The position numbers and the translations under genes are program-made. Of a stretch of DNA of 37,207 bases, positions 1 to 37,207 are shown in pieces (position 1 is the stretch's first letter; every line of letters starts with the position of its first letter). The notes beneath the pieces were generated by a model. It did no database searches and was not told where the DNA came from. It worked only from the letters and a program-made list of their open reading frames with translations. The stretch is from Deltaproteobacteria bacterium (GTDB taxonomy: Bacteria; Myxococcota; Myxococcia; Myxococcales; 40CM-4-68-19): positions 170,923-208,129 of the forward strand of contig VBKI01000070.1 in NCBI GenBank assembly GCA_005879535.1. The letters are read 5' to 3'.

Positions 1-1281
1 GTGCTGGAGCTCGCCTCCGCGCGGGACCTGCACCAGTTCGCGAGCCCCACGATGAGCGCGTTCTACCAGCCCGTGGATCTCTTCGGCGAACCGATGCTGG
101 TGATGAGCACCGAGCAAGGCGGATCCGAAAACGTCGTGCTCAAGCACGAGCTCGCGCATGCGCTGCATGGCACCTTCCTGCCGCGCAGCCCCCGATGGTT
201 CTTCGAGGGACTGGCCTGTTACCTCGAAACGATGCAATTCGACCCCGCGCGCGATCTGTATCTGATCGGCGCGCCGAGCGAGGATCGACTCCAGTACCTT
301 CGCTACCATCCGGAGACAAACTACGGGCGGGTGCTCACGCTGCCGACGCGCGAGGCCGTGCTCCTGTCGGGACAGGAGAGCTACGCCTTCCAGAGCGCGT
401 CGTGGCTCTTGGTGTTCTATCTCGCCAACGAGCGCGGCAAGCAACTCGATGATTACATTCGCCGGATCACGCGTCGCGAGGATGCGCAGGCAGCGTTCCA
501 TACGGCATTCTCCGGTCTTCGCGCAGAGGAACTGGCGGAGGAGGTCGGTCGATATCTGCAGACGCTCCCCCGACATCTCGACCCCGCGGAGGCTCAGGTC
601 AGCTACCGCCTTCGCAACGTGCGCATCGCCCCGTGGGAGGGGCCGCTGCAGGCGCGCGAGGTTCCCGCCGCGGAGGTCGAGGCGCTGCATGCCGAGCTGT
701 TCTTCCTCTCACCGGGACTGCCGCGCGCCCAGGCGCACCTGGCGGAGTCGCGGCGCGCGGTCGAAACGGCATTGCGGCTCGACCCATCCCATCCGCTGGC
801 GCTCGCGGTGGAGATGGCGCTTCCGGAAAGCGCCAGCACGCCGCCGCCCTTGGAACGGATCCGCGCAGCAGCCGCCCGCAGGCCGCGGGACTACCGCGTG
901 CAGATGCTGCTCGCATTCGCGGTGGGAGGGCGGCGGCCCGAGGAGCGTCGCGCCGCCTTGGTCAGGGCAGCCGCGCTCGTGCCGGAAAACGCCGCCGTCC
1001 TCAATGCGCTCGCCTGGCACGATCTGACGCACGGCCGCGTCCAGGCGGCGCTGCCCGTGGCGGAGAAGGCCGCGGAGCTTGCTCCGGGCCGTGCCGCCGT
1101 GCTCGACACCTACGCCACCGCCCTGGCCAAGGCGTCGCGCTGCGCGGAGGCGGTGCGCGTCGAAGAGCGCGCAGTGGAGTTGACCGCGGAGCATGCCAGC
1201 GGCGAGCTGCGACGGCGGCTGCTCGTACGCCTCGATGCGATGCGAGCCGGATGCGACGAAGTGCCGTTGGACGAAGAATGA
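1..1281 (+). CDS. Peptidase-MA-like zinc metallopeptidase with C-terminal TPR region (5' partial)
   Basis: The reading frame is open from the first base of the window and ends at TGA 1279-1281. The GTG at position 1 is probably internal and the true N-terminus lies outside. Residues 49-53 read HELAH, a gluzincin-type HExxH zinc motif, and an EGLA segment near residue 69 supplies the likely third zinc ligand, as in peptidase MA/DUF1570-type proteins. From about residue 230 the protein is helical and Ala/Leu-rich with TPR-like repeats (for example around 335-370, with 'ALAWHDLTHG' and 'ALPVAEKAAELAPG'). The substrate is unknown; the family is usually envelope-associated. It is convergent with the downstream acetyltransferase gene, with 30 bp between them. 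Confidence 0.75.
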   Translation: MLELASARDLHQFASPTMSAFYQPVDLFGEPMLVMSTEQGGSENVVLKHELAHALHGTFLPRSPRWFFEGLACYLETMQFDPARDLYLIGAPSEDRLQYLRYHPETNYGRVLTLPTREAVLLSGQESYAFQSASWLLVFYLANERGKQLDDYIRRITRREDAQAAFHTAFSGLRAEELAEEVGRYLQTLPRHLDPAEAQVSYRLRNVRIAPWEGPLQAREVPAAEVEALHAELFFLSPGLPRAQAHLAESRRAVETALRLDPSHPLALAVEMALPESASTPPPLERIRAAAARRPRDYRVQMLLAFAVGGRRPEERRAALVRAAALVPENAAVLNALAWHDLTHGRVQAALPVAEKAAELAPGRAAVLDTYATALAKASRCAEAVRVEERAVELTAEHASGELRRRLLVRLDAMRAGCDEVPLDEE

Positions 1282-1311
1282 CGACGCGACGGGCTGTCGG
1301 ACCATCCTTTC

Positions 1312-1878
1312 TCACCGCCCTAGCTCCTCCACCCACCGTGGATCGCTCTGCATTTCGTCCATCGGTTTCGGCGGCGAAGGCTCTCCGGCGCGGTCGCGCA
1401 ACTCGAGCTGCCACCAGCCGACGTCGCGCCATCCGCCCAGCTTGTAACCAACGCCGCGGTACACGCCGACAGGCCGGAAACCGAGCGACTCGTGCAACCC
1501 GACGCTGGCGGCGTTCGGCAGCGTGACGCCTGCGTGGGCCGCGTAGAACCCCTGCAGCCGGAGCAGCCGGAACAGCTTGCCGTAGAGTGCCTTTCCCACG
1601 CCGCTCCGCCGATGCTCCTCGTCGACGTACACCCCGACGTCGACGGACCACTGGTAAGCGGCGCGCTCCCGGTGTTTGGACGCATAAGCGTACCCGCGCA
1701 CGATCCCGTCGCGCTCCTCCACCAGCCATGGCGCGAAAGCGAGCGCCGTGACGATGCGCCGCTTCATCTCCACCGGCCCGGGTGGATCGAGCTCGAAGGA
1801 GATGGCGGTCCGCGCCACTACCGGATCGTAGATGCGAGCCGCCGCTGCGCCGTCGTCCGGTCTCGCCAGCCTGATCAT
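1312..1878 (-). CDS. GNAT N-acetyltransferase, phosphinothricin acetyltransferase-like
   Basis: A 188-residue protein from the ATG at 1878; an in-frame ATG at 1908 would add ten residues. It opens 'MIRLARPDDGAAAARIYDPVV', as in the Pat/Bar/YncA branch of GNAT enzymes, which transfer acetyl from acetyl-CoA to a primary amine. The acetyl-CoA-binding motif A is visible as VYVDEEHRRSGVGKALY (R-R-x-G-V-G-K), followed by 'NAASVGLHESLGFRPVGVYRGVGYKLGGWRDVGWWQLEL', the characteristic C-terminal part of this subfamily, which I recognise here by pieces. The substrate is not determined by sequence; family members acetylate phosphinothricin, methionine sulfone or related amino acids. It is divergent from the LysR gene, about 70 bp away, so the regulator could act on it. 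Start choice is uncertain because neither ATG has a clear Shine-Dalgarno. Confidence 0.85.
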   Translation of the reverse strand: MIRLARPDDGAAAARIYDPVVARTAISFELDPPGPVEMKRRIVTALAFAPWLVEERDGIVRGYAYASKHRERAAYQWSVDVGVYVDEEHRRSGVGKALYGKLFRLLRLQGFYAAHAGVTLPNAASVGLHESLGFRPVGVYRGVGYKLGGWRDVGWWQLELRDRAGEPSPPKPMDEMQSDPRWVEELGR

Positions 1879-1950
1879 GGAGGAATAGCGTATCGCTCGC
1901 ACCGCCATGCATCAACGCAATCCTGTGCATTCATGGTATTGAAATCGTCG

Positions 1951-2877
1951 ATGCAACTCGACCAGATCATCGCCTTCGACCGCATCGCTCGCGAGGGTAC
2001 TTTCAGTCGCGCCGCTCACGCGCTCGGGCTTGGACAGCCGGCGGTCAGCGCGCGCATTCTCGCCCTCGAGGACGCGATTGGCGGCTCGTTGTTCGTCCGC
2101 GCCCGCAACCTGCGGCTGACCGCGCTCGGCGAGAGCTTCTTGCCGTACGCCCGCCGCGCGCTCGAGGTGTTGCGCGAAGGCGCGGAAGCGTCGCGGCTGG
2201 CGCAGGTGGGCGAGCGCGGGTCGGTGCGGATCGGAGTGCTCGGCTCGCTCGCGGGCGGGTTGGTCGGCCCCGCGCTGGCCGTGTTCGTGCGCGCCCGTCC
2301 GCGAGCAGAATGTCACGTCCGGTCCGGCGACCACGAGTTCCTGCTGCAGTTGTTGCTCGACGGCATCGTCGACGTGGCGCTCACCGTCTGGCCCTGCGCC
2401 AGCGCGGTGGAGCTCACCCCGCTCTTCCTTTTCCGCGAGCCCGTGGTGCTCGTAGCGCACCCGCGCCACCCGCTCGCGCGCAGCAAACAGGTCACTCGCG
2501 ACGAGGTGGCGCGGCTGGCGCGCCCGCTGCTGCGGCTGCGCTGGTGGCAGTCCCACGATCCGCGGATCTCGCGCCTGGCGGAGCAGTCGGAGACGTCGGT
2601 GGAGGTCGCGATGGAGACGGGCCGCCGACTGGTCGCGAGCGGAGTCGGCGCGGGCTTCTTCGCGCGAACCTACATCGCGGAAGAGCTGGCCCGCGGCACG
2701 CTGATGGAGGTCCCCGTCCGCGGGCTGACGCTGTTCCGCGACAGCGCGCTCGTGCGCCGCAGGCATTCGGGACCGATCTCCCCTGCCCTTGCCGCGTTCA
2801 TCGAGCTCCTCCGGCGGCGGACGCTTCAACCCGACAACCCGACGAAGTTGAAGCCTGCCAAGAAGCGGTCGGCGTAG
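1951..2877 (+). CDS. LysR-family transcriptional regulator
   Basis: A 308-residue regulator from ATG 1951; an in-frame ATG at 1933 would add six residues. Residues 1-60 form the LysR winged helix-turn-helix: 'MQLDQIIAFDRIAREGTFS' then 'RAAHALGLGQPAVSARILALE', ending with 'LRLTALGESFLPYA'. The remainder is a periplasmic-binding-like effector domain of normal length for the family. The gene is followed 44 bp later on the same strand by lrgA-lrgB and diverges from a GNAT gene. LysR genes beside cid/lrg operons are known (CidR in Staphylococcus controls cidABC), so control of lrgAB is the first guess, with the divergent acetyltransferase as the alternative target. That assignment is inference. 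Confidence 0.93.
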   Translation: MQLDQIIAFDRIAREGTFSRAAHALGLGQPAVSARILALEDAIGGSLFVRARNLRLTALGESFLPYARRALEVLREGAEASRLAQVGERGSVRIGVLGSLAGGLVGPALAVFVRARPRAECHVRSGDHEFLLQLLLDGIVDVALTVWPCASAVELTPLFLFREPVVLVAHPRHPLARSKQVTRDEVARLARPLLRLRWWQSHDPRISRLAEQSETSVEVAMETGRRLVASGVGAGFFARTYIAEELARGTLMEVPVRGLTLFRDSALVRRRHSGPISPALAAFIELLRRRTLQPDNPTKLKPAKKRSA

Positions 2878-2921
2878 GTGTGCACGTAGTCTTCGCGCCG
2901 CCTGCGTAGCAGTATCGAGCG

Positions 2922-3275
2922 ATGATCCCTGCGCTAACGATGCTGCTATCGTGCCAGCTTGCCGGCGAGATGATCGCCCGACTGTTTGGCCTGCCGGTGC
3001 CAGGCCCGGTCCTGGGCATGTCGCTCCTCTTTACGCTGCTGCTCGCGCGTCCCCGCTCCGAAGCGGTGGTCCGCGACACCACTGCCACCCTCCTCCGCTA
3101 CCTTTCGCTGCTGTTCGTGCCGGCCGGGGTGGGGCTCATCCGCCACGCCGGACGCGTCCGCGCCGAGCTCGCGGCGATCACCGTCGCAATCGTCATCAGC
3201 ACCGCCGCGACGATCGCGGTGAGCGCGCTGGTCTTTGCGGCCGTTGCGCGCGCGCTGGAAAAGAGGACGCGATGA
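2922..3275 (+). CDS. lrgA: LrgA/CidA-family holin-like membrane protein
   Basis: A 117-residue, very hydrophobic protein with about four membrane segments. The family signature is clear: 'LPVPGPVLGMSLLF' (consensus xPxPGxxxGM) at residues 23-37 and 'LSLLFVPAGVGLI' at about residues 61-73. LrgA/CidA proteins are described as holin/antiholin-like regulators of murein hydrolases. In some bacteria the LrgAB-type pair acts in pyruvate uptake. The stop codon overlaps the lrgB start in an ATGA, indicating translational coupling. The ribosome site is weak (GAG only). The LysR gene immediately upstream is the likely regulator. Confidence 0.92.
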   Translation: MIPALTMLLSCQLAGEMIARLFGLPVPGPVLGMSLLFTLLLARPRSEAVVRDTTATLLRYLSLLFVPAGVGLIRHAGRVRAELAAITVAIVISTAATIAVSALVFAAVARALEKRTR

Positions 3276-3982
3276 TCGCGCGCATCTGGGTCTACCTGAG
3301 CGCGACGCCTCTGCTCTGGTTGACCGCGACGCTCGCCGCGTACGAGGCCGGCGCGTGGATCTTCGGCCGATTCGGGCGGCGTCCGCTGCTCAACCCGGTG
3401 CTCATCGCAGTGACCGTGCTGATCGCGGTGCTCGCCGCGACGGGCACGCCCTACGAGACGTACTTCGACGGCGCGCAGTTCGTGCATTTCCTCCTCGGCC
3501 CCGCCACGGTGGCCCTGGCCGTGCCTCTCTTCGAGAACCGCGCGCACGTGCGGGCCGCGCTCCTTCCCATGCTGGCCGCTCTCATGGCGGGTTCGCTCAC
3601 CGCGATCGCCTCCGCCGTGGCAATTGCGCGGCTCCTCGGGGCGCGCGGAGAGACGATCGCCTCGATGGCGCCGAAGTCGGTGACAACGCCCATCGCCATG
3701 GCCATCTCCGAGCAGATCGGCGGCCTGCCGTCGCTCACCGCCGCGTTCGTCATCGCGACGGGGATCTGCGGCGCCGTGATCGCGACTCCGCTGCTCAACC
3801 TGCTGCGCCTCCGCGACTACCGCGCCCGCGGCTTCGCTGCTGGCTTGGCCGCGCACGGCCTGGGCACGGCGCGCGCCTTCCAGATGGACGAAATGGCCGG
3901 CACGTTCGCTGGAATCGCGCTGGCGCTGAACGGCCTCGCCACGTCGCTGCTCGTCCCGGCGCTGGCGCGGCTGATGCGGTGA
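3272..3982 (+). CDS. lrgB: LrgB/CidB-family membrane protein
   Basis: A 236-residue polytopic inner-membrane protein, the usual LrgB length. The start is the ATG at 3272, which shares the ATGA with the end of lrgA; the frame is open further upstream but only as a shadow of lrgA. Family landmarks are 'LNPVLIAV' near residue 40, 'FLLGPATVALAVPL' near 73-86, 'MAPKSVTTPIAMAISEQIGG' at about 132-151, and 'AAHGLGTARAF' near 195. It forms the membrane partner of LrgA in a presumed complex involved in murein-hydrolase control or pyruvate/carboxylate transport. The sequence alone does not separate these roles. Confidence 0.93.
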   Translation: MIARIWVYLSATPLLWLTATLAAYEAGAWIFGRFGRRPLLNPVLIAVTVLIAVLAATGTPYETYFDGAQFVHFLLGPATVALAVPLFENRAHVRAALLPMLAALMAGSLTAIASAVAIARLLGARGETIASMAPKSVTTPIAMAISEQIGGLPSLTAAFVIATGICGAVIATPLLNLLRLRDYRARGFAAGLAAHGLGTARAFQMDEMAGTFAGIALALNGLATSLLVPALARLMR

Positions 3983-3987
3983 GCCGC

Positions 3988-4401
3988 CTACAACCAGGCG
4001 TCGGCGGTGCCTCCAGGATGGCCGCTGCCGGTGCCATCCGGGAGCACGACGGTGGCCCACCCGTGGAGACGCTCCCCGACGGGTTCGAGATCGATGGCGA
4101 TGTCGGGCTGAATGGCGTTCCTCGAAGCCGCGGCCCGGATCCAAAGCTGGAGCAAGATGGCGGAGCCAAACTGCTCCACCGATCCATCGACGTTCCAGGA
4201 TCCGAACCGCTCCGCGACACAGAGAAATTGCGCTTCACCTGCTCGCGTATCGACCGTGCCTTCGCAAGCGTACGTCGGATGGGTATCGCTGCGCGCGATT
4301 CTCACGTGCCAGGTGGCCTGATCCGGGAACCGCGGACGCTCCTCTCCTCCGCAGGCCATTGCCGTCGCCACGGAACAGATCGAAGCGAACCCTCTGCCCA
4401 T
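3988..4401 (-). CDS. Small exported hypothetical protein, possible lipoprotein
   Basis: A 137-residue product beginning 'MGRGFASICSVATAMACGGEERP'. The short hydrophobic N-terminus ending in Ala-Cys-Gly-Gly resembles a lipoprotein signal, but the -3 position (Ala) fits the lipobox poorly. A purine-rich GGAGAGGG lies a few bases before the ATG. The mature part is rich in beta-prone stretches (for example 'WHVRIARSDTHPTYACEG') and has two further cysteines. I do not recognise a family. It sits 5 bp from the convergent lrgB stop and just downstream of the VOC gene on the same strand, so it may be cotranscribed with that gene. Confidence 0.6.
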   Translation of the reverse strand: MGRGFASICSVATAMACGGEERPRFPDQATWHVRIARSDTHPTYACEGTVDTRAGEAQFLCVAERFGSWNVDGSVEQFGSAILLQLWIRAAASRNAIQPDIAIDLEPVGERLHGWATVVLPDGTGSGHPGGTADAWL

Positions 4402-4440
4402 CGTCCCTCTCCAGCAGACGATGTTGCTCCGTCGTCGCTC

Positions 4441-4875
4441 CTACTTCTTTTGCGCCTTCATCCGGCGTTCCATCTCATCCGGCGCCACGTCCTCGACGTG
4501 CGTGCCGATCGACCAGGTGTTTCCCCACCGATCGACGACGGTGCCCACGCGGTCGCCATAGAACTGGTTCGCCGGCTCGCGCTTCGACTGGCCACCCGCC
4601 GCGACGGCCTTCTTGTAGGTCGCGTCCACGTCGGGGACGTAGAGATACGCGTTCATCCGCGATGCGGGATAGTCGGGGGTCGTGTCGGCGAGCATCAGTA
4701 CTGAGCTTCCCACGCGCAATTCGGCGTGGCCGAGCTTCCCGTCCGGCGCCGGGAAGCGATACATCTCCTCGGCACCGAAAGCCTTCTTGAGGAATTCGAT
4801 GAAGTCGGTCGCGCCCTCGACGACGAAGTATGGAGTGAAGGTGTTGTACCCCTCGGGGATCGGCTTGACGGCCAT
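4441..4875 (-). CDS. VOC-superfamily protein, PhnB-like glyoxalase fold
   Basis: A 144-residue protein with a perfect Shine-Dalgarno (AAGGAGG) five bases before its ATG. It has the layout of the PhnB/YdeO-type branch of the vicinal-oxygen-chelate superfamily: 'TPYFVVEGATDFIEFLKKAFGAEE' near the N-terminus, 'GKLGHAELRVGSSVLMLAD' mid-protein, and 'FYGDRVGTVVDRWGNTWSIGTH' at about residues 104-125, which carries the DpfGh/W-type motif of the C-terminal beta-alpha unit. PhnB-like proteins of this kind are usually of unknown substrate; metal binding is not assured. The C-terminus is Lys-rich and charged. Confidence 0.88.
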   Translation of the reverse strand: MAVKPIPEGYNTFTPYFVVEGATDFIEFLKKAFGAEEMYRFPAPDGKLGHAELRVGSSVLMLADTTPDYPASRMNAYLYVPDVDATYKKAVAAGGQSKREPANQFYGDRVGTVVDRWGNTWSIGTHVEDVAPDEMERRMKAQKK

Positions 4876-4925
4876 GAGGTCCTCCTTGTTCGGCTCAGGC
4901 GCGCCCTCCTATCACAACCGGACGC

Positions 4926-6446
4926 TCATGTGGTCAATTGGTCGATGACTTTCCGCGCGCCATCGATCAACGATTGACCGTCTGAGCTCGAGAGGGTTCC
5001 GCCAGCTACGAGCTCCCCGACTTTCTGCACGAACTCCCCGAGCATCTGGGCCGCCACATTGTCATGTGCGTGGGCGGTCAGCTGGCGCGCCGCGTTGTCG
5101 AGTTTCGTCAGCAGCGATTGAGCGCTGCCCCGCTTGAGCTTTCCGGCAGCAGCAAGTTTGTTGACTGCGTCGGTCAGGGCCGCGATCTGTTCCGCTGGCG
5201 TCAGAGGGCGAGCGATGGTCCAGAGCACGGCGTGCCAGTCCCCCGTGGCGATCAAGTTGCGTCCGACGATCTGACCTTGGTCGTTGATCGCACTAGGAGA
5301 GCTGGAAATGGCGTTGGGCAGCATCCCGAGGTCGGTCATCCCCGTGCCGCTCTGCCACAGAAACGCGCGCCACCAGCCGTCGAGCGTAAAGCCCCATCCG
5401 ACGACCTGGCTCTGGTTGTTGATGGCAACCGCGGTGCCGAAGTTGCTGCCGCCCCACGGCCCTAGGTCGACCATCCCGGTCGTGCTCTGCCACAGAAACG
5501 CATGTGACCACTGATCGTCAGCTCCATTGTCGCTGGTCCCGACGATCTGGCCCTTCTGGTTGATGTCCACACCGGTGGCGGTCAAGCCGCCCAGCGTCCC
5601 AAGGTCCGTCGTCGTTCCGTTCTGCCAGAGGACGAGGTGCGTCTCACCGATGTCCGGCATGCGGCTGCTCCCGACGATCTGTCCCGCATCGTTGATGGCA
5701 CTAGGGATGTCGAAAACGCCGCCCAATGATCCGAGGATGGTCATCCCCGTCCCACTCTGCCAAAGAAACGCGCGCAGGTTGGAACCGGTCCTGATCGTTC
5801 CGGTGACCTGACCCCGCCCGTTGATCGCATAAGGGCGGCATTCTCCGTTGCCGAGCGTCCCGAGGTCGATCATCCCCGTTCCTTTCTCCCAAAGGAATGC
5901 GTGCGTCTGAGCGTTACCGGGCGTACTGCTGACTCCGACGACCTGGCCGCGCTCGTTGATGGCGATAGGCCGACTTTCGGAGCCGCCCAGCGTCCCCAAG
6001 TCGATCATTCCTGTTCCGATCTCCCACAGAAACGCGTGCTCATCATAAGAATAGGGCCTCACCTGGCTACGCCCGGTAACCTGGCCCCGGTCATTGATCG
6101 CAATCGCCCAGCTGTGGGTACCGCCCACCGTTCCCAGATCGATCATTCCTCTCCCGCTCTGCCAGAGAAACGCGTGCAACACAAAGGCGCCGGGCCCGAT
6201 ACCCGCACCCGTGTCGGCCGTCCCGATGACTTGCCCGAGCGCGTTGATGCCTTCGGCCCAGCTGAACTTGCCGCCGAGCGTCCCGAGGTCGATGGGGCCG
6301 TTGACGACGGCCGCCGTGAGCCGCGACGGTTGGGACCGCTGGGGAGCCATGGCCGGTGCCGTCCGTGAGGTCTGCTCCGGCGGAGCTCCGTTTCCACAGG
6401 CCACGAGACTCGATGCCAATGCGACTGCTGAAATTGAGGTCTTCAT
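4926..6446 (-). CDS. HAF-repeat surface lipoprotein with FIMAH-like C-terminal domain
   Basis: A 506-residue protein. I chose the ATG at 6446 (MKTSIS), four codons inside the longest frame, because it opens a good lipoprotein signal ending LVAC at residues 14-17. The body is about eight units of 43-46 residues with the pattern HAFLWxxGTGMxDLGTLGG...AINxxGQVVG, which is the HAF extracellular repeat and is expected to form a beta-propeller-like fold. The last ~85 residues ('AAGKLKRGSAQSLLTKLDNA' then 'LGEFVQKVGELVAGGTL...LIDGARKVIDQL') match the FIMAH helical domain found at the C-termini of bacterial extracellular proteins. The protein is predicted to be lipid-anchored and exposed. No enzymatic motif is visible; an adhesive or binding role is inference. 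Confidence 0.85.
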   Translation of the reverse strand: MKTSISAVALASSLVACGNGAPPEQTSRTAPAMAPQRSQPSRLTAAVVNGPIDLGTLGGKFSWAEGINALGQVIGTADTGAGIGPGAFVLHAFLWQSGRGMIDLGTVGGTHSWAIAINDRGQVTGRSQVRPYSYDEHAFLWEIGTGMIDLGTLGGSESRPIAINERGQVVGVSSTPGNAQTHAFLWEKGTGMIDLGTLGNGECRPYAINGRGQVTGTIRTGSNLRAFLWQSGTGMTILGSLGGVFDIPSAINDAGQIVGSSRMPDIGETHLVLWQNGTTTDLGTLGGLTATGVDINQKGQIVGTSDNGADDQWSHAFLWQSTTGMVDLGPWGGSNFGTAVAINNQSQVVGWGFTLDGWWRAFLWQSGTGMTDLGMLPNAISSSPSAINDQGQIVGRNLIATGDWHAVLWTIARPLTPAEQIAALTDAVNKLAAAGKLKRGSAQSLLTKLDNAARQLTAHAHDNVAAQMLGEFVQKVGELVAGGTLSSSDGQSLIDGARKVIDQLTT

Positions 6447-6695
6447 ACACTGCTCCACTCAACGCGAATGGACGCCCATTCCGGTGCAAAAAATCCGGGT
6501 CGTATCCGATGCGGCTCGCTCGCTCAGGAGCACCGCGCCGTCGCCTGCATGCCTCCTCGATCCCTGCCCCGCCGTGATCCAGCAAGGCAAAGTCGATTTC
6601 GGAATGCGATCGACGAACGTCAATCAGGTGGATCGCACCAGCTGTCTCGGTGAAAGTCTGCAAACAGCTCAGGTGAATACCTGCAGTACTGCTTC

Positions 6696-7826
6696 TTACA
6701 ACGCCAGCTGGGCCTGGACGATGATCTGGTGCAATGCCGGCGTCCTCTCGAGGCTCGCATTCGTGATGATGCTTGCGAACTCTGCCTGGATCTTCGCGCG
6801 GTGGCCAACGAAGAACAGATTGAGCCCGCCGGCGATCTTCAGGAAGCTGTTCTTCTTGGTATCGCTATTGAACCAGTAGAAGTTGCCTTGCGGCTCGACG
6901 GGACCCCATCGGTACCCGAGGTCGGCGTGCATCCCGTACCCGGTCCTGGCATTCCCCTCCCCGTAATCGAATCGATAACCGCCCATCGCCAGGACTGCTT
7001 CCGTCCGCGGCGTCAGCGCGACGTCGGCGAACAGATCCGCCGCCAGCGCGATGTAATGATCGTAGGTGCTGCTCCCTGTTCGGAGCCCCCCTGAGCGCGG
7101 CTGGTACTGTCCCCCGACGCCAACCGAGATCCGCGTCTTCCCGTCGAGGTAGATGCCCGGATAGGCGTACGTCGCCTCGTCGCCGACGAGATTCAACCGG
7201 AGCATGCCGCCTGCCAGCGGAATGCCGTTCGGGTTCACTGGCGGGCCGGTCGTCGCGCCCGCGGTCCGCGCCCCTTCGTAGAAGCCCCCGCGGACGAGGA
7301 TACGCCGGTCCAGCACCAGCGCCCGGATCTGGATTCCCGTCTCGCGCAGCTGGCGCGCGTTGTTGTACAGGAGGATATTGCCGGGACCATCGATTGAAGA
7401 CTGATAACCCGCCCCTTCGACGGCAGCGTGCGAGAGCGGCATCAAAAGCAATCCGGTTTCGAGGCTCACGTCGGGCGCCGGCAGGTATCTGAAGACGAGG
7501 TCCTGCAGGATCGGCGTCACGTTGTTGAGATTGCCGCGTTCGCCGACCCGAAGCGCAACGACGTTGACGGCGAACGCGAACTGCTTGTAAGCCGTTCCAC
7601 GCACCAGCAACCGCGCGCGCCGCAGGAAGAAGTCGATGTTCGCGTGGCCGCTCGGAGCTGCAGCTCCCGGTGGCCCATCGAAATCGACTTGGATCCGGGG
7701 TTGAACCAAGGGCTCGGCCTCGAGCGTGAAGTCTTCGCTTCCGGTCGGGACTTCGATGGCCGACGCGCCCGAGGATGCAAGCAGCAAGGCGAACCAGGCG
7801 CGCAGCGCCGCGTTCCTCCTCGTCAT
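6696..7826 (-). CDS. Outer-membrane porin, phosphate-selective porin O/P-like
   Basis: A 376-residue protein from ATG 7826, preceded by GGGGGGAA. The longer open frame up to 8039 has no signal peptide and is not used. Residues 1-23 are a Sec signal ('RAWFALLLASSGASA'). The mature chain alternates hydrophobic/aromatic strands with Gly/Asn turns, for example 'NIDFFLRRARLLVRGTAYKQF', 'YDHYIALAADLFADVAL' and a terminal 'IIVQAQLAL', as expected for a 16- to 18-strand barrel. The strand pattern 'FxLRRARLxxxG' followed by tracts on lost or gained colour of substrate loops recalls the OprO/OprP family. Substrate is unknown. It is divergent from the OprD-like gene across about 270 bp. Confidence 0.75.
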   Translation of the reverse strand: MTRRNAALRAWFALLLASSGASAIEVPTGSEDFTLEAEPLVQPRIQVDFDGPPGAAAPSGHANIDFFLRRARLLVRGTAYKQFAFAVNVVALRVGERGNLNNVTPILQDLVFRYLPAPDVSLETGLLLMPLSHAAVEGAGYQSSIDGPGNILLYNNARQLRETGIQIRALVLDRRILVRGGFYEGARTAGATTGPPVNPNGIPLAGGMLRLNLVGDEATYAYPGIYLDGKTRISVGVGGQYQPRSGGLRTGSSTYDHYIALAADLFADVALTPRTEAVLAMGGYRFDYGEGNARTGYGMHADLGYRWGPVEPQGNFYWFNSDTKKNSFLKIAGGLNLFFVGHRAKIQAEFASIITNASLERTPALHQIIVQAQLAL

Positions 7827-8078
7827 TGGTTCCCCCCGCGCGACGATGCAGCGTTGATCACTTCCCGTTGCGCTGTCCAGCAGCGACAGAGGGGGCTCTT
7901 CAAAGCCGCAGGGTTTTGGTAGTGTAGGACGTAAGGGGGGCACCGCTACCGCGCTCGTTTCCCGTCCCCACGCGATCGCAGCGCGATACGAGTACGCCTT
8001 CGGCCGCCAGGGACCGGATACATCCGGGGAACGCCGCACCCTCCAGCCGGAGGGTTCGTCAAGCTTTCATCCACACGA

Positions 8079-8118
8079 AAGGAGGTAGCGCCAGATGCGC
8101 TACCCTTCGTCGTACTGA
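8079..8118 (+). promoter_or_regulatory. Consensus ribosome-binding site and orphan ATG for the OprD-like gene
   Basis: AAGGAGGT at 8079-8086 is a consensus Shine-Dalgarno, nine bases (counted from GGAGG) before ATG 8095. That ATG opens only seven codons before TGA 8116-8118. The porin frame is offset by one: adding a single base after the second codon would give Met-Arg-Leu-Pro-Phe-Val-Val-Leu-Ile-Leu, a proper signal peptide that runs into the porin. The site therefore marks the original start of the downstream gene. Confidence 0.7.
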
Positions 8119-8132
8119 TCCTTGGAACAGCC

Positions 8133-9398
8133 GTGCTGGCGTGGCCCGCGGTGCCCACGACGACCTCCGCCGAGGATGACCTCGAAAAGCCGCGGCCGCT
8201 GCTCGAGCGGGCATGGCCCGGGATCCGGGACGGTCGGGCGAGTCTTCCCTCCTTCCTGGGCGACACGACCCTTACCCTGCGGGCCAGGACACACTACGGC
8301 GATCTGCAGACGGTGACTCCGATCGAGAGGCAGGCATGGGCCTCGGGCGGCTGGCTCGCGTACCGATCCGGGTGGCTCCTCGACGGTTTCCAACTCGGGG
8401 CGACGTACTACGGTTCTGCGCCCGTCTACGCTCCTGCGGACAAGGACGGCAGCCTCCTTCTCGCACCGGGCCCACAGGCCTACCACGTCCTCGGCGAGGC
8501 CTTCGCCGCGCTCCGCTACCAGGAGTACGCCCTCCTCAAGGGGTACCGGCAGTTCGTGAGGCGGCCCTTCATCAACGGCCTGGACAACAGGATGACTCCG
8601 AACACTTTCGAGGGCCTGACCCTGGCGGGACAGGTTGGCCCGGCCGAGTACTTCGCCGGGTACCTGACGAAGATCAAGTTGCGCAACGGCGAGCAGTTCG
8701 TCGCCATGTCGGAGGTAGCGGGTGCGCGGGGAACTCACTACGGCGTTGCGATGTTCGACGTGACTCTCAAACCCCAGCGCGGGTTCAGCTTCAGGATTGC
8801 CGAGCAGTACGGCGTCAACACCTTCAACACCTTCTTCGGTCAGGTGGAGCAACTCTGGCCGTTGGCACACAACCTTCAGCTCCAGGTCGGAGCGCAGCTC
8901 ATGGATCAACGCGCAATTGGCGACGCCCTGGTGGCCAGGACACAAGTCAGCAAATGGGTCACGAGGAACGGGGCGGCGAAAGTCGCAGTCACCTGGCGCG
9001 ATCTCACGCTGAAAGGCGCCGCCAACGTCAACGCGTCGGGCAACAAGATCCAGGTCCCGTGGGGGGTCTCCCCCAGCTACCTTCAACTCGCTCAGCAGGC
9101 CTTCATCAATGCCAATGAGAAGGCGTGGCGCCTTGGCGTGGCCTACGACTTTTCGAACGCGAACATCGCCGGCCTCACCGCGTTCGCTGATTTCGGACGG
9201 GGCGTCGACTCGATCAATCCGGTCACGTGGGCGCGCCTGCCCGTCGAGGTGGAGTACGATCTCCGGGTGGACTACCAGCCGCCCGCGATCCCGGGACTCC
9301 GGGTTCGTCTCTGTGGCGTCATCTACGACCAGAAGGGTGCCACCCGGCTGGGCTACCAGGTTCGATCCATCGTCGACTGGGAGATCCCGCTCTTGTGA
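8133..9398 (+). CDS. OprD-family outer-membrane porin (start region frameshifted)
   Basis: The uninterrupted frame offers GTG 8133 as its first usual start, giving 421 residues. In the same frame the sequence upstream encodes 'LPFVVLILGTAVLAWPAVP', a signal-peptide core, with no ATG, GTG or TTG back to the stop at 7932-7934. With the strong ribosome site at 8079-8086 and its ATG at 8095 out of frame, a one-base loss between about 8098 and 8103 is likely. The family call rests on 'RRPFINGLDNRMTPNTFEG' (OprD proteins have a similar P-x-x-N-x-x-D-x-R-M-x-P-N-T-F-E signature), 'GWLAYRSGWLLDGFQLGATYYGS' and the strand-turn pattern throughout. OprD channels admit basic amino acids, peptides or small organic acids. 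If the frameshift is real the gene is poorly translated or dead; if it is a sequence error the gene is normal. Confidence 0.8.
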   Translation: MLAWPAVPTTTSAEDDLEKPRPLLERAWPGIRDGRASLPSFLGDTTLTLRARTHYGDLQTVTPIERQAWASGGWLAYRSGWLLDGFQLGATYYGSAPVYAPADKDGSLLLAPGPQAYHVLGEAFAALRYQEYALLKGYRQFVRRPFINGLDNRMTPNTFEGLTLAGQVGPAEYFAGYLTKIKLRNGEQFVAMSEVAGARGTHYGVAMFDVTLKPQRGFSFRIAEQYGVNTFNTFFGQVEQLWPLAHNLQLQVGAQLMDQRAIGDALVARTQVSKWVTRNGAAKVAVTWRDLTLKGAANVNASGNKIQVPWGVSPSYLQLAQQAFINANEKAWRLGVAYDFSNANIAGLTAFADFGRGVDSINPVTWARLPVEVEYDLRVDYQPPAIPGLRVRLCGVIYDQKGATRLGYQVRSIVDWEIPLL

Positions 9399-9408
9399 GC
9401 GACGCGAA

Positions 9409-12006
9409 TCACGGCGCCTGAGGCGAACTCGGCGCCGGCAGGCCGACGCGGCGCACGAGGTCCTTGAAGCGCGGGTCAGAGCGAAGCGGGTCGAGCAATG
9501 GGTCCACGTTCAGCCAGACCATCCGATCGAAACGTTCCTGATAGGCCCTCTCCAGATGGGCGAAGGCCTGGTCTTTGTCGCCGAGGCCTGCATGGGCCCA
9601 GATCAGCCCGAAGGGCGACACCGATCCGGTTTTCTCCGCTTCGATCCGGTTCAATTCGCTCATCACCTTCAGCGCCTCGTCCCGCTGGCCCGCCCGCGCG
9701 TACGCATGCGCCAGCGCTCCGAGAAGGAGCGGTTGCCCGCGGTTGAGGAGCACGGCTTTTTGAAGTTCTGCGATGGCCGGCTGGTAATTGCCCTGAGTCA
9801 CGTGAGCCCTGGCGAGCGCCAGGCTCGCGTCGGGATAGGTCGGATCCAGTTCCAACGCCTTTTGCCAGGACGCCATTGCTTCTTCGATCCGCCCGACGAA
9901 GAAGTAGGCCGCGCCCGCCCAGGTGTTGACGAGCGGTGACGTCGGATCCACTTGCTGGGCGCGCCTGGCCTCGGCAACGGCTTCGTCGAAGCGCTGCATT
10001 GCATAAAGGTACATGGCGTACGAGATGCGACCCGCGGCATAGCTGGGATTCAGCTCGATGGCGCGACGATATTCCCGCTCCGCGCCCGCCCAGTCCCACT
10101 GCTGCTGTGCCAGCCTGGCCAGGATCGTGCGCGGTTCCGCGAGAGTCTCGTCCAACGCGAGGGCTTTTTCGCTCCACTTCCGGACGTGGACACGATTCTC
10201 CTTCGGGTATCGCGTCAACGCCGCCGCGCGAGGCTGCTTGGTGTAAAGCTCGGCCATACCCGCATAGGCGGAAGCGTAGCCCGGATCTCTTTCGATTGCC
10301 TTCTCGAACTGTTCCTTCGCGCTCATCCAAGTTGTCGGCGTCATCGTTTTCGAGAAATAAGCGCGGCCCTGCAGGTAGGCCTGGTACGCTTCCGACTCGA
10401 CACGTCGTGAAGTCGCGAGGCGTACCTGTTCCGGCCTGGTCACCTTCACGCGGATCCGGCTCGCCACGTCGCGGGCCACCCCGGACTGCACGGAGAGGAC
10501 GTCCCGCAGATCGAACTGATAGCTCTCTGCCCAAAGATGGCGCTCGGGAGACGCCTGGACCAGCTTCACCGTGATGCGTACTGTCTCTCCGCTCGAGTAG
10601 AGCACGGCGCCTTCGAGAAATGCGTCGACCGTGAGCTCCCGGGCAATTTGCGGCAACGGCATCGAGGTTTGCCGGTACCTGATCACCGACTGGTACGAAA
10701 GCACTTGCAGTGCGCCGATCCTGCCAAGTTCGGTGATCAGCGCCTCCGTCATCCCGTCCACGAAGTAGTCCTGCTGCGGATCGCCGGAGAGGTTCTTAAG
10801 TGGGAGCACCGCAATCGAGGTGATGTCGAGTGGGGCCCCTCCTCTGTTCCATTCCATGTTAGCCACGACGAGCGCGATCGCGGCAATCGCCAACGTGGCC
10901 GGCACGAGGAAGCGACGTCGCGAAGTGCGTGCCCCAGGCGTCAGCTGCTCGAGCAACCTGTCCATCGAGTCGTAGCGGTCTGCGCGATCTGGACTCAATC
11001 CTCGCAGGAGCACGCAGCGTAGCCACGACGGGACCCGGCTCGATGCCGGCCGTTCCTTGACTCTCCGCCGCTCCATTTCCTCCAGGAGCGAGGCGACGGT
11101 CTCGCCAGCGAACGGCAACTCGCCGTACAGCGCGTAATACAAAGCGACGCAAAAGCTGAACTGGTCCGCGCGCGCATCGCCCGATTCCCCCTTCAGCTGC
11201 TCAGGCGCCATATAAGGCGGAGTACCGAGAAACGTTCCCGGCAGGGTGACGGCGGCCGCGAGCAAGGGGACACGCGGCGAGCGTGTCGCCTCTCCTTCTG
11301 CTGGCGCACCGGCAGACTGCGGCAGCTCCCCAGCAACCCTCATTGCCCGCGCCAGCCCGAAATCGAGAACGCGTGCCCTGCCGTCCTCCCCGACCCAGAC
11401 GTTGTCTGATTTGAAATCCCGGTGGACGATATTCTTGGCGTGCGCTGCCGCCAGGCCCCTTCCGGCCTGCGCGAACATGCTCGTGATTTCTCGCCAGGAT
11501 CGTTCCCTAGCAGCGAGCCATTCGCCGAGCGTGCTCCCTTCGATGTACTCCATGGCGATGAAGACCTGGTCTTCGACCGTGCCCACGTCGTGGATCGCGA
11601 CGACGTTCGGGTGCGTCACCTGCGCCATCGCCTGCGCCTCGCGCAGGAGCCGTGCCTTGCCCAGGTCCATTCCTCCCGACGCCGGACGGACCAGCTTGAT
11701 GGCGACCTTGCGGCCGAGCTCAGGATCGTAGGCGGCGTACACCACACCCATGCCGCCGCTTCCCAGCTCTCGCTCGAGCAGGTAACGGCCTACGGGCGCC
11801 GTGAGCCGGTCCGCGACGATTTGCGCAGCAGGCTCGTCGAGAAAGTTCCCGACCTTCGCATCAGAGGCAAGAAGGGACTCCACTTCCCGGCGCAAATCAT
11901 CGTCTCCCGAGCAAGCCCGGTCGAGGAACTCCGTCCGCTCCCTCTGGTCCTGGTCAAGCACCAGCGTCGCCAGCTGCTCGACCTGCCGGAAGCGTTCCGG
12001 CGTCAT
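9409..12006 (-). CDS. Transmembrane Ser/Thr protein kinase with TolB-like and TPR periplasmic region
   Basis: An 865-residue protein. The ATG at 12006 shares an ATGA with the sigma-factor stop, so translation is probably coupled. Residues 1-70 are the short helical leader often seen in kinases beside ECF sigma genes. The kinase domain (about 73-355) has GSGGMG at 82-87, the VAIK lysine 104, HRDFKSDN at 195-202, DFG at 215-217 and the TPPYMAPEQ segment at 262-270. The activation segment is long (about 50 residues, Pro/Ala-rich). One membrane helix lies at about 366-384. Residues 393-530 ('ITSIAVLPLKNLSGDPQQDYFVDGMTEAL') form the TolB/FlgO-like domain seen in CadC-type regulators, and about 530-850 are TPR repeats. 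The C-terminal half is closely paralogous to the regulator at 14661-16649. Likely role: membrane receptor that phosphorylates the adjacent sigma factor or another partner; the partner is inference. Confidence 0.93.
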   Translation of the reverse strand: MTPERFRQVEQLATLVLDQDQRERTEFLDRACSGDDDLRREVESLLASDAKVGNFLDEPAAQIVADRLTAPVGRYLLERELGSGGMGVVYAAYDPELGRKVAIKLVRPASGGMDLGKARLLREAQAMAQVTHPNVVAIHDVGTVEDQVFIAMEYIEGSTLGEWLAARERSWREITSMFAQAGRGLAAAHAKNIVHRDFKSDNVWVGEDGRARVLDFGLARAMRVAGELPQSAGAPAEGEATRSPRVPLLAAAVTLPGTFLGTPPYMAPEQLKGESGDARADQFSFCVALYYALYGELPFAGETVASLLEEMERRRVKERPASSRVPSWLRCVLLRGLSPDRADRYDSMDRLLEQLTPGARTSRRRFLVPATLAIAAIALVVANMEWNRGGAPLDITSIAVLPLKNLSGDPQQDYFVDGMTEALITELGRIGALQVLSYQSVIRYRQTSMPLPQIARELTVDAFLEGAVLYSSGETVRITVKLVQASPERHLWAESYQFDLRDVLSVQSGVARDVASRIRVKVTRPEQVRLATSRRVESEAYQAYLQGRAYFSKTMTPTTWMSAKEQFEKAIERDPGYASAYAGMAELYTKQPRAAALTRYPKENRVHVRKWSEKALALDETLAEPRTILARLAQQQWDWAGAEREYRRAIELNPSYAAGRISYAMYLYAMQRFDEAVAEARRAQQVDPTSPLVNTWAGAAYFFVGRIEEAMASWQKALELDPTYPDASLALARAHVTQGNYQPAIAELQKAVLLNRGQPLLLGALAHAYARAGQRDEALKVMSELNRIEAEKTGSVSPFGLIWAHAGLGDKDQAFAHLERAYQERFDRMVWLNVDPLLDPLRSDPRFKDLVRRVGLPAPSSPQAP

Positions 12007-12578
12007 CCCGGTCTCTCTTCCCCGAGCTCGCGATACAGCCACGCTCTCGCCCAACGCCACTCTCGCTTGATCGTCCTGGAAGAGAGGTCGAGGAGCCGGC
12101 CGATTTCCTCGACGCTGAGACCTCCGAAGTACCGCAGCTCGACGATCTGCGCCTTCCGTGGATCGAGTGTGGCAAGGCGGCTCAGCGCCTCATCGACGGC
12201 GACGACTTCAGCAGTCCTCGGTTCCGAGATCTGGTCCGCCTCGCTGAGCGAGACCCTCAGCGGGTTGCCCCCGCGCTTCGCGTACCTGCGCCGGCGCGCG
12301 TAATCGACCAGCACGGATCGCATTGCGTGCGAGGCCACGGCGAAGAAATGCGCTCGATTCTTCCATCCCGTTCCCTGCGGATTGACCAGCTTTAGATACG
12401 CTTCGCCAACCAGGTCGGCTGTTTGCAGGGTGTGGCCCTGGCGTTGGCCAGCGAGGTGACGCCGGGCGAGTAGTCGCAACTCTTGATAGACCAGCGGGAC
12501 GAGCTGGTTCATCGCGGCTTCGTCCCCGCTTTCCAGGGTCGCGAGCAGCGCGGTGACCTCTGATACCGGGGCCACCAT
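12003..12578 (-). CDS. ECF-family RNA polymerase sigma factor
   Basis: A 191-residue sigma factor with regions 2 and 4 only. Region 2 spans about residues 8-100 ('LVYQELRLLARRHLAGQ', 'TADLVGEAYLKLVN', 'RAHFFAVASHAMRSVLVDYARRR'), and region 4 about 128-185 ('DPRKAQIVELRYFGGLSVEEIGRLLDLSSRTIKREWRWARAWLYREL'), given here in pieces of the recognition helix. This is the ECF subgroup typically encoded next to Ser/Thr kinases in Acidobacteriota and Myxococcota. No anti-sigma factor is adjacent; the overlapping kinase probably takes that regulatory place. The ATG at 12578 has GGGAGG six to seven bases upstream. The gene diverges from a PD40 lipoprotein gene across 133 bp, a natural place for an autoregulated or sigma-dependent promoter. 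Confidence 0.94.
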   Translation of the reverse strand: MVAPVSEVTALLATLESGDEAAMNQLVPLVYQELRLLARRHLAGQRQGHTLQTADLVGEAYLKLVNPQGTGWKNRAHFFAVASHAMRSVLVDYARRRRYAKRGGNPLRVSLSEADQISEPRTAEVVAVDEALSRLATLDPRKAQIVELRYFGGLSVEEIGRLLDLSSRTIKREWRWARAWLYRELGEERPG

Positions 12579-12711
12579 GAGCAGCCTCCCTCACGCCGCG
12601 GTCGTAGCACATCCGGGCGCCGCCCGACAGATCGGCCGCGGACCGCAAGAAGCCGAGCGGCGCGATGTCACCTTTCAGGCGGGTTTCACGTTCTCCCTGT
12701 GGGAGGCAATC

Positions 12712-13683
12712 ATGTCACAGACGCAAATTCGAAACCTGGGCGCGCTCGTTCCTCTCGTCTTCGGGCTGGCGTGCACGGGTGAAGTCTCAACCCCCGCCGA
12801 TCAACTCGTGCCCGAGTCATCGGCCCTTTCTTTCGCCAACTCCGAGTGGTCCGGCGCAACGAACCTCGGAGAAGTCAATTCTACCTTCAACGAGCAGAAT
12901 GCGTTCTTGTCGAAAGACGAGCTGACGCTATACTTCAGCTCTGACCGTCCCGGTGGCCTCGGCGGTCTCGACATCTGGGTCTCTCGCCGTGCGTCGGTCG
13001 ACAGCCCCTGGTCGCCTCCGGTGAATCTCGGACCGCCGATCAATACGTCGAGCGCAGACTTTGCCCCGAACCTGTCGATTGATGGTCACCTCCTCTTTTT
13101 CTCCAGCTTCCGGCCTGGCGGGCAAGGCATGAGCGACATCTACATGTCCCGGAGATCCGATCCGAACGATGACTTCGCCTGGGAGAATCCGGTGAACGTT
13201 GGATCGCCGATCAATACGCCGGACGCCGAGAACGCACCCTTCTATCTCCAGAATGCCGAGGACGGATCGGCGAATCTGTACTTCAATCGCGGGCAGAACG
13301 CCGCGCAACAGGCCAACATCTACTACGCCTCGGTGACGCGAGAAGGTGAGGCACAGGGTCCCGTAGTCTTCGTCGCGGAACTGAACGACCCGGCGGTCAA
13401 TGACGCGGCCGTGACCATTCGGAAGGACGGCCGAGAGATGTTCTTTGGGTCACCAAGAGCAGGCTCCGTCGGCGGCAACGACATCTGGACGTCTACACGA
13501 CAAAGCATCCACGACCCGTGGAAGACGCCGACCAATGCCGGACCACCGTTCAATACCGTGTTCAACGACCTCACACCGACCCTTTCGTTCGACGCTCGTA
13601 CGCTCATTTTTGCCTCCAATCGGCCGGGAGGATTGGGCGGGAATGATCTCTGGATGTCTACACGGACACGGAGCGGCAAATGA
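12712..13683 (+). CDS. PD40 (WD40-like) repeat lipoprotein A
   Basis: A 323-residue protein from ATG 12712, with GGGAGG five bases before it; the longer frame upstream is not used. The N-terminus 'ALVPLVFGLACTGEV' is a lipoprotein signal with Cys at the GLAC site. The rest consists of five propeller units with the PD40 signature, such as 'LYFSSDRPGGLGGLDIWVSRR', 'FFSSFRPGGQGMSDIYMSRR' and 'LIFASNRPGGLGGNDLWMSTR', alternating with 'PxNLGPPINT' linkers. PD40 propellers (TolB type) are protein- or glycan-binding modules. The gene is the first of a pair and overlaps the next by ATGA. It faces the ECF sigma/kinase operon and is the best candidate for its target or ligand partner (inference). Confidence 0.88.
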   Translation: MSQTQIRNLGALVPLVFGLACTGEVSTPADQLVPESSALSFANSEWSGATNLGEVNSTFNEQNAFLSKDELTLYFSSDRPGGLGGLDIWVSRRASVDSPWSPPVNLGPPINTSSADFAPNLSIDGHLLFFSSFRPGGQGMSDIYMSRRSDPNDDFAWENPVNVGSPINTPDAENAPFYLQNAEDGSANLYFNRGQNAAQQANIYYASVTREGEAQGPVVFVAELNDPAVNDAAVTIRKDGREMFFGSPRAGSVGGNDIWTSTRQSIHDPWKTPTNAGPPFNTVFNDLTPTLSFDARTLIFASNRPGGLGGNDLWMSTRTRSGK

Positions 13684-14624
13684 TTCGGACAATCGCAAGG
13701 TGGCCGTCCGTGTATCGAACCCTGATTGGACTCACCACGCTGGTCTTCGCCGCATTTCCGCTTGCCGCAGCGCCCCGGTATTCGGAGTGGTCGGCGCCAC
13801 AAAACCTCGGGCCCGCGGTGAATTCTCCATTCTCTGAACTTGGTCCGGCCATCTCGAAGGATGGGCTCAGTCTCTACTTCGCCTCGAACCGGCCAGGCGG
13901 GTCTGGCGCCTTCGACATCTGGGTCTCGCAGCCTCGGTCGACTCCCCATGGGAGCCGCCGGTGAACCTTGGTCCTCTGGTCAATACCACCGCGAACGAGA
14001 GTGTGCCGTCGCTGTCCCGCGACGGCCATTGGCTTTTCATCAAGAGCACCCGTCCAGGAGGTCTTGGAAGCGTCGACATCTGGGCTTCCTACCGCTTCGA
14101 CAAGCACGATGACTTCGGCTGGCAGCCATCCGTGAACCTCGGGCCGGGAGTGAACTCCGCGTTCAGCGAACAGGGCGCGAGTCTTCTCGAAAACGACAAT
14201 GACGGCAGGCCGCTCCTCTACTTTGGCAGCGACCGCCCTGGCGGCATGGGTGGCAGCGACATCTACGTCAGCGAACAGATGCCGGACGGATCCTTTGGTC
14301 CTGCGATTCTCGTCCCGCAGCTCAGCAGTCCAAACAACGACCAGCGCCCAGTGCCTCGCTTTGACGGACTCGAACTGTTCCTCTTCTCGGATCGGCCCGG
14401 CTCGCTGGGCGCCACCGACATCTGGGTGTCGACGCGCGAGAGCGTCCATGACTCCTGGTCTACCCCGGTCAATGTTGGCGCTCCGGTCAATAGCGAGTTC
14501 AACGATGCCCAGGCCTACCTTGCATCCGATCGGCGAGACCCTCTTCTTCGTATCGAATCGTCCCGGAGGTTCTGGAGACTTCGACCTCTACGTGACGACC
14601 CGAACCAGAACGCGGGGGCAGTAG
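13680..14624 (+). pseudogene. PD40 repeat exported protein B, disrupted by two compensating frameshifts
   Basis: This gene starts at ATG 13680 inside the ATGA shared with protein A, with a Sec signal ('LIGLTTLVFAAFPLAAAP'). The frame fails near 13930: after 'FDIWVSQ' the reading runs into TGA at 13962-13964. The continuation 'SVDSPWEPPVNLGPLVN' is in the frame one base earlier, implying loss of one base. That second frame codes clean PD40 units up to about 14528 ('NSEFNDAQAYLASD'). The end of the protein ('GETLFFVSNRPGGSGDFDLYVTT', stop 14622-14624) is back in the first frame, implying one extra base, probably a C at about 14530. Corrected, the product is about 314 residues and resembles proteins A and C throughout. 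The preserved coding quality between the two breaks suggests recent change or sequence error. Confidence 0.8.
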
Positions 14625-14660
14625 ACAGACAAAAGGCCAACGTATCGCGCAGCGCTGGAA

Positions 14661-16649
14661 TTACCGCCGCGGAGACGAAGCGAGCGTGGGCAGGCCGACG
14701 CGGCGCGCGAGGTCCGCGAAGCGCGGGTCGGAACGTAGCGGCTCCAGCAATGGGTCGACGTTGAGCCAGACCATCCGGCCGTACCGCTCCTGGTAGCACT
14801 TCTCCAGCAAGGCGAATGCCCGCTCTTTGTCGCCCAAGCCCGCGTACGCCCAGATCAGTCCGAACGGGGTGTAGCCCCGTTCCTCGAGGTCGATCCGGTT
14901 CAATTCGCCCACCAGATTCAGGGCTTTCTCCCGGTGCCCGGCCCGCGCATACGCGTGCGCCAGCGCGCCCAGCACAAGCTGTTGCCCTTGGTTGAAGGTC
15001 AGCGCCCGTTCAAGCTCTGCGATGGCTTCCTCATACTTCCCCTGCATCAAATGGATCCTGCCGAGCACGACGCTGGCGTCAAAGAAACTGGGGTCCAGTT
15101 CCAATGCCTTCCGCGCGGATGCGACCGCTTCCTCGGCGCGCCCGGCCGCAAAGTACGCGCCCCCTGCCCAGGTGTTGACGTGCGCCGAGGCCGGATCCAG
15201 CTGCTGGGCGCGCCTCGCCTCGACGACAGCCTCCTCGAAGCGCTGCATCGCATACAGGTACATGGCGTACCAGGTGCGGGCAGTCGCATGGCTCGGGTTG
15301 AGCTCGATGGCGCGCCTGAACTCGCGCTCGGTGCCCGACCAGTCCCAGTCCTGCTGTGCGGCCCTGCCCAGCACCGCGTGCGCATCGGCGAGCGTCTCGT
15401 CCAGCTTGAGGGCTTTTTCACCCCACTGTCGCGCCTGAAGGCGCGCGTCGAAGCTCTTGCGCGTCTTGCCCCTGTGACGGATGTAAAGCTCGGCGAGGGC
15501 AGCGTACGCGGGAGCGTACGCGGGATCCTTGTCAATCGCCTTCTCGAAGTATTCCTGCGCCTTGTTCCAACTCGTCTGTGTCGCCGTCTTGGACAGGTGA
15601 GCGCGACCGAGCAAGTACGCTTCGTAAGCTTCCGAATCGACCGGTCGCGGAGTGGTGAGGCGCATCCGCTCCCCCGGCGTCACCTTCACACGGATCCGCC
15701 TGGCCACGTCCCGCGCTACTTCTCCCTGCACGCCGACGACGTCGCGCAGATTGAACTCGTAGCTCTCTGCCCACAGATGCCGTTCAGGAGACGCCTGAAT
15801 CAGATTGGCCGTGATGCGAACTCTCTCTCCGGAGTGGAACACGGAGCCTTCCAGGAATGCGTCCACCTTGAGCTCCCGCGCAATCTGCGGCAGGGACTTC
15901 GCGGTTTGCCGGTAGCCGATCATCGATTGGTACGAGAGCACTCGCAGCGCGCTGATCTTCCCGAGCTCGATGATCAGTGCCTCCGTCATGCCATCCACGA
16001 AGTATTCCTGTTGGGCGCCGGCCGAGACGTTCTTCAGTGGCAGCACGGCAATGGAAGTGACGTGGACTGCTCCTGGTCCGCCGACCATCTGGTCGCGCAC
16101 TCCGCCGACATTGAGTGCGAGGACGAGCAGAACGAGCAGCAGGGCGAACATGACGACGGCAGCCGCGCGACGCCGACTCCACGAGGCCGCTGGCTGACGA
16201 ACCTTAGAGGCATCCTCCAGACCGCCGGGGAGTGCGAGGATTGGCGCGCCGTTCATCGGGGCAATGATGGTGGCGACAGGCGCCCCGTTTACCGGGACGG
16301 ACGTGTCGACGATGGCGCCGTTGACTGGATAGATGAAGCGATACCCGCGACGCGGCAGGGTCTCGATGAACCGCGGGGTGTCGGCCGAATCTCCGAGCGC
16401 TTCCCGCAGCTTGTTGATCGTCGTGTTGATGCTGTGATCGAAGTCCACGATCGTCCCGGCCCAGAGCTTCTGCTTCAACTCCTCGCGCGTGACGAGCTGG
16501 CCGGGTTGTTCCAGGAGCACTGCCAGGACTTGCAGGGGTTGCTCCTGGAGTCTGATTCTGACTCCCTTCTTGCGCAGCTCTCCTGCCCGGAGATCGACCT
16601 CGAACACCCCGAACCGAACGACCTGCGGGGTGTCGGCTACATCCGCCAT
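14661..16649 (-). CDS. CadC-like winged-helix transmembrane regulator with TolB-like and TPR domains
   Basis: A 662-residue protein. I chose ATG 16649, which has AGGAG six bases upstream; the frame also opens at TTG 16655. Residues 12-108 are an OmpR/PhoB-type winged helix ('GELRKKGVRIRLQEQPLQ', 'VLLEQPGQLVTREELKQKLW', 'SINTTINKLREALGDSADTP', ending 'RRGYRFIYPVN'). A linker with three 'NGAxV' repeats follows, then a membrane helix at about 162-180. From residue 197 ('VTSIAVLPLKNVSAGAQQEYFVDGMTEAL') the TolB-like domain and TPR array are nearly the same as in the kinase at 9409-12006, down to the last motif 'VWLNVDPLLEPLRSDPRFADLARRVGLP'. Such one-pass proteins bind DNA directly on a periplasmic cue. 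It diverges from the Cys-rich lipoprotein operon across 344 bp and probably controls it (inference). Confidence 0.93.
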   Translation of the reverse strand: MADVADTPQVVRFGVFEVDLRAGELRKKGVRIRLQEQPLQVLAVLLEQPGQLVTREELKQKLWAGTIVDFDHSINTTINKLREALGDSADTPRFIETLPRRGYRFIYPVNGAIVDTSVPVNGAPVATIIAPMNGAPILALPGGLEDASKVRQPAASWSRRRAAAVVMFALLLVLLVLALNVGGVRDQMVGGPGAVHVTSIAVLPLKNVSAGAQQEYFVDGMTEALIIELGKISALRVLSYQSMIGYRQTAKSLPQIARELKVDAFLEGSVFHSGERVRITANLIQASPERHLWAESYEFNLRDVVGVQGEVARDVARRIRVKVTPGERMRLTTPRPVDSEAYEAYLLGRAHLSKTATQTSWNKAQEYFEKAIDKDPAYAPAYAALAELYIRHRGKTRKSFDARLQARQWGEKALKLDETLADAHAVLGRAAQQDWDWSGTEREFRRAIELNPSHATARTWYAMYLYAMQRFEEAVVEARRAQQLDPASAHVNTWAGGAYFAAGRAEEAVASARKALELDPSFFDASVVLGRIHLMQGKYEEAIAELERALTFNQGQQLVLGALAHAYARAGHREKALNLVGELNRIDLEERGYTPFGLIWAYAGLGDKERAFALLEKCYQERYGRMVWLNVDPLLEPLRSDPRFADLARRVGLPTLASSPRR

Positions 16650-16993
16650 CGGCAACTCCTGCTCGTCGGCGGAACTCTAGCACTTTCGTCGCACGTCATC
16701 GAAGGCGCGCCGGGAAGTGACTTCGGCTTGTATCTCCTTGGATATCAACGGTTTTCCAGATGACCCACGTTTGAGTCGCCGTGCATCGATCTGCCGCTTC
16801 AAGGCAGGCATGTCGGCACCTGGACCCGATTTTTGGAAGGGGACAGCCATGAACCACGAAGCGAGATTCTCTGTTGCCCTCGTCGTCGCGACCGCCGGAT
16901 TGACACGACAACGGCCCGTTCAAGTCGGCACCGGACGGGACGCTCGTACAGATGCCTTGATTCCAACCAGCCGCGTCGGGCGGGAAGGCTGAT
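16650..16993 (+). other. 344-bp divergent regulatory interval
   Basis: This interval lies between the wHTH regulator and the Cys-rich lipoprotein gene and must hold both promoters. The only frame of note is 47 codons, ATG 16849 to TGA 16992, with a weakly hydrophobic start ('ARFSVALVVATAG') and no recognisable continuation. It could be the remnant of an exported protein or a leader ORF. GGAAGG at about 16982-16988 is the ribosome site for the next gene. I see no convincing -35/-10 pair or operator repeat. Confidence 0.4.
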
Positions 16994-18373
16994 ATGAAGA
17001 ATACGGTCATTGCATTTCTGCTGCTGTCGGTCCTGGCTTGCTCTCATTCCGAGTTCGACGATGTAACCACCGCGACGATCGGCGCCGGTGGTGGCACCGT
17101 GAGCCTCGCGGACGGGACCGCAATCGAAATCCCGGGCGGGGCGCTATCGCGCGACACCGAGATTACGATCCTCCGCAGTTCGGAGGGCACGTGGTTCGGC
17201 GGCGACCTGTCTGCGGTCAGCCCGCTGTACGAGTTCCGCCCGGACGGGACGACCTTTGACAAACCGATCGTAATCACCTTGGCGTTCTCGCCGGAGCTGA
17301 TGCCGGCAGGCGGCGACATCCGGATCATGACCGCGCCGGCCGGCAGTTCGGCCTTTACGGAGCTGCCGGCCGAGATGGTGGGCGACAACCGCGCGCGTGC
17401 GTCGACCCTGCTCCTCTCGAACATCGTGGTGGCGAACAAACCGTCGAGCTGCCACGGCAATAGTCCATGCAACGATGGCAATGCGTGCACCTTCGACGAC
17501 CGGTGCGTGAACGGGCAGTGTCGCGGCACGCCTTACACCTGCGACGATGGGAATGTCTGCACCAACAACGTCTGCGACGGCGCGGGCGGATGCAGCTTCC
17601 CGCCCAATACCGCTCCGTGCAACGACGGCAACCTCTGTACCCGCAACGACACGTGCGCCAACGGGGTCTGCTCGGGAACCCCGTTTACCTGCGACGACGG
17701 CAACGTCTGCACCAATGACGCATGCAATGGCTCGGGGTGTACTTTCACGCCCAACGCCGCCTCTTGCGACGACGGCAACCTCTGTACCCGCAACGATACC
17801 TGCGCCAACGGCGTGTGCGCGGGCATCGCGTTCACCTGCAACGACGGCAACGTCTGCACCGACGACGCCTGCAACGGCACGGGATGCACCTTCGCGCCCA
17901 ACAGCGCTCCTTGCGACGATGGCAATGCCTGCACGAGCAATGACACGTGCTCCGGCGGCGTCTGCCGCGGTGGTTCAAGCAGTTGCTGCTCGCCCGGGCC
18001 GGAAACGAACTGCACGAACGGCATCGATGACGACTGTGACGGTCTCATCGATGGCGCGGATCCGGACTGCCAGTCAACCTGTGTGCCAATTCCGGAGCAG
18101 TGTTCCAATGGCGTCGATGATGATTGTGACGGCCTCGTCGATTACGAGGATCCCGATTGCGTGCTGATGGAGTGCACGGACGGCTGCCCATACGGCTACG
18201 GCTGCTTCCCGGACAATTACTGCCACAGTCACTGCGAGGACGGGGCGCCCGACTACGACGAGAGCGCCTCCGATTGCGGCGGTGCCGACTGCCCGCGGTG
18301 CCAGGCTGGTCAGCATTGCTTCAGCGGTTTCGACTGCGCTTCCGGCAACTGCGTCAACAACATCTGTCAGTAG
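16994..18373 (+). CDS. Cys-rich lipoprotein with ZU5-like domain and two MopE-type motifs
   Basis: A 459-residue lipoprotein. The signal 'FLLLSVLACSHSE' has a good lipobox with the lipidated Cys at residue 16. Residues 27-145 ('TIGAGGGTVSLADGTAIEIP', 'GGALSRDTEITIL') resemble a ZU5-type beta domain. Residues 154-330 are about 3.5 tandem units of 49 residues with the pattern C[ND]DGNxCTxxDxCxNGxCxGTPFTCDDGNVCT. Two metal-binding MopE-type motifs follow: 'NGIDDDCDGLIDGADPDC' at about 341-358 and 'NGVDDDCDGLVDYEDPDC' at about 370-387. The tail has 'GADCPRCQAGQHCFSGFDC'. MopE motifs are known to bind copper or calcium-like ions. The protein is expected to be a disulfide-stabilised surface protein. 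It is the first gene of a pair with PD40 protein C. Confidence 0.85.
   Translation: MKNTVIAFLLLSVLACSHSEFDDVTTATIGAGGGTVSLADGTAIEIPGGALSRDTEITILRSSEGTWFGGDLSAVSPLYEFRPDGTTFDKPIVITLAFSPELMPAGGDIRIMTAPAGSSAFTELPAEMVGDNRARASTLLLSNIVVANKPSSCHGNSPCNDGNACTFDDRCVNGQCRGTPYTCDDGNVCTNNVCDGAGGCSFPPNTAPCNDGNLCTRNDTCANGVCSGTPFTCDDGNVCTNDACNGSGCTFTPNAASCDDGNLCTRNDTCANGVCAGIAFTCNDGNVCTDDACNGTGCTFAPNSAPCDDGNACTSNDTCSGGVCRGGSSSCCSPGPETNCTNGIDDDCDGLIDGADPDCQSTCVPIPEQCSNGVDDDCDGLVDYEDPDCVLMECTDGCPYGYGCFPDNYCHSHCEDGAPDYDESASDCGGADCPRCQAGQHCFSGFDCASGNCVNNICQ
17461..17960 (+). repeat. In-gene tandem repeat, 147-bp period (49 codons)
   Basis: The Cys-rich part of the lipoprotein gene repeats at DNA level: GGCAACCTCTGTACCCGCAA occurs at 17627 and again at 17774, 147 bp apart, with neighbouring units more diverged. 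About 3.5 units are present. High identity between the two middle units points to recent duplication or gene conversion, and copy number may vary between strains. Confidence 0.75.
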
Positions 18374-18386
18374 GAGAGGAGCTCCA

Positions 18387-19376
18387 ATGAAGATGAGAAA
18401 CGTTTTCGCTCTGGTGGCTCTATCCAGATGCCGAGTCCTTTTGCTAGTCACGCTCGCCTTCCTCGTCGCTTCCAAAGCCGAGTCTGACCAGCCCAACTGC
18501 ACTTCCGCGTGGTCGGAACCGGTGAATCTCGGACCGCCGGTCAACTCCTCGTTCTTTGATTCAGCCGCGACGCTCTCACCCGACGGACTCAGTCTCTACT
18601 TCGTTTCCAGGCGGCAGCCGGGCGGGAAGGGCCTTACCGACATCTGGGTCTCCCAGCGTGAGTGTTCCGATTGTCCCTGGGAGGAGCCCTTCGATTTGGC
18701 AGTCGTCAACAGTGCCGCCGAGGACGGGGGACCGTCGCTTTCCACGGATGGCCACTTGCTGTTTTTTCATAGCTCCCGTCCCGGCGGGTACGGCGGCGTC
18801 GACATCTGGATGTCGCGCCGCGACAACCCGAACGATGACTTCGGGTGGCAACCGCCGACGAACCTGGGTCCTGACGTCAACACGGAGAAAAGTGAATTCG
18901 TCCCGGACTACATACAAAGCGCTGATTTCTACCTGGAGCGAACTCGACACGTTCCTGCAGACGCAGCCGCTCTGTACTTCAGTCGAGGACCCGATTTGAA
19001 CAATCAGGATATCTACACGGTACCGATCACGCGTAACGGCGAGACGCTCGGTCCGGCGGTTCGCGTCGACGAGCTCGATTCGCCGGCGAACGACGCATCC
19101 CCGTCCGTACGTACCGATGGGAAGGAAGTCCTGTTCTGGTCGACTCGCCCACCGGGTGCGCCGGGATCCGGCGATATCTGGGTTGCGACGCGCAGAACTG
19201 TCCACGAGCCCTGGTCCACGCCCGAGAACGTCGGACCGCCCGTGAACACAACCTTCAACGACGTGCGGCCGAACCTGTCGCGTAGCGGTCGGACGCTGCT
19301 GTTCGACTCGAATCGTCCAGGCGGCCTCGGCGATCAGGACATCTGGATGTCGACACGAGTGCCCGGCTGTCGCTGA
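18387..19376 (+). CDS. PD40 (WD40-like) repeat exported protein C
   Basis: A 329-residue protein from ATG 18387, preceded by GGAGAGGAG; 13 bp separate it from the lipoprotein stop, so the two form an operon. The N-terminus 'RVLLLVTLAFLVASKAES' is a Sec signal without lipobox Cys. The body carries PD40 units ('LYFVSRRQPGGKGLTDIWVSQ', 'FFHSSRPGGYGGVDIWMSRR', 'LFWSTRPPGAPGSGDIWVATR' and 'LLFDSNRPGGLGDQDIWMSTR') and aligns along its length with proteins A and B, including the 'DNPNDDFGWQPPTNLGPDVN' region. Proteins A, B and C are clear paralogues split between two divergent regulator modules. A ligand or receptor role at the envelope is inferred. Confidence 0.87.
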   Translation: MKMRNVFALVALSRCRVLLLVTLAFLVASKAESDQPNCTSAWSEPVNLGPPVNSSFFDSAATLSPDGLSLYFVSRRQPGGKGLTDIWVSQRECSDCPWEEPFDLAVVNSAAEDGGPSLSTDGHLLFFHSSRPGGYGGVDIWMSRRDNPNDDFGWQPPTNLGPDVNTEKSEFVPDYIQSADFYLERTRHVPADAAALYFSRGPDLNNQDIYTVPITRNGETLGPAVRVDELDSPANDASPSVRTDGKEVLFWSTRPPGAPGSGDIWVATRRTVHEPWSTPENVGPPVNTTFNDVRPNLSRSGRTLLFDSNRPGGLGDQDIWMSTRVPGCR

Positions 19377-19393
19377 CACACGCACGTTCTGCT

Positions 19394-19465
19394 TTGAAGG
19401 GAATCGTCGGCTTCGAGACCGGTGAGTTCTTCGTCGACACCGAGGGCAATCTCACCCCGCTGTAG
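19394..19465 (+). pseudogene. Short 3' gene remnant
   Basis: A frame ending at TAG 19463-19465 reads 'LKGIVGFETGEFFVDTEGNL' then TPL. It has no ATG/GTG start or ribosome site and begins right after the PD40 gene. It looks like the C-terminal tail of a lost gene between the intact operon and its decayed copy. The family is not recognised. Confidence 0.3.
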
Positions 19466-19534
19466 ACGCGGTCGACGCCCACGATCAGCGCGGCCCCGAA
19501 TTACGACTGGGTCTGCTCGAAGAGAAGGGCTGAT

Positions 19535-19925
19535 ATGAAGAATATGGTCATCGCATTTCCTGCAGCAACGGGATCGATGATGATTGTGACGGCCTCATCG
19601 ATGGCGCGGATCCGGACTGCCAGTCAGCTTGCCAGCCATATGAGGGCTTCTGTTTTAACGGCGTCGACGACGATTGCGACGGGCTGATCGATTTTGCCGA
19701 TCCCGACAGCGTGTTGCAGCCGTGCGGGGCCGACGAGTGCGCGTACGGTATCTCTGCTTTGGAGATTTCTTCGGCCACAGCCATTGCGAAAATGGCGCTC
19801 CGGACTACGACGAGAGCGCCTCCGATTGCGGCGGTGCCGACTGCCCGCGGTGCCAGGCTGGTCAACATTGCTTCAGCGGTTTCGACTGCGCTTCCGGCGA
19901 TTGCGTCAACAACATCTGTCAGTAG
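19535..19925 (+). pseudogene. Internally deleted copy of the Cys-rich MopE-type lipoprotein gene
   Basis: The first ~25 bases (GCTGATATGAAGAATA and onward) match the start of the gene at 16994, including bases before the ATG. After eight codons the sequence jumps to the MopE region, skipping about 1 kb and losing frame. In the second frame it reads 'NGIDDDCDGLIDGADPDC' and 'NGVDDDCDGLIDFADPDS'. Near 19760-19780 it shifts again, and the last frame gives 'HSHCENGAPDYDESASDCGG' through 'CASGDCVNNICQ' and the stop at 19923-19925. Three frames are needed, so no functional product is possible from ATG 19535. The homology continues past the stop into the next intergenic junction. Confidence 0.85.
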
Positions 19926-19961
19926 GGCAGGACTCCAATGAAGACGAGAAATTGCGACTGA
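19926..19961 (+). pseudogene. Truncated start of a fourth PD40 gene copy
   Basis: GGACTCCAATGAAGACGAGAAA here matches GAGCTCCAATGAAGATGAGAAA before and in PD40 gene C (18380-18401), so the duplicated block once carried the second gene. The copy codes only MKTRNCD before TGA 19959-19961, four bases from the convergent DUF4344 gene. The homology stops at about 19951, which marks the breakpoint. Confidence 0.7.
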
Positions 19962-19965
19962 GCGT

Positions 19966-20628
19966 TCAACGCTTCTCCCAGCGCGCCTTGTGCTTCTCCC
20001 TGGTCCGCGCCCAGGTCTTCGCATCCATGCTCGGGTCGATCAGCTTTCGAGCCGCGTACGAGACCTGCAAATACTCCTCGGCGCAGGACTCGGCGCGGTC
20101 TTTCGGGAGATAGCCTTTCTCCACTATCCCGCGGAAGGCCGTTGGATTGCTGCCATGGGCCATACAGAGCATGTTGTAGAACCGCTGCGAATCGAGCCCG
20201 TGAACGTCGGAGAAGTCGGTTTCGTCGGGCATGCGGCCCGCGGCGTCGTGCAAGTACATCCAGGCGGCGCCGACCAGCACGCGGCGGGCGACTCCCTCTC
20301 CGGCCCGGAGCAGCATGAAGGCAGCCAACTGGTCTGCAGCGTCCTCTTCCCGGCCCAGGATGGGGACCCTGAGCCGATCGAATAGCGCGTGGGAGATCTC
20401 GTGAAGCAGAACGAAGACGACGGCTCCGTCCCGGGCGAGGTCGGACGGGATGCCGTGGATCGGGGCATCGTGCTCCGGGTTCTTTGGCGGTTCGTAGCTG
20501 CCGTGGAACATCGACCGGACGGGCGAGGGCACTGTCGCGGTTGCCGGCAGCCCGGTGCCGGCGACGGCGACACCTGTCGCCAGCAACGAGGCGATCATGA
20601 CGGAGATTCCGAGTCCGGGCCTCACCAT
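19966..20628 (-). CDS. DUF4344-type putative zinc metallopeptidase, exported
   Basis: A 220-residue protein from ATG 20628; the longer frame to 20814 has no plausible N-terminus. A Sec signal is seen at 1-23 ('GISVMIASLLATGVAVAG'). HEISH at residues 76-80 is an HExxH zinc motif, and 'GREEDAADQLAAFMLL' at about 92-107 provides the acidic third-ligand region seen in DUF4344 proteins. The C-terminus ('YLPKDRAESCAEEYLQVSYA') holds the conserved 'DRAxxCxxEY' segment of that family. The domain before HExxH is shorter than usual for the family. The substrate is unknown. It is divergent from korA across 184 bp, in which I see no clear signal. Confidence 0.8.
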   Translation of the reverse strand: MVRPGLGISVMIASLLATGVAVAGTGLPATATVPSPVRSMFHGSYEPPKNPEHDAPIHGIPSDLARDGAVVFVLLHEISHALFDRLRVPILGREEDAADQLAAFMLLRAGEGVARRVLVGAAWMYLHDAAGRMPDETDFSDVHGLDSQRFYNMLCMAHGSNPTAFRGIVEKGYLPKDRAESCAEEYLQVSYAARKLIDPSMDAKTWARTREKHKARWEKR

Positions 20629-20812
20629 GGCCCGGTACTGCACGCACCGCGCCAAGATCGGCACGCCATGACGCACTGCGGCCCATCGCGCAGTGCGCTG
20701 CGGTTGACTGTGATCGCGCGGTCCCTTAAGTGTCCGGTTCGGCTCGGACCGGCGCTGTACGGTTTGGGCGGCGCCGGAGTGATGAACTCCCCCGCAGCAA
20801 CCCCGAAGGTCC

Positions 20813-22591
20813 ATGCCTCACATCGACTTCGCAGTCGGCATCGGCGGAGCCGCCGGCCAAGGCGTCGCGACGCCCGGCAACATCCTAGCGAAGCTGTTCG
20901 CCCGCCGCGGCCTCCACGTCAACGCCTACAACGCGTACCAGTCCATCATCCGCGGCGGACACACCTTCCTCACCATCCGCACCAGCGAGAGGCCAGTGCG
21001 CTGCTTGGGCGACGACCTCGCCATGCTCATTCCTCTCAACCAGGACACGATGGACCGGCACCTCGAGCGGATGCGCGCCGGCTCGGCCGTGCTGTACGAC
21101 GGCGATCGCGTCAAGCCGGGCGCTGCGGCAGAGGGTGTCCAGCTCTGTCCGTTGCCGCTCGCGCAGCTCGCGAGGAACCTCCTTTATTACAACACCGCGG
21201 CGGTCGCTGCCGTCCTTCGGCTCGTCGGCGTCGAGCTGAAGCCGTTCGAGGAGATGCTCGCCCAGCAGTTCGAGCGGAAGGGCGACGCGGTGGTGGCGGA
21301 AAACGTCACCGCCGCGCGCGCCGGCTACGACTATGCAGGTGCGCACTTCAAGCCCTACGCCTTCTCGCTTCCGGACACCGGCAAGCGTCTGGCTGTCGCC
21401 ACCGGCAACGAGAGCCTGGCGATGGGCGGCGTCGCTGCCGGCGTGAAGTTCTATTGCGCTTATCCGATGAGCCCCTCGACCGGCGTCCTGATGTGGATGG
21501 CGCGGCATGCGCGCCAGCTCGGCATCATGGTGCGGCAGGTCGAGGACGAGCTCGGCGTGATCAACATGGCCATCGGCGCCGCGCACACCGGATGCCGCGC
21601 GATGTGCGCCACTTCCGGCGGCGGATTCGCGCTCATGACGGAGGCGCTCGGAGCGGCGGCGATGATGGAGATCCCGGTCGTCTGCATCAACGTGCAGCGC
21701 GCCGGACCCGCGACCGGCGTTCCCACGAAGACCGAACAAGGCGACCTCTGGCAGGTGCTCGGCGCTGGGCAGGGCGATTATCCCCGCATCATCGCCGCGC
21801 CCACCAGCATCCGCGACTGCTTCCACCTCGTACCGGAGCTCTTCAACCTCGCCGACAAGTTCCAGTGCCCCGGCATCGTGCTCGCCGATCTGCTCGAGTC
21901 TGAAGGATCCTCCACCTTCGAGCCCGGGGAGCTCGATTTCAACCCTCCGCGCGACCGCGGAGAAGTGATCGGCCTGAACGGCGAGGTGCCGGAGGTCGAC
22001 GGCGGGTACAAGCGTTACAGGATGACCGGGAGCGGCATCTCGCCGCGCGCGGTGCCGGGGACACCGGGGCACGCTCACGTCGTGGCCACCGACGAGCACG
22101 ACGAAGACGGCGTGCTCATCAGCGACGAATTCACCGACCCGCACAAGCGGCAGGCGATCATGGAGCGGCGCGGCCGCAAGATGGACGGCGTCCTGCCGCT
22201 GCTCGCGCCACCGCGCTTCACTGGACCGGGTGACGCCGAGGTGACACTGGTCGGATGGGGATCCACGGAAGGGGTCATCGACGAAGCCGTCGAGCAGCTC
22301 GCCGAGCGCCGCATCGTCGCGAACCATCTGCAGATCCGCTGGCTGGTGCCGCTGCAGACGGAAGCGATCGCGCGCGCTCTCTCCGGCGCGCGCAATCTCG
22401 TCGTCGTGGAGAACAATTACAGCGGCCAGTTCGCGCGCTACTTGCGCGCGGAGACCGGCATCGCGGCCGACGCATCCATCCGCAAGTACGACGGCGAGCC
22501 GTTCCTGCCCCACCACGTGGTGAACGGCGTGGAGAAGATCCTCGCCGGTGTGACGACGAAGTACGTGCCGGTTCACGAAATCCGGGTCTGA
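20813..22591 (+). CDS. korA: 2-oxoacid:ferredoxin oxidoreductase, fused gamma-alpha subunit
   Basis: A 592-residue protein. Residues 1-180 are the gamma domain ('GIGGAAGQGVATPGNILAK' with 'NAYNAYQSIIRGGHTF'). Residues 190-420 are the alpha/pyrimidine-binding domain ('GNESLAMGGVAAGVKFYCAY', 'PMSPSTGVLMWMA', 'QVEDELGVINMAIGAAHTG', 'TSGGGFALMTEALG'). About 480-592 form the transketolase C-terminal-like domain ('VTLVGWGSTEGVIDEAV', 'VVVENNYSGQFARYLR'). This is the two-subunit KorA type, which with KorB converts a 2-oxoacid (usually 2-oxoglutarate), CoA and oxidised ferredoxin to acyl-CoA, CO2 and reduced ferredoxin, in the cytoplasm. No ferredoxin gene is adjacent. Upstream GAAGGT is a modest ribosome site. 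Substrate preference for 2-oxoglutarate is inferred from the fused arrangement. Confidence 0.93.
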   Translation: MPHIDFAVGIGGAAGQGVATPGNILAKLFARRGLHVNAYNAYQSIIRGGHTFLTIRTSERPVRCLGDDLAMLIPLNQDTMDRHLERMRAGSAVLYDGDRVKPGAAAEGVQLCPLPLAQLARNLLYYNTAAVAAVLRLVGVELKPFEEMLAQQFERKGDAVVAENVTAARAGYDYAGAHFKPYAFSLPDTGKRLAVATGNESLAMGGVAAGVKFYCAYPMSPSTGVLMWMARHARQLGIMVRQVEDELGVINMAIGAAHTGCRAMCATSGGGFALMTEALGAAAMMEIPVVCINVQRAGPATGVPTKTEQGDLWQVLGAGQGDYPRIIAAPTSIRDCFHLVPELFNLADKFQCPGIVLADLLESEGSSTFEPGELDFNPPRDRGEVIGLNGEVPEVDGGYKRYRMTGSGISPRAVPGTPGHAHVVATDEHDEDGVLISDEFTDPHKRQAIMERRGRKMDGVLPLLAPPRFTGPGDAEVTLVGWGSTEGVIDEAVEQLAERRIVANHLQIRWLVPLQTEAIARALSGARNLVVVENNYSGQFARYLRAETGIAADASIRKYDGEPFLPHHVVNGVEKILAGVTTKYVPVHEIRV

Positions 22592-22602
22592 GGAGAATCG
22601 CC

Positions 22603-23529
22603 ATGGGCGAGATGCAGATCGAGTCGAGAACGACCCAGCTTGGCAAGCAGCGGCGACCGGCGCTCACCGTCAAGGACTTCAAGGGAAAGGCCGACCCCGA
22701 CTGGTGCCCGGGCTGTGGAGACTTCGGCGTCCTGAACGCGCTGAAGACGGCCGTCGCCGAGTTGGGACTCCTGCCGCACGAAGTCCTGACCATCAGCGGA
22801 ATCGGCTGCTCCTCCAACCTGCCCGGCTACATCAACACTTACGGCATGCACACCCTGCATGGCCGCGCGCTGGCGGTTGCGACCGGAGCGCAGCTTGGGA
22901 ACCACGACCTTAAGATCCTCGTCACCGGCGGAGACGGCGACGGGTTCGGGATCGGCGGCAATCACTTCGTCCACGTCATGCGCCGCAACGTCGATCTCAC
23001 CTACATCGTCATGGACAACCAGATCTACGGCCTCACCACCGGGCAGGTTTCGCCGACCAGCCGCAAGGGAATGAAGACCAAGAGCACCCCATTCGGCAGC
23101 GTGGAAAACGCGGTCAATCCCATCCCGATGGCGATCGTGTGCGGCGCGACCTACGTCGCGCGCGGATTCTCCGGGCAGCAGAAGCAGCTGGTCGCGCTGA
23201 TCAAAGGCGCAATCGAGCATCGCGGATTCGCGTTCGTCGACGTCTTCAGCCCCTGCGTGACCTACAACCACGACAACACGCACGAGTTCTTCAAGCAGCG
23301 CACCAGGAAGCTGGAGGAGATGGGGCACGATCCCGCGGATCGGCGCGCCGCCATCGAGAAGGGCGGCGAATGGGGCGAGACCATTCCCATCGGACTCTTC
23401 TACAAGAACGACGACGTGCCCTCGCTGGACGAGCTGGAGCCGGTGCTGACCGAGGGCGGCGCGCTCGCCCACCGGCCGCTGGAGGTCTCGAGCGAAAACG
23501 CGCGCGCGCTCGTCGAAGAGTTATTGTGA
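22603..23529 (+). CDS. korB: 2-oxoacid:ferredoxin oxidoreductase, beta (TPP-binding) subunit
   Basis: A 308-residue protein from ATG 22603, preceded by GAGGAG, 11 bp after the korA stop. 'WCPGCGDFG' at residues 34-42 gives the cysteines that help bind the [4Fe-4S] cluster, with a further Cys near 69 ('GIGCSSNLPGY'). The thiamine-diphosphate motif is 'GGDGDGFGIGGNHFVHVMRRN' at about 109-129 in two pieces, followed by 'DNQIYGLTTGQVSPTS', diagnostic for the family. Length fits KorB. It forms the catalytic complex with KorA. Confidence 0.95.
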   Translation: MGEMQIESRTTQLGKQRRPALTVKDFKGKADPDWCPGCGDFGVLNALKTAVAELGLLPHEVLTISGIGCSSNLPGYINTYGMHTLHGRALAVATGAQLGNHDLKILVTGGDGDGFGIGGNHFVHVMRRNVDLTYIVMDNQIYGLTTGQVSPTSRKGMKTKSTPFGSVENAVNPIPMAIVCGATYVARGFSGQQKQLVALIKGAIEHRGFAFVDVFSPCVTYNHDNTHEFFKQRTRKLEEMGHDPADRRAAIEKGGEWGETIPIGLFYKNDDVPSLDELEPVLTEGGALAHRPLEVSSENARALVEELL

Positions 23530-23575
23530 ACGCCGAGATCCGAAGATCCGGGCCTCGATACGCGAGTCGGACCGA

Positions 23576-24043
23576 TTACGGACGGACCTGGATGTTGCCG
23601 ACCAGGTTCGGGAACAGCGGCGGCGCGGGAATGTGCCCCGATTCGCAGTGCTGCAGGACGACGGCTTCCGTCGCAATAAACAGATTCGATGCGAGATCAG
23701 GAGGGTCGTTTCCCTCGCCGTTGTCCACGACCGTGAAGTAGGCAAACGGTGAAGTTCCTTCCGGCAGGCCACGCGCGTGATCCCCGACCAGTCCGACCCG
23801 CGCGAGGTTCCCCTCGATCTCGAGGCAGATGACGGTGCCGTGCGCGTCGATCACCGTGCCGTCCGGGCGGTGGCTCTGATACTGCACTTCGCCTTGGATG
23901 ATGGTTTCGCCGGTCGCCGGATGTACGCGCTTGATAGCGCTAAACGAATAGCGGTTGTCGGCTCCCTGACGTCCGATGAACTCGACATGCCCGGTCGCGG
24001 ACTGCATGTCGGCGCCGCCAGTCTCCAAGGCGGTGACGTCCAC
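23576..24043 (-). CDS. Hypothetical exported-type protein; start uncertain
   Basis: A 155-residue frame from GTG 24043. Motifs such as 'GTVICLEIEGNLARVGLVG' and 'FAYFTVVDNGEGNDPPDLAS' follow a pattern (V-x-C-L...GN...V-G...VxDNGEG...PPD) that I have seen in small secreted proteins of deltaproteobacteria. The gene at 32443-33063 shows the same order of motifs. The frame stays open upstream of the GTG to a TGA about 15 codons away and reads 'GCGKQDRTDYGLRSVDVTAL' there. The overlapping frame just before that codes 'QLRAAAISAIEALA'. Joining the two would give a lipoprotein signal ending in Gly-Cys, so a one-base loss near 24085 is possible. As it stands the gene lacks an export signal. It lies 46 bp from the convergent korB stop. 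Confidence 0.6.
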   Translation of the reverse strand: MDVTALETGGADMQSATGHVEFIGRQGADNRYSFSAIKRVHPATGETIIQGEVQYQSHRPDGTVIDAHGTVICLEIEGNLARVGLVGDHARGLPEGTSPFAYFTVVDNGEGNDPPDLASNLFIATEAVVLQHCESGHIPAPPLFPNLVGNIQVRP

Positions 24044-24164
24044 GGACCGTAAGCCGTAATCCGTCCGATCCTGCTTGCCGCAGCCAACGCCTCAATCGCC
24101 GAAATAGCCGCAGCCCGAAGTTGACTCACGCGAAATCAACGAACTGCGTTGCGCTGGGGATCAG

Positions 24165-24194
24165 GTGACACGATACGCAACTCAGCGTGCCAAC
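24165..24194 (+). repeat. 30-bp dispersed repeat, copy A
   Basis: Thirty bases, beginning GTGACACGAT and ending GCGTGCCAAC, are identical to 32060-32089. Flanks are also partly similar (GGGATCAG here, GAGATCCA there; CCCACTCC here, TCGCCCCG there). Both copies are between genes and in the same orientation. This one lies between two divergent genes. On the minus strand it reads TGGCACGCTGAGTTGC, close to but not matching a sigma-54 promoter. Confidence 0.8.
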
Positions 24195-24275
24195 CCACTC
24201 CGGCCCGGAAGTCGTGTGGGCGCTGCGTCTCTGATTGAGCGTTGCGACGTTGCAACGCGTGTTACCTTCCGGCCC

Positions 24276-26012
24276 ATGAACGCGGAGGGTCGGTTCGGGC
24301 CGCTGGTGGCCGAGTTGAAGCGGCGGCGAGTATTTCGCGCGCTGATCGGCTACGGCATCGTCGGGTTCGCCGTGCTGCAGATCATCGAGCCCGTCATGCA
24401 CGGGCTGCATTGGCCCGACGCGGTGCTCTCTTACGTCGTGGTCGCGCTGGCCATCGGCTTTCCCGTCGTGCTCATGCTGGCATGGATCTTCGACGTCAAC
24501 GAGGGGCGCATCGAGCGCACCGCGGGCAAGCCGCTTCGGACCGGGATGGCGATCGCGCTCGCTGGCATCGGCCTGCTCATCGCGGCGCCTGGCGCGGTGT
24601 ACTACCTCATCATGCGAAAGGCAGCGCCGGTACAGGCGCCGCCGGGGCCTTCGGTGGCCGTGCTCCCGCTCGTCAATCTCAGCTCCGACAAGGAGCAGGA
24701 GTACTTCTCCGACGGACTCAGCGAGGAGCTGCTCAATCTTCTCGCGAAGGTGCCCGGCCTCCACGTCGCCGCGCGGACATCGACGTTCGCGTTCAAGGGG
24801 AAGAACGAGGACGTGGCCACCATCGCGGAGAAGCTGCACGTCGCGACTGTCCTCGAGGGCAGCGTGCGCAAGTCAGGCGATCAGATCCGCATCACCACCC
24901 AGCTCGTCAATGCGTCCGACGGCTACCATCTCTGGTCGGAAACGTACGACCGGACGCTGACCGACGTCTTCGCCGTGCAGGACGACATCGCCCGGGCAGT
25001 GGTCGACGCGCTCAAGCTCAAATTGCTGGAGGCGCCCACCTCGAAGGACCGCCGCACCGCCAGCACCGAGGCGTACAACGAGTACCTGCTCGGGCAGCAA
25101 TTCTTCCGCCGCAACAACGTGGAAGGCTTCCGGCGCGCGAAGCAGTCGTATGAGAAGGCGGTCGCGCTCGATCCAGGCTATGCGCCCGCCTGGGCGGCGC
25201 TTGCGCTGGCTACGTTCTGGGTCGCGGACAGCGCGGATACTCTCACCGCCGTGACGGCGGGCCAGGAGCGGGCGGTTGAGGCTGCGGACAAGGCCATCGC
25301 GCTCGGCGGGAACCTCCCGGACGGATATCTGGCGCGCGGCTTCGTCCGCGTCCCCATCCAGTGGGACTTCGAGGGCGCACGCGCCGATCTGCAACGCGCG
25401 CTTTCGCTGAAGCCCGACGACCCGGACGTGCTGAGCACCTACGCCCAGGTCGTTCTTCGGCCGCTGGGGCGGTTTCCGGAAGCGATCGCGGCGCTGCGCA
25501 AGGCCGCCGAGCTGGATCCGCTCAATGCCCGAGTATGGGGCGTTCTGGGCAGCACGCTCAGCGCTGGCGGCGACTTCGGAGCGGCGCGCGACGCGCTCAA
25601 CCGGTCGCTGGAGATCAGTCCCGACCAGTCGTTCACCTCGTTCCACCTCGGCACGACGTTCCTGCTGGAAGGCCAGCCCGCAGCGGCGATGGCGATCTAC
25701 CCGCGCTCCACCAATGAGATCTTCCGCCTGGCGGGCATCGCCATGGCCGAGCATTCACTCAATCATCCTCGCGAGTCACAGCGCGCCCTCGAGGAAATGA
25801 TCTCCCGATTCGGGCACGCCGGCGCGTACCAGATCGCGCAGGTGTACGGCTGGCGGGGAGAGAAGGATCGCGCGCTGGAGTGGCTGGAGCGGGCGCGGGT
25901 CCAGCGCGACGGAGGGTTCGTCAACGTCAAGATCGATCCGCTCCTGCGCGGCCTGCGCGGCGATCCGCGGTACACCGCGCTTCTCGTCCGGACGCATATG
26001 CCGCTGGACTGA
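24276..26012 (+). CDS. Membrane protein with TolB-like domain and TPR repeats
   Basis: A 578-residue protein from ATG 24276; 37 codons upstream in frame are non-coding and overlap the dispersed repeat. It has three predicted membrane helices (about 20-40, 50-71 and 88-110) rather than a DNA-binding or kinase head. 'SVAVLPLVNLSSDKEQEYFS' at about residue 125 opens the TolB/FlgO-like domain, which continues with 'IAEKLHVATVLEGSVRKSGD' and 'YHLWSETYDRTLTDVFAVQD'. From about 265 onward there are TPR repeats ('AKQSYEKAVALDPGYAPAWAAL' in two pieces), ending 'NVKIDPLLRGLRGDPRYTAL'. It is a more distant relative of the C-terminal halves of the kinase and wHTH proteins. An adenylate-cyclase or other output domain is absent, so its role is unknown. 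Confidence 0.87.
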   Translation: MNAEGRFGPLVAELKRRRVFRALIGYGIVGFAVLQIIEPVMHGLHWPDAVLSYVVVALAIGFPVVLMLAWIFDVNEGRIERTAGKPLRTGMAIALAGIGLLIAAPGAVYYLIMRKAAPVQAPPGPSVAVLPLVNLSSDKEQEYFSDGLSEELLNLLAKVPGLHVAARTSTFAFKGKNEDVATIAEKLHVATVLEGSVRKSGDQIRITTQLVNASDGYHLWSETYDRTLTDVFAVQDDIARAVVDALKLKLLEAPTSKDRRTASTEAYNEYLLGQQFFRRNNVEGFRRAKQSYEKAVALDPGYAPAWAALALATFWVADSADTLTAVTAGQERAVEAADKAIALGGNLPDGYLARGFVRVPIQWDFEGARADLQRALSLKPDDPDVLSTYAQVVLRPLGRFPEAIAALRKAAELDPLNARVWGVLGSTLSAGGDFGAARDALNRSLEISPDQSFTSFHLGTTFLLEGQPAAAMAIYPRSTNEIFRLAGIAMAEHSLNHPRESQRALEEMISRFGHAGAYQIAQVYGWRGEKDRALEWLERARVQRDGGFVNVKIDPLLRGLRGDPRYTALLVRTHMPLD

Positions 26013-26204
26013 AGGGCCGCCGCGCTCCGGCGTTGACGGCGTTGCGCGCAGACCCGTAGAGTCAGGGTCAGATGGCATCCGTTCTCTAGTTCGGGACCGC
26101 TAGACGAGCCTCTGCTCGAGCCGCCGGCTGGCGTGTGCCTGCGCGGTCCCAATTGTCCATCCCATTCCACGTACAACTCCAGACTCGCACCGCGCGAGGC
26201 GACG

Positions 26205-26960
26205 ATGACTCAGGAAAGGACGACCATACTGTTCTTCGAGTTGTTCAGTGGGCTGCCCCGTCAGGGACCTGGGGACGCAGCAAGTACGCTCAGAGCCCTC
26301 GCGCTCGTGCCAGGCATCGGACCGGAGAGCCACGTCCTCGACCTCGGCTGCGGAACCGGTCTGCAGACCCGAGTGCTGGCCCAGAACTCACCGGCGCGTT
26401 TCGTTGCCGTCGACAATCACCCGCCGTTTGTCGACCTTCTGAATCGCGAGGCGCAGCGCCTCGGAATCGCGGACCGGCTCGAAGCCCGTGTTGGAGACAT
26501 GGAACGGCTGGACTTCGCGCCCGGTTCGTTCGACCTCATCTGGTGCGAGGGCGCCATCTCGATCATGGGCGTGGAGGCCGCCCTCCGCGATTGGCGCCGG
26601 CTGCTCGTCCCTGGGGGACACATGGCCGTGACCGAGGTGTGCTGGAGGAAGGCTCACCCGCCGCCAGAGTGCGCGGCCTTCTGGGCGAGGGAGTATCCCG
26701 CGATCCGCGACGTCCCGACGCTCCTCGCCGTCATCGAGAAATGCGGCTATGAGACGGTGAACCACTTCACGTTGCCGCCGTCGTCGTGGTGGGACGACTA
26801 CTACCGTCCACTCCAACAGAACGTGACGGAATTCCGCAACCGTCACCGCGAAGAAGCAGACGCGCAGCAGCTGGCGGACGATGTCCAGCGTGAGGTCGAC
26901 GTCTGGCACGCCTACGCGGAGTTCTACGGCTATGAATTCTTCGTGATGCGAACCCGTTGA
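26205..26960 (+). CDS. SAM-dependent class I methyltransferase
   Basis: A 251-residue protein from ATG 26205. Residues 44-52 read VLDLGCGTG, the glycine-rich AdoMet-binding motif I, followed by 'FVAVDNHPPFVDLL' (acidic motif II), 'RVGDMERLDFAPGSFDLIWC' (motif III/IV) and 'LLVPGGHMAVTEVCW' (motif V). The substrate is not evident; the ubiE-like or small-molecule methyltransferase group fits best. The last 50 residues are charged and aromatic-rich ('WWDDYYRPLQQNVTEF'). It stands alone, with 192 bp upstream showing no obvious signal, and ends at a strong hairpin. Confidence 0.87.
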   Translation: MTQERTTILFFELFSGLPRQGPGDAASTLRALALVPGIGPESHVLDLGCGTGLQTRVLAQNSPARFVAVDNHPPFVDLLNREAQRLGIADRLEARVGDMERLDFAPGSFDLIWCEGAISIMGVEAALRDWRRLLVPGGHMAVTEVCWRKAHPPPECAAFWAREYPAIRDVPTLLAVIEKCGYETVNHFTLPPSSWWDDYYRPLQQNVTEFRNRHREEADAQQLADDVQREVDVWHAYAEFYGYEFFVMRTR

Positions 26961-26967
26961 CCAAGCC

Positions 26968-26995
26968 GGCCCGGGGACGCCAACGTCCCCGGGCC
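26968..26995. terminator. Bidirectional hairpin between convergent genes
   Basis: A perfect 12-bp stem, GGCCCGGGGACG with loop CCAA and its exact complement, begins 7 bp after the methyltransferase stop and lies 18 bp from the stop of the convergent beta-barrel gene. There is no T-run on either side. Stability and position favour a transcription terminator serving both genes. Confidence 0.8.
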
Positions 26996-27013
26996 GATCC
27001 AGTACCTATCGGC

Positions 27014-27580
27014 TCAGAGGCTGCCGAACTCGCAACCAATGCCGGCGGTCATCATGAACGCATCGCCGAAGTTTCCGACGTCCTGCGTATGGATGCTCAC
27101 GCGAGCGTTCCAGCGGTCCTGCTGGAACCCAATTCCGGCGCCGAGACCGAACTTCAGGTCGGTCGAGGAGGTGGCCGCGCCCCGGGCTGGAGTGAGGCTG
27201 CTCATGAGAATGAACGTGCCTGCCTCGAACGTACCGAAGAGGCCCGCGCGCGCGGACCCGAGGTAGTACTTGGTGCCGAGGAGGATCGGCAGCGCGTGCA
27301 CGTGGGAGCTGCCGGTGCCGACGTCGCGGTTGGAATGCAATTCAACCCCGGCGCGCAACGTTGCGCTCAGCGTGTCGAGCATCGTGAGCTCGGCCGTGAG
27401 CGCGCCGCCGCCGCCGACGCTGCTGGCATCGGCATAGTTCCCTAGCGGGACGCCAATCTCGGTATCGAGGCCGAACGAGAGGTTGTGGCCTCGAAGGAAG
27501 TGCGCACGCGTCCTCTCAGCGTGCGCCGCGCCGGAAACGCAGAGAAGAAGACATGCGATGCGGACAATTGCTTTCTTCAT
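27014..27580 (-). CDS. Outer-membrane beta-barrel protein
   Basis: A 188-residue protein with a GAGGAAAAAC ribosome site just before ATG 27580. The Sec signal 'AIVRIACLLLCVSGAAHA' ends at residue 21. The mature part shows amphipathic strands typical of an eight-stranded OmpA/OmpW-size barrel: 'LSFGLDTEIGVPLGNYA', 'LTAELTMLDTLSATLRAGVEL', 'LPILLGTKYYLG', 'LFGTFEAGTFILM', 'KFGLGAGIGFQ' and a C-terminal 'FMMTAGIGCEFGSL'. It has no recognised ligand. The final residue is not the usual Phe/Tyr. Confidence 0.8.
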   Translation of the reverse strand: MKKAIVRIACLLLCVSGAAHAERTRAHFLRGHNLSFGLDTEIGVPLGNYADASSVGGGGALTAELTMLDTLSATLRAGVELHSNRDVGTGSSHVHALPILLGTKYYLGSARAGLFGTFEAGTFILMSSLTPARGAATSSTDLKFGLGAGIGFQQDRWNARVSIHTQDVGNFGDAFMMTAGIGCEFGSL

Positions 27581-27863
27581 GTTTTTCCTCGGAGCGCACC
27601 TGCGCTCGTCCAGTCGGTCGAGCTTTTTCGAGCGTAGGGGACGGGCAGAGGCGAAACAAGTTTACGAACCTGCGTGAAGGTCGCTGGGGCTCAGCGCTCC
27701 TGCGCGGCCCGATTACTGTCGAATTACAGCACCCAATGCGGGCTGCGCCGCTCGATCAGCGGCTGTGGGGTAGCGGACGCAACCACATCGCTCGCAGCGA
27801 CCGGTGCGTGCTACGCGTCGAAGTCGCTGCCCGAGGCCGACCATGTCCGCGGAGGATCCTAGC

Positions 27864-28316
27864 GTGCCACGCCGGCCGATCGCTCTCGCACTGGTGGCGG
27901 CCTGTGGTAGCGCTGGGCAGTCAGAGACGACGTGCCCGATCCCCGCGTCGGTCACCGCGCCGGCGTTTGTCCGGGATGTCCTTCCCGCGCTCCAGCAGAG
28001 CTGTGGCTCGCGGACCAGCACCTGCCACGGCGGCAATGCACCCACCGGCCACGTGGCCTGGTCGACCGACGCGCCTCGCACCTCGCGCGACGTCTACGAT
28101 GACCTCACCATCCCGCCGCCGTCGAACGCGCCGGCGTCCTTTCCGCATCGGATCACACCCGGCGACCCGGCCCATTCGTGGCTGCTGGAAAAGATCACGA
28201 AGGATCAGCCCGGCGGCTCCGGGTACGGCGCCCGCATGCCGTATGGGCTCCCAGACCTTTGCCCACCCACCGTGACGACGATCACCGCGTGGATCGACCA
28301 GGGCGCGTCCTACTGA
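27864..28316 (+). CDS. Lipoprotein with cytochrome-like CX6CH motif
   Basis: A 150-residue protein. I chose GTG 27864 because GGAGG lies eight bases upstream and it opens a compact lipoprotein signal, 'RPIALALVAACGSAG', Cys at residue 14. An ATG at 27843 would add seven residues. The mature part resembles the cytochrome-c-like domain found before DUF1800/DUF1501 genes ('FVRDVLPALQQSCGSRTSTC' then 'HGG', and 'ITPGDPAHSWLLEKIT'). The heme-site cysteines are C47 and C54 with His 55, a CX6CH spacing instead of CX2CH. Heme attachment is therefore uncertain. It is followed 15 bp later by the DUF1800 gene, so an operon is likely. Confidence 0.75.
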   Translation: MPRRPIALALVAACGSAGQSETTCPIPASVTAPAFVRDVLPALQQSCGSRTSTCHGGNAPTGHVAWSTDAPRTSRDVYDDLTIPPPSNAPASFPHRITPGDPAHSWLLEKITKDQPGGSGYGARMPYGLPDLCPPTVTTITAWIDQGASY

Positions 28317-28331
28317 GCGGAGAGGATCCCG

Positions 28332-29984
28332 ATGGCTGATCTCACACCGATCGCGAGCTGGACGGCTGCCGACGTGCAGCACTTCGCCCGCCGGGCGGGC
28401 TTCGGCCTCTCCCCGGAGGCCGCCGCGCAGTTCGCGGCGCAGGCGCCCGCCGCCGCCATCGATGCATGGCTGGATGGGACGGGATTGGACGTGACCCTCT
28501 TCGCCAACGTTCTGGCGACGCGCGCCGACCCCGTGGCGGAGCCGGCCCGCAGCGCCAGCACCACGCCAGGCTCCGTGAACGTCCCCAACGAGCCCGGGCC
28601 GCATCCGTACCGGGTGGATCCGGCGAACGCCTGGCGCAACAACTTCAGCCGGTCGCAGGCGTATCTCGCCTTCCGCATGCAGTACGCGCCCTACGCGTTC
28701 GGGGAGCGGATGGCGCTCTTCTGGCACAACCTCTTCGCCACCGGCTGGCACAAGGTGAACAACGCGGCGCTGATGCTGCAGCAGTACGACGTGTTGCGCG
28801 CCCATAGCCTCGATCGCTTCGACGATCTCCTCGTGCTCGTGTCGAAGGATCCGGCGATGGCGATCTGGCTCGACTCCGTCCAGAACAACGCCTCCGGCAG
28901 CAGCGTACCGAACGAGAACTACGCCCGCGAGGTCATGGAGCTCTACAGCCTCGGGGCCGACAACGGCTACAGCCAGAGCGACATCACCCAGCTCGCCAAG
29001 GCTCTCTCCGGCTGGAGCTTCACGGTGCCGACCTCCAGCGCCATCGTGGACCCTACCGATCCGTCGAGCACCACCGTGGGGAGCGGCACCTTTCGTGTGT
29101 ACGACGGCAGCGCGAATCCCGACCCGTACATCTGGAACCTGGCGAAGCGGACCACGCTCCCGACGATGCATGGGAGCGGCTCCATCACATTCCTCGACAG
29201 GACTTTTGACGTCGGCACGCCGCCCGCGGGCATGGCCCCTGGCGAGGATGCGCTGCGGTCCATCGTCACCAGCCGGGACGCGCAGTGCGCCGCCTATCTG
29301 GCGAAGCGTCTGCTCGTGCACTTCGTGACCGCGCGCTTCACCTCGACCGACCTCTCCGACGTGGCCTCGATGATCCAGTCGAACCAGTTCGACGTCCGGG
29401 CGGTGATGAAGACGCTGCTCAAGTCGCGCTGGTTCTTCGATCCGTCGAACCGATTCGCTTTGGTGGAAGGCCCGGTGTCCTGGTCCATCCGCGCCGCCCG
29501 CGCGCTGGGGTACGACCTCGCCGCCGCCGACGCCCTCTCACCAAAGGGGTTCCCGGCCTGGGCGCTGGTCGTGAGCGGCTTCGACCAGGCGGGGATGAAG
29601 CTCCTCGATCCCAATGGGCCGAATGGCTGGAGCGAGGACGACGCCTGGCTGAACAGCGGAACCATCCGCTACCGGACGCGCATTGCAGCGGCCGTGGCGC
29701 TCGCGGAACAATCGAGTACGGGCACCCCCTCGGTCACGTACCGGCTCTTCCCCAGCGACATCTCGCAATGGTTTCCATCGGCGCCGGCGACGCCCCAGGC
29801 GGTCCTTGACCGTCTCGTCGCCCTGCTCCAGCCCGCCCCCTTCCCCGCCGCGCTCGGCGACGCGTGGCTCCAGGCCCTGTGGCCCTCGGCGTTCACCTGG
29901 GACCCGGCGAGCGCGGACACGCAGGCGCGAACGCGACAGCTCGCCTATCTCGTCCTCTGTTCACCCGCAGGGCAGCTCTACTAA
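28332..29984 (+). CDS. DUF1800-family protein
   Basis: A 550-residue protein from ATG 28332, preceded by GGAGAGG. Family landmarks are 'HFARRAGFGLSPEAAAQF' near the N-terminus, 'RMALFWHNLFATGWHKVNN' at about 117-135, and 'NENYAREVMELYSLGADNGY' followed by 'SQSDITQLAKALSGW' at about 196-230. 'LAKRLLVHFV' and 'DVRAVMKTLLKSRWFF' come later. DUF1800 proteins are usually encoded with DUF1501 proteins in Planctomycetota, Myxococcota and Proteobacteria; biochemical function is not established. No signal peptide is seen at the N-terminus. Confidence 0.92.
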   Translation: MADLTPIASWTAADVQHFARRAGFGLSPEAAAQFAAQAPAAAIDAWLDGTGLDVTLFANVLATRADPVAEPARSASTTPGSVNVPNEPGPHPYRVDPANAWRNNFSRSQAYLAFRMQYAPYAFGERMALFWHNLFATGWHKVNNAALMLQQYDVLRAHSLDRFDDLLVLVSKDPAMAIWLDSVQNNASGSSVPNENYAREVMELYSLGADNGYSQSDITQLAKALSGWSFTVPTSSAIVDPTDPSSTTVGSGTFRVYDGSANPDPYIWNLAKRTTLPTMHGSGSITFLDRTFDVGTPPAGMAPGEDALRSIVTSRDAQCAAYLAKRLLVHFVTARFTSTDLSDVASMIQSNQFDVRAVMKTLLKSRWFFDPSNRFALVEGPVSWSIRAARALGYDLAAADALSPKGFPAWALVVSGFDQAGMKLLDPNGPNGWSEDDAWLNSGTIRYRTRIAAAVALAEQSSTGTPSVTYRLFPSDISQWFPSAPATPQAVLDRLVALLQPAPFPAALGDAWLQALWPSAFTWDPASADTQARTRQLAYLVLCSPAGQLY

Positions 29985-29995
29985 CGGAGACCGCG

Positions 29996-31327
29996 ATGAC
30001 CATCACGCGACGCAGGTTCCTCCAGGGCGTAGGCGCGACCGGCGTTCTCGCTGCCGTGGGCTGCAAGCCCAGCGCGCCTGGTGTCCAGCCGGTGCCCCCG
30101 ATCGCCATCCCGACCAAGCCCATCCTGGTGGTGGTCGACATCGATGGCGGCAACGATTGGCTCAACATGATGCCGCCGCTCTCCGGCAACGACCGCTCCG
30201 TCTACCAATCGAAGCGCCCCAGCCTGGCAGTCCCGATCGATCACCTCTCCGGCCTCGCGAACGGCGCGGGGCTCAACGCGGACTTCGCCGGCATGGCCGA
30301 GCTGGACGCCCTGGGGAGGGTCGCGTGGATCCCGGGCATCGGCATGAACAACCCGAACCTTTCGCACTTCGTCTCCATCGATCTCTGGGGACAAGGCGCC
30401 GCGCAGCCCACCGGCACCGGATGGCTGGGGCGGTTCGCAGACGGCGCATTCGACACGCGCGGCGACGTGCTCCGCGGGCTCACCGTCACCTCCGACCGCC
30501 CGATCATGCTGCGCGGCACGTCGCGGAGCTTCGTCTCCATCACAAGCGCGAGCGGCTTCGTCTATCCGTCGTGGCTCCGCTCCGGTCGCATCGGTTCGCC
30601 CTATGCTCCACAGCTTCTCGAGGACGGCTTCGCCGCGGCGGTGACCTCCACCACCACTGATGCAGCTTCCGGCCCTGACTACGCCGTGGCGGCGGTCTCC
30701 GGAAAGCTGTTCCTCGATGCGCAGAACGGATTCGGAACGAACGGAAACCTGCCGGCGCGGGCTCCGTCCGTCCCGTATCCCGGCGACGCGGACTACACCC
30801 TCAAGCGCCTCGACGGCGGCAACCTCTCTTCCTCACTCTCCAACCAGTTCAAACTGATCGCGCAGATGCTGGCCGCGGGACTGCCCACCGAGGTGTTCTT
30901 CACGCGCCTGGGAGGCTGGGACACGCACAGCAACCAGGCCGTCGATCACCCGAACCTGATGCGCGCGCTGGGCGGATCGATCCGCGCCTTCTACGACGAT
31001 CTCGCGAGCGTCCAGACTGCCGACGGCAACGCCCAGGAGCGCGTGATGATCCTCGCCTGGAGTGAATTCGGACGGCGCGTGGCGGAGAACAAGGGGGGCA
31101 CGGACCACGGGACCGCGGGCCTCTCCTTCTGCGTCGGACGGGCGGTGCGCGGCGGCTTCTACGGGGACTATCCAGATCTCTCGACCCTCGATCGCAACGG
31201 GAACATGAAGTACACGGTCGACTTCAGGAGCCTCTACGCCACCGTCCTCGAACGGTGGCTCGGACAGGATTCCGCGGCGACGGACACCATGCTCGGCGCC
31301 ACATATCCGCGACTCGGATTCCTCTAG
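29996..31327 (+). CDS. DUF1501-family protein, Tat-exported
   Basis: A 443-residue protein from ATG 29996, 11 bp after the DUF1800 stop with GGAG upstream. 'TRRRFLQGVGATGVLAAVGC' at residues 4-23 is a twin-arginine signal; the Cys after 'AVG' may make it a Tat lipoprotein. The DUF1501 pattern follows: 'VVVDIDGGNDWLNMMPP', 'GMNNPNLSHFVSIDLW' and 'FFTRLGGWDTHSNQ' at about 300-315. 'ILAWSEFGRRVAENKGGTDH' and 'GTAG' then give the sulfatase-like/alkaline-phosphatase-like metal-site region. The fold belongs to the sulfatase superfamily; the substrate is unknown. It probably works with the DUF1800 protein and the CX6CH lipoprotein at the periplasmic side. Confidence 0.92.
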   Translation: MTITRRRFLQGVGATGVLAAVGCKPSAPGVQPVPPIAIPTKPILVVVDIDGGNDWLNMMPPLSGNDRSVYQSKRPSLAVPIDHLSGLANGAGLNADFAGMAELDALGRVAWIPGIGMNNPNLSHFVSIDLWGQGAAQPTGTGWLGRFADGAFDTRGDVLRGLTVTSDRPIMLRGTSRSFVSITSASGFVYPSWLRSGRIGSPYAPQLLEDGFAAAVTSTTTDAASGPDYAVAAVSGKLFLDAQNGFGTNGNLPARAPSVPYPGDADYTLKRLDGGNLSSSLSNQFKLIAQMLAAGLPTEVFFTRLGGWDTHSNQAVDHPNLMRALGGSIRAFYDDLASVQTADGNAQERVMILAWSEFGRRVAENKGGTDHGTAGLSFCVGRAVRGGFYGDYPDLSTLDRNGNMKYTVDFRSLYATVLERWLGQDSAATDTMLGATYPRLGFL

Positions 31328-31405
31328 AGATTCGCGCGCGCGCGGGTTCCGGAAGACGCGCAAAGCGTGTAGCATCCCCGCGCTCGATGGACGGGGGAAA
31401 CGATC

Positions 31406-31846
31406 ATGAATCGACGAAGACTCACGATGGCGGTAGCCGGCGCAGCAGCGGCGCTCGTCGGTGCCTGGACAAGCGGCTCGCTGAAGGCGCAGCAGCCCGG
31501 CTTCAAGAGGGTTGAGCTGCAGCGGCACGACCTGGGCGTTCCGGGACGCGAAGCGGTGCAGGTCCGTGCTGAATTCGAGCCAGGCGCGTCGATCGGCAAG
31601 CACACGCATCCCGGCGAAGAGTTCGGGTACCTGCTGGAAGGGACCCTCGAATTGGAGATTGCGGGGAAACCGAACGCCACGCTGAAGGCAGGAGATACGT
31701 TCTTCGTCCCGCCGGAGACCGTCCACGCCGCCAGGAACGTCGGCAAGGGTCCGGCGAAAGTGCTCGCCACCTATGTGGTCGAGAAGGGGAAGCCGCTGGC
31801 TACCATGGTGAAGGACACCGCGGCGTCCGCGCCTGCGCCGAAGTAG
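31406..31846 (+). CDS. Exported cupin-2 domain protein
   Basis: A 146-residue protein from ATG 31406, with GGGGGAAA upstream. The N-terminus 'RRRLTMAVAGAAAALVGAW' is a signal, possibly Tat-like. The cupin motif 1 'GASIGKHTHPGEEFGYLLEG' at 60-79 holds His 66, His 68 and Glu 72. Motif 2 'LKAGDTFFVPPETVHAARNV' has His 107. These would bind one metal ion. Single-domain exported cupins of this kind include dioxygenase-like and stress proteins; the substrate is unknown. Confidence 0.87.
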   Translation: MNRRRLTMAVAGAAAALVGAWTSGSLKAQQPGFKRVELQRHDLGVPGREAVQVRAEFEPGASIGKHTHPGEEFGYLLEGTLELEIAGKPNATLKAGDTFFVPPETVHAARNVGKGPAKVLATYVVEKGKPLATMVKDTAASAPAPK

Positions 31847-31895
31847 CTTGCCGCTGCATTCCGGCGAGTGCCGCGCGCCGGAGGTCAGGCCTCCC

Positions 31896-32060
31896 TCAGG
31901 GCCCGGCGGGAGGCACGCAATGCCGGTCGACGCACGCCAGGCCGGCGCCGCGAGGGCAATTGGCCGGACAGGTCCCGCAGTCCTCCGGGAAGTCGTCGCA
32001 GACGCCGTTTCCGCAGACTGCACCGTAGCCGTCCACCTCGCGAATGCATGGGAGATCCAG
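31896..32060 (-). pseudogene. C-terminal fragment of a Cys-rich secreted protein
   Basis: On the minus strand the frame ending TGA 31896-31898 reads 'AVCGNGVCDDFPEDCGTCPA' then 'NCPRGAGLACVDRHC', a pattern (CGNGxCxxxExCxxCPxDC) of myxobacterial secreted proteins. The frame has an ATG at 32147, but the first ~35 codons run through the dispersed repeat and palindrome and do not look like protein. The likely reading is that the 5' part of the gene was replaced at the repeat, leaving a fragment. Confidence 0.55.
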
Positions 32061-32089
32061 TGACACGATACGCAACTCAGCGTGCCAAC
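32060..32089 (+). repeat. 30-bp dispersed repeat, copy B
   Basis: Identical for 30 bases to 24165-24194. It abuts the Cys-rich gene fragment on one side and overlaps a 20-bp palindrome on the other by three bases. Confidence 0.8.
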
Positions 32090-32106
32090 TCGCCCCGGGG
32101 CGAGTT
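32087..32106. repeat. Perfect 20-bp palindrome
   Basis: AACTCGCCCCGGGGCGAGTT is its own reverse complement with no spacer. It begins inside the end of repeat copy B. Related half-site sequence, GGGCGAGTTGGC, occurs at 33149-33160. It could be an operator, a recombination site or an element end; there is no adjacent gene start to fix its role. Confidence 0.6.
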
Positions 32107-32442
32107 AAGCCGGCGACCCCAGCGATTCGACGCTTCTCGACACCCATCCCGCAGGGCGGTCAGATCGTGGGACCAGTTTCTGCGGTGCGGTCAGTTGGGC
32201 AGAGGAGTCACGTTTCAGGCGGACTCGGATTCGGGAAGCAGGTCAGCTGTACGGAACACGTAGCGCTAGCGGCGCCGCGCAGACCGTCTACCGGCTGCTG
32301 CTCGGGGGTGGGCGGGGCTGCCGCTTGAATCCTCAGTGTCGTCCTAGCGTGTGTTGTCATTCCTGCTGCGACTCATACATTTGAGAAGCCTCGGACTTCT
32401 CCGAGGTCACGATTGGAAACGTCTCCGCAACGGGGAGGCACC
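32107..32442 (+). other. Intergenic interval with no gene seen
   Basis: Between the palindrome and the start of the exported hypothetical gene I see no conserved frame. The only signal is GGGGAGG at about 32432-32438, the ribosome site for ATG 32443. Confidence 0.4.
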
Positions 32443-33063
32443 ATGAGGAAGTGTTCTGTAGCGCTTGTCATTGGGGCCGTGTGGACGGGTACGGCGCCGA
32501 CGGTCAAGGCAGACACCGGCCTGGACTTCCAAACGACCTTCGACCAACTCGTCGCTTGGGACCCCGAGTTCGCCGAGCTCGCGCCCGCTGAGCCGCCCGA
32601 TGCTGCGCACGACTTCGTGGTTGGCAGCAAGAAAGTAACGTACATCAGCGATGCTTTCCAGCATCTCCGCGTCAGCGCGCACAGCGGTCCGTCCCTCCTT
32701 GACGAACAAGGCGAGCCCCTCGCACCAGGTGAAAACCCGAAGGGGACCGTGCGCCTCACCGTATCGTTCCCGGAATTGTTCTTTGACGTGAAAGGTGACG
32801 TCGAGTGTCTCTTCGTCAATGGCAACATTGGCCTTGTCGCGGCTCGCATCGTCTCACTCGACGGAGCGCTTCCACCGGTGTTCGAAGGGGCCACGCATGT
32901 AACGCTGAGAATCTTCGATTTCGGTAACCCGGGTTCCCCACCGCCTGATGATCGTTGGGACTGGTACTTCATGGCGCCACGGGCACCGATCTTCTGTGCA
33001 GCGTTCGGTGGCGGCGGGGGTGGGGGGAGCGGGAACCTCGTCGTCCACGACGCCTCGAACTGA
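32443..33063 (+). CDS. Exported hypothetical protein related to the 23.6-kb gene
   Basis: A 206-residue protein from ATG 32443 with GGGGAGG upstream; ten further in-frame codons are not used. The Sec signal 'SVALVIGAVWTGTAPTVKA' ends near residue 23. 'KGDVECLFVNGNIGLVAARI' and 'HVTLRIFDFGNPGSPPPDD' match in order the 'GTVICLEIEGN' and 'TVVDNGEGNDPPD' motifs of the gene at 23576-24043, so both seem to be members of one secreted family of unknown function. The C-terminus has an eight-Gly run ('AFGGGGGGGS'), encoded by GGT/GGC/GGG codons. The lower GC in parts of the gene differs slightly from its neighbours. Confidence 0.65.
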   Translation: MRKCSVALVIGAVWTGTAPTVKADTGLDFQTTFDQLVAWDPEFAELAPAEPPDAAHDFVVGSKKVTYISDAFQHLRVSAHSGPSLLDEQGEPLAPGENPKGTVRLTVSFPELFFDVKGDVECLFVNGNIGLVAARIVSLDGALPPVFEGATHVTLRIFDFGNPGSPPPDDRWDWYFMAPRAPIFCAAFGGGGGGGSGNLVVHDASN

Positions 33064-33156
33064 ACCGCCCCTCGATCCGTCGGGGTACAGCGGCGTGACA
33101 ATCACCGGCGGTGTCGGGTCCGAGCTGGCGGCCCTGACCACTTCACACGGGCGAGT

Positions 33157-33206
33157 TGGCGCGCGCTACTGGATTCGAACCAGTGGCCTTCGGCTTCGGA
33201 GACCGT
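33157..33206 (-). tRNA. 3' half of tRNA-Arg(CCG), fragment or pseudo-tRNA
   Basis: On the minus strand, positions 33206 to 33157 give an anticodon stem with loop CTCCGAA (anticodon CCG), a five-base variable loop, a perfect T-arm ACTGG-TTCGAAT-CCAGT, acceptor 3' strand AGCGCGC, G73 and an encoded CCA. A complete tRNA would need GCGCGCT at its 5' end and a D-arm. The sequence upstream (about 33207-33240) has neither: the nearest match is GCGAGCG with two mismatches, and the D region is replaced by GGTAGGCTACC. Hence a 3' fragment, as is left by integration at a tRNA gene, or a degenerate tRNA. Confidence 0.65.
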
Positions 33207-33341
33207 CGGTCGGTCCGGTAGCCTACCTCACGCTCGCGTACTGAATTCGATCCGATGTAAATCTCCGGCGCAACTTGGAGGAAATCGAATCGCGTCCAAT
33301 CGTGCCGCTCGCGACGGAGTCGTCGGAAGAGGAGAATATCG

Positions 33342-33908
33342 ATGGTCCATGACGTCGCCGTCGTCGGAGGGGGCCCCGCGGGAGCGACCGCTGCACTGTT
33401 CACTGCCAAGGCGGGGAAGAAGACGCTTCTCATCGATGCCGACAAGGGAATGACCCGCCGCGCGATGGTCTACAACTTCTATGGCGTGCCGGAGATTCGA
33501 GGCCCCGATCTGGTGGACACCGGGCATCGGCAGGCGGCGCATTTCGGCGCCGAGCTGATCAAGGGGGCCGTGACCGACGTGAAAAAGACGGAAGACGGCT
33601 TCAGGCTGGTGACCGAGCAGGGCGACTTCCATGCCCGGTACGTAATCCTCGCCACCGGCGCCACGGCCGATCTGGCCACAAAGATCGGCCTCGAGAGCAG
33701 ACCTGCGACCGAGCCGCGCATCAAGACCGTCCTGGTTGTCGACCCCGCGGGGCGGACGAACGTCCCGGGGATCTGGGCGGCAGGAACCGTGGCCGGGGTG
33801 AGCGTTCATGTGGCCGTGACGGCCGGCGACGGCGCCCGGGTGGCCATCAATGTGATCAGCGAGATCAACGGCGTCCGTTGGGTCGATCACGATGTACTGA
33901 AGCCCTGA
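33342..33908 (+). CDS. Minimal thioredoxin-reductase-like FAD oxidoreductase
   Basis: A 188-residue protein. 'DVAVVGGGPAGATAALFTAKAG' (GxGxxG at 9-14, in pieces) is the FAD-binding dinucleotide fold, 'YVILATGATADL' the second nucleotide-side motif, and 'NVPGIWAAGTVAG' the C-terminal FAD motif of the thioredoxin-reductase family. The usual central NADPH domain and CxxC redox pair are missing, which explains the short length (normal about 310). Similar short proteins exist in bacteria, with unknown electron partners. It is 47 bp upstream of a same-strand dehydrogenase gene, so a redox operon is possible. Confidence 0.82.
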   Translation: MVHDVAVVGGGPAGATAALFTAKAGKKTLLIDADKGMTRRAMVYNFYGVPEIRGPDLVDTGHRQAAHFGAELIKGAVTDVKKTEDGFRLVTEQGDFHARYVILATGATADLATKIGLESRPATEPRIKTVLVVDPAGRTNVPGIWAAGTVAGVSVHVAVTAGDGARVAINVISEINGVRWVDHDVLKP

Positions 33909-33955
33909 CCCGCTCAGGCCAACTACACCTTCCTCAAACACGCGAGCCGCGAACC

Positions 33956-34954
33956 ATGAACAAGCCGGGAACGATGAAGGCCGTCCAGCTCGACGCGCCT
34001 GGCCCGCCCGCGGCGTTGCACCTGCGCGACCTGCCCATACCTCAACCGAGTGCGGGATGGGTCCGCATCCGCGTGGAGGCCTTCGGACTGAACCGCTCCG
34101 AGCTCCACCTGCGCCTGGGACTCGCGGAAGGCGTCACCCTCCCCCGCGTACCGGGCATCGAATGCGCCGGCGTCGTCGATGCCGCTCCGGGCACCTCGTT
34201 CCGCCCCGGCCAGCAAGTGGTCGCGATGATGGGCGGCATGGGCCGGGTCTTCGACGGGGGCTACGCGCAGTATACGGTGGTGCCCGGATCGCAGGTGATC
34301 CCGATCCGCACCGACCTGCCGTGGGAAGTGGTCGGGGCACTCCCCGAGATGCTGCAGACGGCCTACGGGTCGTTGACCGTCGGTCTCGATCTGCAGCGCG
34401 GACAGAGCCTGCTCATCCGAGGCGGGACCTCCTCGGTTGGGCTCGCCGCCGCCGCGCTGGCCCGCGAGATGGGGGCGACGGTTCTCGCCACCACTCGCCG
34501 CCGCGAAAGGCTCGCTTCACTGGCGGAGCGCGGCATCGAGCACCCGATCCTCGACGGCGGTGAGATCGCGCCGCAGGTGCGCGCCCTATTTCCAAACGGC
34601 GTCGACGCCACTCTCGAGCTGGTCGGTACGCCCACGCTGAAGGACTCGCTACGAGCCACCCGGGTCCATGGCACGGTCTGCTCCACCGGGATGGTCTCGA
34701 ACCAATGGATCGTGCCGGACTTCTACCCCATCGGCTACATCCCCAGCGGCGTGCGTCTCACCGGCTACGGCGGCGACGCCGGCGACCTGCCGCAGGGCGT
34801 CCTTCAGCGCTACCTCGACGCGGTCGCGGCCGGACGATTCTCGGTGCCGATCCATAAGATCTACGAGCTCGAGCAGATCCAGGAGGCGCACGCGACCATG
34901 GAGAACAACCAGGCGGTAGGCAAGCTCGTCGTCCGCGTCCGTCAACCCTCCTAA
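33956..34954 (+). CDS. Zinc-independent MDR alcohol dehydrogenase / quinone oxidoreductase
   Basis: A 332-residue protein from ATG 33956. The N-terminal GroES-like domain has 'WVRIRVEAFGLNRSELHLRL' and 'VPGIECAGVVDA'. The Rossmann domain has 'LLIRGGTSSVGLAAAALARE' at about 157-176, the NADPH-binding glycine motif, and 'ATLELVGTPTL'. The zinc-ligand cysteine positions of classical ADHs are absent, so it fits the quinone-oxidoreductase (QOR/crotonyl) branch, reducing enones or quinones with NADPH. The substrate is unknown. The next 289 bp up to the convergent propeller gene hold no gene I can support. Confidence 0.9.
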   Translation: MNKPGTMKAVQLDAPGPPAALHLRDLPIPQPSAGWVRIRVEAFGLNRSELHLRLGLAEGVTLPRVPGIECAGVVDAAPGTSFRPGQQVVAMMGGMGRVFDGGYAQYTVVPGSQVIPIRTDLPWEVVGALPEMLQTAYGSLTVGLDLQRGQSLLIRGGTSSVGLAAAALAREMGATVLATTRRRERLASLAERGIEHPILDGGEIAPQVRALFPNGVDATLELVGTPTLKDSLRATRVHGTVCSTGMVSNQWIVPDFYPIGYIPSGVRLTGYGGDAGDLPQGVLQRYLDAVAAGRFSVPIHKIYELEQIQEAHATMENNQAVGKLVVRVRQPS

Positions 34955-35243
34955 GGAGATTACGCACCGGGATCCCGGTCAGTGAGGCCGATGCGGGCAT
35001 CGCTTGGTCAGGAGCGGTCGCCAGACATTGACGAAGTGCTGCGCGATCCTGCCGACGCATTCTCCGGCGGAGATCCACCTTCCTGCATCATGCCGTGCTT
35101 TGTGGATCGCCGTAACGAGCAACACTGCGGTCCGGCCGGGCATGCGCCGAAATTGACGAGCGCGCATATCTGCGCCTCTTCGAGGCCGGCTCGGTCCGGG
35201 AGTCAGAGGTCACGCGGCTTCAGGGACGCACGGAGTGTGCCGG

Positions 35244-37207
35244 CTACCACGATGGGGAGAACAGCAGCCACGCCCCACCGCCGAACGTGGTGACGTAGAT
35301 CGTCCCGGTGCTGTCGAAGCCGAGCCTTTGCGTCGCCAGGAACGGCAGGCCGCGAAAGGCGCGGCTCCACGTCTTCCCTCGGTCGTAGCTGCGCAAGACG
35401 CCGTGACCGACCGTTGCGACGTAAAGAGCGTCTCCGAGGAATGCCGGAGAAAAGGCCTGCAGCGAGAGCTGGTAGTCCGGACTGGCGACCGGTCCACCGC
35501 CGCCGGCATTGGGCGTCTCGATCGACAACACGTGAGCGGGAGGCTGACTGCTGGACCCATCCACCACCAGTCTCCATAGGCCGCCCGTGGCAACGCCCGC
35601 GTTGTCGACCCATGTCGACAGCTTGCACGTCTTCGGATCGCCCGATCGCGTGTCGCGGGTCGCGACATACAGGACTCCGGCCTGCCCGGGGTCGAAGGTG
35701 AAATCGACCGGCGAGATGGGGGGCAATCCGGACGTCAGCAAAGTCCACGCAGATTCCGGCGACGGCCCGAGGCGGTAGAGCGCGCCGGGACTGTACATCG
35801 TCACCTTTCGCGTCGAGCTCGCGCAGGGTGCGGACGACCTCTCCGCCGCCATCGCGACGTAGATGTTCCCGCCGGCGTCGCTGTGCAGCTGGTAGAAATG
35901 CTTGTTGCTCGTATTCGGGGGGGCGCCCCATCGAATCCAGTCACCCGCACCGCCCGCATCGGGCGTCGAGCGAAAGACGCCGGCGCCCCAGACGGAGGCG
36001 TAGAGATGCGGCGCGCGATAGAGGACAGAGACGACGGGGCCCGGAGGCAGAATGCCGTGGTTCGGGCCTGTGCGCATTCGCGTCCAGGTCCGGCCGGCGC
36101 GGTCGCGGGGGGAATCGACCGACACCAGGACAGCGCCGGTCCGATTGCGCGGAGCGGTGTCGTCGAGCTGGGTCTCGTAAGGGATGTCGTGCTCCTGGGA
36201 CACCGCCGCCCAGATGCGCCCGCCCGCGGCGTCGATCGCGAGCTCGTAGAACGTATTCCAGCTCGTCGTTCCATCCGAACTGATCGGAACCCACTGTCCA
36301 CCGTCGTCCCGGACGGCCATGCCGATGTCGGTATTGGCGAGGAAGGTTCGTGCTCCCCTGCGATAGTGGTTCCACACCGTCGTGACGTCGAGGCCATTCG
36401 ACCGCGTCGTGGAGAGCTCGCGATTCGGCTCCGTCGGCGCGGTGTAGCGCTGGGTCCAGCTCTTTCCGCCGTTGAGCGTGACGTAGACGCCGCCCAGGTT
36501 CGTGAGCACCGCGATATCCGGATCGCTCGGGTGCACGGCGAAGCCGCGAGCGGGACCGCCAAACCCCCATCCACGTCCATAACCGGGGAAGTTCTCCATC
36601 CAGCCGCCGGCGACCGTGCCCACGTCGTATGCCGGAGTCCACCTCATCTTCTTCGCATCGAAAGAACCTCTGAACACCGCCCGCTTCTGGCAGGAACCCG
36701 AGGACGACGTCGCGTACACCGTATTCAGGGCGTTGCGGGGCATCCCGAGCAGATTGGGCTGGAAGCATTCATCGGAGTCCTTGAACTGCCGCCACTCCGC
36801 AGGCATGCCGCCGGAGTCGTACCGATAGACGCTCTGACGACCGACGGCGGCGTAGAGGACGTAATGGACGGAGTCGCTCGCGCCGACGAGGTCGGTGACG
36901 GGGCCCGGCCATCCAGATGCAGGAGCGACTGACTTCCACTCCGCTTTCGAAGTGCCCTCTTCGAGGCGATGAATCCCGCCGGAAGTCGCCACAAACGCGC
37001 GCTGGCCCGTCGGACTGCCGGCATCGGCGACGAACAGAACCTTGAGCACCGGTTCGGACAGCGATCCGACGTGCTGCCACGATGACCCCGCGCCCGACGA
37101 TTGAATCCGATAGACGCCGCCGTTGGTGCCCAGAAGCACAGTCGGATTTTGCTCTGCGGAGATCGCCATCGACGCAACGGCCGGCCCGGGCGTCCATGCG
37201 ACGGAAG
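35244..37207 (-). CDS. BNR/sialidase-type beta-propeller protein (5' partial)
   Basis: The frame ends at TAG 35244-35246 and remains open to the window edge; an ATG at 37169 is in frame, but 'SVAWTPGPAVAS' precedes it without a stop, so the true start is outside. At least 653 residues. Repeats of the type 'LLGTNGGVYRIQSSGAGSSW', 'VTLNGGKSWTQRYTA', 'GAGVFRSTPDAG' and 'GVLRSYDRGKTWSRAF' are Asp-box/BNR units, forming the propeller seen in sialidases, xyloglucanases and VPS10-like proteins. No complete catalytic set is evident in the visible part. It is likely secreted; many such proteins are photosystem-assembly or glycan-binding-like propellers. Confidence 0.82.
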   Translation of the reverse strand, partial: SVAWTPGPAVASMAISAEQNPTVLLGTNGGVYRIQSSGAGSSWQHVGSLSEPVLKVLFVADAGSPTGQRAFVATSGGIHRLEEGTSKAEWKSVAPASGWPGPVTDLVGASDSVHYVLYAAVGRQSVYRYDSGGMPAEWRQFKDSDECFQPNLLGMPRNALNTVYATSSSGSCQKRAVFRGSFDAKKMRWTPAYDVGTVAGGWMENFPGYGRGWGFGGPARGFAVHPSDPDIAVLTNLGGVYVTLNGGKSWTQRYTAPTEPNRELSTTRSNGLDVTTVWNHYRRGARTFLANTDIGMAVRDDGGQWVPISSDGTTSWNTFYELAIDAAGGRIWAAVSQEHDIPYETQLDDTAPRNRTGAVLVSVDSPRDRAGRTWTRMRTGPNHGILPPGPVVSVLYRAPHLYASVWGAGVFRSTPDAGGAGDWIRWGAPPNTSNKHFYQLHSDAGGNIYVAMAAERSSAPCASSTRKVTMYSPGALYRLGPSPESAWTLLTSGLPPISPVDFTFDPGQAGVLYVATRDTRSGDPKTCKLSTWVDNAGVATGGLWRLVVDGSSSQPPAHVLSIETPNAGGGGPVASPDYQLSLQAFSPAFLGDALYVATVGHGVLRSYDRGKTWSRAFRGLPFLATQRLGFDSTGTIYVTTFGGGAWLLFSPSW

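Follow-up and report, generated by a model that had tools for sequence, protein, structure and literature searches.

Probable pseudogene remnant of a second lipoprotein–PD40 operon with a mosaic pattern of divergence in an uncultured bacterium

The segment at 19526–19951 of the window (the whole stretch of DNA that was analysed, 37,207 nt) is probably a pseudogene remnant of a second lipoprotein–PD40 operon, which would have arisen by doubling of the intact operon next to it (copy 1) and would then have diverged, exchanged sequence with its neighbour and decayed. Its core is strongly diverged from that of copy 1, whereas its 3′ coding end is nearly identical. The features concerned are collected in Table 1.

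Structure and coding state of the remnant

Alignment of the remnant with the copy 1 operon gave a broken collinear diagonal beginning ∼150 nt past the PD40 stop codon of copy 1, in agreement with the original prediction of a partial copy lying directly after the intact operon. In addition to the short 5′ block (Table 1), the aligned blocks were 18010–18175 versus 19560–19725 (76% identity), 18176–18195 versus 19729–19748, 18197–18380 versus 19749–19932 (86% identity) and 18382–18400 versus 19933–19951 (18/19 identical), and the main block as a whole (copy 1 18010–18400) showed about 81% identity to the remnant. A chance match was excluded by the Blast E-values (1.7e-99 for the main block and 2.7e-8 for the 5′ block), together with the same strand and the same order in both copies. 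The missing interior, which had been put at about 1 kb, was measured as 991 nt. A microhomology of 4 nt (CTGC, plus an additional C) where the deletion was joined was too short for any conclusion. At the 5′ side, similarity ceased ∼9 nt before the ATG, and no significant homology was found between the upstream regions of the two copies; at the 3′ side, the PD40 homology stopped after about five codons, ∼15 nt short of the end of the convergent DUF4344 gene. A promoter and terminator scan returned counts no higher than in shuffled sequence, and no further copies were found when the whole genome was searched. Between the PD40 stop of copy 1 and the remnant, a short coding-like stretch was observed at 19395–19466 (GIVGFETGEFFVDTEGNLTPL, ending at a stop codon), which may be the last part of a further gene since lost.

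Table 1. Positions of the intact operon, the remnant and neighbouring features in the window (L058 is a contig of a close relative)
Feature	Position	Strand	Basis
Second decayed PD40 gene, frameshifted	13700..14624	+	tblastn matches in two alternating frames; fragments
Copy 1 Cys-rich putative lipoprotein gene, intact	16994..18373	+	ORF, 459 aa; Pfam PF00526, PF00791; NF033662
Copy 1 PD40 beta-propeller gene, intact	18387..19376	+	329 aa; Pfam PD40 1.2e-21; L058 protein 91% identical
Remnant 5′ block: ribosome site and codons 1–8 of the second lipoprotein gene	19526..19559	+	31/34 identical (3 differences) to 16985–17018
Deletion junction	19559..19560	+	Copy 1 17019–18009 (991 nt) without counterpart; alignments
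Remnant acidic double-disulfide repeat segment, frame 2	19560..19748	+	Mostly strongly diverged from copy 1; NF033662
Frameshift by loss of 1 nt compared with copy 1	19748..19749	+	Alignment
Remnant C-terminal tract to stop	19801..19925	+	3.2% different from copy 1; Fisher test against core; probable gene-conversion tract
Remnant intergenic ribosome site and second PD40 gene start	19926..19951	+	Alignment
Convergent DUF4344 putative metallopeptidase gene, bounding the remnant	19966..20814	-	Pfam PF14247 7.4e-39

When the remnant was translated, three frames were needed, as had been predicted: the start codons were in frame 0, the Asp/Cys repeats were in frame 2 (CSNGIDDDCDGLIDGADPDCQSACQPYEGFCFNGVDDDCDGLIDFADPDS) and the C-terminus was in frame 1 (GHSHCENGAPDYDESASDCGGADCPRCQAGQHCFSGFDCASGDCVNNICQ, ending at a stop codon). 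The shift from frame 2 to frame 1 corresponded to the 1-nt deletion near 19748, and the PD40 start translated as MKTRNCD followed by a stop. The predicted loss of the last Cys in the motif DFADPDS was likewise found, as a Cys to Ser change (TGC at 18158 to AGC). With three frames, the internal gap and the 1-nt deletion, the reading frame is destroyed, and the remnant is a dead gene pair that gives no useful product.

The intact putative lipoprotein contains a ZU5-like domain, Dicty_CTDC repeats and acidic double-disulfide repeats, with a ZU5 match barely over its Pfam cut-off. With NF033662, the NCBIfam model of the acidic double-disulfide repeat (curated cut-off, 41 bits), the intact protein scored 42.1 bits and the remnant 46.2 bits; both pass, like members of that family. 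Unlike MopE-type proteins, the intact lipoprotein gave no match to the Pfam MopE motif PF11617, and the remnant scored 24.1 bits, under the cut-off of 27. The name “MopE” given originally is therefore a loose label, and a small correction is made here in that the intact protein fits NF033662 and not Pfam MopE. In a literature search, no paper combining MopE and Myxococc- was found.

Divergence between the two copies

When the two copies were compared over the core (18077–18248), 60/171 sites differed (35%), with differences at 28/56 third codon positions, whereas over the last 125 coding bases (18249–18373, the 3′ tract) 4/125 sites and 3/41 third positions differed. The contrast in third positions between core and tract gave P = 6e-6 in a Fisher test for which the boundaries were set after the alignment had been inspected. 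The longest identical run between the copies was 62 nt, a length equalled in 0.015% of permutations, and the minimum of 5 differences per 140 columns was reached in 0/20000 permutations.

On the contig VBCL01000547.1 (L058; 3079 nt, labelled Betaproteobacteria), the PD40 gene and the end of the lipoprotein gene are present and share 94% DNA identity with those of the window. Copy 1 and L058 differed at 5/172 sites in the core (3%) and at 3/125 sites in the tract (P = 1.0), and since this divergence is equal in core and tract, the tract is not simply slow-evolving. Among the three-way informative sites, 61 separated the second copy from copy 1 and L058. Judged from these alignments, the split between the cores of copy 1 and the second copy is much older than that between copy 1 and L058. 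Elsewhere in the order, matches to the tract were few and only 79–85% alike over 39–48 nt, which likewise speaks against slow evolution of the tract. The silent sites are thus far more alike in one tract than in the core, the pattern by which gene conversion is recognised, and the likeliest reading would be that the copies separated long ago and that the 3′ tract was exchanged with copy 1 afterwards, in either direction.

The core of the second copy retained its motif and frame, which indicates that the gene had probably been functional, though diverged, until decay set in. Amino-acid changes in the core were found in 19/51 aligned codons as against 31.7 expected for random placement (0/5000 trials were as low), in a test that compares both copies, so that the branch of copy 1 may account for half of the changes in the core and the second copy is not isolated; constraint on copy 1 contributes to the result. 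Given that amino-acid changes were few and that the NF033662 score of the remnant matches that of the intact protein, much of the divergence probably took place while the gene was still coding. These sequence comparisons suggest that the decay of the second copy was comparatively recent.

Relatives and alternative origins

None of the six genus mates that were searched carried the lipoprotein gene, G002 giving just partial repeat and domain matches, and three genus mates have only a distant PD40 relative (39–53% identity). A search for intact second copies, along the lines originally proposed, found none in any relative covered (genus mates, L058 and the order), and in L058 the 1.78 kb that follow the PD40 gene contain no remnant. 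The sequence found there was an integrase fragment followed by a TPR gene; the fragment, a C-terminal one (L058:1329–1874), lies directly 3′ of the PD40 gene. A stretch of about 412 nt in the downstream DNA of L058 matches the genus mate G006 at 96%, and the Betaproteobacteria label is therefore probably a binning error. In G001 and G004 the POR gene is kept and similarity ends at about 20703–20743, with different genes there in each; from this change of sequence and the absence of the lipoprotein gene from the mates, the POR-side region is variable in the genus. In G004, a TPR regulator gene was also observed divergent to an adjoining PD40 gene (L054:1606–4259), with no lipoprotein gene between them, an arrangement that resembles the regulator at 14661–16655 of the window, which adjoins its operon.

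Import from another strain of a homologous but diverged operon, brought beside copy 1 through shared ends and then decayed, is a less likely explanation of the second copy. It would agree with a core far older than the split between copy 1 and L058, and the region looks mobile or unstable, as judged by the missing lipoprotein gene in the six mates, the POR-side break in G001 and G004 and the integrase fragment of L058. However, no donor was found: among 145 genomes of the order, copy 1 was the only long match of the remnant, and when the order was searched at the DNA level for a source of the diverged core, only short motif-level matches of at most about 79 nt were obtained. Moreover, the adjacency of the copies, with the same order and strand, is most simply explained by tandem duplication. 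Searches of viral contigs with the lipoprotein returned distant repeat-protein matches only, and no tRNA genes that might serve as an integration site were found in the window or in L058.

A simple duplication followed by deletion, as originally predicted, is very improbable if taken as recent, with a core that changed rapidly through chance or selection. It fits the adjacent, collinear copies and the 3% difference of the 3′ tract, and loss of DNA by deletion from a second copy of the operon is well supported, but it leaves the mosaic unaccounted for, since an old core and a young 3′ tract stand side by side, and fast amino-acid change alone would not yield such uneven divergence at third positions. 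An assembly artefact, in which sequence of a strain variant was joined wrongly at a repeat common to both, is scarcely to be expected even in a draft genome of 118 contigs, given that the longest exact shared repeat is short for a read-supported misjoin and that a misjoin alone would not account for the 1-nt frameshift together with an internal deletion whose ends match.

It is extremely doubtful that the remnant acts as a silent donor, which by recombination through the well-matched ends would pass its diverged core to the expressed surface lipoprotein and thereby vary that protein between cells; the shape of the remnant is the only support for this idea. As described in PMC11499132, the vls silent cassettes of Borrelia are similar in having truncated non-coding lipoprotein segments beside an intact gene, with a variable core and well-matched ends. 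They differ in that they form an array, whereas a single remnant is present in this genome, in that their DNA identity is about 90% as against 65% for the core here, and in that the remnant includes the start of the next gene. Silent cassettes are recognised by their number and by shuffled expressed alleles between strains; L058, the single relative and sole other allele compared, carries the core of copy 1 unshuffled. The literature on silent cassettes and gene conversion offered general parallels only.

Proposed history of the locus

In the preferred reading, that of a duplicated, partly converted and decayed operon, the order of events is inferred to be as follows. The operon would have doubled in tandem, the likely origin of the second copy, well before copy 1 and its L058 counterpart split. 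Both copies would have remained coding while their cores diverged. Recombination between the neighbours would then have replaced the second copy's 3′ tract by that of copy 1, or the reverse. Finally, the second copy would have died by the ∼1 kb deletion inside the lipoprotein gene and the 1-nt frameshift, and nearly all of the second PD40 gene would have been lost, as far as the point where the DUF4344 gene ends.

The remnant resembles pseudogenised tandem duplicates with partial gene conversion in its adjacent collinear arrangement, internal deletion, frameshift and homogenised tract beside a diverged core, although the tandem event is deduced here and no intact second copy was seen in the relatives searched. 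It is an ordinary kind of pseudogene, and the process is not new. Because a duplicate that looks recent can be old in its core and young at its end, its age is not readable from one stretch.

Within the window, an open PD40 gene (12553–13683) directly precedes the decayed PD40 unit listed first in Table 1, and L059, from a Gemmatimonadetes MAG, shows a run of several PD40 matches next to one another (8082–10877). On these grounds, the gain and loss of copies at PD40 loci looks recurrent, and the second decayed PD40 gene supports the earlier proposal that this surface locus expands and contracts. The remnant is a small but clear record of how, in an uncultured bacterium, a locus for a putative surface protein gains, mixes and loses copies.
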